Positions 1 through 64,000 of a stretch of 64,000 nucleotides of DNA are shown here, one piece after another. A program made the translations under genes and the position numbers. Source of the DNA: Trichobilharzia szidati (taxonomy: Eukaryota > Platyhelminthes > Trematoda > Strigeidida > Schistosomatidae). Each line of letters starts with the position of its first letter. The stretch's first letter is position 1. The DNA lies in assembly GCA_944472155.2 (NCBI GenBank), contig OX235279.1, positions 56,765,564-56,829,563 of the forward strand, read 5' to 3'. The notes under the pieces were generated by a model. That model did not search any database. It saw only the letters and a program-made list of their open reading frames with translations, and was not told the DNA's origin.

Positions 1-165
1 ATATGCATTCTGTTGCAGACAAGGGAGAGTGAAAACCCGATGATTGTTCCAATTACACAGTTTCTTTGTTAATTTAATTCGATTGCAAAATAATTCAAAT
101 GAACTGTCGTCAAGATTTGACAGAATAGTTCTAAAATATTTGGGCACCGAGTGAGAAGTAGACAT
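1..165 (-). CDS. Array ORF, unit 1 (truncated by window edge)
   Basis: This is the first 55 codons of the 125-codon ORF found in the other units; the rest lies outside the window. The ATG is at 165, in the position equivalent to 956, 1747, 2538 and 3329. I do not recognise the protein. Confidence 0.4.
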   Translation of the reverse strand, partial: MSTSHSVPKYFRTILSNLDDSSFELFCNRIKLTKKLCNWNNHRVFTLPCLQQNAY

Positions 166-212
166 TTGTCAAAAATTATATTTGTAAAATCTCAGCGAGA
201 TTGAAATGAGTA

Positions 213-259
213 GTTCCAAGGTTTCGTTCGGCAATCTGGTCCGAACTTCTTCAGGGAAA
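213..259 (-). ncRNA. Hammerhead-like ribozyme motif, array unit 1
   Basis: Equivalent to the motif described at 1004-1050, shifted by 791 bp. Confidence 0.5.
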
Positions 260-578
260 TTAATCGAAATCAACATAACAGGGGTTTATATATGAAGGGA
301 AGATCACTTGTTTTTAAAAACTTTGTCCAATCATGAGTCATTCAACAAGTATAATAAACAAAATTCTATGAGCTGTGATCAAAATTTGACCCCGGACTTA
401 CAAATATTGGTCTACCTATGTTAAACACTTTAAACAGAGTGTGTATGTGTGTGTGTGGGTAAACAGTTGTAAAACACTTCTTAACGTCTGCATAAGAAGG
501 TATGGACAGTCGAGAATTTTGACCAAGTATTAATAATTACTGATACATATCCATTTTTTATTTATTAATAAGGATTTC

Positions 579-956
579 CTATGCATCAGCTAACATCACA
601 CCTTCATGTCTGTTCACACTGTTAGTATCTAGAATTTTATGATGAGACGTATTTTGAGAATTATGGTGTTTGGGATTGGAGTTTAGTAGAAGCACCCTGT
701 CGGACGTTTTGCTTTGTCTTCTTTCTGAAGATTGAGCTGCTTTATTCGACCTACTGGAGTTGTCAGGTGACTCGACAGCTACGGATTTAGGATATGCATT
801 CTGTTGCAGACAAGGGAGAGTGAAAACCCGATGATTGTTCCAATTACACAGTTTCTTTGTTAATTTAATTCGATTGCAAAATAATTCAAATGAACTGTCG
901 TCAAGATTTGACAGAATAGTTCTAAAATATTTGGGCACCGAGTGAGAAGTAGACAT
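579..956 (-). CDS. Array ORF, 125 aa, unknown function
   Basis: The ORF starts MSTSHSVPKYFRTILSN and ends in GVMLADA. It has no signal peptide or membrane segment. The middle is Ser/Asn/Lys-rich with a basic patch (KLTKKLCNWNNHR, about residues 32-44). I see no catalytic motif. The Leu/Trp/His-rich stretch followed by Cys and Pro residues is weakly like the N-terminal region of Penelope-like proteins, but that is only a resemblance. The ATG lies about 52 nt downstream of the predicted cleavage site of a hammerhead-like motif on the same strand. Intactness in four units may only reflect recent duplication, so coding status is unproven. Confidence 0.4.
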   Translation of the reverse strand: MSTSHSVPKYFRTILSNLDDSSFELFCNRIKLTKKLCNWNNHRVFTLPCLQQNAYPKSVAVESPDNSSRSNKAAQSSERRQSKTSDRVLLLNSNPKHHNSQNTSHHKILDTNSVNRHEGVMLADA

Positions 957-1003
957 TTGTCAAAAATTATATTTGTAAAATCTCAGCGAGATTGAAATGA
1001 GTA

Positions 1004-1050
1004 GTTCCAAGGTTTCGTTCGGCAATCTGGTCCGAACTTCTTCAGGGAAA
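1004..1050 (-). ncRNA. Hammerhead-like ribozyme motif, array unit 2
   Basis: Read on the minus strand from 1050: stem I 5' side TTTCC; core CTGAAGA (matches CUGANGA); one extra A; stem II GTTCGG / CCGAAC with a 9-nt loop; GAA; then A-CC-T, a one-pair stem III; U17 at 1009; and stem I 3' side GGAA from 1008. Predicted cleavage is between 1009 and 1008. Hammerheads with very short stem III are known from Penelope-like elements and retrozymes. The extra A between core and stem II is the main departure from consensus. The motif sits directly upstream of the ORF start at 956. Confidence 0.55.
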
Positions 1051-1369
1051 TTAATCGAAATCAACATAACAGGGGTTTATATATGAAAGGAAGATCACTT
1101 GTTTTTAAAAACTTTGTCCAATCATGAGTCATTCAACAAGTATAATAAACAAAATTCTATGAGCTGTGATCAAAATTTGACCCCGGACTTACAAATATTG
1201 GTCTACCTATGTTAAACACTTTAAACAGAGTGTGTATGTGTGTGTGTGGGTAAACAGTTGTAAAACATTTCTTAACGTCTGCATAAGAAGGTATGGACAG
1301 TCGAGAATTTTGACCAAGTATTAATAATTAGTGATACATATCCATTTTTTATTTATTAATAAGGATTTC

Positions 1370-1747
1370 CTATGCATCAGCTAACATCACACCTTCATGT
1401 CTGTTCACACTGTTAGTATCTAGAATTTTATGATGAGACGTATTTTGAGAATTATGGTGTTTGGGATTGGAGTTTAGTAGAAGCACCCTGTCGGACGTTT
1501 TGCTTTGTCTTCTTTCTGAAGATTGAGCTGCTTTATTCGACCTACTGGAGTTGTCAGGTGACTCGACAGCTACGGATTTAGGATATGCATTCTGTTGCAG
1601 ACAAGGGAGAGTGAAAACCCGATGATTGTTCCAATTACACAGTTTCTTTGTTAATTTAATTCGATTGCAAAATAATTCAAATGAACTGTCGTCAAGATTT
1701 GACAGAATAGTTCTAAAATATTTGGGCACCGAGTGAGAAGTAGACAT
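1370..1747 (-). CDS. Array ORF, copy 2
   Basis: Its translation is identical to the copy at 579-956, one 791-bp period away. It has the same upstream hammerhead-like motif. It adds no independent evidence for coding beyond the absence of stops. Confidence 0.4.
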   Translation of the reverse strand: MSTSHSVPKYFRTILSNLDDSSFELFCNRIKLTKKLCNWNNHRVFTLPCLQQNAYPKSVAVESPDNSSRSNKAAQSSERRQSKTSDRVLLLNSNPKHHNSQNTSHHKILDTNSVNRHEGVMLADA

Positions 1748-1794
1748 TTGTCAAAAATTATATTTGTAAAATCTCAGCGAGATTGAAATGAGTA

Positions 1795-1841
1795 GTTCCA
1801 AGGTTTCGCTCGGCAATCTGGTCCGAACTTCTTCAGGGAAA
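1795..1841 (-). ncRNA. Hammerhead-like ribozyme motif, array unit 3
   Basis: Same as 1004-1050 except a stem II base change (plus-strand cgctcgg instead of cgttcgg) that turns a U-A pair into U-G, so pairing is kept. Confidence 0.5.
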
Positions 1842-2160
1842 TTAGTCGAAATCAACATAACAGGGGTTTATATATGAAAGGAAGATCACTTGTTTTTAAA
1901 AACTTTGTCCAATCATGAGTCATTCAACAAGTATAATAAACAAAATTCTATGAGCTGTGATCAAAATTTGACCCCGGACTTACAAATATTGGTCTACCTA
2001 TGTTAAACACTTTAAACAGAGTGTGTATGTGTGTGTGTGGGTAAACAGTTGTAAAACACTTCTTAACGTCTGCATAAGAAGGTATGGACAGTCGAGAATT
2101 TTGACCAAGTATTAATAATTACTGATATATATGCATTTTTTATTTATTAATAAGGATTTC

Positions 2161-2538
2161 CTATGCATCAGCTAACATCACACCTTCATGTCTGTTCTCA
2201 CTGTTAGTATCTAGAATTTTATGATGAGACGTATTTTGAGAATTATGGTGTTTGGGATTGGAGTTTAGTAGAAGCACCCTGTCGGACGTTTTGCTTTGTC
2301 TTCTTTCTGAAGATTGAGCTGCTTTATTCGACCTACTGGAGTTGTCAGGTGACTCGACAGCTACGGATTTAGGATATGCATTCTGTTGCAGACAAGGGAG
2401 AGTGAAAACCCGATGATTGTTCCAATTACACAGTTTCTTTGTTAATTTAATTCGATTGCAAAATAATTCAAATGAACTGTCGTCAAGATTTGACAGAATA
2501 GTTCTAAAATATTTGGGCACCGAGTGAGAAGTAGACAT
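2161..2538 (-). CDS. Array ORF, copy 3 (one substitution)
   Basis: Same 125 aa as its neighbours except one residue near the C-terminus (TNSEN instead of TNSVN), caused by a single base change near 2196. A replacement difference with no stop is compatible with either weak constraint or youth. Confidence 0.4.
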   Translation of the reverse strand: MSTSHSVPKYFRTILSNLDDSSFELFCNRIKLTKKLCNWNNHRVFTLPCLQQNAYPKSVAVESPDNSSRSNKAAQSSERRQSKTSDRVLLLNSNPKHHNSQNTSHHKILDTNSENRHEGVMLADA

Positions 2539-2585
2539 TTGTCAAAAATTATATTTGTAAAATCTCAGCGAGATTGAAATGAGTA

Positions 2586-2632
2586 GTTCCAAGGTTTCGT
2601 TCGGCAATCTGGTCCGAACTTCTTCAGGGAAA
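2586..2632 (-). ncRNA. Hammerhead-like ribozyme motif, array unit 4
   Basis: Core, stem II, GAA and stem I as in 1004-1050. Confidence 0.5.
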
Positions 2633-2951
2633 TTAGTCGAAATCAACATAACAGGGGTTTATATATGAAGGGAAGATCACTTGTTTTTAAAAACTTTGTC
2701 CAACCATGAGTCATTCAACAAGTATAATAAACAAAATTCTATGAGCTGTGATCAAAATTTGACCCCGGACTTACAAATATTGGTCTACCTATGTTAAACA
2801 CTTTAAACAGAGTGTGTATGTGTGTGTGTGGGTAAACAGTTGTAAAACATTTCTTAACGTCTGCATAAGAAGGTATGGACAGTCGAGAATTTTGACCAAG
2901 TATTAATAATTACTGATACATATCCATTTTTTATTTATTAATAAGGATTTC

Positions 2952-3329
2952 CTATGCATCAGCTAACATCACACCTTCATGTCTGTTCACACTGTTAGTA
3001 TCTAGAATTTTATGATGAGACGTATTTTGAGAATTATGGTGTTTGGGATTGGAGTTTAGTAGAAGCACCCTGTCGGACGTTTTGCTTTGTCTTCTTTCTG
3101 AAGATTGAGCTGCTTTATTCGACCTACTGGAGTTGTCAGGTGACTCGACAGCTACGGATTTAGGATATGCATTCTGTTGCAGACAAGGGAGAGTGAAAAC
3201 CCGATGATTGTTCCAATTACACAGTTTCTTTGTTAATTTAATTCGATTGCAAAATAATTCAAATGAACTGTCGTCAAGATTTGACAGAATAGTTCTAAAA
3301 TATTTGGGCACCGAGTGAGAAGTAGACAT
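2952..3329 (-). CDS. Array ORF, copy 4
   Basis: Its translation is identical to the copies at 579 and 1370. This is the last full unit before the array meets the Penelope-like fragment. Confidence 0.4.
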   Translation of the reverse strand: MSTSHSVPKYFRTILSNLDDSSFELFCNRIKLTKKLCNWNNHRVFTLPCLQQNAYPKSVAVESPDNSSRSNKAAQSSERRQSKTSDRVLLLNSNPKHHNSQNTSHHKILDTNSVNRHEGVMLADA

Positions 3330-3376
3330 TTGTCAAAAATTATATTTGTAAAATCTCAGCGAGATTGAAATGAGTA

Positions 3377-3423
3377 GTTCCAAGGTTTCGCTCGGAAATC
3401 TGGTCCGAACTTCTTCAGGGAAA
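3377..3423 (-). ncRNA. Hammerhead-like ribozyme motif, array unit 5
   Basis: Core and stem I are kept. Stem II carries the same G-U pair as unit 3 and the loop has one substitution (plus-strand cggaaat). Confidence 0.5.
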
Positions 3424-4106
3424 TTAGTCGAAATCAACATAACAAGGGTTTATATATGAAAGGAAGATCACTTGTTTTTAAAAACTTTGTCCAATCATGA
3501 GTCATTCAACAAGTATAATAAACAAAATTCTATGAGCTGTGATCAAAATTTGACCCCGGACTTACAAATTTTGTTCTACCTTTGTTAAACTTTTCAAACA
3601 GAATTTCCATTTATGCGTGATTTTTCTATAACTTTCTCTTGGAAATTCCTACCTTTTGTTTGCTGGCCTATTTTATCCAACAGACTTGGTTTTGTCATTC
3701 GCTCTCTGTGGATGGATTTTGACGCACAGGTAGTATCAGCTGTATTATTCTGCCACAACTATGTGCATTTATCATTTGAACTGCACCTGCGGTGACAGTT
3801 ATATTGTGTGTACTTTTAGACAGCTTAGCCTCCTTTTTTGTGTACATCTCCCATCGTGGTTTGGCGAAGGAGATACAAAAACAATTCTTAGCTCATTTTT
3901 GTCACACTTAATTGATAGCTTTCATGTAAACGAGAAATCGAGAGCCCTCAAATTAATTCATCGTATCCCACCGAATCCTTCGAATAGACTTCGTATTCGT
4001 TTATTGGACACAGCTGAGGCGATAGGCACTCGAACTATTAAACCTAAACTATGTATTCAAAAAACGTTCGTACAGCCATTATCCCTCGCTTGGCCTTTTA
4101 AGACAT

Positions 4107-4509
4107 TTTACGAGTTGATCACGGACTGATATCAGTTAAAGAAACATTGAAAACCTGGGAGTACTGTACAGCTGCTGTTTCATCCTAGTTTGGGAATCAT
4201 CGGCAGTACGCACCCATTGGGATTCGAACCCAGGTCCTTCCGGTTACAAGGCCAGTTCGTATACCATTCAGCCACTAGGACTTAATTCTTTGGCTCATGA
4301 ATTCTAACCTCTACCAATTCGTGATTTAACGCAACCCCAACCATTGTCGTTGGTGGGACATCCATCCACACACGTGACATCTAATTTGATCTCACTGGTC
4401 ACGACTTCTCACTAGAACTCCAGGAAGCTCCAACCTGTAGCAAGTCACTAGCGAGCATCAGATTTATTTTCTACAGTTTGGTTTGTAAGGGTTAGTTATG
4501 TTTTACGAG
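4107..4509 (-). mobile_element. SmA-type hammerhead SINE inserted in Penelope UTR, with target duplication
   Basis: TTAAGACAT occurs at both edges (4098-4106 and 4510-4518), and the unfilled site exists once at 51395-51403 in the second Penelope copy. On the minus strand, box A (TGGCTGAATGG, 4264-4274) and box B (GGTTCGAATCC, 4220-4230) give a tRNA-like Pol III promoter, followed by a hammerhead at 4161-4209. Both ends carry CTCGTAAAA: the element starts inside its 3' tail and ends inside it. The 403-bp insert is therefore a circular permutation of one unit. Confidence 0.85.
4161..4209 (-). ncRNA. Hammerhead motif of SINE at 4107-4509
   Basis: Minus strand: stem I GTACTG / CAGTAC (6 bp); core CCGATGA (U4 changed to C); weak stem II TTCC / GGAT; GAA; stem III ACAG / CTGT; cleavage position A. 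Architecture is complete, but the C at core position 4 probably lowers or abolishes activity. Confidence 0.6.
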
Positions 4510-4918
4510 TTAAGACATAACCAACTAATGACTTCTACATCACCCATTGTTTATATTTTCAACCCTTTTCTTATCATCCCTTAATCTTATCTTCATTATA
4601 AACGTGTTTCATTTCCTTCCCTTACAATCTAACATTACTTAATCGGTTCATTTGTTTTTACTAGCCTTTATCGACTACTTCCACCTGAACAGTTGTTTGT
4701 TTAATCATGCTGTTTTTCATTATTCGTGTTATCACAGATTGCCTCACTTTTGCATCCTTATTATTGATAAGACCATTTTTATTATTACTATTATTGTTAT
4801 CATTACTACTATTATGACTAATTGCACAATTTATATTCACCATCGTATTATCCTATAGACAAAACACCATGATTAGTTTATATATGCATTTTGATTTGTA
4901 AACTTATATATATTAGAG

Positions 4919-4962
4919 TTAAGCCTGATGAGATCTAATTGAAAACAGTATTGTTCGCTTAA
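4919..4962 (+). ncRNA. Hammerhead ribozyme in Penelope family A 3' end
   Basis: All parts fit: stem I TTAAGC (4919-4924) with GCTTAA (4957-4962), six pairs; core CTGATGA; stem II GAT / ATT with a 3-nt loop; GAA; stem III AACA / TGTT with loop GTAT; C at 4956 as the cleavage base. The second copy at 51797-51840 keeps the same design. Hammerheads in Penelope-like 3' ends are established knowledge; I infer activity from pairing only. Confidence 0.75.
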
Positions 4963-4985
4963 ATATGTTGTTCTAAATTTTACTA

Positions 4986-6439
4986 TGGAAATATTTAATA
5001 TATTAAATGACTTTGATAACCTTCATGTTTCGGTGTTCTGCATTTTTTCAGGACCTCTGATTATTCTTTCACAAAAGATTGTTTGTGGTAACATTAAGTG
5101 CAGTTCAGTTAGTCCACAGTCAAAGGAAAACTAAAACTCCTATTCAGAAAAGATATTAAATATGTTACTTATTTAGCAGTCAAACAATGAAAATTGTCCA
5201 GTTACTCAAATATGAACCTAATACTTTCGTTAATATTGTGTACACACACTTCACAATGAATTTCAAAGCAAGAATCAGTTGACAAGACTGACTGATAATT
5301 GATACCATATGAGAAAAACAATAACATCACAGAATAGTCACCACTACTCACCTTTAGAAATCAGTTCCACTGCATGTCAATAGTTGCAAATAACTGTAAT
5401 CACTTATGTGTTTTCTTCATTTGAAGACTTCAAAAAGAGACACTCGATTTTCCCTTTTTATTCATGGGATGCAGATAGAAAGGGAAAGGTTCTAGGACGA
5501 GACGTAATTGTTTTTAATCAGCACAAGTTGCAAAGACAAGGCGGGGAACACTTTCAATATTCACTTTCACTTGTCTTAAAAAGACGATCTGAATTCATAT
5601 AAATGATTCACAATAATGTTGTATTATCCGGGCCTTTGATAAGTAAGTGAACATATACAAATGCTTGATTTTTCTCAGAATATGACGAAATGAATGCTGA
5701 TGAAATAACTTATCCATAGTGATAAAATGTTGTAGAGGAGATATTAAACTTCAGTGAACCTTAGATTGTCATCAATCAATGTCCATTTTATCAACTCACT
5801 GTAGTGATAATTTAAATATTCACCAATTAACGAGGATGAATGTAACTTTATTGAATTATTTTCCAAATGAAGTAAGTTAGGTCTATTATAAACGCATACG
5901 CCGTCACATTAGAAGCTTATATGACATTTCAGGTGTCTTTTACCTAAGCCTTGTTATTAATATTAGTCCTTTATATATCTGCAAGAAAAATGCTACCATC
6001 AACCACTTAAGTGAGACACATTAAGTAAGAGGAAATAGACAAAGAAAAGTCGATATACATTTGCAGCAATAACAGAAAGTAAACAAAATTTAAAAATATC
6101 AGGAACTGATGAATCTATTCAGGATTGTTGTTTGTTCGAAAACAAGTGAGCAACTATAGAGAATAGTCTTCTTTATTTTGATTCATTGAAACCATCTCTT
6201 TCCAAGTTGAACAGGAAGTCACAAGGGTGCAATGTGTTCATTTCTAGAGTATTCAAAGAATGATTGCATCTAATTTTGTTTGTACCACACCCCTATTCTT
6301 TTGAAATTATCCCGATAGTACTGTCATATTCACCAGGTAATAAAAATTGTTAGATCGTCAATGTGAGACAAAAGTAGTGAAAAGGACTACTCACTATCTG
6401 TAAACAAGAAGCCTCTATACATACGACTGCAATTCAAGG
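4986..6439. other. AT-rich DNA, nothing recognised
   Basis: Only short ORFs without family motifs. The longest, 72 codons at 5384-5602 on the plus strand, has no motif I know. No tRNA boxes or transposon coding remains seen. Confidence 0.5.
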
Positions 6440-6925
6440 GCCATATATCTAGGGAAATAATTACGACGAAATTGAGAAAATCAGTTCAAAGAACTTCTAA
6501 CGATGGCAAACTACAAGTCTTATTTTCTACACGACCGATGGTGATTCTTGGTCCAAAATGGCCACATAGCCAGCACTGAAGAATCATTCTGTATCATCTA
6601 CCGGGTGGCAAATAAACTGCCAAAAGCATCGAGGTACCACATGCTCCAAACAGCAGAGGCTATGGCAATTCATGTGAAACAACCAGTGCATTATGTTTAA
6701 AAGAAGTAAGTCCAGCCACTACTACTGCCCTGGCCTTCAGTAGAGACTATAAATTCATGAATCTGTATTATTATCTTTCCTAATTCTCTGATATTCAGTT
6801 TATTTTTATGATGATGCCATTGAACAGCAATCTATTGATATTAATGATTCGATGTTCTTAAAACATAGATGTTGATAATGACATAAATTCATTCCCTATT
6901 ATGTATCAAGGAATCCTGTCGTCAG
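6440..6925 (+). pseudogene. Penelope-like element 3' fragment (family C)
   Basis: This aligns along its length with 35470-36110. Shared pieces include the end of the reverse transcriptase region, the endonuclease C-terminus (a stretch ending near PVHYV) and the UTR containing gactataaattcatgaat. The N-terminal part of the GIY-YIG domain present at 35600-35700 is missing here, so this copy has an internal deletion. The 3' end where a hammerhead would be expected is degraded after about 6905. Confidence 0.75.
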
Positions 6926-7106
6926 CAGTATATTTTTTACTGAAGATGGATATCAGCTGTGAAATACATTTAAGATGAAAATGCAGCAAATTTCTCGGAC
7001 AGATTGCGTTATGTGTGCAAAGTGCATCTGGAAATTTCTCGAATCATATGAATAAATTATATTTGAAGACAGCACATTCGTGCATTTTTTTATTAAATGT
7101 GTGAGA
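6926..7106. other. Spacer before inverted repeat
   Basis: No recognisable feature. Similarity to the 11.9-kb side stops exactly at 7107. Confidence 0.5.
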
Positions 7107-7896
7107 AAGTTCCAGAATTATTTCCGGGGAAAGGTCGAATTAATAAAATAACTAAGTGTAATAAACAGAAGATCGGTAGTGGTACTATTCTAGAAATATT
7201 TCAAGTCATAGGTCAAATTAAAAAATTACAATGTTTAATAATCAGGAAGGCAGGATAGGAGAGACATAATGCGATACAATTATTCAGAAGTGGCTTTAGG
7301 AGTGAAAACAAAAATTGTAAATTACGTAGTACTCAATGGCACAAAGGAAGAAAGGTTTAGAAATTTGATAAGGTTAAAACTGTTATTGAGTGAGATTAAA
7401 GGTAGTTGAGTGTCAATTTAACATATGAGAGTGATAATAGTGAATTAATTATTAAAGTAAAAGTGAACTTAAAGGTAATTCCATTATGGGTAAATTCTGT
7501 TTTGATAAAGTCTCACAGTGTTATACAGTAATGTTTACTGATGACGATTCGAGCACAATTTATTGCTCATAATCATATCAAGTAAATTAAAGTAAAATTG
7601 AAAATTCATAAAAATGTTTTACAGTGAACGACCAGTGAAGAGGTTAAGACCATGGTAGAATAAGAGACTGGACAAACATTTTCTGTATACAGAGTTCGGG
7701 GTTGTATTGACGAATTGCCAACACCTTCACCAAACATAAATGCCGAAACCTGACGCCCTTTGTACCATTTGGCCTCATCTTGTAGATGATTTTGAAAGAT
7801 GACTCTGATGGAGCTATGTGGTTGAGTTCACTAAGTGCTCGATAATTAGGCTAGTAACTGTTTTGCATTGTCCTTTTGTTAACCATACTAGATAAT
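7107..7896 (-). repeat. Left arm of a 790-bp inverted repeat (Penelope family D 3' end)
   Basis: This is the reverse complement of 11141-11930: paired coordinates always sum to 19037 at both ends, so there is no net indel, and I saw only about two mismatches (near 7293 and 7747). In the minus direction it encodes the endonuclease tail (FKIIYKMRPNG, then NPELCIQKMFVQSLILPWS) followed by UTR. It contains the conserved small segment also found alone at 38.5, 42.1 and 57.2 kb. Confidence 0.92.
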
Positions 7897-8663
7897 GAAA
7901 TAATAGAGAAGATTTGTAGCTCATGTGGATGATTTGTAATTAGTGGTGATCTCTGAGCTGGTTGGTTTAGTTGCGAAGCTTTCGTCGTCCTTCTGGACAA
8001 CCTCTTCAGCGCTATTAATTGCAAATACTAGATAATTTTCAGGGTTACGTTTGGAATTTGTGCGCTTTGTGCAGCCTACCGAAAACGGCAATTTATCCTT
8101 TACACATCCACCGATAATTTGTTGGCTATAGGAATTTATCCGTATGTCACCCGCAATGTAGGCTTTTCTCATTGATCTGCATGAGCGATTCATTACTGTC
8201 TCAGCCGCAGTATTACCTTTAAGCTCAACATTCAGCACCGTCTGGGTTCTTCCAGTCTTTTGCTTTAACTTCATCTCTTTCTCAATGAATCTTTGAGGAT
8301 ATCCATTTTCTATGAGGACTTGTCTGAGTCGCTCCATTTCCCCGTCGATTATATCACTGGTACATATCCTTCGTATTCTTGAGGATAACGAGTGGATCAG
8401 GTTTCTCTTTTTTCCTGAAGGGACCCAACTATGAAAATTAGTGTACTCATCATTCCAAGTTGGTTTTCTGTTGATCGATCTTTGAAGAAAACCATTAGAT
8501 CTCCTTTTTAGAAAAACATCCAAAAAATGGAATTCTTAATTCATCTCTGATACCGACGTGAATTGGAAGGCATGATGGCGGCTGTTGAACTCCTTAGTTA
8601 TCATTTTGATATCACAGAATTTTGGACCCAACGACAAAGTTTGAAATTGGATAGGAGTTAATA
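7897..8663 (-). pseudogene. Internally deleted Penelope-like element (family D), minus strand
   Basis: The open stretch from 8523 to 7921 reads LDVFLKRRSNGFLQRSINRK, then HSLSSRIRRICTSDI and LIENGYPQRFIEK, typical of the region after the reverse transcriptase palm in Penelope-like proteins. A stop just upstream interrupts EFHFLDVF. At 8611-8640 the same frame gives LSLGPKFCD, a motif that belongs near the N-terminus (compare LSLGLRFCD in the 9356 ORF). The reverse transcriptase core is therefore deleted. After about residue 160 the frame no longer resembles the family, so the GIY-YIG N-terminal part is lost too. It continues into the left inverted-repeat arm. Confidence 0.75.
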
Positions 8664-8698
8664 ATATACTAGAGTAGTTGAAAACGCATTTTCAAAAG

Positions 8699-9044
8699 TT
8701 GGTTTGTAAGGATTAGATTTGTTTTTACGAGTTTAACCACGGATTGATACCAGTTAGAGAACCATTGAAAACCAGGGAGTAGCGGACAGCTGTTTCATCC
8801 TAGTTTGAGAATCATCGGAAGTACGCATCCACTGGGATTCGAACCCAGGTTCTTCCGGTTACAAGGCAAGTTCGTATACCATTCAGCCAATGGGACTTAA
8901 TTCAATGGCTCATGAATTCCAACTTCCACCAATTCAGGATTTAACGCGACCCCAACCAATGTCGTCGTTGGGACATCCATCCTCACACTTGACTGGTTGT
9001 ACCTCACTGGTCACGACTTCGCACTAGAATTCCTGGAAACTCTG
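8699..9044 (-). mobile_element. SmA-type hammerhead SINE
   Basis: On the minus strand: box A TGGCTGAATGG, box B GGTTCGAATCC, then a hammerhead-like region at 8779-8824 with core CCGATGA, and the tail ending in the reverse of ggtttgtaagg. The tail is the full version, which runs beyond CTCGTAAAA. It meets the oppositely oriented SINE near 9044. Confidence 0.85.
8779..8824 (-). ncRNA. Decayed hammerhead of SINE 8699-9044
   Basis: Core CCGATGA, GAA, stem III ACAG / CTGT and cleavage triplet GTC are kept. Stem I is weakened (GTACTT against CGCTAC). Confidence 0.45.
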
Positions 9045-9263
9045 TCACGAATTGGTAGAAGTTAGAACTCATGAGCCATTGAATTGGGTCCCAGTGGCTC
9101 AATGTTCTATGAGCTCGCCTTGTAACCGGATGCTTTTGGGTTCGACATGCAGTGAGTGCGTACTGCCGATAATTCCCAGAGTAGGATAAAACAGCTATCC
9201 GCTGCTCCTTGGTTTTCAATGGTTCTCTAACTGGTATCAGTCCGTGGTCAAACTCGTGAAAAT
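9045..9263 (+). mobile_element. SmA-type SINE, opposite orientation, decayed
   Basis: Plus-strand tRNA-like part (GTGGCTCAATG; gggttcgac), then the hammerhead region at 9160-9205 with core CCGATAA and TAAA in place of GAAA, and a tail ending actcgtgaaaa. With the neighbouring minus SINE it forms an inverted pair lying between the two head-to-head Penelope fragments. Confidence 0.8.
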
Positions 9264-11140
9264 GTATTTCTCTGGTATGGCAGGTAAACGCCAATAAGTG
9301 TCAGCAGCTTTGAGACTACCTGCGAACTTCAGGTCTGCATCTTCAGAACGTCTTCTTGAAAGTGAGTCGATGCAGTCCACAAAATCTCTCTGCTCGTCTT
9401 CTGTCAGTTAGAATAGAGCGTGTGTTCTTAGTGAAATTTCTCTTTCTACTTCTGGTAGTGGAGTTTTTATTTTACCAATCACATTCAGCGTATGACGTTT
9501 CAAAGAGCGATGATTCGGTTGGATATGATTTCACTGAGTACGTTGACAGAGGTATCCAAAACAGAGCAGAGAAAAGGCGAATTCAACTTATCAAATCAAT
9601 AGACAGTCAAAATCCCGAAAAGGATTTCCCTTCAGAACCTTATCGGTATTTCCATGATTTTTCAGTTGTTACACTAGGTAAATTACAGTTAGAAGCACTA
9701 TCATTGGGTCTTAGATTTTGTGACCAAGGATATAAGCTCAACCAACTCGATAGCAATATCCAGTTTAGCAACCTCCTTCTAATAACAAAAGACTTGATAC
9801 CATCATCATATGATGAAGTCGCTAGGTTTAAAACTACATTAGTCGACAGTTGTCAGCGGTTTAAAAACAGTAGTCATTCTAGTAAAAGCTTGCTGGCTAT
9901 ACAAAATCGGAAAGCCCTAAGAAATTTAAGGAACAACGAAGGCATTGTAATCAGTAGACCTGATAAAGGAGCCGGAGTAGTACTGATGAATAAATTTGAT
10001 TATGTTGAGAAAGTGAATTCACTTCTAACGGATGAAACGAAAAATCAAAAGCTTAACACACCAACAGATCTACAAGAAAAGGCTGAAAAGCAGTTAACAA
10101 ACACGCTTAAGGAGCCGAGAAAAAGTGGAGTAATCTCAGAGGCATCCTAAAACCATCTTGGACCTATTGGAAGCAATACTTCACGATTATCCGGTCTGCC
10201 CAAAGTACATAAACCAGGACTTCCTTTTCGCCCAGCACTAGACATGTATAATTCCACCTACCACGGAGTGGCAAAGTGGCTCAGTGCATGGACAGAACTG
10301 TCTGCAAGACAAAATTGTAGACAACAACTGACGTCAATTTTTACGTCCCAAATCTTGGTTATGAGAAGAAACAAGATCAAAGCCTAACCTTGGTGAATTC
10401 AGCAACCAATCACAGCAGACTTATTGTGGGCGGATACGATTCACAGATATATCACCGGACTGTCAAAGAAATGGCAACAAAGAGATGACAGAATAACCTT
10501 CAGCAATGAAAACCAATCAGAAGACGTTACCTCTTTGCTAAAATAACGAACAATAATGTATATAAAAATTTATAATTATCTGTTGGTTTTATTAATAAAC
10601 GATCTATTGCCTGACTCTTGTCTTCTGTCGTTACTCCTCCAAACGTTACACAAGAATATAGTAAATCATAGTGTTAAAGACATTTTTGAATTCATTTTTA
10701 ACGAACATAATATGTAAATGAAAATGGGAAGCACCATTTATGGAGACTGTGAAATTAATATGCCAACAGATACTAGAAAAGCAGTTTGACATCGGAATTC
10801 CAGATATTAGTTTGAGAGAGTTGTTTTAAGATGTACTGCGAATGTACGCTCCAGATTCAACAATCGTTATTGAAGACAAATCGACGGAACTGATATTGAT
10901 TCTCCGATGGGTCCAAATTTAGTAGATATCTTTCTTGCTAAGCTTGAAAATGCTCCAATGAAACAGATAATAGATAAAAAAAGATTCTTAATTTCGTTAT
11001 AATGACGGTATCTACGTTTATTATACTTGATGAGAAAGCTGGAAAGTTGTTTCACTGTCACAGGGTTTTCGCTCTGCTTCAAATCACCGAAAATACCCAC
11101 AGAGCCATTAAGAAAGTAAAAGACAAACGCATCTCTCAAA
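9264..11140 (+). pseudogene. Penelope-like element (family D), N-terminus and reverse transcriptase, broken
   Basis: The frame 9356-10150 is open for 264 codons: a hydrophobic start (residues 24-43), LSLGLRFCD (about 117-125), and ISRPDKGAGVVLMNKFDYV (about 200-218), the conserved Penelope N-terminal motif. It then stops. The reverse transcriptase continues in pieces: SGLPKVHKPGLPFRPAL near 10190-10245, and DIDSPMGPNLVDIFLAKLE near 10890-10945. The catalytic Y-x-D-D block around 10998 is degraded (YNDG). The downstream arm at 11141-11930 supplies the endonuclease tail. The 9356 start is only the first ATG of the open stretch. Confidence 0.8.
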
Positions 11141-11930
11141 ATTATCTAGTATGGTTAACAAAAGGACAATGCAAAACAGTTACTAGCCTAATTATCGAGC
11201 ACTTAGTGAACTCAACCACATAGCTCCATCAGAGTCATCTTTCAAAATCATCTACAAGATGAGGCCAAATGGTACAAAGGGAGTCAGGTTTCGGCATTTA
11301 TGTTTGGTGAAGGTGTTGGCAATTCGTCAATACAACCCCGAACTCTGTATACAGAAAATGTTTGTCCAGTCTCTTATTCTACCATGGTCTTAACCTCTTC
11401 ACTGGTCGTTCACTGTAAAACATTTTTATGAATTTTCAATTTTACTTTAATTTACTTGATATGATTATGAGCAATAAATTGTGCTCGAATCGTCATCAGT
11501 AAACATTACTGTATAACACTGTGAGACTTTATCAAAACAGAATTTACCCATAATGGAATTACCTTTAAGTTCACTTTTACTTTAATAATTAATTCACTAT
11601 TATCACTCTCATATGTTAAATTGACACTCAACTACCTTTAATCTCACTCAATAACAGTTTTAACCTTATCAAATTTCTAAACCTTTCTTCCTTTGTGCCA
11701 TTGAGTACTACGTAATTTACAATTTTTGTTTTCACTTCTAAAGCCACTTCTGAATAATTGTATCGCATTATGTCTCTCCTATCCTGCCTTCCTGATTATT
11801 AAACATTGTAATTTTTTAATTTGACCTATGACTTGAAATATTTCTAGAATAGTACCACTACCGATCTTCTGTTTATTACACTTAGTTATTTTATTAATTC
11901 GACCTTTCCCCGGAAATAATTCTGGAACTT
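11141..11930 (+). repeat. Right arm of the 790-bp inverted repeat
   Basis: Reverse complement of 7107-7896. In the plus direction it begins inside the endonuclease (VWLTKGQ, then IIEHLVNS), shows frameshifts, and ends with UTR. Its identity to the left arm is far higher than that of the flanking coding parts. Confidence 0.92.
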
Positions 11931-13979
11931 CCTTACTTGTTTAATATGTATACATGAATATGCATCCTGCATGATGACTTAATTGGAATGAAAATTTTCT
12001 TCTCTGAATTGTCTTTCATTTTCTTCATATTCATGGAGTCATTTTGTTTCTTGAAGAATGCCTGTTTTTCGGAAGTTTTGCCCTCACATTATTGTAGATT
12101 ATTGTTAGTAGAAAATACAGTCTTTTGATTGGTTGTTTCTCACGGAAAGTTAACCTTGCATCTCTTTGTGGCTGTGTCAGATCATCCATATGCTAACTGT
12201 ATCCGCCTACGCAAAGCCTTTGTTCTCAATTTCTCACCACCAATATTGGGGACATTAAATGTTGACGTCAATTACTGTCTACCAACTTTGGCTAGCAGCC
12301 AGCTCTCACCACAATTTCACTTGTATTTTATGGACTAAAGTGAATAAAATAACTGGTTCACAATTGTCATTGCATTTATGATGGTATCAACGAACTGTGA
12401 TAAAAGGGTGGAATATAGTGCTGTAGCGGTAGGCGATTCCCTAGAATTATCGGCCACAGTATTCATCACTGAACACTGGATGTTGATCCTTACCATTTAA
12501 GTCGATTCGTTTAGCTGAAGGCTTCTGGTCAAGCATCCACGCCAGTTGGTATGCCGTCGTGTTACGTTCGTTCGTTCATGCACAATCCCTAGCTAGTTAG
12601 GCAATCTTCTCGCATTCCGATTTGATCCCGATATATAATTCATAATTTGGACGGTCGATTCTGGTGTTTTAATTTGCCTTTAGTCTACGCGGAAGGAATG
12701 CTATCGAAGTTGTGGGTATTAGATCTTGCGTTAGTATACTTCGTACTATCCGTGAACGTCAAAACCCTCAGCCTCTAAAGTGCGCATTTTAAACTAACTG
12801 GTTTCTATACCATTCAATACATACTCTACATTGTTGTTGGCAACTAAATATGTGTAGAGAATGAGTGTACTTCATGAAGGATACATTGACGTAAACCCTC
12901 CAGTTACTTGAAATCCATTTAGGTCTATATATTTATAAAATTATATTTGTAACTTTATACATATTTTTTTTTTTATGGCTGATCGAGAGACGGCAGAAGG
13001 AATGTTTAGGATAATAATACTCCAAACAAAATGAGAAGAATTTTATTTATGGAGGATAATAGTATCAGTCAGAATCTGTTCAAGAGTAAAAGCCGTTTAT
13101 TTAACGTCTGCAAAAAGTTGCATCACCTCAAGATTATTCGGTCCATGATTTTAATACTAAAGGTGTAACTGTGACTAGAACGTTGTAAGTACTTACACTA
13201 GTGATATATACTTTTAATTTGTTGAAAAGGACAGCATGTCAGTAATTTAGAAGTGGACAATATCTTCTGGTGCATTACTCATCAAATCTCTTTCCCCTCG
13301 AATTATTAGTTAGTTTGTAGATATCCAAAAATTTGACTTGAAGTTGCACAATGTAATTACAGCTAGTAATACCGTTGTTTTGCCGATTTAGTCTGTTTTT
13401 GGTGTCATATCTTGGAAATATGTTGACTAAAAAAATAAACCAGAAACATTTTTAGGATAAATTCTGATAAGAATCATCGTAAAGTGTAACTTCAATTGCA
13501 ATGTTTGGTAGTTTTGAAATAGATTTCTTGAGGTGCACGCAATGCTAAAGTTAAAAATGCAACACGTGCTCCATGCCTTGCGGGCATAATTTAGCCGATA
13601 ACCATCCGATAATTATTAGGAATACATGTTGGGTAGAATGGACTGTCTTCAGGATTTGTTACTTGAAGGCGACATAGTTTTGTCTTCGATGCACAGGCTG
13701 GTCAGTTGTCTTAAACTTAACTTCGTAATCAAAGGCCACCATGAATAAATTCTTCGGCAGCAATATCAACAGGTGACCTTATTGCATTTTCATATCTTTT
13801 ATATAATATTTTCAAAGTATAAACCACCAGGATCTCACAGTAATGGCACCTTAAAAATCTTAGAGCATAAACTAACCAACCATTTAGTGCGTTAAGTTTC
13901 TGGTGAAATCAGAGGCGAACGTCCCAGTTCCTTCTAAAATATTAGTGTGGACTACAGTGTCACTAGATCGAAAAGCATA
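11931..13979. other. Unassigned AT-rich DNA
   Basis: No protein motif found. The 69-codon ORF at 12129-12338 (plus) has no recognised domain. There is an oligo-T run at 12966-12974. A somewhat GC-richer patch at 12420-12800 could be an old repeat but I cannot place it. Confidence 0.45.
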
Positions 13980-14330
13980 AATTATATATATTATTACTGA
14001 TTCATTAGGTTCCCAGTGGAACACAGGACTTCAACAACACATCTCAACTTTGTTCTTTTACCTGCTGTTCTCTTCAGGTGGGTCCACGATTGACCACAAT
14101 CTCTTCTCCCGATCTCCCCTTTGTCACTCTAGGACGACCATTTCGTCGCTTCACATTGGGATGCCACTTGAGAGATGGCTTGGCGCACCACTTGCAATTT
14201 GATCAGCAAATGATTTGCCTCTCCTGAATCCAGCTTGTTCTGGGCTAACATAGTTCTGTATCCCGTGCATCTTTCATTCTCTCTAGGATGAGGAGACTTA
14301 GTACTTTACTTGGCGTAGACAACAGCCTTA
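13980..14330 (-). pseudogene. RTE-clade non-LTR retrotransposon fragment
   Basis: The minus strand reads TPSKVLSLLILERMKDARDTELC and then, across a frameshift, PEQAGFRRGKSFADQIAS. These are blocks of the RTE/SR2-like reverse transcriptase. The text then jumps to the C-terminal end (VVEVLCSTGN near 14020), so most of the palm and thumb is deleted. Several stops. Confidence 0.75.
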
Positions 14331-14352
14331 TATATATATATAAGGCTGTTGT
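14319..14352. repeat. 34-bp perfect palindrome with (TA)n centre
   Basis: acaacagcctta, a TA run, then taaggctgttgt; reading inward from 14319 and 14352 every base pairs. It marks the junction between the minus-strand RTE fragment and the plus-strand CR1-like fragment. Confidence 0.9.
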
Positions 14353-15065
14353 TTGTTCCAGCCTAGAACTTGACCTGTCAATTCGAGACCATAAAATCCC
14401 CAGACTCACATCTGGACTAGACCTAGGACTGAAATATTCACATGATCTATCATTTTCAGAACATATCTCGAAACAGGTTTCAAAATCATTCAAGCTTATT
14501 GGCTTCCCACTCAGGAACTTTTACAGAAATGACTCCAGAATTCTACTGAGCAAGGATTGTGTGCACACACCTCTAGTCTACTGTTTATTCATATTCAGTA
14601 GTACACGCATAGAAGACAAACTAAGGGTAGAAGGAGTACAGAGATAATTCACGCCAAAAGTATTCAGAACCGAAAACGCCACAAACTACTCCACCAGATT
14701 TGAAATCCTGGGACTCGAGACACTATGACTTAGACAACTGAAACTAAACTTGGTACTTTTCTATGGGCTTTTAAACCAAATAGTCTATACCCCTATTATT
14801 GGTACTCGAATTTCAGACGACATTGGATATAATCTTAGAAATATTAAAGGTCCAGTGGCTATAGAACTGTGGAAAACAGCCACCATGCAAATTTTTCCTT
14901 GATCACATATGCTTAGATATGAAACAAACTACCAACGGAAATTAGGCTAGCAAGCATATTGGGCTCCTTTGATAAGGTACTTAATGACACAATAAAAGAG
15001 TTTGCAAGCGATACTAGTGCTAGTTTCCATGTAAGAGCTTCAGAAATCATAGGCCCAATTTAATG
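14353..15065 (+). pseudogene. CR1/SR1-like non-LTR retrotransposon 3' fragment
   Basis: The plus-strand frame gives HDLSFSEHISKQVSKSFKLI, FPLRNFYRND, EDKLRVEGVQR, FEILGLETL and LRQLKLNLVLFYGLL, the C-terminal block after the reverse transcriptase in CR1/Jockey-type elements. Stops at the end of the 14288-14647 frame and at least two later ones show it is dead. The 5' end is cut at the palindrome. Confidence 0.75.
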
Positions 15066-16244
15066 TCTGAGCCTTGAGACTACACCCGTTGTTTGTTTTG
15101 CAGCAGTCATGACAACAGCCATCAAAAAATAAGAGTCGTTCGTATAATGTCTACCTGATACAAAGAATGAAATAAAACAGAGATACGAATGAAATATGAG
15201 AAAACAAGGTCAAAACATACCACAATATCACATGTTAATAGGAGTTACTTGGACAATAATTATACTTCACCAACTAGTCTACTCTCGGAAAAGAATACGA
15301 TGATATTTTATCCATATTGGTGAGGAACTAAATAATTCCACAGTTCCCATTGGTACGACTCAAATTATTTAACCTCCTCAATATCGGGTATGTGCTCAAT
15401 GCTGGTAGGAGTTGACAAAATGACGCATTTAGAGCATACGTATACTTCCCATGATCACGGGGATATTTTGGGGAATATATCAAAATCGTAGAATAATTAA
15501 ACCCTACTCAAAATAGAATTAGATAGATTAGCACGGTAAACAAGCTCTACTACACATCTAGATATTCATCCATAAGTTGATCATGCTGACTAATACACAT
15601 CACTAATAATACACTACCAATCAATCAAAATGTCTAAAAAGTTGTAGTGTATATTGAACTTTTGATTTACCTCACTCATCCAATTTTTGGCGCTACTGCA
15701 CTTCGCCACTCCACTTCGCGTGCTGCACTACGCTTCTTGTACATTTTGGGACTTTTCCGCTTTCTCCTCGACGTACTCTCCTACAAGCATACTCCTCGAG
15801 CTCCCTACTCCTACGGGTACAGATAAGTGGTAAACCTGTTTTTATATTTTTGAGTTCTAATCACATTCGTTATAAATACACGTCTGGTTACAGGCAAGTA
15901 TCGGGTCCGTTTATTTTCTGCTTTTTACTCGCTCCTCAGTACTTGCAGGATAGGCAGAGTACTGATTAAGACCTAGGCAAAAGAAGTTATTCTTTTTGTA
16001 TGTGTGACAGGCAAACTTACCTGAGGATAATATTCGGCACTTACAAAGTAATGAAAATATGATGACAGTTGCACTTCAAATCTCGTTGACTCATTCAGTT
16101 GTAATATTCTGCTCCTGCATGATTCATTTATCAATTTGTACGGATTAGTTCGCAGCCATTCTGGTTCCTGACCGAAATGAACTAAAATATTCACCGGTTG
16201 CTGATTATGGTGATTAACTAATAATTCTTTACCTGTTTAACTGG
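15066..16244. other. Unassigned; contains a pyrimidine-rich island at 15690-15800
   Basis: No protein family recognised. 15690-15800 is unusually rich in C and T on the plus strand (ctacgcttcttg, ctcctcgacgtactctcc), followed by tataaata at 15870 and another C/T-rich stretch near 15915. It could be the edge of an old long terminal repeat or a promoter, but I have no proof. Confidence 0.35.
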
Positions 16245-17660
16245 ATGCTAACTGCCTTTCTTTGGCAGTTTGACGAGGCAGCCTTTCTTCCAATCAGTAG
16301 GCACCTTTGCTTCCTTTTCAAACCCTATGCAATAATGGCATCAGCACGTCTGCCGCAGTCTCTGGGTCCGTTTCCAGTGCTTCGGGAGGCGGAAATTCTG
16401 CCTGGTCCTACTGCCTTTCTTGCCGGACTTCAGTAGCCCGATTGCGTTCAGGATTTCTGCTTTCGTTGGAGGATCGGTGTCCACTGGCAGTTCTGTGCGT
16501 GCTGTTATATTTCTTGGCGAGTTGCAGATGATGGTTGATTCATGAGTCCTTTAAAGTTATCAGACCATTGTCTTATTTGTTTCTTCTTCTTGGTGATCAG
16601 GTTCCCATAAGCATCGTTTATTGGTTTCATCATATGGATTGATCTCTTCCCGGATAGAGATCTGGTTATATGACATAGTGTTCTGAGATCTCTTTTACCT
16701 GCGGTCTGCCTGTTCCACTTCAGTTGCCGGTCAGTGTGTCGTATTATTGTCTTTTGTCTTTTCTAGCACTCTTTTTCACTTCGTTAGTCAGTGCAGTGTA
16801 CAATGAACTCAGCTGCTCCTTCTGTTGTCCATCTTTGCATTGAGCCATGTTTTCTTTCACCATCCTCCTCTCCTCGATTAGCTTGTTGCTGCTGAATTTT
16901 GATTAAACTGGCATACACGTACATCTTAGTACTTCTTCGCGTTTATATTTGTGTCCTAACGTTGTGATTACTCGACATCCACAACGTAATTCAAAAGGCA
17001 CTTGCGAAGGAATACGACAGTGTATTATTGCAGCAATCAAAATTCAAAAATCGAGCGAGCACAAAAAGTATCAATTGTTAACATGCATGATTTAGAGTAA
17101 TAAACAAAGCAAAGTACAATTACATAATGAAATTATAGTACTATGATGAGTAATAAAGCGGGTCACTACAAGCTTCCAGGTATCAGTTGAGAGGCATTCC
17201 TTATCTTGTCTCTTCTTTCTTCCCAGAACAGTTGCACACGTTTCCTTGAACATCACAGTTAGAGAGTTATTTCCAATATTCTTCCACGCAGGTTTCCTTA
17301 GTGATGCCAGGTAGTATCTCCGACTTTGTTCTGATCTGATCTGTAGTGAAGGTATCCCTTGTAGTTTTGTCCTTCAGTTTCTGAATATTGAACTTGAATT
17401 TTGGCTTGTCCCCGGTCGTTCTGAATGATTCCAGCTTCACCTTGACGGTTCCTTGAACTAGATAATGGTGTGAGTGAGCCCACATCTGCTCCCCTTCTCG
17501 ATTTTGTGTCCAGAAGGCTAGCTGCATCTCCACTTCCTTGAGCAGCATTGAGATGAAGTCTGTGTGGTTTGTGGTGTGTCCATCAGGCGATATATATATA
17601 TATATATAGTAATCAGTTCTCTTCTTGGTATTTTTAATTTTTTTTAATGCCTTACATCCC
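16245..17660 (-). pseudogene. RTE-clade retrotransposon fragment: endonuclease end to start of reverse transcriptase
   Basis: Minus strand, in order: SPDGHTTNHTDFI (end of the apurinic-type endonuclease) and KPKFKFNIQKLKDKTTR near 17370; a linker with GKRDLRTLCHITRSLSGKRS near 16660; then RKAVGPGRISAS and GPRDCGRRADAI near 16330-16430, corresponding to the KAAGPD block at the start of the RTE reverse transcriptase. Frames change several times. A TA microsatellite (17589-17608) interrupts the upstream end. Confidence 0.75.
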
Positions 17661-17689
17661 ACTGGAGATTACAGTTATCAGGAGAATCA

Positions 17690-17950
17690 ATTTGGCCTAC
17701 TTACACTTTCATAGTGATTGACTAACTAGTATAGATGAATACTTGTATTAATGGATCATTGTTATTATCATTATGATCTCTTGATATAGTATTATTATAA
17801 ATGACTAATTCATTTGCTTGAACTTTGATTCTACTAACCACAATAGTTTCAACGGTCTATAACTAAAATTTTGTTCTTTTAATGTAAAGCCTGGTGAGAA
17901 ATTACCGGAAATACTTATTTTGCTTAAATTGTGTTTTGTAATTCTTCGAA
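17690..17950 (+). pseudogene. Decayed Penelope family A 3' UTR
   Basis: Has the same layout as 4760-4985 (ATT-rich run, tatgactaatt-like text, then the hammerhead). At 17885-17927 the hammerhead is still traceable: stem I AAGC / GCTT, core CTGGTGA, GGAA. Stems II and III have decayed. Confidence 0.5.
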
Positions 17951-20740
17951 GTGTTAAAAAATATCCCATGGATGTGATAGTAGTTCCAGAAGTTACTGAA
18001 TATTTAAGTTTATGTGATAGATACCAAAGAGTTTAAAGTGTTGTTTTCTGCGCTGTCCATTGAATAATAATTACTTATAATTTAAAACAATTAACTCCCT
18101 TTATGGATTTATACAAAGCAATAAGAAGACGTAATTTGTCTGAAATGTGTTCAACTGTGTGCCCAGGATAGATCCCACCTAGAGAAAACATCAGTTAAAG
18201 AATCTTAGCCCTTATTTATTTTATTATAGTGTGGAGCTGTTCCCATAACTTGTTATTTCCGTTCACTTTGAAGATAATTTTTGAGATGTGTAGGAGCTAT
18301 CTGATTGGAATATTGTCAGAGTTTTTGTAATTCTTCCTAAGTCTCTTCTTTATCGTCCGCTATTCTTTGAATGGTTTTAAAATGAATTAATTTAATTATT
18401 TTGTATCTATAAAAAAACCACTAAATATTATAATCTAGTTAAGGGTGGACACTGTTGCATAAACTTTCTGATAGGGGACTTGAGACCATAAATATAAGGA
18501 AGTGGGAATAGTTTATTTACCTTATTCTACTAATTCTGCTCTCAGCATCAAATTTCATTGTTATGAGAAAAAAAATTCCATCATATTATCAAATATTATG
18601 AATAATCTAATTATTTACTTCTACATTTAGTTTCATGCGTCCTTCGTGCAACAGAAGAATATAACATATGTAACACATTCTATAATTAGTAGAATTAATG
18701 CAAATTTACGTAGAATACTGTATATGCCTTGAGTGATTACCTAACGCCCTAACTAATTTGAAGAATTTTCTTCATGAACGCACACAAAATCACCTTACTA
18801 TAGTGGCTAATTTCCTTCAGTAAGTTGCGGCAAAAAGAACAGCAGGAAGAATTCAAACATCTCCTTATAATGTTTGGAAATGCCTGTTGTAGGGTTGTTT
18901 CGCTGACAAAACCATCAATCCGAAATATTTATTCAAAGACTCCAGAAAAAGTACTCATTCGTAAACTAGCGTTTAACGACCCAGTGGAGTTTTCCTTCCA
19001 GTGTCTAACGTTGTTGTTTTACCCAATGTTCATATAAACGCTTCTAATTTCAGTCAGTTGTTATGCGTATTGGTTTTAAAAATGGCACACATGGTTCTTA
19101 AAACGTTTAGTAATCAGCTTTATCACTTAGTGAAAGCTGCAGTGTTTTTTATTTGAATAGTTTTCGGCCATTTTGAAAAACAGTTTCACACATATTTTGC
19201 AAATAAGGGCCATCAATCAACATTTGGCTTGTTCTCAGCAGATGGATACAATAATAGTTGAATCAGTCTGAATGCTTTCTACTGAAATCTGAAGATAATG
19301 TTCATACTGATGCCCTTTACAAGCGATTAGCCTACTTCCTCAACACCAAAAAATACTATTCTGATACTCTAACTCCTTCCACCGCTACTATCAATGCTAC
19401 TACTATGATTAATTCTATTTCAGTCAACCCGTGATTAAAAATAGAAGACGTAAACACAAAGAAAGTTTTCTTTTTGACGAGTCATTTTCAAGAACAAGAA
19501 AGTCGTGTTTTTATTTAACAAGGGATTCATAATACCATTCAGATACCGGTGGCTATGTTGTGTAACATGAAATGTTGTCTAAAATGGAGTGGCTAAGTGA
19601 AGATTAGCAAAAAGAGATAAAAGTTGGAGTTACATAGTAATTGTGAAAAAGTCGACCAATCTAAATGTGCGAAATGTATTGAAATTAATGGAAATGCAGT
19701 GAACTGTTTAAATAAAATGTGTGCTACTAATAAACATTAATGGTAATAATTTAAGAATAGTATTGATAAACTAAAATAATAAAATGAAACACAATTATGA
19801 CAAGAATGTTACTCTGGGGTGTGTGTGTAATGCTTTTGGACGCATGGGTCCGGTTTCAGGTCCCGAATTGCCATTGATTCAGATATGTATTGATGGCGTA
19901 TTCAAAGTTCCCTCATGCAATTTTGGGGAACTCTGTGGAGTATTTTGAAGCAATCATGTTGGGATACTTGGTATCCAGAGGTTTTCTCGTTTAGCGGAAA
20001 CATTTAAAAGTGACTTAGAAGAATGTTGTTCCACTGTATTTTGAGGTGGAGACTAGCTGACAGAAACAGATAAGTATTTTTTGCGCACCAACTAAGTTGC
20101 AGAATACTCACAATGAGTACTACTATGTTAGTAAAATATTAGCATTCAAAGCTTTTATCTAAGTATGCATAGTGTTATCATCATTTTTGATTCATGATCT
20201 GAGTACTTTTGAAAGAGTGAGTTCAAAGTTAAATTAAAAGTGTCATAATTAAGTGGACAACACTAGTGATAGCAAAAGTAGTATTTCTTGGGATAAATTA
20301 CAGTGTACATTAAAAATGATAAACCTCATTACTTTATTTAAGTTAAATGTATTTTCCCGCTTATTGACTGGACTAAAATATTCGCCCTCTGCTGCCGTCT
20401 GGGGTTCTAGTACGGACGCTTCAATAATGTCTGAGGATTAATATAACGTTATTTAGTGGATGCTGTGTAACTTTGAAATCCAGGGTTGGGTTTAAACCTC
20501 AGTGGTGTCCCACTACTGGGCACTGGAGACTGCGAGTGAATTCTGATAACGAGTGTCAAGGAACTTACCCCTAAGTTCCTATTGTAACGAAGACGCTTTG
20601 AACCGATAATGACTATGTATCTTCTCAACTCTAACTCCAAAACACCAGTATTCTTTGAAGGAAGTTATATTGTTTGGCAATTAAAGTAAAGATTGATACA
20701 AGTCTATAAACAAATTGTTTGTACAAAATTAGAAGGTACT
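17951..20740. other. Unassigned AT-rich DNA
   Basis: No recognised coding. 18825-19037 (70 codons, plus) has no family motif. A tRNA-like string near 19815-19865 (ggacgcatgggtccgg, then ggtttcaggtccc) may be an old SINE head, and 20470-20520 has a similar weak box B. Confidence 0.4.
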
Positions 20741-21344
20741 TTTATTCTTATTCTCTTCTCGTCTTCAAACTTGCACACAATCTAACCATTTGCCCGCCAA
20801 TGGTGACCAAGGTCAATGAACCAACTTTCAATGTTCATATTCTTTGACACTCCTTGGAAAAAAGGGTCCATCCCAATTTTACATAGCGCCGATAACCTTG
20901 AAATGAACAGCCAGCGCGGGAACCTGGGCCAAACGGGACTAGGCTAAAATGGAAAGGCAAGACAAAAAAGCCCAACACACAACAAGCATACCACAGAACA
21001 CAGCCAAGCTCTCCCCGCCGTGGGAAAATTTAGCTCACTGTCGACAGTTCCACTATTGATCTGGTTCACAAAGCAGTGGTTGACTAATATCAATCAGGCG
21101 AAATTCCCGCCCAGCTATATCATATCGAATACACCGAATTTAAAACTGGTCAAATCGTTCAAAAGTAAGAAAAACAGAAACGAAATAGGAAGCAAGGAAA
21201 AAAAACAAGACGATTCACACACGGTGACAAAAAAAAATTAACCGAAAAAAGAAACATCAAATCTCACGAGAATATAGTAAAACAAAGAGCAGAGAGCAGC
21301 ATTAAACTACAAGTAGTAAGAAGACCTCGTAATTATCAAAAACA
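20741..21344. other. GC-richer segment flanking the minisatellite
   Basis: Richer in G and C than the surroundings, with A-rich purine runs near 21190-21240. The ORF 21020-21241 (plus, 73 codons, lysine-rich end) has no known motif. It may belong to the same repeat as the minisatellite, since the right flank at 22290-22440 is also distinct. Confidence 0.35.
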
Positions 21345-22289
21345 CAATCGTGATGATCTGCGTTATTTCGCCTTTTCACGAGTATATCGTTGAATATACG
21401 AGCATATTGCAGCATTGCACTGCAAGTCGTACGTACACCTGCTCTTCTCACTCTCCTCGTCATTACCAACCACATAATCGTGATTATCTGCGTTATTTCG
21501 CCTTTTCACGAGTATATCGTTGAATATACGAGCATATTGCAGCATTGCACTGCAAGTCGTACGTACACCTGCTCTTCTCACTCTCCTCGTCATTATCAAC
21601 CAAACAATCGTGATTATCTGCGTTATTTCGCCTTTTCCCGAGTATATCGTTGAATATATACGAGCATATTGCAGCATTGCACTGCAAGTCGTACGTACAC
21701 CTGCTCTTCTCACTCTCCTCGTCATTATCAACCACATAATGGTGATTATCTGCGTTATTTCGCCTTTTCACGAGTATATCGTTGAATATATACGAGCATA
21801 TTGCAGCATTGCACTGCAAGTCGTACGTACACCTGCTCTTCTCACTCTCCTCGTCATTATCAACCACATAATGGTGATTATCTGCGTTATTTCGCCTTTT
21901 CACGAGTATATCGTTGAATATACGAGCATATTGCAGCATTGCACTGCAAGTCGTACGTACACCTGCTCTTCTCACTCTCCTCGTCATTATCAACCACATA
22001 ATCGTGATTATCTGCGTTATTTCGCCTTTTCACGAGTATATCGTTGAATATACGAGCATATTGCAGCATTGCACTGCAAGTCGTACGTACACCTGCTCTT
22101 CTCACTCTCCTCGTCATTATCAACCACATAATGGTGATTATCTGCGTTATTTCGCCTTTTCACGAGTATATCGTTGAATATACGAGCATATTGCAGCATT
22201 GCACTGCAAGTCGTACGTACACCTGCTCTTCTCACTCTCCTCGTCATTATCAACCACATAATGGTGATTATCTGCGTTATTTCGCTTTT
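21345..22289. repeat. Minisatellite, 130/132-bp units, about 7.2 copies
   Basis: gcgttatttcgcc recurs at 21360, 21490, 21620, 21752, 21884, 22014, 22144 and 22274. Spacings are 130, 130, 132, 132, 130, 130 and 130; the extra 2 bp is one more TA in the gaatata stretch. Each unit contains a hairpin (TTGCAG / CTGCAA) and gtacgtac. Long ORFs run through both strands, but the 130-bp period breaks frame, so they are not evidence of a protein. Confidence 0.95.
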
Positions 22290-22829
22290 TCTCCGGACCC
22301 GTTTCTTTGACCTCTGTGTTGTCACTTTTATTTCATTTCGTATATATATCTGATCCCCTGGCATTCCTGTTTATATCATAATTTAACGCGGATTTCCTTG
22401 ATTCAAACGCTGACTCTTGCTTTTTCCTGAATTGAGTTTACCTGGGGGAACAATTTTTTCTATTACTTCTATGTCTTGCAATGTTTCTTTAACTGATGTT
22501 TATCCGCCTGCAAACTTTTTATAATTCTAATCTCTACAATCTAGCATATGACAATTTAATAGTTGTTTGGATTGGCTAATATAATGAATGATCTGACAAA
22601 GCGGACTAATAATGTGCTTATTTTTTAAAGGAACTTAATAAATTTATTTAGTATTATGTTGGTAGCAGTTCGGAAATAATTCTCTCTGAATTTAATCTGC
22701 TTACGTTATTTCTATAATATTAGTTCCACCTCTGGTCCATATTTTTTGTTATGTTGGCCTTAGTGTGATAGACACATTGAATAGATCTATAGTTCATGAG
22801 GATTTCTAAGTAGTGTCAGCTAGAGATCA
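22290..22829. other. Unassigned DNA after minisatellite
   Basis: No coding or RNA feature seen. Confidence 0.4.
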
Positions 22830-23900
22830 GTCCTGTGATTATCATTTCAGCTGGCATTCATTCACTGCATTATGAGTAGACCATAAGGCATCAACAACAC
22901 ATTTCCATTCCATTCCAACCGCTGCTGTCACTTTCAACCAGTTCCATAACTGGTTATAGTTTCTTGTTTCCTCCCCATATGATCTCCTGCGTGTTAATCT
23001 CTGACTCATACCAAGCTTGTCCTTCCTCATTCAGGCTGCACTCGAGAGACAACCCTGCGTGTGACATACCTCTACGCTGTGCTGAAAGTGTATCCGATCC
23101 ATCTACACCTACTTCTGCATATTTGTAGGGTAATAGGTCCTTGACTAGTTCGCTCCCCAAAAGAGTTGTTTGTTGCTTATCCTCTCTCCGTGGGCGTCCT
23201 ATCTTCACTATTGTGTCAGTGAAGACAGACGTTGATGAATGTCTACAGCACACTGACTGTTGGAAAAGCTACTGATGACGTGAACACTAAGGTCTCCGGA
23301 CCACAAATTTTGAAATTCGGGTATTATTGCTTAGTTGGTCTGGTGTCTTAGATCACCTCACTGAGTTCAGGGTAATAAATGCTTGTCCTGCTTTCCCAAT
23401 GTTGTCATGAGACACAAAGCATTACTTGAGGGTTGGTGTTCACTGGTAGTTCTCTGTTAGAAGGTAGTATTTCTGTAAGACCATTTCAAGGGTCTTTTGA
23501 ATGATCGTTTCAGAGATTCCTCTGTTTTACGTCATCAGTGATTGAGCTTCTTTGACCATCCTTCGCCGGTTTTGCCTGTATTGATCTCCTCCTAGATAGC
23601 GACTTGGTTATTTGATGTGACTTTCTGAAATCTGTCTTCATTTTAGACTTATCTGCCTTAGTTGTAAATGTGTCATGAAAGTCCTTTGTCTTTCTTAACA
23701 CTTTCCTTAATTGCTTTGTCTAGCTCTTTGTAGGTTATACTCAGGTTTTGCTTTCTTTATTCATCTACGAATTGATTATTCTTCCATTTCACCGTCTTTA
23801 CGGCTACTAGCAGCTTCCAGATATCTGAAGTCATCCATTTCTTGGCTTACCACTTATTTCTATTGACTGTCAGGAGGGTGTAACCTAAAGAAGAATGACC
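22830..23900 (-). pseudogene. RTE-clade retrotransposon remnants (linker and 3' end)
   Basis: Minus strand: AKKWMTSDIWKLL near 23810 and EEINTGKTGEGWSKKLN near 23560, the linker between endonuclease and reverse transcriptase; then KIGRPRREDKQ (about 23200) and WKCVVDALWSTHNAV (about 22880), the C-terminal end. The reverse transcriptase itself is missing between them. The short ORFs here are fragments of it. Confidence 0.7.
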
Positions 23901-24055
23901 AAAGAGTGTGAACGCACAAAGGACCTTGAACGCGCACCATTAATTGGATTACAGAACCTGATGTTATTACAGCGCCAGTATGCATGTTGTGACAATTTCA
24001 TTTTGATTTCGTTTTTAAGCACTGTTTGGGTAATCAGATTATAGCATGCTAGAGC

Positions 24056-24100
24056 TGTGGTTAGGGTTAAGAGTTAAGGTGAGTATTAGGGTTAGAGTGT
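24056..24100 (+). repeat. Short telomere-like G-rich tract
   Basis: ggttagggttaagagttaag is followed by gtattagggttagagtg. Schistosome telomeres use TTAGGG, but only three exact units lie here, so this is an interstitial remnant or chance. Confidence 0.35.
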
Positions 24101-24329
24101 TTTATTATTTTTTTATTTTTCTTATAAATATATAGATGAGAGGAGAGAGTTTCGTTGCTCATATAGATGAAACTGTTTTGATAGCTATGAAACTTGAAAA
24201 CTAATGTACTTTAATGTAACTGGGAAATATTTTCCTGTTACATCTGGGTGAAATATCATCTTTAATGTGTTGCAGTATTATTAGGTCACTTTTTCCCATA
24301 AATAAACGTCTTTTTGATGTAGGATACAC

Positions 24330-24545
24330 GGCAGGTTCTGTAATACATTCAAGATCACTCAAGCATCCGGACTCTGCGGTCGCTATTCTTTAAATGTGTA
24401 CCTTCGTCCTTTAGTTTCTGAGTGTTTAACTTCAGTGGTGGTCAACTTCCGGTTTCTTTGAACCATTTAGACTTTTCATTGAAGATTCACTGCACTAGAT
24501 ATTGGTATGAACTTACCTCTGCCACATTGAGAGGCAGGGAGTGAA
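24330..24545 (-). pseudogene. RTE-clade endonuclease end
   Basis: The minus strand reads SSYQYLVQ, then PPLKLNTQKLKDEGTHLKNS, close to KPKFKFNIQKLKDKTTR at 17.37 kb. It lies upstream, in the minus sense, of the 22.8-23.9 kb remnants, so both may be one broken element. Confidence 0.65.
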
Positions 24546-25904
24546 TAACTAGTCATTTCGTGAATAAACTTGAAATCAGCCGAATTCGTGCAGATCGACA
24601 CATGTTAACTAAAGACTATATTTTTTCTTCTCATAAAATCAGGTTTAAGATGGTCTCTATTCATCTATATTGTCATACGATCAGGAAATTCTCTACGTCG
24701 TAGCTGGTTATTTGCCTATTGCGACGAGGTATTTTATTAATATCTTTCTTTTTTTAATGTTGTGGTCACCTCTCACCTCACTGTTATCTCCCTAAATGCC
24801 ATCATGAAAAATTTCGAGAAGTGTTCAATGATTAATTTGTGCAGCGCCATCTCCCACGGTTAATCGTATAAGCATTTTTACAACTAATTTGTCTTGATAG
24901 CACGTCTTTATGGATGAATTATTTAGCAAAAAATGATAGTTTTGTTTCCAAATTATAGTATTTCTATGTATTTAAACAATTATGTTCATAGGGAACATCT
25001 GAGATCAGGGGCTGCTATTTGATAGGCCAAATTCATTTCAACGTCCGTCACGTAGTCTTATATGTTTGTTTCTTTCTGTAAATGAGACAGAAACTATATG
25101 TCACAACATATTAAAGGCCATTTCTACTATCTGACTCTTTTACCCCGAGAAAGTACTCAATGTTCTACCTTATTGTTAGGAAACGGGTGATTATATGATG
25201 TACCCCATAATAAGTAGCTTCATTTTTATCCGATGGGTATTGGAGTAATTCAGTGAATGGATCAAAGTATACCAGCATAATCTGATGAAAATTCAATAGT
25301 TTATTTTTAAGTTTAATCCATTACATTACGCAGATATGAGTATCAAGCAACATCTTCTGAAAAAAGTGCAGCAAATGTAACGCAGTTGAAAAATGTGATA
25401 CCACCAATAATATGCACTCCAGAAATAAAATTCTAATTCACATTTTCATTTAAAAAGCACACAGAAACATAACTTGTCATTAAACCACACTAGCAACAGA
25501 CCACAACACTACAATTAGCGAGGATATGCAATGAAGCCACTCTTAAAATACCCGGTCTTATTTTTACTCTATTCCCTTAAATACTGCCTCTAAAACCAAC
25601 CAAGGGTAAATTATGTTGTCATACTACTTAAGCTGGACGAGTTACCTGAAAAGTTTTCTCTGTCCTTCTAAAAATTACACCCATCACTAATGTTGAGTCA
25701 AATGAGCTTCTGGAATTCTCCACATATGAAATAATCATCTATCCTTACGTAGCTGACGATTATTACATTTAACATAATATTTACCATAGCTGGAAGTCGA
25801 ATTCATTGTTTTAAAATCCAAAAAATACCTATTTTTTAAATTTTTATTGCTTTACTTTCCCAGTCGAAAATAGGGCTTCATTGTAGAGGCTGAAAGTTAC
25901 GGTA
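24546..25904. other. Unassigned AT-rich DNA
   Basis: Nothing recognised. Confidence 0.45.
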
Positions 25905-26072
25905 GCAGTGTTGTTTATTTTTACGGGATGGGGTTGCCAGCCATATGCCTAACCTTCTCTCTTTAGCAGTCTTATTATTGATTTATCAAGGTAAAAGAGT
26001 GCTTCGGCCGAGGATTGAACTCCAAACCACGTGAGGCGTGGTTGACGAGCATTCTACTGTGCCACCTATGCA
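25905..26072 (-). mobile_element. tRNA-derived SINE (Gly-like head family)
   Basis: The minus strand begins gcataggtggcacagtagaa (box A), then gttcaatcc (box B) and a body containing gctggcaaccccat. The head and the ggcTAGCAACCCC-type body match the plus-strand copy at 41873-42030. No hammerhead core in it. Confidence 0.7.
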
Positions 26073-26639
26073 CAAAAATACATTTGTTAACCTGTTTTTT
26101 GTGAAGTCGTTATGATTTTCACTGTGTGTAAATAATCGGCAATAAACATTGCCATTTAATCTTTGCACTATGAACTCCTCAAGATGACATGGGTTGTGAT
26201 AACTAGGACTTAATTTGATATCTATAGAGCAAGTGAATGTGTGAGTTCTCTCAATAAGACAGTCTTCTCGTTCTCATAAAAGGCTTTTGTTAAAACCATC
26301 AGTCAGAGAATTAAAAGTGTGTGTTAATGTACTTTCTATTTAGAAGTGCCAAAGCTGTACACTGAACTATTAAACAGGACTAAAAGCAATATAAATCATT
26401 TCAATACTAATAATAATTTATTATAATAAAAGTATTTATGCTAATGGCTTTATAAAAGTATTATTGAACCAGAATTTACAAAATCTCAGCTAATATATAA
26501 CAAGTTAATCGTCGTTCTTCAGCATGCGGTCACATTTGCGTTGTCAAGTTGGCCAATTGGTAAAGATAACAAAACCAGGTATAGACTTGGATTTGATAAG
26601 CGTAAAAAACTATAAAAACAGCACCTGTTTACATACCGA
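26073..26639. other. Unassigned DNA
   Basis: Nothing recognised. Confidence 0.4.
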
Positions 26640-26905
26640 AATTGCTTATCACATTCGTGTTGATTTTGTCATTTCAATGAGAAGCGAGATGTTGTAACCA
26701 GGTCAAATTCTGTTTTAGTCCAACATTCCTATTCAGACAATTTGGATTCCACTTGATATGAAGTGCTTCTAATATTAAACGTTCTTTGTGATTTCTGAAG
26801 TTTTTCTGGATTACTTCACTATTGTCAAAATCAATTTTGTGGCCTGATTCTATAGCGTGTAGACATATGGCTGGTGATTTTCTAACCTTTTCTAGTTCAA
26901 CCGGA
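26640..26905 (-). pseudogene. Penelope-like endonuclease C-terminus (family E)
   Basis: Minus strand: SPAICLHAIESGHKIDFDNS, then ERLILEALHIKWNPNCLNRN, the end of a GIY-YIG domain with conserved His, Glu and NRN. The frame is open for about 75 codons. The upstream half with YIG is absent. It is related to the 42.5-kb copy (SSAIALHAITNNH). Confidence 0.75.
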
Positions 26906-27120
26906 TATATAATGAGTTAATATCATACTTACCATAATGTCTTCTTTATCAATTTCTCGATGTGCTATTTGCGAATTGGAACCATATGAATCTTTTTAAG
27001 ACACGTTAAGCGTCATTCTGCAGTAGTTGCAGTATTGAAAATAAGTATTTGGAGTCGTTGGTAAAATGTACTACTGATCGTAATGAGACTGTGGGTTTAT
27101 GTATATTTGGTTGGCCGTAG

Positions 27121-27243
27121 AATCCATTATGGATACCATTTTGTTTTGATAAATCACACAGTGTTGTAAAGTCATCAGTTAATATTTATCAAGATAAAAT
27201 CTTATCCATAATGGAGTTATACTCTACGACAGTGCCCAAGTTT
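27121..27243. repeat. Foldback copy of the Penelope family D small segment
   Basis: tccattatggata at the left and tatccataatgga at the right face each other; in between is gtcatcagttaatattt. The right half in minus sense matches 38494-38600 and 57241-57291. Confidence 0.65.
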
Positions 27244-28989
27244 CTTCAAGAATCTTTTTCTAAAGCTGTTTAGCAAATGTCTTGATGAGATGTCATATTT
27301 AACTGAGAAAATTGACCTCTTATGGGACAAAAATCTGAATTTTAAGATAGGGGAACAATCGAAAGTACATCTTCTGGAGATTTGATCCTTTAGATTTGAT
27401 GATTGAGGGTTATTTTATTTATGCGTATACTCTGAATGTTGACAATGAATTTATAAATTGTGTGTGTGCGTACGTGTGTAGATTTTTATATGCAAATCTA
27501 TATCCATTGATTCAGCGAACAATGGATATAAAGGAGATAAAGAAGTCCTTTTATGGAATCAATGACACCAGTGATATACAAATGTTATACTAGTTTATTT
27601 TGTTTTCTAGGTAATGAATAAGCTTTATTTTTAAATAAAACATATATGCTAGTGATGGTATTCTGGATTTATTACGTCCTATATGGCATCAGTTACACGT
27701 CTGTCAGAAATTCAGCTGCGAGTATTTTATTTACCATGACTACACCCGTACCAATAATAAACATCAACAATCTTTCCAACGACGGTTCGCTCGCTCTTCT
27801 GAAGTTGAATCTCTCTCATTGTTTAAGTGAGTGATAGAAAGTTTAAATGCTTAGTGTTGATATTTGCAGATTGAAACACGAAGTTTAAATAACTTTGACA
27901 ATCTTAGTCTAACATTCAGTTATCCCTTATGGCTGCATTTGCACCACTGTAAAATAATTTTAAAAAAACTTGATGTCAAGTTAACTTTTAATGCTTCTAA
28001 CATTTACTTCAAACAGCCAGACATCATTGCTGGCGCATAAACGTGGATTGGACCACTGGGCTGCATCTCATTTTCTAAAACCTTTCCTCTGATGTAGCTT
28101 AGAACACGTGAAATATCTACTATGCGATTGGTGTCAGTTTAGTTACACTTACTGATTTCAAAATTTTTTTCAAAACATAAAGAATGCAGTTTCATGATAG
28201 AAATTGTTCTGCTATAACAATGTTTCTTTTCTCACCGATAAGTACTTTCAGTGATCAATGTCGAGATCTATAATTGTTTTCTTCTATATCAATGAGAAAA
28301 TAGACAAGTTTACACTCATTAGCTAATTGTAGGCTTCGCAACTAATAACGTTGAACACTATCTGAAGCTTATAGTATGCACTAAGCTGCTAAGACAACGT
28401 CCAACTTATAATTCCCTTAGTTTGAAAACAACTCTGCATTTTGTACTTTGTATTACGCTTTAACCATGGAAGTATAAACTCAACACTAGATTTTAGGGTC
28501 AAATAATAACAAAGTGTTAACCACTTGTTGTTGGGATTAGTTCAATGATTTTAAACCAAAAAAGTGTACTTTTACATAATGAGTGATTTGTACAATAAAT
28601 TAATTCAGGTAAATGTTCCGTTTGAAAGCAATGCAAACTTACGGCTCCTAAAACATTTTAATAACACTAAGGCTGAGAATATAAATAAAATATAAGGGAA
28701 ACGCAAGTTATAAGGAATGCAGACAATTCAATCAAGCGATTTTTCCTTTGGTTACTATCCAGTTAGTTTCTGACCTACACATTATCACAGTTTTGCTAGC
28801 ACATTATTGACGATGGCAGAAAATTACCCCGAATATAAAAAAGATTACTTTATAATATGAAAAGAAATCAGGAATGTATATTTGGGTGTAAAAAGTGTCC
28901 CTGAATGCGAAATATGAATTTCAGGCGTCATTTTATAAGTAATAAAAGATGGTGTATGAAAGGATATGGTAACAATGACAATAACGAAA
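27244..28989. other. Unassigned AT-rich DNA
   Basis: Small ORFs only (27396-27593 and 27646-27834, plus), no motif. Confidence 0.45.
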
Positions 28990-29185
28990 TATTCAAGTAT
29001 TGGTTTGTAAAGATTTGACTGATTGGTTACAGGATTTCATCATGAGCCGACATTGGTTAGAGAACCACTGGAAAACCATGGAACCATGGGAAGAGTCCCA
29101 AACTAGGAGGGAACAGCTGTCCAGTACTCCCAGGTTTCCCAATGCTTCTCTGACCAATGTCAGATCATTATGAAATCTTGTAACT
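28990..29185. mobile_element. Foldback SmA-B SINE insertion with target duplication
   Basis: AATAACGAAA occurs at 28980-28989 and 29186-29195. The left half (28990-29075) is the SINE 3' tail in minus orientation; the right half (about 29090-29185) is hammerhead stem II, stem III (ACAGCTGT), GTC cleavage site, CAGTAC and the same tail in plus orientation. The tRNA head and most of the core are missing. Confidence 0.75.
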
Positions 29186-29959
29186 AATAACGAAACAATT
29201 TACAATTAGTATCGAATAGTTCTTTCAATCAGGATCGCACTCTATCAATCCATCTATCGCCACTATACAACCAACTGTTATTATAACCAGACAATATAAT
29301 TGATTTCGTGTTAAGATTATAGTTTACGTTATAAATTAAGTTCCTATCTCTTAAACCAGGCTGCAAAGTTAGGAAATTTGATGGCCCACGATTAATTATT
29401 CAGCTAACTTACAATACCGACGGCTTAGTAGATTTCTGCTGCTTAAATTTTGTAGCGCAGATTAGTATTTTTATATCGATTCGCTTTGATAAGTACTAAT
29501 ACTGGAGCCACGCTAAAAATGATTGCAGTTTGAAGCATTAAGTTTATCTCTGAGAGAATTAGTTGACTTAAATGGAGGCCTGCTTGAAAATTGGGCTACC
29601 GAAATCTTCTATCAATACACTGCATATATTTTCTCTCATTCTGTTTGCTTAAATCTAGTAAACTGTGACCTCTAATGGTGTTTTTTACTCTAGTAAGTAT
29701 TTAAAATATTTCTAACCTGCTAATTCGCAAGTTTCTGCTAAACATAAAAAGAAGCATTATGCTCGATGGTAGCTTATCCCAATAAATGAGATGACCATTA
29801 CTGAGTGGTGTCCTTGGTTCACAAAATGTACTCCTGAACCTTTTATGATTAGCATTCGACAAAATATCTTGTTCTTCTCGAAGGAGATAAGAAGAGATAT
29901 CATAGTGGATAGGTTTGTGCTTCAGGTCAGACAACACTGTGTCATACAATCTACTGTCA
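29186..29959. other. Unassigned DNA
   Basis: Short overlapping ORFs on both strands (29701-29949 and 29791-29988) without motifs. The second runs into the SINE. Confidence 0.4.
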
Positions 29960-30189
29960 TTTTCTATAGTCTGGTTTGTAAGGGTTAGTTATGTTTTAAC
30001 GAGTTGATCACGGATTGATATCAGTGACTGAATGGCATACGAGCTCGTCTTCCAGCCGGAAGGTCTTGATTTCGAATCCCAGTAAGTGTGTACTGCCGAT
30101 GATTCCCGAACTAGGCTGAAACAGCTGTCCAGTACTCCTTGGTTTTCAATGGTTCTCTAACTGATATCAATCCATGATCAACTCGTAAA
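29960..30189 (+). mobile_element. SmA-type SINE with inverted tail-head junction, target duplication
   Basis: AATCTACTGTCA flanks it (29948-29959 and 30190-30201). From 29960 to about 30025 the sequence is minus-oriented and covers the SINE 3' tail joined directly to its 5' end (ggtttgtaagggttag through cgagttgatcacgg). It then switches to plus orientation: box A GACTGAATGGC, box B TTTCGAATCCC, hammerhead 30090-30135, tail ending aactcgtaaaa. Confidence 0.8.
30090..30135 (+). ncRNA. Hammerhead motif of SINE 29960-30189
   Basis: Stem I GTACTG / CAGTAC perfect; core CCGATGA (U4 to C); stem II poor (TTCC / GGCT); GAA; stem III ACAG / CTGT; GTC then cleavage. Confidence 0.55.
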
Positions 30190-30201
30190 AATCTACTGTC
30201 A

Positions 30202-33200
30202 GTTGATCTTTTTATTTGAACATGCTGGATGGAGAGGAAATACCATGTTCTAAACTCCGCTGAAAATTCTGTACGTTAGATACACTTTATTCAGAATAAA
30301 GCCATTACTATAATTGGTATTATTATTACTAAAAAATGTTGTCTCCCTTAGCAGGCCTAAATTTTATCGTCATTGTTACACATCTCTGTTGTGTCAGTTG
30401 AGTTAGAAAGGAACTCATTTCTTCATATAGTCAAAGATGTACGAATGAAACTACATAATCATGAAATGTTTAAGATCCTTTCCAAAGAAATACTTAAACC
30501 ATAAGGTATTTTTTGGCTTTAGAAGCCATAACTACTTAGCAGTGAGTGAGATTTTGACTAAACAGCTTTTTCTTTGGTCAAAAGAAATGAAAATTACAAA
30601 CGTATCCAGTGATGACACTGGAATAATCCCACATACTTTTATTGATGAATTGCAAACAACATTGTATTTTGAAAGACAAAGAGAGAGCGTTCTCATGAAG
30701 AAACATCTTTTGAGGACAGTCATCCTTCATCTCTAGAACACATATATACATCCTACGTTTAACCTTGCGTGGACTATCCATATTCTTTACAAATAAGAAA
30801 ATGAAGCTCTGCATTAGGTGAAGTACACTAATATTCTCAGCATATTTTTTGCGGTTTCGTGTTGTTAAATGAACAGAAATCTGACCGAAGTGCCACTCTT
30901 TATTTACTTTGCTTTTTGATGCATATTTCAAGATGTAAACTATATGCTGCAATAATCTCCTGAAGTGAATGTTAATCCACGACTTGGCTATTAGGATAGT
31001 CTGACCGATATTAATACTTCATCAGGGATACCTTGAGTGACCATTTGAAGAACATATTGGAACCATTGTGAATTTAACACAACCCGTTTCGGAAGTCTGT
31101 TAACAACTGACTAATTTGACAAGCTAGTAATTTGTATCAACCATAAACATGTTTTAAATTCACCCAGTTCAGAAATGTCAGGCAACATGAAAACCAGTTG
31201 TGCAGTACGACTGCACTACAGTATTTACCCTTGACTTCTCAACCGAAAATGTGTGTTGCTTAGTTTAATCATTATGCTAAATAAAATATACTTTGCAATG
31301 TAGTTCGCCCATCTCACACAAAGTCACAGATTTGCTTTCTGTAGTCAAGGTGTTTTTCGGTCACCACATCTTTCTGTAGAAGGAATCTAACAATTACGTT
31401 TTTCGATTTCACAAGCAAGTAAACTGCTTTAAACTCAACCGAATTTTCATGACCATGGGAGACTTTTAACATCTCGTTATGATCATAATACACTTCTATT
31501 TACGAAAAATTGATTGGTACTCCTCATTCTTAAGTTGTGTTATATTCTCATTGATATATTTTCTTGAATCTCTGCCTTGTTTCAAAGAGTTAAGTGTCAC
31601 TCTTGCTTTATTTCAGTGGTACGCTTTAGAGTGCATAACGCGCCATATGGGACTTTCAGTATGCACAAAAGTGTCGAAGAAGTGAATTTAATCTGGTGGT
31701 TTCTACAATTTTGCACTGGCTGAAACATTAAAGTGAAACCAACTACTCATATATTCAGTTTACGTGTTACGATTAGAGAAATGATTGTAATGACGTATAA
31801 AAGGTATTACAAACATCCATTTATTTTGTTGTGTCCTTCATGCATTAGAGTTTGTTCAGAATGCTTATTTTTACCTTTATTTATTTACAATGAAGCATTA
31901 AAACGTATGAAATAATTTGTTTTCTTTGAATTTTATCTATATTTTGGTCTGGTAAACTCTTTTATCATGCAAAATTTTCCAAAATATTATTAATATCAAT
32001 TGTGTGCAGAATGGAGAAAATTACGGAGAAAACTACTACGTAGCTATTTGGTTACCTAGGTAACGGAGATACTATCTACTATCAGTAAAGGCTATCCAGA
32101 TAACGTAATATTTAGGCAAACTGCAAGCTTTTCTCTGATAGAAGGACTAATCTGAGGTATACACTAAGCTTCTCCATCATATCTACACTAAGCTTATACT
32201 TATTTGAATGTGCATATCACACAAGAAAAACAGATTTAGTGAAACTCAAAGTCAGAAGCTAACGAAGACCAGAAGCACAGTGCAGGTAGAATGAACGCAC
32301 AGCTCTATGTCAGCAGACTTAAATAAATAATTAATGCTCGTTTACATTTAATTTCTGTTGAAACTATGGGAATACATTCCTGGACGAGGTGTGAAACAAT
32401 CTGAACGATTTTCTTTGAGAGTTTTGCAGTTTAAATAGAACTACTACGTTTGAGATGTTCTAAATTTTGTCCGAATATCTGCATGTGGAACATCTAAATC
32501 GGTATTTCAACAGTGAGGATTCACAGTAATTTTTGGTATTGTTACGCACTTATTAAGCTGGAGATTATAGCATCATTGTGGAAATTACTATTATTGAGGC
32601 TTATAAACCTGGTTATTTTTAAAATTTCAACCGTTCTCTAAATCATGATTGCTGGTGGATGTATAACAAATAAATTGTATAAAGCTTAGACTTACAACTT
32701 CCTTTTAATAAACACTATCTCTCATTGCTTATTTCTTTGAAGAATTATTCCAGTGCTTGATTTCATTGCGTGTATCACCTACAAGATATTAGAGGAAATA
32801 AAATAAAAGGTCTCACTGAAAACTGTTTCTGACTTTAAATTTATACAATCGCTGTAGGATTTACCTTCAAGAAACTAAAACTCTGAATTCATATATGGAT
32901 AGAGAATTTTGAACAATTAACTCATCTTTTAAGTGGACATGGTTCAATGTCTTAACTTTAATTTATCGTAAGTATCTAAAACACAGCTCTAGTTTGCACC
33001 TGAGTAGAATTTGACTTCATAATTAAAATGATTAAACTGATAATGTACAACAATAATATGCTCAAATAAGTCCTCAAGAAGTTCTTGAAGATGTTTCTTA
33101 TGTACAGTAAAGTAAAACTATAAAAGGAAGATATGGAGTCTGTAACAATACGACTGTAGGTTTTTTTATTGGATGTTAGAATTAGAAACATTGTATACAA

Positions 33201-33976
33201 CGTTTGTTTAAAGCGATTCATGTCGAAATATACATAACTGCGGAGTACAATCAAAAATACAGTGTGCTCCTCACCGCTTCGTCTTCTCACTAGTCTATAC
33301 TGTCTACTTGCTTCACTACTTACCGTGTTGTAAACTTTGGATTTGGCAGGAACCTCTTATCCTCATCCGAAGACTATTCTACAACCGATGCACAGCTTCT
33401 ACCAGTAGACACGACTCCAACAGTGAACAGTATTGTAGGTCATATTAATAATTTGTAGCAGCAGACTTTAACTGTATAACCAAGTAACCATTAATTTATA
33501 TAACTCACTAAGTGTATTTTTTATAATATACTGTTACACTATCATTTCATTACCTTGGATTTTTTTAATTCCAATATTTGTTCTGTTACTGAGCTCTCGA
33601 GAAAGTCCCCTACAAAGATGAAGAAGGTAAATAAATTTTAGAGCTAAAGAAACATTCCATTTACTATGAATGTTTCGCAGTTCCGTTTGCACATCATACT
33701 GAGTAACTTAGATGTCCGTAATTTGTTTTGGAAACTGTATAAGTAGTACTTTGTGAAACTAGGATTAGCTCACATATGCAGTACTTCTCTGCAGAAGTAT
33801 TTGTGCAAAGTAACACAAAGATGGTAAAATCCATCAAATAAAAATAAGGATAATCAACGCATTAAAATTACTACTACCACTATTACTGTTAGTTACCCTG
33901 TTCAAATAAATAAATAAATTCAAAAAAATGAATAAATAAATTCATCGAAGAAGACATTGCGAAATAGTCGCGCTAT
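30202..33976. other. Unassigned AT-rich DNA
   Basis: No transposon coding or tRNA boxes recognised. ORFs at 30461-30736 (plus), 30578-30952 (minus) and 32976-33290 (minus) overlap in antisense or are low-complexity, and none shows a family motif. (AAAT)n-like runs lie near 33905-33945. Confidence 0.45.
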
Positions 33977-34231
33977 GTCGTGAATTGGCAGAAGTTAGAA
34001 TTCAAGGACCATTGGATCGGGTCCCAGTGGCTGAATGGTCTACGAGCTCGCCTTGTAACCAGAAGGTCCTGGGTTCGAATCCCGGTGGGTGCGTACTGAT
34101 GAAGAGTCCCAAACTAGGACGAAACAGCTGTTTAGTACTCCCAGGTTTTCCAGTGGTTCTCTAACTGATGTCAGCTCATGATGAATTTCTCCATGCAATC
34201 AAACAAAATCCCTACCAAACCAATACTTGAA
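33977..34231 (+). mobile_element. SmA-B SINE, best preserved copy
   Basis: Box A TGGCTGAATGG (34028-34038) and box B GGTTCGAATCC (34072-34082) match Pol III consensus. The hammerhead follows at 34093-34138 and the tail ends accaatacttgaaaa. The same 3' tail occurs at 56430-56460 and inverted at 28990. Confidence 0.88.
34093..34138 (+). ncRNA. Near-intact hammerhead in SINE
   Basis: Stem I GTACTG / TAGTAC (one wobble); core ATGAAGA, only C3 changed; stem II GTCC / GGAC perfect with 7-nt loop; GAA; stem III ACAGCTGT; cleavage base T at 34132. Confidence 0.65.
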
Positions 34232-34800
34232 AATTTGCGTGTGTTTATCTACTCACCTGAAGGTATGTTTTCTGAAAGATGCAAACATATTATGTGAAAC
34301 AAGTTTGAAGGACATGAGGATTTCGCTACATCAAAGTTATAGGTTGATAAATGTAACCTAAAGTATATTCACCGTTTTGTAAAATGGTGAAAATCTTTCG
34401 GAAAATATCATTATATATTCGAGGAACTTATAAAGTATTTCTTGAACACCGATAGAATCAAGAACTGACATATATCTCTAAGTGTTATTTAAAAACGACC
34501 AGGTAAATGTCAGATAAAATATGAAATTCATATTTCAGAATTTCCTCTTGAAGCTAAATTTGCATGATTATTCTATGACTACACAAGCTTATATGAAGAT
34601 AAGTAATCTGGATTATTCTTTGTAAGTGGTAGATTGTGGAACAAATTTCATCCCACTACTATGTTTTTCAGTTTTCAAACCCAGGAATTTGGTAAGCTTC
34701 ACACAGTATTAATAGAACTGGAAAACATTCCCGTTAGAATGCTTTTCCTTCTGACTTTCCTCCTGCAAATCACTAATTGTAGTGTGATTGGACACTAACT
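34232..34800. other. Unassigned DNA
   Basis: Nothing recognised. Confidence 0.4.
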
Positions 34801-35180
34801 AATATCATTCGCCTAGTCCTTTGTTTGAAGTAGACTGAATTCTATCAGTTATGTTTGCAATTTGACTGGTAACTGGATATTCCCATCCTCTCTTTGACTT
34901 GATTACGTAAAGCCGAAAAATTCTATTGTGCATGATTAGCATTGTTTGGGGTAAAGTGATCAGTATTATTACGAGGGTATGCATATATTGACTTTTTGTT
35001 TAAAACCTTACTTTGTGTCAGTATATTAAAATGGTTTCTGTACATTAGCTTAATGACGTCCTTGGGCTGTAAGCAGTTGATGAGAAGACAAAGAAATAAG
35101 TGACGGTAACACTTTATGCTGAAAGAACTGTTGCTTTTGCTTTATGCAAATTCATACAGGGGAATATAAAATTAATAAGG
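34801..35180 (+). pseudogene. Penelope family B 3' UTR fragment
   Basis: Aligns with 59935-60063 plus 60376-60560 (for example ggtaactgg, then attgtgcatg, then gcatatattga). No endonuclease codons remain here. A hammerhead-like stretch starts at 35074. Confidence 0.6.
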
Positions 35181-35399
35181 ATTCTAAGTATGATCATTTA
35201 CGCTGGTCTAACTCTAGGAAAATAAATTTTTAAATTTCCTAGGATAATCAGTGAAACAACTATTAAATTTCACAGTTTCTGCGTTCTAACAAAATGCTGT
35301 TTTCAGTGACTTTTCCACAAACTTTTATCTTGAAAGGGTATCAACATTAGAACTAAAGAATGTGTTAAAATTTTCAGTGTTTTGTAATTATTAGGTCCA

Positions 35400-36165
35400 A
35401 TAGTTAGTTTTCTCTTGGATTGAGATATTTGGTGGTATAAGACATGCTGCTGAACTTTTCGAGGGCGATATACCAAGTGAAATAATTACCAAGAAATTAA
35501 GAGAATCACATTATAGAACTTTTAATGCTGGTGAACTTCACGGCTTATTCTCTGATTCCCTGACTGAAAGATGAAGTACTTAGATTAGCCACTTCAAATT
35601 GAATCTACCAATTCAGCTGCGCTTGTGGAGTGCGTTATATCGACCGTGGCTCTAGGAACTTGATTTCTCGTGCTCGAGAACATCTCCGAGTATAGCTTAG
35701 TAAAGGTGTAGTGAAAACCATCAACAGCTAGATATTAGACCATCTGGTCCAAACCGGCCACAAAGTCAGCACTGAAGAATCCTTCTCAATCATCTACCAG
35801 GTGCCAAATAAATTGCCAAAAACGTCGAAGCACCGCATGCTCCAAACAGTAAAGGCTGCTGAAATTCGCGTGAAACAACCAGTGCTTTGTGTTCAAAAGA
35901 AGCAAGTCTAACCACTACTACTGCCCTGGCAGGCCTTCAGTAGAGACTATAAATTCATGAATCTGTATTATTATCTCTCCTAATTTTCTGATATTCAGTT
36001 TATTGTTCTGTTGATGCCATTGAACTGTGATATATTGATATCAGTGATTCGATGCTATATAAATATTAACGTTGTTCATAACTCTAATTCATTCATTCAC
36101 CATAATGTATATATAACTGTAGAGCCTGATGATGAAGTTATCGAAAAGAGTATTCTTTGTTCAGT
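35400..36165 (+). pseudogene. Penelope-like element 3' end (family C) with GIY-YIG domain
   Basis: Plus frame: EGDIPSEIITKKLRES (end of reverse transcriptase region) near 35465, a break, then YQFSCACGVRYIDRGSRNL and RAREHL near 35610-35685 (YIG changed to YID), then TGHKVSTEESFSIIYQVPNK and AAEIRVKQPVLCVQKK to about 35910. At least two stops and the altered YIG show it is inactive. The UTR ends in a hammerhead at 36122-36162. Confidence 0.82.
36122..36162 (+). ncRNA. Hammerhead motif in Penelope family C 3' end
   Basis: Stem I GAGC / GTTC (one wobble); core CTGATGA; weak stem II; GAA; stem III AAGA / TCTT with loop GTAT, the same loop as family A; cleavage base T at 36158. A second copy lies at 60113-60154 (minus). 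Confidence 0.65.
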
Positions 36166-36289
36166 ATACATTCTTTTCCTATAACTGTTTAAAGAGAAGG
36201 AAAATAATTTGATTTTCTACCAGCTGCATCATTTAGGGGAAATACTTAGGTGTTGACTGAGTAACATGACTGTTCGGTTAGTGGATGGT

Positions 36290-36475
36290 GACTAGCAGTG
36301 GAATCAAAGGTGTGCATTTCGTCCTACTTGGGACTCGTCAACTGGATTTTCCTGCATTCCGCAGTGAGTGATGGCTTTCCTGCCGTGGCTCGAAACCAGT
36401 TCCCGTAGTTTTGAACGCCAAAGTGACATCCACTAAACCACTTGGGCCACGAGAACCACCTTTTGTTAAATGGGT
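36290..36475 (-). mobile_element. Second hammerhead SINE lineage (classical SmA-like)
   Basis: Minus strand: tRNA-like box A TGGTTTAGTGGA (36429-36440), box B GGTTTCGAGCC (36387-36397), then a hammerhead with GTCC-CAAGTA-GGAC-GAAA at 36317-36334. It differs from the other SINEs in head and stem III. Confidence 0.7.
36298..36352 (-). ncRNA. Hammerhead motif of SINE 36290-36475
   Basis: Core TTGACGA (C3 to U; position 7 is free); stem II GTCC / GGAC perfect with 6-nt loop; GAA; stem III (ATGC, then ACAC) decayed; stem I only partly pairs. It looks like a decayed copy of the known schistosome hammerhead. Confidence 0.6.
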
Positions 36476-36599
36476 CTTATTTATTTTTATTTTAGATTCT
36501 CCCATTGATTGACTGGACCGAGATGTTTGGTCTTAGGTTGACTGTATGAAGTCAAAATTCTAAGTGTTAATAGTATTTCACCTACCCACCATCTGACTG

Positions 36600-36645
36600 T
36601 CTGCCTATCTATCTGTCTATATATGTATATATATATATTCTTTTC
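36600..36645. repeat. TATC/TA microsatellite
   Basis: ctatctatctgtctatatat followed by a TA run. Confidence 0.8.
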
Positions 36646-37473
36646 TCATTCATGTGTATATTAATATGCTCATTTTTGTGTGTTTGTAACAGTAGAAGAG
36701 CGGATGAATTCAACCATATCTACTTATTACTTATTTATCCTCAGTAACATTTTAATCCATGAGTTGTAGGCAGTATAGATTTCATTCATAGAATTCATAA
36801 TAACCTATAACATTTAACGAATTTATTATGGTTTGTTATCTAACAAGAAACAGAAAAGCTGGTTCAAAATATCAAATTTTTTTATTTTATGTAAATACCA
36901 TTTAATTTTACAATTTATTTTTCCTATAGTGCAAATGTTTATTTCTATTGTCAGAATTTGGGCTTAAGCAATGAAACAGGGAGAGTTTTAAAGCATAGTA
37001 CATGTCTTTAGTCAACATTAACTTGAGAGTTGCAGATATGATATTAAATTAGTAATCGGACCAAACATTAAGGGTTATCATATAAATGCAAAAGATCGTG
37101 CAAGTCAGTGATATCCTTCGTTGAAAATTGTTTAAGTAAAATCATTTAGGCGCTGAATTCTGCTGAACCAATGGTTTCAGGAAACCCTTGCAGGAAACCG
37201 ACATACTTTCTCTGTAATCGTAAGTATTAAAAGGGCAGGATGTATTGTCCACCACCTTTCATAATGACTAAAATCTGATCCACTCACATTTACAGTTGTT
37301 ATGTAACTACCAACTTTCATAGTCCAAGTTGATTATTGGTCTGTAGAATGAATAAAAAACATCTTGAATAAAATTTAGGACAAAGCACAGAGTAAACTGC
37401 CAAACTAACCACAAGTATGCTTTTCGTTAAATACAATTTACTATACTACCTCTTATTCCAATGTGCCATATAA
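36646..37473. other. Unassigned AT-rich DNA
   Basis: Nothing recognised. Confidence 0.45.
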
Positions 37474-37513
37474 ATGTTCATCGGTAATTTAAATTTAGTC
37501 ATTTCAATAACAG

Positions 37514-37654
37514 CCTACATTGCTATATTTTCCGAATATCCATCAACACACATTTCTCTAGCGGATAAAATTAGAGAACCTTATCAGTATTTTCATTCAA
37601 CACTAGTGCAGAGAAAAAAAGTGAATTTCGATGAAAAAGAGCATGAGAATGAAA
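37514..37654 (+). CDS. Possible host exon (47 codons, phase 1-1)
   Basis: An open frame from 37474 is bounded by an acceptor-like aacag ending at 37513 and a strong donor-like gtaagt at 37655. The segment between is 141 nt and starts and ends in the same phase, as an internal exon would. It encodes a charged, non-repetitive peptide (SLADKIREPYQYFHSTLVQR, then KVNFDEKEHENE). No family recognised. It could equally be chance; there is no second exon I can link to it. Confidence 0.25.
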
Positions 37655-37701
37655 GTAAGTGTGAAAATTTGACTATTCGTTCTATATTAATTTTCGTTTG
37701 A

Positions 37702-38493
37702 GAAAACTCTCTGAATGGAGCTATTATTCTATTGAGGCCGCTCATATAATATATATGTATATATTTACTATAGGTGACAGTGCATAGCGCATTTGAGTCC
37801 GTTTGGTAATACTAAATATCCTTGGAGTTTGTCTGAAAACTAATCAGGACAGAGAGTTACTACATTAGAGACGGATAACTAATTTAGTGAAGCCTCTCTG
37901 GTTGAAGACTCATAAAATTGAAAAGAAGTTGTAACTTCAAACACAACGAAATTTGAATTCCCACATGTGTATAGTACATCCTATAATGTCAGAGCATAGA
38001 TCTTCAGCATATAATGTTGCTTAGTGAAGAGTGGAATTATGTAATCTAATTTGAGGACAACATTGTATTTTAACTTTGAAAATAAATATGAGCTGATTCA
38101 TATTCTTGATAATATGAAGATCAAAGTTTTTCCGCTAGTAAAATGAATTGAAATTCTGAATCTTTATCATATTCAAAATTTTTCTATCTTTTATTCATTA
38201 CCGATGTAAAGTTTATATTTGAGAGAAAATTTATTACTAGAGATACCCTTTGGAGACCTCTTCAGCAGTCTGAGAAGTCATGTGAGAACATAAGTTTTAT
38301 TTAATGACAATACGTTAATCATGTCCTAACAACAGAAAATGTTTGAAGTTATGATATTGAAAAGAATGAATTATACACATAAGAGGAAATGTTCTGCTTG
38401 TGTAAATGATAACAATATTTGGTTGTTTTAGGATATATATTGAAAGGGCAACAGTATGAGTGATTATCAAAACAACCCAAATAAATAAGTATA
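37702..38493. other. Unassigned AT-rich DNA
   Basis: Nothing recognised apart from TA-rich text near 37745. Confidence 0.4.
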
Positions 38494-38635
38494 AAACTTG
38501 GGCACTGTGGTTGAGTATAACTCCATTATGGATCCATTATGGATAAGATTTTATTTTGATAAGTCACACCGGGTTACACAGTAATATTAACTGATGACGT
38601 TTTGAGCACAAATTATTGCTCATAATCATATCAAG
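38494..38635 (+). repeat. Solo Penelope family D small segment
   Basis: aacttgggcactgtgg, then tccattatgga (present twice in tandem at 38523-38543), then attaactgatgacg, then cataatcatatcaagt. The same order occurs in the UTR of the 790-bp arms and at 42063 and 57160. Confidence 0.75.
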
Positions 38636-40564
38636 TATATATCTCAGTGAAATAGTATTATTTACTGGATTACATATGTCTGTTGATATGATTATTAAGT
38701 CATACCGTCAGGTACTGCTGTTTTCTATTGTTCCAAGATATTCAGTTTCAGCTACAGTGAGAGAAATAATGTCTGTATCTAATATAAATTGTGAATAACT
38801 GCAGTGTAGCTGTAGGTCAGTTGAATGGCTATACAAAGCGTACTATAGATTCCCCCATCAACTCTTCTGTGAAGTTACCAAAGTTCCAACGTATTCGGAG
38901 ATTATCTCTCCTAATATGTCTCCCTGCTTACTAGTGGAAAAATAATTCAATAACTATTTCATAAGCTTTATACATATACAGAAAATAGAGATGGGTACAG
39001 ATTTATTACCCACTTTGTGCCTGATATTGTTTCTAAGAACTCTGTACAGTGATACTCGAAACACCTTGATATGCACATTGGTATTTAATTCTACTTTCAA
39101 GCCAGCATAACATCGAGTTAAGGTTTGAATCTTTGAAAACTCAAAGTCCTTGTATCTGACTAAGCTCTTAAAATAGCTGAAGTGCTATGAAAACCCAGTT
39201 TTAATATATCTGTGGTTATAAATGTACATAGAAAACTAATCAACTCTTGAGTGTAAAGTTAAGGAAAGCATCTGGAAGTGTATTCAGGAACACGCTGAAT
39301 ATTTTCAGTCCAATGATGGCATAAATAAGCTTCGTGTTTCCCAGCCACTAGTAGCGTTACTGAAACAAGGCACAACACTATTGCATACACATCATTTATG
39401 TCCACCTCAATAATTTGGTGGAAAAATATTTTAAAATTGCTAGTGACATTAAAAGTTTTCAATGTTCAGGTCATCTTTCTGCATTCACATTTAGACTTTC
39501 TTTGTAAGTTTAGTTCAAAACTAATGTACTGTTAGTTTTTGTTCTTTTTTGGCATGGATATTCAATCTCCATTTTGACTTTGTCCTTTGACATATTTTCT
39601 GTTCTTACCTTACAAAATACTTTTCATGTAAATGTTCCAACAAGGAATACCTATGTGATCAGATTGTTCAAAATGTGTTGCATAAACAAATTAATGATTT
39701 ACATAAACTACTTCTTTTTATTGTTTTGTCAAAATTCCTTTAGAGAAGTGATTTTTTCAAAGGACAGTACGCAAAACAAAGATTAAGATCCATTCGCATT
39801 TTCACATTCAGTAAAGTGCCTGGAAAAGTATTAAGCATTAGGAATCTGAAGACAATTTATTATACCGATACTGATTGGAGATACAAAATTATCAGGCTCA
39901 TTATTTGCAAGTTACACAGTTTGAAGACTAAAACTGTCCTAGTTTCCATAGGGGACTAAGAATATTCACACTCCAATATGTGATTTACTTGATGCCGTAA
40001 ATGACAATTAAGAAAGCAAGAGAAGTGGTGAGACACTATACACTATTGAATGTTTCAAATGAGAAGTTGTACACCACACACATCAAACAAAAGTGTTTGT
40101 TAGCCCAATGGAATGCTGGTTAGCATTGCCTCGAACAAAAGAAACAGACCTGAGGCATCTAGAGATTTTTGATCTGGCTAATAAGCACTAGTTAGTGTCT
40201 GGGGTAACCAGTTATTTTTATTAATCTACACAAATAAGACAGATACCAAAATAGTTAGTGCGCAAGTTGAGAAACCTTATGGAGAATATTAGTCAGGGTT
40301 TTTCAGACCCTGGTAACCGGGGTTACGTAACTTGCCCAAGTGTTTCCTTTGTAAAAGTACTATCATTTTGTAACACATGAGCAGTGGATAAAGCAGTATT
40401 GCCGTTAAAATATAAAGATATGTTTTCTTCGAATTTGAATTGTAAATTTCTTTGTACATGAGAACAAATTAGTTCGCTTTTATGTGAATCGATTCCTATA
40501 ATGAATAATGTGGTCTGTTTCAAGTTTTGGTCTGCAGAGATTCGATTACAAACTGGCACACTAG
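38636..40564. other. Unassigned AT-rich DNA
   Basis: Short ORFs without motifs (38616-38798, 39259-39462, 39574-39786). No repeats recognised. Confidence 0.45.
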
Positions 40565-40685
40565 CTAGAGCCAATGAAAACCAGGGAGTCTTTGTTTTGG
40601 ACCCTTGAGCAGTATGCGTCCCACCAAGGATCAAACCCAGAACCTTTAGGTTACAAGGCGAACTAGGTGACCGTTTAGCCTGTCG
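40565..40685 (-). mobile_element. Old SmA-type SINE fragment
   Basis: Minus strand has a box B-like gggtttgatcc, gacgcatactg, a shortened hammerhead region (GGGTCC without a core) and ccctggttttcattgg. Part of the hammerhead has been deleted. Confidence 0.65.
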
Positions 40686-41872
40686 GATGTAATCCAGTGG
40701 CCTATCAGTTTTAAATTTTGCCGATTTGCTAGATAACCCACCAATATGATGAGAGAGAGTTTGTCTTCATACTAAACACTTTGTTTTATTCTAATCTAAT
40801 TCGTTTCAAAGAACCTGGCAGTGATAACTAGTATTCAGGTTTAGCTGTATTTGGAAAGTCTAAGCTAGAGTTATCCGAAATCTGATGACTGATACCGTCC
40901 TTGCTTTTACTATAAATTAATATTCCTTGTTTTGAAATAATTAAGTGATTAACTCTATGCGACTGAAGTTGCAAACATTTAACCTCAGTTACATTCAAAA
41001 CAGAATCACTAGCTAGTGAGTTCATCTGACTGAGAAATTACAAGTAGGGCTGATACTTTTGTTGAAATTTACTTATAGCCGCTAAGAATCACAGAAAATT
41101 TCATGACTGTGAAAAAGAAGCAGTTAAACTGCATATCTACCTCCATTTTAATCGCAGTTTTTTATTGACTGATGAATAACAAACAAAATGTTTGGGTTTT
41201 TTCAAAATAGTTTACTTTCAATGTAGACTTCATCAAAAGTAGTTTAGATGAAAAAACAACAGTACGTTTGTTTTTTCAAGTACTCAGTTGATTATAGTGA
41301 ATAATGTATAGCCAGTTCAGTCTACCATGAACTTTCAGGATTTTAAAGATGTCTTCAATAAAGTTATTGTTAGTGAACTGTTTCTAAGAGTAATGAGTAA
41401 GTGTGATGACAGTAAAGTAATGACTTCTTATTATCAGTAACAGACGTTGAATCAGTTAAGCTGATAAATCATTAATCGTCATTGCATTAGAAGAAAAGTG
41501 TCGGACGTATAAAAATGATGTGAAATTGGTGTATTATGATAATTTACGGCCACGCAATCCGACAAATATATACCACCCAGTAAAATCCAGAAGACTTACA
41601 CTTCAATATACGCATCATTTACCTATGGATAAATTTCACTTGACAAATAGTCAGCTTGAATGCCTTTTGCAAGGTACATAGGTAAATAGATGACTCTTTG
41701 TTTGAACACCGCAGTTTTCACAATACATTTACGGTGACTTATTTCTCATTAAAGGACAATCTGTGAATTCATTTGAGTGATGAATATTTTTGATGCCTGT
41801 GTACGAATCATTACTGCGCATATGACACGCTTTCTGATATACTGTCTTTTCACATGTGTTATCATTTGTTAG
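40686..41872. other. Unassigned DNA
   Basis: Nothing recognised. Confidence 0.4.
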
Positions 41873-42030
41873 TGCATCAATGGTTCAGTAGTAGAACGCT
41901 CGCCAACCTCTCATGTTGTCCGGGATTCAAACCTCGGCTGGGACACTCCTGCACCTCCCTAAGCCGGTAGTAAGGCCAGTAAGGATGGAAAGTGTAGGGC
42001 TAGCAACCCCAGACTGCAAATATAAAACCA
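41873..42030 (+). mobile_element. tRNA-Gly-derived SINE
   Basis: gcatcaatggttcagtagta has the box A of a tRNA-Gly; gggattcaaacctcg is a decayed box B; then the body with gggctagcaaccccag. The body match to 25905-26072 makes this a SINE, not a tRNA gene. Confidence 0.75.
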
Positions 42031-42062
42031 TTTCTACCGAAAGCTCAAAGCTATAGTTTGAA

Positions 42063-42167
42063 GTTCCATAATGGATAAGATTTTATTTTGATAAATCACA
42101 GTGTAGTACAGTTATATTAACTGTTGACGTTTCGAGCACAAACTATTGCTCATAATCATATCAAGTT
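42063..42167 (+). repeat. Solo Penelope family D small segment
   Basis: ccataatggataagatttta, then ctgttgacgtttcgagcaca, then cataatcatatcaagt. Directly downstream of the Gly-type SINE. Confidence 0.7.
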
Positions 42168-42505
42168 ACTCACACAACTTCTTTCCTTCATTTATATACA
42201 TGTGTGGAATCGATTCGATATTGGAATAAAATTCAATATGAGATAATGTACATTCAGAAATAATAGTACGAGTGTTATTAATCCATTGCAATTAGATGGG
42301 AAATACAACGAGTGTTTTTATAGTCATAATAAGTTGAGTGTTAGAATGTCTTGATGTGCTTGAATGGAAATAGAATTTTAGGACTATTTATCACCCTCTT
42401 CTGATTTGACTGGCGGTAATAATATCTTCCATATTTCTGGTATTTGCATTGAGTCACTTCTGTTGCATGTGTTGGGTGTAGACTCGATGAATAAGGATTC
42501 CGTAA

Positions 42506-42880
42506 TCAACCTCTCTCTCTCCACCTACCTATATTACTTTTTAGAATTTTAACCCTATCCCACCCTATTGTGTGGTTGTTTGTTATTGCGTGAAGTGCAA
42601 TAGCTGAGCTTTTTTCTAAATTACTTATCTTTTCAGGGTCAATCATTTTTCCTTTAGCCAAATTCTTATGTTCCGATAATCTGACTATCCCTGACCTACT
42701 AGTTTGACCTATGTAGTTGACTTCACAGTCATTGCAAGGTATTTTGTAAATTATATTATTTTGTTTAATTGGGTCCAACGGGTCCTTTAACCTACAAAGT
42801 TTGTCTCTGAGTGAGTTTGTTGGTTTGAATGCCACCCTAATTACGGCTTTATTGAGAATCCTAAGAGAGAATATAAGTCT
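42506..42880 (-). pseudogene. Penelope-like GIY-YIG endonuclease fragment (family E)
   Basis: The open frame ends at 42506. In the 109-codon part: VAFKPTNSLRDKL, then IIYKIPCNDC and VNYIGQTSR (residues 40-47), LSEHKNLAKG, and SSAIALHAITNNH (77-89). The two Cys before YIG and the later His residues fit the CCHH zinc motif of canonical Penelope endonucleases. The frame continues upstream to about 42880 (RILNKAVIRVAF). It stops at RWRERG, before the catalytic Glu region, so it is truncated. Confidence 0.82.
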
Positions 42881-44129
42881 TCTACTGTTATACCATATAA
42901 GGAGGGGACATCTGAGGCCCTACGTATTCAAACCATAACAACATAACACTGTCCATAAATTTCAGGATGAAAGTTGGTAGACCGAATGAAGAAAACTGTT
43001 TTTTTTGTTTGTTCCGGGATTCGCAAAAAGTAATAACATTTTATTCTGATTTCATCTGATTTAAATCTTAAGTCAGTGGCAACTTTTGTAGAGATGTGTG
43101 TATATTTAATGTAAAAACCATCATGAATAGTTTAAAGTGTATCATCCAAGGGTTTTTGATGAAACACATTAAACTCTGTAACGACTTTATTTGCCAGTTT
43201 TACTTATGTTCATGTAATCCATACTACATGCATTCAGCATGCTAGTTAGTTGTCTGTTTTCATCATCATATTAGGTAAGTACAGTAGGCTTTCAATCTAT
43301 TTTTTGGATGGAAATTCCTATCTTTTCAAACATAGTGAAACACTGAGTTTAATCAGGTTTATTTAATAAAAGTTTAGTGAGCGATTAATAATACAACTTG
43401 TCCGGTATATGATGATTCTCATGTCCATCTCTCAAGCGGTTTTTGGTGCTGACAGGCAGTAAAACTTGGTTCCACGCTCCTTGGCTTCCATTTTTACTGT
43501 TTGTTGAGAATTTTGTAGGAATGAATTCTAAGATAATTTACTTTATTATAAACTCCATGAAGAAATAAATTCTGAAACCCTAGAAATAAACTTCAGATAC
43601 AAATCTTAAACGCAAAATCATGGAATGCCACTTTTGACAATGTACACTCTGATGACGTATACGTGGAACATAAGAGCAATTGTTGTCTTACTGGTGACTT
43701 GATTCATCATGATTACTGTTTACCTACCAGTCACATTCGATGTGGGCTTTGAGTGTTTCTTATAGCCTAAAAGAACAACAGCAAGTCGATTGAACATTCA
43801 GAAGCGTAAAATGGAAGCCAAAAGCTGTTGCTGCAACACTACACAAAATTAGATAACTATTACATATTCCAACAATATACTAATTACTGTTTAACGTCTA
43901 AAAGTATAAAAAGGAACTAAAATAATAACTTCACAACATTATGCGAATTCTATTAAAGAAAATAGAGTAAAATTAAAATTAGAAGGAAGTAAAGTCATAT
44001 TTGTTTTATTCTGGATAAAACATGAACATGTTAAAAATTACATGAAATACATTACTACAGAATATTTCACATTACAAAAAGAATTATGATACAGAGTTAC
44101 GGAAGAGTAATTTATTATTATTTATTACT
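42881..44129. other. Unassigned DNA
   Basis: A CTGATGA at 43649 with a palindromic follower was examined and set aside. No coding recognised. Confidence 0.4.
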
Positions 44130-44960
44130 ATTCCCCTAGGTTCCAAATGGAATATCAAGCTTCAAAAGCACATCTTCACTTTGTCATATTCTCTGTGGTC
44201 CCCTCTGGTTGGTCTCACGATTGCCTATAAGCTGTCATTTCTTCCTCACATATTCCTTTTCATGTCACCTTCGGACCAACACACAACTCGTCGTTTCCCA
44301 TTCGGGTTCCACTCGAGCGAGGGCCTGGCGTGCGATGTCACCCAACGGTCTCCTCAGTGTGTGTTCAATCCGTCTTCATTTTATTCTACATATTTGTTGA
44401 GCAAGAGGTTCTTGATTCGTTTGTTCTCAGAGTTTCCTATTGCTAATTCTTTCTGACCATCTGATACTCAATATTGAGTGAAGGAAGCTGTTGATAAAAG
44501 TCTTCAGGCTGTTCAAAATACTTTTCGTGAAGCGCAGTGACAGTTTCTGAGCCATATAGAAATGGCGTAATATTCGTGGTGAAAATTCGGCTTTTGTTGT
44601 TTATTCTGAGTGCAGAAGATTTCAAAGCTGATTTCAGAATGATGAATGTTTGCCTAACCTTTCTGATACTGGCTGGTTTCATTCGTGCCAACTACCTGTG
44701 GTTAAAATGATGCTGCCTAAATAAGTGAAGGAAGTGACCTCTTTCAAATTTACTCCGTTGATAGTGATTGGTGCTTATTGTTGTTGGTGAGTTATCTTCA
44801 CCACCTCCGTTTTCTTTATGTTTAACTGAAGTTCTGTCTTTGCTGCTTCTTCTGCCATTCTGCTAATTTTCACATATAAGGCTTCGAGTTTGTGTGACAG
44901 TAAGTATTAGTCATCAGCGAAGTCCAGATCTTCTAGAGTCTTCTTATCAGTCCAGCATTT
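44130..44960 (-). pseudogene. RTE-clade retrotransposon, 3' half
   Basis: Minus strand in order: LEDLDFADD (44912-44935, the catalytic block in RTE form), KTELQLNIKKTEVVKI, APITINGVNLKEVTSFTYLG, FLYGSE-like block, HTLRRPLGDIARQAL and the C-terminal end near 44150. FADD survives but stops occur immediately after it and later. The open frames at 44443-44691 (minus) are pieces of it. Confidence 0.85.
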
Positions 44961-45396
44961 TAAATTAGTGATATTAACTTGTTGCTACTTGGTTAAACTT
45001 TGTCCTTTTTGTAAATAATACTGCCTGCACACTGCAAATGAGAGTGTTACACGTTTCTCTACATAGCTATCCAATCTTGGAAAAAGTACCAGGTGAAATC
45101 AGTCTTAGAAGAATGATTTACACTCTGTTAAAAAGCATACTTGAAGAATAAAATAGGGAATAGTGACACGCATAATTTACACTTATTTTTGGAATCGGTT
45201 AATCATTTTTACAAACTGCTCCCATTACCCCAATCTTCAGTGTCTATTTCTTGACGAACAACCAATATATGCAAGAAAAAGTATGTTATAGTGAAAATAA
45301 CCAACAATAAATTACAGAATAAAATACTGTTATCAGTCAAATAAGATAAAAGAATTTGTTAACTAAAATATTTTTCTTAGTTAAAACATTTTTAAA
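44961..45396. other. Unassigned DNA
   Basis: Nothing recognised. Confidence 0.4.
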
Positions 45397-45487
45397 ATTT
45401 TTATTACAGTTTGATTCCACACCGTATTTTTGTACAACCAAGGGATTTTCAGCATGCGATATAGGTAGCCCAAATTTAGCAGTGTTA
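45397..45487 (-). mobile_element. 5'-truncated SINE of the 54.6-kb family
   Basis: Minus strand has atgctgaaaatccc, atacggtgtgg and gtaataaaaa, matching the body and A-rich end of 54535-54720. Confidence 0.6.
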
Positions 45488-48400
45488 TGTATGTGAATAT
45501 GAGGACCTTGTAGACTACGAGCGAATCTAACTAATGCGCTGGCTAATCTGTATTAATCGCACGTCAACAACAACAATAATACCGCCGGGCACGCAAGACA
45601 AATAAAAGAGAAGACTGGACGTTGATATGAGAGCTTTTACTGTCTCAAACAACAGTCGAAAATGTTAAACAAAACTCCGTATTTATACAATTAGAAAAAT
45701 CAATGTCACATTTTAAAAATATTAACAAACCCTGGAAATTCAGTAATTTAAATCAATAATCACGCAGACGCGTGAATCAATGATTATGCTAGTGTGTGAA
45801 ATAAATAATGAATATTAATGATTCACCTGCGTATATATTAAGCAGGCAAACCACTGATATCAGTTCTGCGACAGCCAAGGATCGAGCCCTGGACCAGCGA
45901 GCTATTTGCTGAATAGCAATAGTCACTAATCTTGACAGATATTCTAAAATTATCCTTTATTTTTCAGCTTTTGATTTTAAAAGGCATGAATTACAACAAT
46001 GAAATACCCAATAAGTACAAAAATGCGTGGAGAAATCCGCACGCGCACTGTCAACCGCGTAAATTAATCTACACAACCTGAAACTCAAAGAATATTCTCC
46101 GTCAATGTATTAATAATTTCAATAACTAGAAAAAGACTAAAAGTTATTCTGTGTTAACTGAGGAGACAAATGACGAATTAAAGAAAGATTATTTTGATGT
46201 AAAAATTGTAAGTAGCATAAACACAACTTGTACTTTGTCGAAGCTATCAAAAGTAAATGAATAAAATTTGACTTAAATTTCAGTTGAGAAAATTTGTGGT
46301 TAATTTAAGAACGTTTCTAAGCAACATTCACCAATGTATGACAGAACAAAAGGTTATTCTCGTTGATGAGTCACTAGAAAAATGAAAAGATTGCGTCTAG
46401 AGTTCGTTTGAACATGATGAAGCTGTCTGTGTCTCAAATAGATAATTCTGCTAACTCTGAGTTCTCTGAATAAAAAGAAATTACAGTTGATATTTTACCT
46501 GAAATAAAAGTTAACCTGTATGGTCCAAATCACTGAATTAGAAACCTTATCGACTATATGAACGGTTTTATATTTTTCATATTTTATCACTGGTTAATGT
46601 TATTCAGAAAGTTATAGTAACACGATGAACATTGGAGTGATAGGTTTAAATTTTCATTTCTAATACAGCGTAACTGTTCGATTACGTGCCATCAGTAACT
46701 TCGATGTAAATTTCATAAATCAGCCCTAAGATGGAGAAGGGACTATTCACATTTCAAGACTTCCTAACTGCCATCGTTAATAATGCACACAAGCTGGAAT
46801 TTAGTCACTTTTCCTAATTAATTCAAAATAATGGATAATTGACTACTCAACAGTGACTAGATTACATTTAGACTGCCCCGGGATGTGAAGCGGAACTTAA
46901 ATTTACTCATATCAGCGAATAATGGATTTCGAATTTCTGACGTTTTTGGTCTGTATAATATAATGTTGTATTCTGAAAGATGTCACAGTGAAACAGTTCT
47001 ATTTAAATATGAATTTATACTTTGCGATGAGTCGTTAAAAATACTTTCACCTTTTCAAAGATACCAATGTATTCATAAAGATATTTCATTCAACAAATTT
47101 TTTTGTAAATTTGCTGTCTGAACTGACTTGTATTTCAGACATTACATTAAGCAAGTTCTCTAGTCAAATGACAAGAATATGATCATTTTTATAGTCCTTT
47201 GAGAATAAAATCTGTATCACTCAGGGTCGACTGACATTTCTGGTTCCTGCTGACTAGATTCTCTTGGTGTTTAATACCACTGTGCATACCAGTGTCGTAT
47301 CCCACAGCTTGATGATTGCATATTCCATATTTGGTCAATGGATATTTAGGAATGCTAAAGACCAAGCCACAATACAGAATCTGGATAACAAATTTACAGA
47401 ATGCTTAGCGAAATGACCTGTATCACCATTCCACACAATGATTCACAAAGAGTGATTCACAAACTATTAGTTTTAGAAAGTGTTCATTAACCGTTCTAAT
47501 AGAAATTTCTCAAATATTTGACTGTGACAACCTACAGTGAGTTGTAGCTTTTCTCACTCTTATTATAATTTAAAACTGTGTAAAATAATATATTACACTT
47601 GAGACTAAATTATGTGGTTACTTTATAACAATTTCAAGACCTTTCTCCTGAACAGAATCGGTTCTGCGAATATCATTCAAAATGAGTCAACAAACTCATA
47701 TTTTATCTGAAATACACTTATTGGTGAGACATTCAGTTAATTAAAACAAAACTGTAAGGCATAGTCACTTGAGAAATATAATAATGGTTTGGGTGAGACA
47801 CGATAAACGAAAAACAAAACGGCATGATATAGAGTCTTGCATTTTTGGGGTGTTGTAAAAAATTATACAGAACAAAAATTTTATAATCCAATGACATTTA
47901 TGCAGATTTCATCAATTATTCTATCTTTCTGTGATCGTATTTTTCATAGTCGTCATTTTTTGTGTGCATCAAACGAAATCGTGTGTAAAACAGAAACGCA
48001 ATTTGTAAGCTTTATATTATTGACAGCGAAAACTAAGTATTTTTCCCAGCAGAGTGATCTTACTCACATGGAGCACATTTTTTACTTGACTGTTAACCAC
48101 AATAGTAGTAGATTGTCAGAATTCCGCAAACAGATAATTTTATCATTAGGAAATGCTGAAAGTAGTTCCACAACCCTGTGATGCGAAAATATAAGTGAAT
48201 TGGAAGTAATACTTAGTATTTTTGGTGGGGTAAAAATTAATTAAATTGATGCTGTGGTCATAGTCACCACTCAAAAAGCCATATTACGTAAATGCTGATC
48301 GTTGAAACTAGTTTATGAATTAGGTGGTTATCACTCATGTTGAAAAGGGTTTCTAAAATGTTAAACTTTTCGAATAAACATCAAGTAATTCAGGATTTTC

Positions 48401-48529
48401 ATCCATACAGTCTTCACAAAAGAATTGGTGGGCATAGTTTGAGTGAGTGATTCAAATGAACGCTTTCATCATTCAGTAGTCTTAGTATCGTCATAAAGCT
48501 GACCATAATGAAATTACAGGAAGTATGAT
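45488..48529. other. Unassigned AT-rich DNA
   Basis: A tRNA-like string in minus sense near 45865-45915 (gggctcgatcc) may be a SINE head. ORFs 46885-47121 and 47837-48181 (plus; 78 and 114 codons) have no recognised domain and no convincing splice context. Confidence 0.4.
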
Positions 48530-49320
48530 GAATCAGTAAGTGTACATGGAGACCTGGATTTTACCAGAAGAAAGTTCACAGAAGCCTTTAAAATGAAGAC
48601 AGGATTTGGTTGTCACTGATGTAGGAGGTAGTATGCAGTGAGATGATGAGTACACGGTGGACGCAATCAAGAGATTATATGATCTGAATTTTGTGGGTAA
48701 TATAGGTCTCATATCACACAGAGTTGAAGATTTGCAAGCGAAAACGAACAGCTTAACAAAATATGCAGTGAAGATGGCTGAACAAAGAGATAACCATGTG
48801 CGAAGCACGATTAAATGGATATACTGACTGATTTTCAGCTTCATACGATCTGAATATTGAAAGTTAATAGTACTATTGCAGTTTTAAGATAATTTAGTGC
48901 ATTGGACATAAATATAAAGCTAAGTCGGTCAACGCTTCTGATCACTGTCACGTATCAAGAAGACAGATAATGACGACACCCGACTGATAACAACAAGCAT
49001 CACTCAAAATTAGTTAGGGAAATCCAAATGAATTCGTCCCTTCATTTACTTTGGCAGCACTGTCTCAACTACAAGTGGCAATGATGAGGATGTCGAGACT
49101 AGGAAGGGTACACAGCGCAAGAAAATAGCTCGTTACTCAAACCTGCATGACCTGCAGAACTCAGAAGAATAAATGACATCCGAATTTTAAACACTAATAT
49201 CATGTCAATCCTTTCAAATGGTTCAGAAACATGGTAGGCAAATTACCAGAAACATCTGTATCAACTCCCTGTGTTCCATAGTGAAGATCGGACAGTCAAC
49301 CAGAATAGATAAACAAGCAA
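48530..49320 (+). pseudogene. RTE-clade retrotransposon fragment
   Basis: Plus strand: EAFKMKTG (start of the KTGVRQGC block), IGLISHRVEDLQAKTNSL at about 48700 (after the catalytic block, whose Asp pair is changed to FVGN), FIYFGSTVSTTSGNDEDVET near 49040, and a damaged GSETW-like block near 49225. Multiple stops and frame changes. Confidence 0.75.
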
Positions 49321-50045
49321 CAAAAAATACGCAACAATTGTCTGACTAATATGCCATTCAGTGATCTGTGAGTCAATAAATGTTCTAGATCTTTAACTAT
49401 TAGTTCATGTAGTGATCACCTTATATAATTGCGTAATTAAAATAATAAGAAATGCAGAAGGTTTTAAGCATTTTGATGGATGGAAATTCTGGTAGCCTGG
49501 TAAATTAAGCAGGCCGAGTTAACACCAGTAAAATAAACTAGTGAATTTGCAGTAATGCATGTAAATAAGGGTGATGAAAGATACTTTATTTTAAATCACA
49601 GAAACCAACTAGGAATGCTGCTGCAAAAATAGAAAAATAATGTAGGAAAACTACTACATGATTAACTTATTCACACAGTGTTGTTACTCTATGATGAAAC
49701 ATATCGCATTTTGTCAATAAAGATTCGAACACAAGATTGCAGGAAGAACAACAGACGTCTCTCTGTAAACTGAATACTTTTAGTTTGAGATTTTACATGA
49801 ATGAAGATCAGGCTTAGCTGTCATCCTTTAGACGATCGCGGTTTTATGCACTACACAGTGAACTGGGCTGCATGAATCACTAATTGACGGCTGCGGATAT
49901 TAGACTATATTTGAGCCGTTTCATGCAGAAGTCGTAGGAACCATAATTTAGAACGATATACTTTCCTCAGTCACTACAAAATGAGGCTTAACATCGTATC
50001 TTGTGTCAGCACTTACCAAGTTCCTTTCCTTTACAGTCATTGAAG
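49321..50045. other. Unassigned DNA
   Basis: May include the 3' part of the hammerhead-bearing repeat read at 50046-50170 (minus), but boundaries are unclear. Confidence 0.35.
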
Positions 50046-50170
50046 TTGAATTTCACGACCATCCGACACTAGTCTGGGGTCCATTAAAACTACGGCATTC
50101 TGGACGGCCGTTGCGTCCTAGTTTAGGACCTTGCAGCAGTATGTACATATTATCTTGCGCGAGACCATGG
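50046..50170 (-). mobile_element. Third hammerhead-bearing repeat lineage
   Basis: Minus strand carries a hammerhead-like region at 50094-50149 followed by text similar to the SmA SINE 3' half (gttttaatgga). No clear tRNA boxes upstream, so it may be a truncated or non-tRNA member. Confidence 0.5.
50094..50149 (-). ncRNA. Decayed hammerhead with covarying stems
   Basis: Stem I CATACTG / CAGAATG (6 pairs, one A-A); stem II GTCC / GGAC with loop TAAACTA; stem III ACGGCCGT, where the SINE type has ACAGCTGT (paired change); GTC cleavage site. The core CTGCAAG and GCAA have lost essential bases. Confidence 0.5.
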
Positions 50171-50608
50171 ACATAATAAACAAATGAATGAAATATAGCT
50201 CCAATGTGATCACATTCACAAGAGCACTGCAAATAACAGAAAGTGACAAAGTTTTATCAAATGACTAGTCATCTTTTACGAAACAGCTGAAGGAAACCAA
50301 AAGTAAGCGAACTGACGACTTCTTGAATTCTGTATTCAGACAAGGGAAAAGCTGCTTTTTTAGTTGATACTATCGAATGTCTTGTAGAGAGCTTTAAGTC
50401 CTACATAAGTGATATTAACAAAATATACCGTATGAATTAAGATGGATTTATGCAGATACCTTGGCAGTCACTAGTCGAAAAGACTGATGTTTTTTGCATA
50501 GTTAAGACAACTCACCGTTTGCTTATAAATTCTACTCTTCTACAAGTCAATTAACTTTCAAATCACGGAATATACACATTTGATCATAGGGAATAAAAAA
50601 GACGGTTG

Positions 50609-50652
50609 CAGCGAAGAAAATTTTCTTTTCGACGAAGTCATCATCTAGGCTG
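50609..50652 (-). ncRNA. Hammerhead-like motif (Penelope 3'-end type)
   Basis: Minus strand: stem I CAGC / GCTG (4 pairs); core CTAGATGA (one inserted A); stem II GAC / GTC with TTC loop; GAA; stem III within AAGAAAATTTTCTT; C then cleavage. Compared with 36122-36162 (GAGC / GTTC) the stem I pairs differ on both sides yet still pair. Confidence 0.55.
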
Positions 50653-50721
50653 TACATTCATCCATTTGATATAAATACACGAATGTACAGCCTAGATGAT
50701 GACTTCGTCGAAAAGAAAATT
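50619..50721. repeat. 41-bp inverted repeat, 21-bp spacer
   Basis: 50619-50659 and 50681-50721 are perfect reverse complements and each contains the hammerhead-like core region. The right copy lacks a matching stem I 3' side. Confidence 0.9.
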
Positions 50722-50751
50722 AACTTTCAATAGTGTAAAATATTCTCAATC

Positions 50752-50778
50752 ATATATATATATATATATATATATATT
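50752..50778. repeat. (TA)n microsatellite
   Basis: Uninterrupted AT alternation. Confidence 0.95.
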
Positions 50779-50939
50779 AGTTACAGTAACTATCCAGAAT
50801 TCAAGAATAAAACAACACTGTAATATACAAAAGATCACAAAATTAATTTGTCAAAATAACTACTAGTAGTAAGTCACCTGACAAGATGATGAATACGTTA
50901 CCCTAAATTCTTGCTTCTGTGACAAGGTTCTATGCCAAA

Positions 50940-51858
50940 GACTTTCAAGGAGTATACGAAGAACATTTTATGCAGCACACCTATGTTTGTCATTCTCTAG
51001 CCGACGAATGATTGGGACGCAAACGAAGGATAAGCTTGATAGTTTTGCCATATCTATGTGCATTTATCAATTCAACTGCACCTTCGGTGACAGTTATATT
51101 GGGCGTACTACTAGACAGCTTAGCAAACGTGTTAGTGAACATCTCACATCGTGGTTTGGCAAAAGACAGACAAAAACAATTCGTAGCTCAATTTTGTCAC
51201 ACTTAATTGATAGTGGTCATGTAATCGAGAAAACGAGAGCCTTCAAAGTAATTCATCGTATTCCACCGAATCTTTCCAATAGACTTCGTATTCGTCTACT
51301 ACACACAGCTGAGGCAATAGGCATTCGAACTATTAAACCTAAATTATGTATTCAAAAAAAGTTCGTACAGCCATTATCCCTCCCTTGGCCTATAAAGACA
51401 TAACCAACTAATGACCTCTACACCACCCTTTGTTTATATTTTCAACCCCTCTCTTATCATCCCTTAATCTTATCTTCATTATAAACGTGTTCGATTTCCT
51501 TCCCTTACAATCTAACATTACTTAATCGGTTCATTTGTTTTTACTAGCCTTTATCGACTACTTCCACCTGAACAGTTGTTTGTTTAATCATGCTGTTTTT
51601 CATGATTCGTGTTATCACAGATTGCCTCACTTTTTCATCCTTATTATTGATTAAACCATTTTTATTATTACTATTATTATTATTACTACTTTTATGACTA
51701 ATTACACAATTTATTTTCACCATCGTATTATCCTATAGACAAAACACCATGATTGGTTTATATCTGAATTTTTATTTGTAAACATATATATTAGAGTTAA
51801 GCCTGATGAGATCTAATTGAAAACAGTATTGTTCGCCTAAGTGTGTTGTTCTAAATAT
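50940..51858 (+). pseudogene. Penelope-like element 3' end (family A), best preserved GIY-YIG domain
   Basis: The frame 50987-51403 is open for 138 codons. YQFNCTFGDSYIGRTTRQL at residues 27-45 (YIG 37-39), Arg48 in KRVSEH, SHLIDSGH (71-78), HTAEAIGIR with Glu109, and IKPKLCIQKKFVQPL (117-131). These fit the GIY-YIG nuclease fold: Tyr, Arg and Glu active-site residues are all present. The reverse transcriptase upstream is absent, so it is a 5'-truncated insertion. The 3' UTR to 51858 ends with a hammerhead. It provides the unfilled target site for the SINE in the 4.1-kb copy. Confidence 0.88.
51797..51840 (+). ncRNA. Hammerhead ribozyme in Penelope family A 3' end, copy 2
   Basis: As at 4919-4962: core CTGATGA, stem II GAT / ATT, GAA, stem III AACA / TGTT with GTAT loop, C at 51834. 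Stem I is TTAAGC / GCCTAA with one mismatch. Confidence 0.72.
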
Positions 51859-54534
51859 TAGGGTTTGATAATTAAAGGCTTTCAGTCATAACAAGTGAAT
51901 CGGTAAACTAATTACAAGGAAGGAACAAGCCCAGTTAGACCTAAATCGAAAAAGCAGTTTGTCAAAATATCGATGGTAATTCCGGAATGCTGAAAAATAG
52001 TGCTAAACGTCTGGTAACCGAGTTTATTAATCCGTGAATATAATGATGCCAAAAAGCAGTGAGAAATTCTGCTAAATACCGAATATGACTATTCTCCCTC
52101 AAATACCATAAGCTCCACCCAGTCATCAAAATACAAGAATACAAAGACTAGCCTGTGATTGAGAGAACAATTTTATAAGATAAACATTTATCGTATGTAT
52201 GCGGTGTCAACAGACATAAAATTAAACCATGTCAATGGTTAAACAAGTTGATTTGATTGGTTGTATGACGTTAAAAATATTGTTGCGTGTGGACAAAATA
52301 TGTCGAATATAATCATCATGTCCTTGTAACAGTATGAGTCTTAGACTGAAAAACAAAACGTAACTGTATAGGTAGTGGCTTAAAATATCGATTCTATATG
52401 CTGTACTCTGAATGAACGTGACGTTACTCCTAACTTCCCCTTCATCTCACTAGAGCTGTAACCGTATTAGACGTTATTAATGCGATGCTGCAAAAAGTGC
52501 ATAACTGATGTTTGTTTGTTAATAAACTTATGAAGATTACGTTTTTTTTCTAATCGCACGAAGAAATTTAATTACACTCCTACTTCATAGTGCACTAGCC
52601 AAAAAAGCTGCTTACATCGGTAGTTTACATAAAAGTGCCACTTAAATGTAAAAGTATGCTATTACAAATGATCACAAGTTAGAGATTGAGCTATAATTTT
52701 AGCTTGATAGGATGACGCTTTAAGTTATTTTCAATTGTTAACCATTTTGTTATTAATTTTATTTTTATTGTAAACACTTATAGGTAAAAATCACAGTTTA
52801 AAGTTCTCTATTTGAGTTTACGTTCAGCTGTTAGAATTCAGTTAGCCTTGATTAGCGATCATATGACGATAGTGTTTACTAAAATGAATCAATCGTAGTG
52901 ATTAATGATATTAGAACAGTTCACATTTTGAATTTACAGTAGAAGAATAACACTGTTGTTCTTTTTTTGTAGTAAACAAGAGTTATTTGCACTTTAAAAA
53001 TCAGTGACAACATTAAAATCAAGTATCTTGGATTAGTTAACCTTAAATTTTCAGTAAATAAAGGCATCTTATTTGAATACTGTGTACACCAGAAGTAATA
53101 ACACAAAATAAGAAACCATCCGAAGTTTTACATTTCAGTTTGTAAAATAATAATGAAGGAAGATAATCACTAGGTTATAAAATATTAAAAAAAGAATAGG
53201 CATCAAAACTTGTGAATACTTGCCTATCGAATTCGTAAAAGTATGAATAGTTTCGAAAATACAACAAGTAGTACTTACGCATTATGTGGATATTATAAAA
53301 AGTGGCATTCAAAACTTCTAGTTAAATTTTGAAAACTGAGTGATTTAAGTCAATTTGTAAATAAAATTCAGTCACCCTGCTATACAGTGCAATCCAGTTT
53401 TAATGACAGTGATGGTGTTTTTCTCCATTTGTGTTAATCAAATCAATATAAATATATATATTTCTCGAGAGGATTCACCGCTCTCCACTAAGATTGTTTT
53501 TATCTGTTGTAAGATTTCAACTGAATAATAGTTTTACACTGAAAAATAATTTTTCTGGTAATGGCGTTATGCAATAATATATGCTCATTACCGAATAATA
53601 CCCTGAACAGTTATTTTTTGGATCAGGAAAAATACTCCATAAACTTTTGAGAAACAATCAGACTGTATTTGCAGCCTATAATTACAAATTAAGACAGGTG
53701 ATAAACGATAAACCTCGTTCTGTCTGACTGTGAAAGGTATACGATTTTTTTATTAAATGTACACTCTACAAAGTGAACACAGAATATACAGCAGTATGAA
53801 ATTATTCTCTAAGAAAAGTTTCATTAGGTAGTGAAATCCAAATGCACAGAATTTAATTAATCCTATTTGATCATCAGGAGCTTGCATCGGGTCACTTTAT
53901 TTATCGACATTGTACAAATAAAAGAGAAAGTTCAGCAAACTTGAAGAATAACTTGGAGTTGGTATTTACTGTCCAGTTGTGTTGCCCAATAGCAACCACG
54001 ATGAAATCCTACTTCAAATTGAAGCAAACACTAAAGATGTTACCTAGACGAAAAATGTAAGCATAGTAATTAAATTAACCAGCTCAGAGAAGAAATCAGG
54101 AATTTTCCCCATAACTTCAGAAGCTTAGAATTACTGACCTAATAACGGATATGAAATAATTATAAAGCTTGATTTATTTTATATCGTGAGTACATCTGTC
54201 AGCAAAAAATTAGGCTGGGAAAAATACTTTTTTCAGTGGCTTTCATAATTCAGAATTACTTCAGCTGATTAGAGTGGACGGGATTCTCAAATACAACATG
54301 TAAATAAATATCCACAGTAAGTGATATCATAGTTGTTTAAGGAGTATTCGATTTGTGAAAATTTGCAGAAAAGCATCCTGTAGTTGCATTAGAACAGCCG
54401 GAACGATGAGTTTAGTCATCTTACCACCTTGACGGAATTTATTAGCTCTTGTGCTCAAGTAGAGCTATACATATACATTGACCTCTGTTTTATTTCAAAC
54501 ATGTACCACAGCACTAATCATTAATTTTTATTTT
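51859..54534. other. Unassigned AT-rich DNA
   Basis: Nothing recognised. ORFs 51962-52144 and 52921-53106 (minus) have no motif. Confidence 0.45.
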
Positions 54535-54720
54535 TTATTTTGATTACAGCTTGATGCCACACCGTATTTTCAGTACAAGTATGGAATTTTCAGCATGGAT
54601 ATCGGTAGGCCAAATTTTGCAGATCGACCATAGATATCGGGTGTGCGTCTGCAGGGGATCGAACCCGGACCATGTGCATGTTCGGCGAGAGTCCTAACCA
54701 CTGTGCCACCGACGCACTTA
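54535..54720 (-). mobile_element. tRNA-derived SINE with A-rich 3' end
   Basis: Minus strand starts GTGCGTC and the head closes with GACGCAC, a perfect 7-bp acceptor-like stem; GGCACAGTGGTTAGG (box A) and GGTTCGATCCC (box B) are intact. The body then runs to an A-rich end at 54535. The same body is at 45397-45487. A second copy of the body argues against a functional tRNA. Confidence 0.8.
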
Positions 54721-54944
54721 TAGTTATGTCATCAAGAAGGAAAAGATAGTTAACATTTTTTATTGATGTTTGAAATGTCATAACATCAGTTTGAGTGAAG
54801 GTGAACTATTAGATGTAATGAGTATAGAAAAATTTCAGCTGAGGTGTATTCTCTTTTCTTAATAAATTTGAAAATGAAATCTTATAATAAATTGTTTCTG
54901 TTTAGAAGTTATGCAATGGTAGGAAAACATTTTTTATCAGAGGC

Positions 54945-55185
54945 TAAATTAATGACGTCGTTCCACGGTCTCCTGTGTGTGTGCTCAGTCCACCTCTACT
55001 TTCTTCAGAATATTTGCTACGCAGTAGGTTCTTGATTGGTCCATTCCCAAAGGTTCTTGTTGCTAACTGTTTCTGATCATCTGATCTCCAATATGGAGCC
55101 AAGTCATGTGTTAGTGGGAGTCTGTAGGAGGTTGTTAGAAATGCTTTTCATGATGCACTAAGTTTCTGAGTTTTTTCCTGGTTTA
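54945..55185 (-). pseudogene. RTE-clade retrotransposon 3' fragment
   Basis: Minus-strand pieces (SISNNLLQTPTNT, SETVSNKNLWEWTNQEPTA, WTEHTHRRPWND) match the same region of the 44-kb copy. Confidence 0.6.
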
Positions 55186-55884
55186 CGCAAAGCAAATAGT
55201 ATTTCTGAAAATGTCTATTGGCTTATGGACAGGAAAAGGTTAACAACATGACTTATATACTGGTAAATATATCATCGTTTATAAGTTAAAAATACAACAA
55301 ATGGTATACTTCTCCAAAAGAAAACGGTTGTACTGTTTCATTATCCTGTGAATACTGAAACCGTTTATGCGCATTGCCTTCCCGATATCAAAAAAGTATT
55401 TTTTTTTTTCAACACAGTAAGTAACAACAAAACTTGTTCACAATAAATTGGATATCTTGAAATAACATTTAATGCATAATGCTTGTGTAGTTATACCTGG
55501 CGGAGAATACTTTCAGTATCATGTGTGAAGTTTTCGAAGTGCAACATGCAAATGATGCAGATATCTGAAAACAAAGCAGTATAGTTATTTCAGACAATAT
55601 TGCAGCGAAGTCTGCTTTTGTTAAACTCAGTGAAACACACAAATACGGTTAACTAAGGTTACTTGTGTTTTCTCTCAACTTCTTAAATCTTATGAAAAAC
55701 GCTTTGATAACCTTAAGTAAAAATCTTGGAAAAATAAGCATTATAGGAGCTATAGAGTAGATCAAATCTCAAAAGAATTCAAATGGCTCATATTCAGGCT
55801 ACGAATGTATCATGTAAAGCAGTTTACTGAATGTTTACCAGATGCGCTTAATTAGACTGTATTTAATACTACTTTTCTTTTCAG
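55186..55884. other. Unassigned DNA
   Basis: Nothing recognised. Confidence 0.4.
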
Positions 55885-56044
55885 GATTTTTGCCGTACCA
55901 TTTCGTTTCACCTAATATCAAATTAATCGTAATCCAAAGTCTTAGTATCATATCACATATTTTGTTCCTTATCTCAAGGAATTATCGGTTGTCATGCTGT
56001 TATGATCTCAGTAGAGACGTTTATTGCATGTTTGATCAAAATGA
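55885..56044 (+). CDS. Possible host exon
   Basis: A strong acceptor-like tract (cttttcttttcag) ends at 55884 and gtaaag follows at 56045. The 160-nt segment stays open: FLPYHFVSPNIKLIVIQSLS, then a hydrophobic run and SRNYRLSCCYDLSRDVYC. It would contain one membrane-spanning stretch. FLPYHF is reminiscent of transmembrane helix 6 of class A GPCRs, but this is a guess from six residues. No partner exon was found. Confidence 0.22.
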
Positions 56045-56247
56045 GTAAAGTGTGAAAATATAATTCCATGATAATAAACCACAACACCTATGAAAGTTCA
56101 AGTGATGAGTTTGTTGAATTTAATTTGGATTTCTCTTTGATTCATCCATATTGGACCTAATGCTGGATCATACGAAAAATTCGACGATGTCTGATGGTCA
56201 GCGTGACGGCTGGAATACAGGATGAGAATTTCGTCTCATTTTTGAAT

Positions 56248-56460
56248 CTGGTCCCACTGGCCTAATGGTTTACGAGCTCACCTTGTAACCAGAAGGTCCT
56301 GGGTTCGAATCCAGGTGGGTGCGTACTGCTGAAGAGTCCCAAACCAGAGCAAAATGGCTGTCGAGTAATCACAGGTTTTCCAATGGTCCTCTAACTGATT
56401 TCAGTCCATGATGAAATCCTGTAACCAATCAATCAAATCACTACAAACCAATACTTGAAT
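56248..56460 (+). mobile_element. SmA-B SINE
   Basis: Box A TGGCCTAATGG, box B GGTTCGAATCC, hammerhead region 56323-56368 and tail ending accaatacttgaat. Core CTGAAGA is intact, but stem II (GTCC / GAGC) and GAAA (now AAAA) are damaged. Confidence 0.85.
56323..56368 (+). ncRNA. Decayed hammerhead of SINE 56248-56460
   Basis: Core CTGAAGA fits CUGANGA exactly; the downstream strand has lost the G of GAAA and two stem II pairs; stem I is GTACTG / GAGTAA. Confidence 0.45.
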
Positions 56461-56464
56461 ATCG

Positions 56465-56910
56465 ATACATTCTTAGTTGATTCGTGAACAGAATTTCTTG
56501 TTGCTCATCCTTTCTGGTCATATGACCTCTAGTATGCTGCAAAGGCAGGCGTTGGTGAAAGTCTGCAGAAGACTATTGGAAATGCTTTCTGTGACCCACC
56601 AAGTCTCTGAACTATAGAGGGTAACCGATTTGACATAAGTGTTACAAATCAATGTCTCGTTCTTGATACTGATATTAGGAAGTTCCTACAGTGATTGCAA
56701 GGTAATGAATAATTACCTTGTTTTTGAGATCCTGCCTTTGACATTTTCATCCATGCAGCCTTTAGATGAAACAATGTTGCCTAGGTAAGCGACAGAAGCC
56801 TCCTCCTTCAAATTTATTCCGTCTATAGCGACTGTTGTTGTTGGCTGCTTTTCTTTATCACGACAATCTGTCCTTTTTCTCCTCCTTTTCTGCATCTTCT
56901 ACCTTTATGT
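56465..56910 (-). pseudogene. RTE-clade retrotransposon 3' fragment
   Basis: Minus frame: TTTVAIDGINLKEEASVAYL, GNIVSSKGCMDENVKGRI, then VTLYSSETW. These are the ITINGVNLKEV, YLGSI and YGSETW blocks of the RTE C-terminal half. Confidence 0.78.
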
Positions 56911-57159
56911 GTAAAACATAAAAGATATAATTATTCGCAAACTGTAAACAAATTTGAGATTTCGATTATTTACCATCGAAAACTAAATACTTATTCATGG
57001 AATAAAATATTCGATGTGAGGCTTACATTCACTATGAAGTAATAAGGTCAAAAGGTTTTAACAAGTAGCTTTCAACTGTATGTAATAACTTGAAAGGTTA
57101 TCGCCTTCTTCCGAAGGATTTTGTTGCACCCCTAAAAGAAATACTTTCAAACACAACAT
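56911..57159. other. Unassigned DNA
   Basis: Nothing recognised. Confidence 0.4.
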
Positions 57160-57291
57160 GATATGATTATGAGCAATAGTTTGTGCTCTAAACGTCATCA
57201 GTTAATATTACTGTATAACACTGTACGATTTATCAAAATAAAATCTTATCTGTAATGGAGTTATACTCTACCACAGTGCTTAAGTTTTATA
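57160..57291 (-). repeat. Solo Penelope family D small segment, minus orientation
   Basis: tgatatgattatgag, then cgtcatcagttaatatta, then ctgtaatggagttatac and taccacagtgctt. The same order, reversed, as 38494-38635. Confidence 0.75.
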
Positions 57292-59620
57292 TGCATATCA
57301 ATGATACGAAACAAATTGATCACTCGGGTGAATAACGTTTATCAGTGTTGTTATTGTGTATTTTCGAATGATACCTAATTAATGTTTTCAGCTAACATTG
57401 ACAGTTACTATTTATCAGATGTTTATTCAATTACCTACAATGTAAATTAATCCTATGTAAACAGTATATTTATCAAAAGACGATATTAAGTCAAGAGGAT
57501 GTAAGGTAACTCAGAGGTTTTCTGCTCATATCACCAAAGTGGTCTGATACTTTTAACCACGACAGGAACATCTGTATAAAAAGTGTTAATTAGTTTTCGT
57601 TGCATTTAAAGTATTACAGTAATGCTGCTTATCACAAAGAGATCTAGGCAGTAGTCAAAAGTGAAAGTTAGCAAAATTGGATTCCTCATTTCTTCTTTGA
57701 TGATTTCGTAAAATACGCATTCCAGGAAAACCTCTGTAGCATTTTAGACTGTCATATTTAAAAACGACAGCTTATGATATTATTTTATTCATTGTGTATG
57801 ATAAAAATGTATTCATACGAAGTAATTATTATAGAAAGTTAAATATAGAAAAGATTTTGAACCAACTCCTGAATATGTGACAGATATTTCGACCATATTT
57901 ATTTAAATATTATTCATATTAGAAAGTGGGCTTGAAAACTTAATGCTGCCGTTGTCATTTTCTATGACTTCCAAAGTAATTTCGAGGTTATTGATTTCTT
58001 CTAATCATAACTCATTTACAAGTGAACAAAGAGAGACAAGCTCACAGCCAGAAACTCGATGACTTTTTTCTTTATGAAACTGAATTACGAGTTTTATGTT
58101 TCATTTTTTTGGCAGCCAGTTTTTCGACTATTTCATAAAAAGGAAAGCAACATTAATTTAATTTATTTGGAATACAATCATACACCCCCCAGTCATCGGA
58201 GTAAAATATTTTCACACCCAAATTTCCCTTTCAGTTGGGATTGAGTCTGATTCGCTTCAAAAGGTCTCAAATAAAAAAATGACTCTTATGACTATTATGA
58301 GCGTCGGACAGATGCAGAACGAGGTCGTACTAACATCCGTATATGGTCACAAAAGTAATTTTTGTTTTTCACTGATAACATTTTGTGTACCAGTAAGTCA
58401 AATGTTGAATTGCCTGAAATTTTTATTCGCAGTTGAGGTGCTGTCTGAATTACAACTACTTATATCTTATTAGTTTACCAGGAGAGCAACAGACGATTAA
58501 TAAATTTATGATGTATTTGTGTGTTCGCACTTAAAACTCCTCGGAACTTCAGTGAGACTGCAATTCCTTTTCTTCTATTTTGAAATTGTTTCATGAGACG
58601 GCATCTTAAATCGCTTTCTAATCTAAAATTAGGATTTTGCTTACCTTTAAAAATAATTGTTATTTAACCATTTACTTTATACGTACAAAGATATACAGAG
58701 ATGTACATTTTCTGTATTAAATCAAAGATTTAACTTAACGTTTAAATAGCTATCTCAACATTTTAAAGAAAAATAAATTTTCGTCATGTTTGTCAAGAGT
58801 TTTAGATGAATATATAACAATTTGTTTTAATACCTGCTTTTCTTGTTTTTATATGATTGATTATTTAAAACCGCTTCCATATGAAAAATTAATGCAAACC
58901 TGATAGACTCAACAAAGTATGCTGGAAAATTGTTTCCGCATATTTTTAGACGTTCATGATGAATATGCTAGTGAATGCACTTTACCGTGATGATATTTTG
59001 AAAATTCTGTCAAACAAATCACTCCAAACATTTAAACGTGGAATTTGTAATTTTGTCAAACACATTCTTATCTACAAATACTTCAATCCAAAACCTTTTA
59101 TATTATATTATAAATATTATACTCCGTCACAAACTTAATTCATTGTGCCAACAACCTATATTTTATTGTTTTGGAGAAAATTGAATACATATTCAAGTAA
59201 ACAGTGAGGTATTTCTGGTTCAGATAAAAAAAGATACTCTTTAGTCTTATTTTTAGAACAAACGTCTTATCAGTTAGACGGTGAATATCAACTCTTGTTG
59301 GTGTTTTTGATTCTCATTCATCATTTTTGGTGTGATCACTAAACCAACCACCGCCTTATTTATGTATTAAAATGCATTGATTCATATTTGCAAACATTGG
59401 GAGTTAACATCAAACTTCTGAATAGTGAAGTAGTTTTCAGGGAAGCATTTTATGCTGACCTGATGAAAACAACAATTTTGTACTGACCACATCATGAAAA
59501 AACTCAATCACACCTCATAGTAAATTCATCACATACATCTACAGATGGGAATTTTTTGTACATTAAGTTTATTAATGTTACCAATGAAACTAATGTTTAA
59601 TTTTGTCAGAGTGTTGTTAA
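57292..59620. other. Unassigned AT-rich DNA
   Basis: ORFs at 58059-58244, 58279-58473 and 58956-59138 (plus) have no recognised domain. Confidence 0.45.
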
Positions 59621-60063
59621 CTTCGTCGATCAGAGTGAAATAATCTTTAGGCTTACTTTTAATTTGTAAACATGAGAATTGTCAACAGAAGACTGAGTGT
59701 GTCACTAGGCAGAGCCTATTCTGCAGTTCAGCTCGTCCCCACCTATCGGACAACATCCTATTTGGTGCAATCAAAAATCGATAGATATCCTTCTCATGTT
59801 AGCTCCAATTGTATATACAAATTTACTAGAGCTCAGTTCTCCTCAAGTTTGCTGAAGCCATCTGCATGAAGCACCAGAAACCTGATTTATGCGTTCAGAA
59901 AGAAATAGTTATCAATCTTTCTTTGCTTTGGTAACTGGAAATGTTCACCTCTTTTTCATCTGACTACGTAATGCCAAAAATTTATTTTGTGCATGTTCAT
60001 TGTCGTTCGGAATAGTGTTTAATATTATATATATTACTGTAAGCATATATTGATTGATTGATT

Positions 60064-60363
60064 TGTTAACTGATTAAAAATGCCCATTAAAATTTTCAAA
60101 AGAATGGACACGGAACAAAGAATACTTTTTTTCGATAAATTCATCATCAGGCTCTACAATTATATATACATTATAATGAAAGAATGAATTAGTGTTATGA
60201 TCGACAGTAATGTTTAAATAACATCAAATCAATAATATTGATGGATTAAAGGTGAACAGCATCAACATAAAATAAGCTGAATGTCAGAAGAATTATGAAA
60301 GATAATAGTACAAATTCATAAGTTTATATTTTCTATTGAGGGTTGGGGCAGTAGTAGGGGCTG
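60064..60363 (-). mobile_element. Nested Penelope family C 3' end, 5'-truncated
   Basis: Minus strand aligns with the 35.93-36.17 kb UTR (aaatataaacttatgaattt, then ttcattataatgtatata) and ends past the hammerhead. GATTGATTGATT lies on both sides (60052-60063, 60364-60375). It may be a target duplication, though the motif is itself a simple repeat. About 300 bp. Confidence 0.75.
60113..60154 (-). ncRNA. Hammerhead motif, Penelope family C copy 2
   Basis: Minus: stem I GAGC / GTTC; core CTGATGA; 10-nt stem II region with few pairs; GAA; stem III AAAG / CTTT with extra A residues. Same plan as 36122-36162. Confidence 0.55.
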
Positions 60364-60560
60364 GATTGATTGATTGGTTTTTGTTTAAAAATGAACTCTG
60401 TGCAAGTATGTTAACATTTTTTCTGTAGATATATTTAGTAATGACTTTGGTCTGTAAACAGCTGATGAGAAGGCAACGGAATAAGTGTTGGTATCACTTT
60501 ATTCTACAAAAACTATTGTTCTTGCTTCATTCAAACTCATTCAGGGGAATAAGTGTATGA

Positions 60561-62344
60561 AACATGAAAATGTTACATCTGCTTTGAATTAATAACAGTG
60601 AGTGAAATACATTATATGCCACCCAGAAAATATTAGGCTTTCTTTTATAAATGTATTCTACTAAACATCTGTTTAACGATGTATTATGAGTTATAAACAT
60701 AGCAAACGTTTTATGAAACACGCAAGCGATTAGAATTTAGTTAATTTGCATTCCTTTTTTCTTTGCTGCTTTTGTATATATTGCCTTCATCCTCCTAACA
60801 GTAAAAAGAAATCCGATATGTTCAAATTTTTCAAAATTTATAAAACTATTGGAAACAATAAATATATACATACACCAGTAAAGCGTTTGTTTCTTAAGGA
60901 AAGCATTATGTTTTTAACAATTGTCTTAAATATTGACTAAATGTATAGAAAATGGAATATATGAACGATTCCACTATTCAGTACTGATACACTTTTATAA
61001 AGTGGTATTTTCCCTTAGCTATTTTACTCCTAAAGCTTTGAATTTTGACGGTAGACTTCGTGACATAATCTTTTGCATCGGTTTCGATGTTTATTCCATA
61101 TAAGGTGTACCTACGTTGTTTAATTTTGTTGAAATTCTGTTCAAAATGCAGGAAATTCTTCATCGTAGAGAAGCATTAGAAATGAAGTAAAAATTTGTTG
61201 TAGTAGGTCCTGCTGCAGGACCAAAAATTATATTCACTTAATGGACTGCAAGTAGTTATCATATCACCACTGGTTTAGATAAAAACATAACTATATTCAG
61301 AGTGAGTCTGGAAAGGATAATTAAAACACCGCATTTAAGTGCATGATAACATGAGGATATAAAAAATGAAGAGGTTCTCACTACCACAGAGTTCGGGTAT
61401 TTTCACCTTGGAGTACCACGAATAGGCTTTGCAGTTTGCATCGTCTACATTGTCTTAAAATTTATTAGTAAAATCACTTTAGTAAACTCATTGAAATCCA
61501 AACGCTGATCGCTCGTGTTCATAGGGAGAATATTCTCAGTTCAAAATTGTGTAATTGTGAAAAATATACGGAAAGTTAATGCAAATTAGTCTGTCCATAC
61601 TTTTTGTTTCTAAGCCTCTCGTAATCCACATCAAGTTGGAATTTATTATCGCCTTTTATTCGCCTTCGTAATTGTGTGGAATTAAATAATAATTGTATCT
61701 ATGTAAATTTATGTATTTAAATGCGACTGTATAGCTTTTGAAAATGAAATCACTGGAAAGGTATCTATGCTAAGATAGATAACTACACGACTAATAAATT
61801 CACTTTATTAGTAAAAGGCTTCTATTGGTTTATATTGTTGGATTCGTTTGAAACCAGCCATTGAAGAACTGAAATCCCCTGAAACAACTGCATTCCTGTG
61901 ATGCATTCCATAACACTGTATATTTCGTGTGACGTTTATGACCTTTTACAAATATCATTCTCACTTGATTGTTAAACATCAACATGATTCACTCAATGTT
62001 CTACTATCTCAAACATTAATTTTGCATTGAAGAAGTAACACACTGTCATGTTTATCAGTTTGTTTTTGACTAAGCATGACCTTTTCCTGGATTAGTAATA
62101 GTCAATACAACTGAAATCTGGAACCAGTCACAGCTTCGTTTCCTTTTGAGTGAAAATCGAGTTTCCCTGTTTATTTTGTTAGTTCAGTGATTATCTATAT
62201 AAAACCTAAACACCTGAGATAGTAGTTCATTCATTGTAATTTTCTGTCCATCTGTATTTAAAATATGACACATAATGACAATGTCTTAGGTGAAATACAT
62301 CTGTCCTGCAAATGGATTCATTTTGTGTGACAAAAACTTCAAAA
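60561..62344. other. Unassigned AT-rich DNA
   Basis: No coding recognised. Confidence 0.45.
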
Positions 62345-63935
62345 GTAAAGAACAAACTTTGACTGCTATTAAATGAATTTACTCAAAGTAATAAACAGTA
62401 AAAATATCACCGACAGCCGGAATTCTGCCAATGAGCACCAATCTTCCAACAAAAGCATAAGTTTCGAATGCTATAAATTTACTGAAAGCTGGGAAGGCAG
62501 CAGGACTATTGAATATCCCTCAGGAAGTACTGAAAACAAACAAACATCACCGGATATCTTCACGCCAATACTGTAGAAAAATTTTGAAGGAGAGAAAGTT
62601 TTCAACTGATTGGAAGAAAGTTTATTTTGTCAAACTACTAATGAACACACACTTTGGTCTCTTTAAAAACCGGCGCGGAATCATATTCTTGTCTTCGCCA
62701 AGCAAAGTTGTGTCAACCTGCAGGGACTGAAAGATGGTCTGGAAACAAAAGTCCATCCTGAACAAGCTGGATTCTTGAAAAATAAATTATTTGAGGGTCA
62801 AACTGCAGCTCTACGCATAATTATCCAACGGAGCGTAAAATGAGAGTCACTCTACTTACCTCAACTTCATTGACTTTGAAATGGCCTTCGACATAGCTGA
62901 TGGTGAAATAATTTGGAAAATACTTCAGCAATATGTCATGTAGTGCCCAAATCTTTATCATCCTCATTCAACGACTATATGATGATACTGAATGTCAAGT
63001 GATCCACATTAGAAAACTTAGCCGAGCTTTTGAACTGGATACAGGAGTAAGACAAGGCTGTATGTTTGTTATCACAAATGATACTCCTGATTGTGATGGT
63101 CCGGATTATATAGAAGACTTCAGGGAGTGAGGAGACAGCAGTGCGTTGGACCAAGAATAAAACTTTAGTAGATCCGGATTTCGCGGACGATCTATGTCTA
63201 ATGTCACATAAATTTCAAGACTTACAGGCGTAAACCAACCAGCTGACAGAAGGAGGAGTGAAAACAAAATTTTAAGTGAACACAAAAAATAGAGGTGATG
63301 ATGAAGACAACCAACCAACAACAGCAAGCACCATCAGTGAGAGAAATTCGAAAGAGGTCAAACCCTTCATTTATGTAGGCAGCATCGTTCCAGCTACAAG
63401 CAACACATATGAGGATATCAAAGGTAGAATTGGACAGGCAAGATAGACATTCATCACCCTGAAATAAGCGTGTGAATCTGCTGCTATCAGCATCAGTGAT
63501 AAGACTAAGATTTTTAACACTATTGTCAAAAGAGTGCTCCTGAATGATTCAGAGACTTGGGGCGTTACCGAACGCATTTCCAACAACCTTTTGAATACTT
63601 TTACAGCAGTTGTCTTCGCTAAATACTGAATACCGGGTTACCAGAAAGGATGAGCAACAAGTAACTCTGTGTAAGAATCAATCAAGAACTTATTGCCCAA
63701 CAAATATGCCGAAGTAACATTGTGAGTCAGGCCTTCGAGTAGAGCCTGAATGGCTGTTGGCAAGTTGGGATCCCAAGAGTGACATGGAGTAGACTGTATG
63801 TGGAGACGATGAAAACTTATGGGCAATCGTCTAGCCAGCTGAAGAGGACTACAGAGAACAGTTTGAAGTGGAGGTGTGTGGTCGAAGCCCTGTTTTCCAC
63901 TCGGAGCCCAGGGAGATAGTAATAAAATATAAACT
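62345..63935 (+). pseudogene. RTE-clade retrotransposon, reverse transcriptase to C-terminus, broken
   Basis: Plus strand in order: VHPEQAGFLKNKLFEGQTAA (62752), LDTGVRQGCMFVI (about 63030), FADDLCLMSHKFQDLQA with FADD intact in its own frame (about 63180-63230), FIYVGSIVPATS (63366), LLNDSETWG (63537), and WRCVVEALFSTRSPGR (63870), then two stops. The INFIDFEMAFDIAD block is at 62868. Nearly the whole reverse transcriptase can be followed, but the frame changes many times, so it is dead. A 5' truncation near 62345 is typical. Confidence 0.85.
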
Positions 63936-64000
63936 AACACCAGTGACAATTATTATTGCAAAATAGCATCTACGCCTTGCCTTTATTACTAATGCAAATT

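Follow-up and report, generated by a model that had tools for sequence, protein, structure and literature searches.

What kind of element is the 791-bp unit that stands in tandem at one end of a 64,000-nucleotide stretch of the Trichobilharzia szidati genome (the window), with a hammerhead-like motif in every copy? The preliminary description proposed a retrozyme or a Penelope-derived array. Our analysis makes it probable that the unit is a non-autonomous retrozyme-like retroelement, moved by Penelope-like element (PLE) proteins and carrying a small hammerhead of the PLE type; its cleavage, circular RNA and helper we infer from sequence. The original proposal thus finds support in flank duplications, Penelope-like insertion ends, a second family with compensated stem II and the motifs that precede long Penelope-like ORFs; the grounds first offered for it – five motif copies and G-U pairs – are weak.

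The array itself is real: its period is exactly 791 bp, and comparison of the four complete phases within the window shows differences of 3–7 bases. It ends not at 3571, as first described, but at about 3602 (the final 32 bases, 3571–3602, are diverged), and it continues 18.9 kb leftward of the window, up to an assembly gap. The whole comprises 27 full units with a partial unit at either end.

1–3602, minus strand (RNA sense is minus): right-hand part of the 791-bp tandem array; units 9–799, 800–1590, 1591–2381 and 2382–3172, partial unit 3173–3602
214–258, minus strand: hammerhead-like motif, copy 1; CTGAAGA starts at 254; stem III ACCT
1005–1049, minus strand: copy 2; CTGAAGA starts at 1045; predicted cut between 1009 and 1008
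1796–1840, minus strand: copy 3; CTGAAGA starts at 1836; G-U in stem II
2587–2631, minus strand: copy 4; CTGAAGA starts at 2627
3378–3422, minus strand: copy 5; CTGAAGA starts at 3418; G-U in stem II

In each of the five window copies the minus strand does carry CTGAAGA, GAA and a 4-bp stem I, and the two G-U pairs in stem II are where they were said to be (copies with CTGAAGA at 1836 and 3418). The 6-bp stem II is also present in five of five, with the qualification that an unpaired extra A, overlooked at first, precedes it: in no copy does the core directly abut stem II. The 'minimal stem III' does not hold for this array, where ACCT offers one A-U pair around two Cs and no hairpin. With stem III broken, cutting into 791-nt monomers is therefore least likely exactly here, and from the ACCT we predict that cleavage in the window's own array is probably poor or absent. 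Nor do the five copies amount to five observations, because they are a single motif multiplied; having been homogenised later, they were rejected as proof of conserved pairing. The whole structure was found once in 200 simulated 64-kb sequences (first-order Markov; at most one inserted base, stem II at least 4 bp, stem III at least 1 bp, stem I 4 bp), and the core plus 6-bp stem II alone in 8% of them. The lowest-energy fold of the window motif contains stems I and II and is unremarkable (z −1.25; 32 of 200 shuffles fold as well).

A covariance model had been named as a check on the hammerhead, with a missing match as grounds for refutation; run with Rfam, it gave no hammerhead match in the window's 791-bp array, nor in the tested family copy carrying ACGT. 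This result is not decisive, because the test misses this class: a motif at 4919–4962, which differs by one stem III base from the motif preceding an 823-aa Penelope-like ORF, is likewise absent from the Rfam listing at E≤10 (region 1–5000). It lies at the end of a decayed remnant adjoining the array.

3670–4982, plus strand: decayed remnant, interrupted by an inserted repeat at about 4106–4511; same element at 50965–51860
4919–4962, plus strand: hammerhead like that upstream of the 823-aa Penelope-like ORF; TTAAGC/GCTTAA stem I, CTGATGA, GAT/ATT stem II, GAA, stem III AACAGTATTGTT

The remnant is probably Penelope-like, given the hammerhead at its end. Rfam Hammerhead_1 did match in the window outside the array, at 34093–34138 and weakly at 4209–4161, matches that we take to be SMalpha-like. 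The unit's motif departs from this canonical type I hammerhead in having no covariance match and in that CUGANGA does not stand directly before stem II. Family copies do carry the parts of a minimal PLE-type hammerhead – core CUGANGA, GAA, stems I and II – a class whose helix III is very short or missing and can form between two copies; the window array has ACCT.

Evidence for the motif comes from the genome at large. Among 41 genomic family copies the palindromic stem III ACGT is present in 40, the core in 39, GAA in 39, a full stem II in 35 and a full stem I in 35; every feature occurs together in 22. The extra A follows the core in 40 of the 41, the remaining copy having no core. A wider motif pattern has 5,907 occurrences in the genome against 199 for a reversed control. 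A second family keeps the identical extra A while three stem II pairs are altered on both sides and so compensated; it has 753 copies against 0 for the reversed control. In this one abundant element family, individual copies combine the minimal hammerhead with a tandem arrangement of units and with insertion ends of the Penelope-like kind.

The link to Penelope was pursued through five loci with long ORFs that we take to be Penelope-like from characteristic motifs and architecture; Pfam gave no match on the reverse-transcriptase piece. Upstream of the ORF, four of the five have CTGANGA...GAA with a self-pairing stem III. Their stem I varies in sequence and is paired in each (helices placed by hand), and stem II has only 2–3 pairs; two of these stretches, folded alone, did not give the hammerhead form. 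The short upstream stretches of the five loci resemble the unit in the kind and position of the motif, with no close sequence match noticed by reading. A helper PLE specific to the 791-bp unit was not found; another ORF in the window has a sub-threshold Pfam match to GIY-YIG (13.6 bits, cut-off 22.6).

A further question is how dispersed copies of the family, located on eight large contigs, begin and end. Candidates scored were 21 of 2,954, 150 of 12,382 and 139 of 10,189, a sample not free of bias. Flanks share at least 8 bp at 15 of 21 dispersed loci, compared with 14 of 420 mismatched pairs, and duplications of 12–13 bp surround the three multi-unit insertions with both ends resolved, which end at two internal sites, A and B.

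946–963, minus strand: site A, internal end position of dispersed copies (query 147–164)
878–888, minus strand: site B, second internal position at which such copies end (query 79–89)

All 39 outer ends counted fall inside these two intervals, 22 at query 79–89 and 17 at 147–164 (no right end could be read from five insertions that lacked a usable second arm), a pattern to be expected of Penelope reverse transcription and of a non-autonomous PLE derivative. Neighbours on opposite strands within 2 kb stood in (−,+) order in 17 of 17 cases, among 100 places listed of 5,907. The insertions consist of two outward-facing arms, joined at an inner junction whose position varies and bounded on either side by the duplicated flanks.

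These features suggest a mechanism. The unit or array would be transcribed with the minus strand as RNA sense; two motif copies would pair via the palindromic ACGU stem III and cut each unit at query 208/209, and the unit-length RNAs may be ligated into circles. A PLE protein – presumed from the end sites that we see – would nick the target and start reverse transcription within the RNA, either at site A, some 52 nt beyond the cut, or at site B, some 122 nt beyond it. Extension of both target ends would yield two arms with the RNA 3′ sides outward, a variable inner junction and duplicated flanks. Copies begin just past the cut and read on across the cut site, over lengths that range from 700 bp to several units: we deduce that the template is therefore no linear monomer cut there, and is instead a circular or uncut multimeric RNA. 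Because the deduced template must be of this form, the role of the minimal hammerheads in Penelope elements becomes testable – a role that PMC7761336, in its available part, calls still a mystery, while naming PLEs as likely helpers of animal retrozymes.

How the arrays arise is a separate matter. Tentatively, we suggest that they may arise in a single step: an RNA of about 791 nt, cut by the hammerhead and ligated into a circle, would be copied repeatedly by a Penelope reverse transcriptase working from both ends of a single nicked target. The product would be two outward-facing arrays of near-identical units, with the same unit length in both arms, between one target-site duplication. It is also quite conceivable, short of an even chance, that the arrays are ordinary satellite DNA grown from single insertions by unequal crossing-over, reverse transcription yielding at most one or two units. 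Satellite growth would fit the mosaic patterns of the window array, where 18 of 24 variable sites are common to at least two of the 27 units, and the variants common to units in three arrays elsewhere (C1:2.81M, C6:12.95M and C8:55.96M; the C8:55.96M array has variants common to both arms as well). It fits less well with the arms themselves: in three arrays those in opposite orientation differ by just 0.24–0.33% on average, no more than units within an arm; five arrays are equally spaced in both arms (787, 794, 794, 801, 803; by eye); and the three resolved multi-unit insertions have duplicated flanks on both sides and A/B as their end points. The likeness of the arms could still be due to gene conversion between them. 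The window array is a family member homogenised afterwards by recombination, and the family points to a way in which satellite DNA could originate from a retroelement.

A PLE-mobilised repeat whose hammerhead-like motif is inert, and kept only as part of the RNA needed by the PLE protein, is unlikely, though several observations agree with it. Conservation of the motif is not notably above that of the rest of the unit (the 42-nt window ranks 184 of 663); 1–4 bases are inserted before GAA in 7 of 41 genomic copies; two long arrays carry damaged motifs; and the stretch reads as codons PEEVRTRLPNETLELL in P0001, a predicted protein of Trichobilharzia regenti. It also weighs against our main reading that, among dispersed copies, substitutions in stem II disrupt a pair roughly as often as they produce a G-U. 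In the one PLE tested, the available part of PMC11167929 has the hammerhead unnecessary for insertion and inactive without protein. Set against this are the compensated stem II of the second family and the re-paired stem I of the Penelope-like loci, neither of which an inert stretch would lead one to expect. That the motif resembles a hammerhead by chance, within a satellite or a fragment of a protein-coding gene – a reading that could appeal to the missing Rfam match, the extra A, the 1-bp stem III and the homologous predicted proteins – is highly improbable in view of hundreds to thousands of copies, ACGT, the compensated stem II and the motifs upstream of Penelope-like ORFs, and a chance motif in a coding gene was rejected once the genomic copies were known.

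The closest parallels to a PLE-moved unit are the PAc elements of Anolis, PLEs with minimal hammerheads in pseudo-LTRs. For one PLE, PMC11167929, in the part available, describes reverse transcription that starts at two sites, a hammerhead close to where the ORF begins, and copies in tandem. Shared with the 791-bp family are tandem or part-tandem copies, the position of the hammerhead relative to the ORF, two neighbouring internal starts of reverse transcription (the 'tail') and use of both target strands; here, however, the unit is about 791 bp long and lacks reverse transcriptase and endonuclease, has an extra A after A9, forms arrays of tens of units, and has a distance of about 70 nt between sites A and B as against a tail of 30–40 bp. 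Metazoan non-LTR retrozymes, each unit with a type I hammerhead and PLEs proposed as helpers (PMC7229834 and PMC7761336, portions available), are likewise non-autonomous tandem units with target-site duplications and a hammerhead per unit, the last judged here by sequence only. They differ in unit length (about 150–450 bp against 791) and in having the canonical type I rather than the PLE-type minimal hammerhead; the 791-bp unit has an ORF-like frame, and its insertion anatomy itself indicates a PLE. Schistosome SMalpha and W36.2 SINE hammerheads (PMC8490949, available part) are also repeated hammerhead elements in schistosomes; a relationship of the array to the SMalpha SINE or W-elements was rejected, the Hammerhead_1 matches lying only elsewhere in the window. 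The accessible part of PMC3705267 reports a natural hammerhead in which an additional A follows A9: the plus-strand hammerhead of CChMVd, an otherwise unrelated viroid, shares the unpaired A between A9 and stem II.

The unit also holds an open reading frame.

579–956, minus strand: 125-aa ORF of the unit, aligned with predicted T. regenti proteins P0001–P0003

We regard it as a candidate frame, predicted from sequence. Pfam gave no match on the ORF proteins of the unit, and further searches for protein homologues, or of viral contigs, gained nothing. The reading frame of P0001 and P0002 runs upstream through the motif region, and P0002, back-translated, would imply a copy without the GAA region. 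Across nine loci the translated stretch from motif to site B resembles T. regenti P0001 more closely (94%) than the remainder does (82%), with limits set post hoc.

The array at the left end of the window has a period of exactly 791 bp, as first described, with 3-7 bases differing among the four complete phases compared. The tandem arrangement is real, but its right end lies at 3602 rather than 3571; the array holds 27 full units and one partial unit at each end, and its left side reaches an assembly gap that lies 18.9 kb beyond the window edge. All five motif copies in the window read TTCC, CTGAAGA, an extra A, GTTCGG...CCGAAC (or CCGAGC), GAA, ACCT, T and GGAA. The core, stem II, GAA and stem I of the preliminary description are present in every one; the extra A had been missed, and the minimal stem III fails, ACCT being unable to form it. 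The proposed covariance-model check was negative: Rfam gives no hammerhead within the 791-bp array.

Dispersed copies occur throughout the whole genome (57 matches; 21 scored of 2,954 candidates), and the 30 loci returned gave 41 motif copies after deduplication by position. Of these, 39 retain the core, 39 retain GAA and 40 carry ACGT. Thirty-five have a full stem II and 35 a full stem I, 34 are free of inserted bases ahead of GAA, and 22 combine every feature. Because ACGT is present in 40 of 41, it is the family palindrome, and the window array is deviant. The comparison of 12 array loci showed core, GAA and ACGT in the observed units of ten, although two of three units at C3:22.12M (contig and position) have a weakened stem I. 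The two exceptions, both long arrays with damaged motifs, are the window array (at least 27 units; ACCT) and C8:55.96M (loci L051-L053 and L066, ~40 units), where 8 of 11 units have G as the first core base (GTGAAGA) and all 11 have a weakened stem I. Of five further array places, one sample each, four have the motif intact (C1:108.28M, C7:44.03M, C3:119.28M and C8:55.65M), and the fifth, C6:12.94M (L070), did not match the search string; intact motifs thus also occur in other long arrays, such as C8:55.65M (~24 units). In related copies (L023, L024, L027, L028 and genome-wide pattern rows) four extra bases – ACAG, GCAG, GCTG or TCAG – precede GAA. TCAG is complementary to the core CTGA, so that a longer hairpin could form in place of the hammerhead.

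Conservation of the motif within the family does not notably exceed that of the remaining unit (rank 184 of 663 windows), and the argument for function comes instead from comparison between families. The pattern CTGANGAN{6,28}GAAACGTT has 2,979 + 2,928 matches genome-wide, against 93 + 106 for its reverse. Among the first of these is a second family, CTGAAGA-A-GCTGTG-GCTTA-CACAGC-GAAACGTT, which has the same extra A as the 791-bp family and three stem II pairs altered on both sides; exact matches to this second pattern number 371 + 382, with none for the reverse. Among the pattern matches listed are 29 distinct strings, of which 15 pair over six stem II bases, counted from the junction; the other 14, which include second-family variants with a broken junction pair, fail to do so, and the 5,907 matches therefore cannot be read as a number of ribozymes. 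For the extra A, CChMVd offers a natural precedent of moderately reduced activity (PMC3705267). Judged from the compensated stems across families, the 791-bp family probably does include a functional hammerhead.

Other hammerheads in the window are these:

34093-34138, plus strand: Hammerhead_1 (Rfam, 43.6 bits), with A, not C, as first core base in the Rfam register
4209-4161, minus strand: decayed relative (Rfam Hammerhead_1, 23.9 bits, under the family cut-off)
4919-4962, plus strand: hammerhead of the type upstream of an 823-aa Penelope-like ORF, in a decayed element copy, stem I intact; not listed by Rfam at E<=10
51797-51840, plus strand: the same type in a second decayed copy of that element, stem I broken

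Both Hammerhead_1 matches are probably SMalpha-like. A separate tandem array lies at 21325-22291 (period 130, 7.4 copies, 97% matches).

There is good support for mobility of the 791-bp family by a Penelope-like route. Flanks share at least eight bases at 15 of 21 loci, compared with 14 of 420 mismatched left-right pairs; the six misses include L006, a locus cut within an array. In unit coordinates (q1-791, equal to window 800-1590, predicted cut at q208/209) copies typically begin at q79-87 and extend to ~q791, often adding the first 36-183 bases of the next unit; there they abut an inverted piece, which in most cases has its outer end at q147-164. Of the outer ends counted (22 left, 17 right), 22 fall at q79-89 (site B), 17 at q147-164 (site A) and none elsewhere; the left ends are partly selected, since the search favours long matches, and L009, L012, L022, L024 and C6:45.57M, without a usable second arm, gave no right end. 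Neighbouring motif places at most 2 kb apart, among 100 listed of 5,907, are ordered (-,+) 17 times, (-,-) seven times, (+,+) once and (+,-) never; second-family neighbours, counted by eye among 100 listed of 753, are (-,+) nine times and (+,-) never. The RNA 3' side of both arms therefore faces outward. Our literature search found no description of the 791-bp element.

A study of a lizard Penelope-like element (PLE) describes copies arranged in tandem and a hammerhead located where the ORF begins; both target strands are cleaved and extended, and two adjacent internal reverse-transcription starts account for the 'tail' of genomic copies (PMC11167929). Sites A and B, located ~52 and ~122 nt beyond the predicted cleavage site, resemble those two starts. 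Penelope-like sequences have been reported from Trichobilharzia szidati, in a paper whose text does not contain the word 'hammerhead' (PMC4465651).

The window's Penelope-like ORF (9314-10147) as query gave 139 scored matches of 10,189 genome candidates, among them several dozen long open frames of up to 854 aa, which include tandem (C8:115.23M) and head-to-head (e.g. C4:34.75M) arrangements. At C8:115225437-115238639 and elsewhere, 822-aa frames stand in tandem at ~3.08-kb spacing with an inverted neighbour. The two-armed layout is thus present in putative autonomous elements too. We take these ORFs to be Penelope-like from their motifs and the anatomy observed here; Pfam gave no confirmation of this identity for the window ORFs. 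In short stretches upstream of five such frames (810, 810, 818, 822 and 823 aa), four loci show CTGANGA...GAA and a self-pairing stem III; the fifth has a broken core. Stem I, with helices placed by hand, is TTAAGC/GCTTAA, TAGAGC/GCTCTA, GAAC/GTTC or AAGC/GCTT at these four loci; the 791-bp family has TTCC/GGAA, and its extra A recurs in two of the four. Stem II at the Penelope-like loci is short (2-3 pairs), which counts as a weakness.

Copies begin 52-122 nt past the predicted cut yet cross the cut site, from which we deduce a circular or uncut multimeric RNA as insertion template; RNA circles and rolling-circle copying are possible, and we suggest them tentatively. Both ends could be resolved for three multi-unit insertions (C1:2.81M, C8:76.66M, C3:22.12M), which have 12-13 common flank bases and terminate at sites A and B; in three others tested one side runs into a gap. 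Across the 12 array loci, units differ on average by 0-0.63% inside one arm and by 0.24-0.33% between opposite arms (three arrays), the nearest other array being 0.3-5.1% distant. Loci of one young group have almost the same sequence and length, so not every array has a unit length of its own. One-step synthesis of arrays is countered by mosaic sharing of variants: 18 of 24 variable sites in the window array have variants common to two or more units, and similar mosaics occur at C1:2.81M, C6:12.95M and C8:55.96M. Recombination or conversion thus acts on arrays, at least later.

The motif sits within a reading frame, in codons for FPEEVRTRLPNETLELL (tblastn of T. regenti proteins); coincidence, our first reading of this, was dropped after dispersed genome copies proved to keep core, GAA and ACGT. 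The 125-aa array ORF as query found three proteins, all from Trichobilharzia regenti. Searches with two of them, P0001 and P0003, found no further proteins among those of 0.55-1.75 times query length, and Pfam found no domain above cut-off in the T. regenti proteins. In the 1.11-Gb genome, where the window is C8:56765564-56829563, the best identity to P0001 (150 scored of 12,382 candidates) is 89%, over a partial match, and near-full-length matches reach at most 87%; these values suggest a species closely related to T. regenti, probably another bird schistosome. We infer that the T. regenti proteins are gene models overlying the 791-bp repeat. In P0003, a 30-residue repeat piece, 29 of 30 residues identical to the window frame, is joined to a remainder for which the protein search found no other relative; the piece possibly reflects exon use of the repeat, or a gene-model error.
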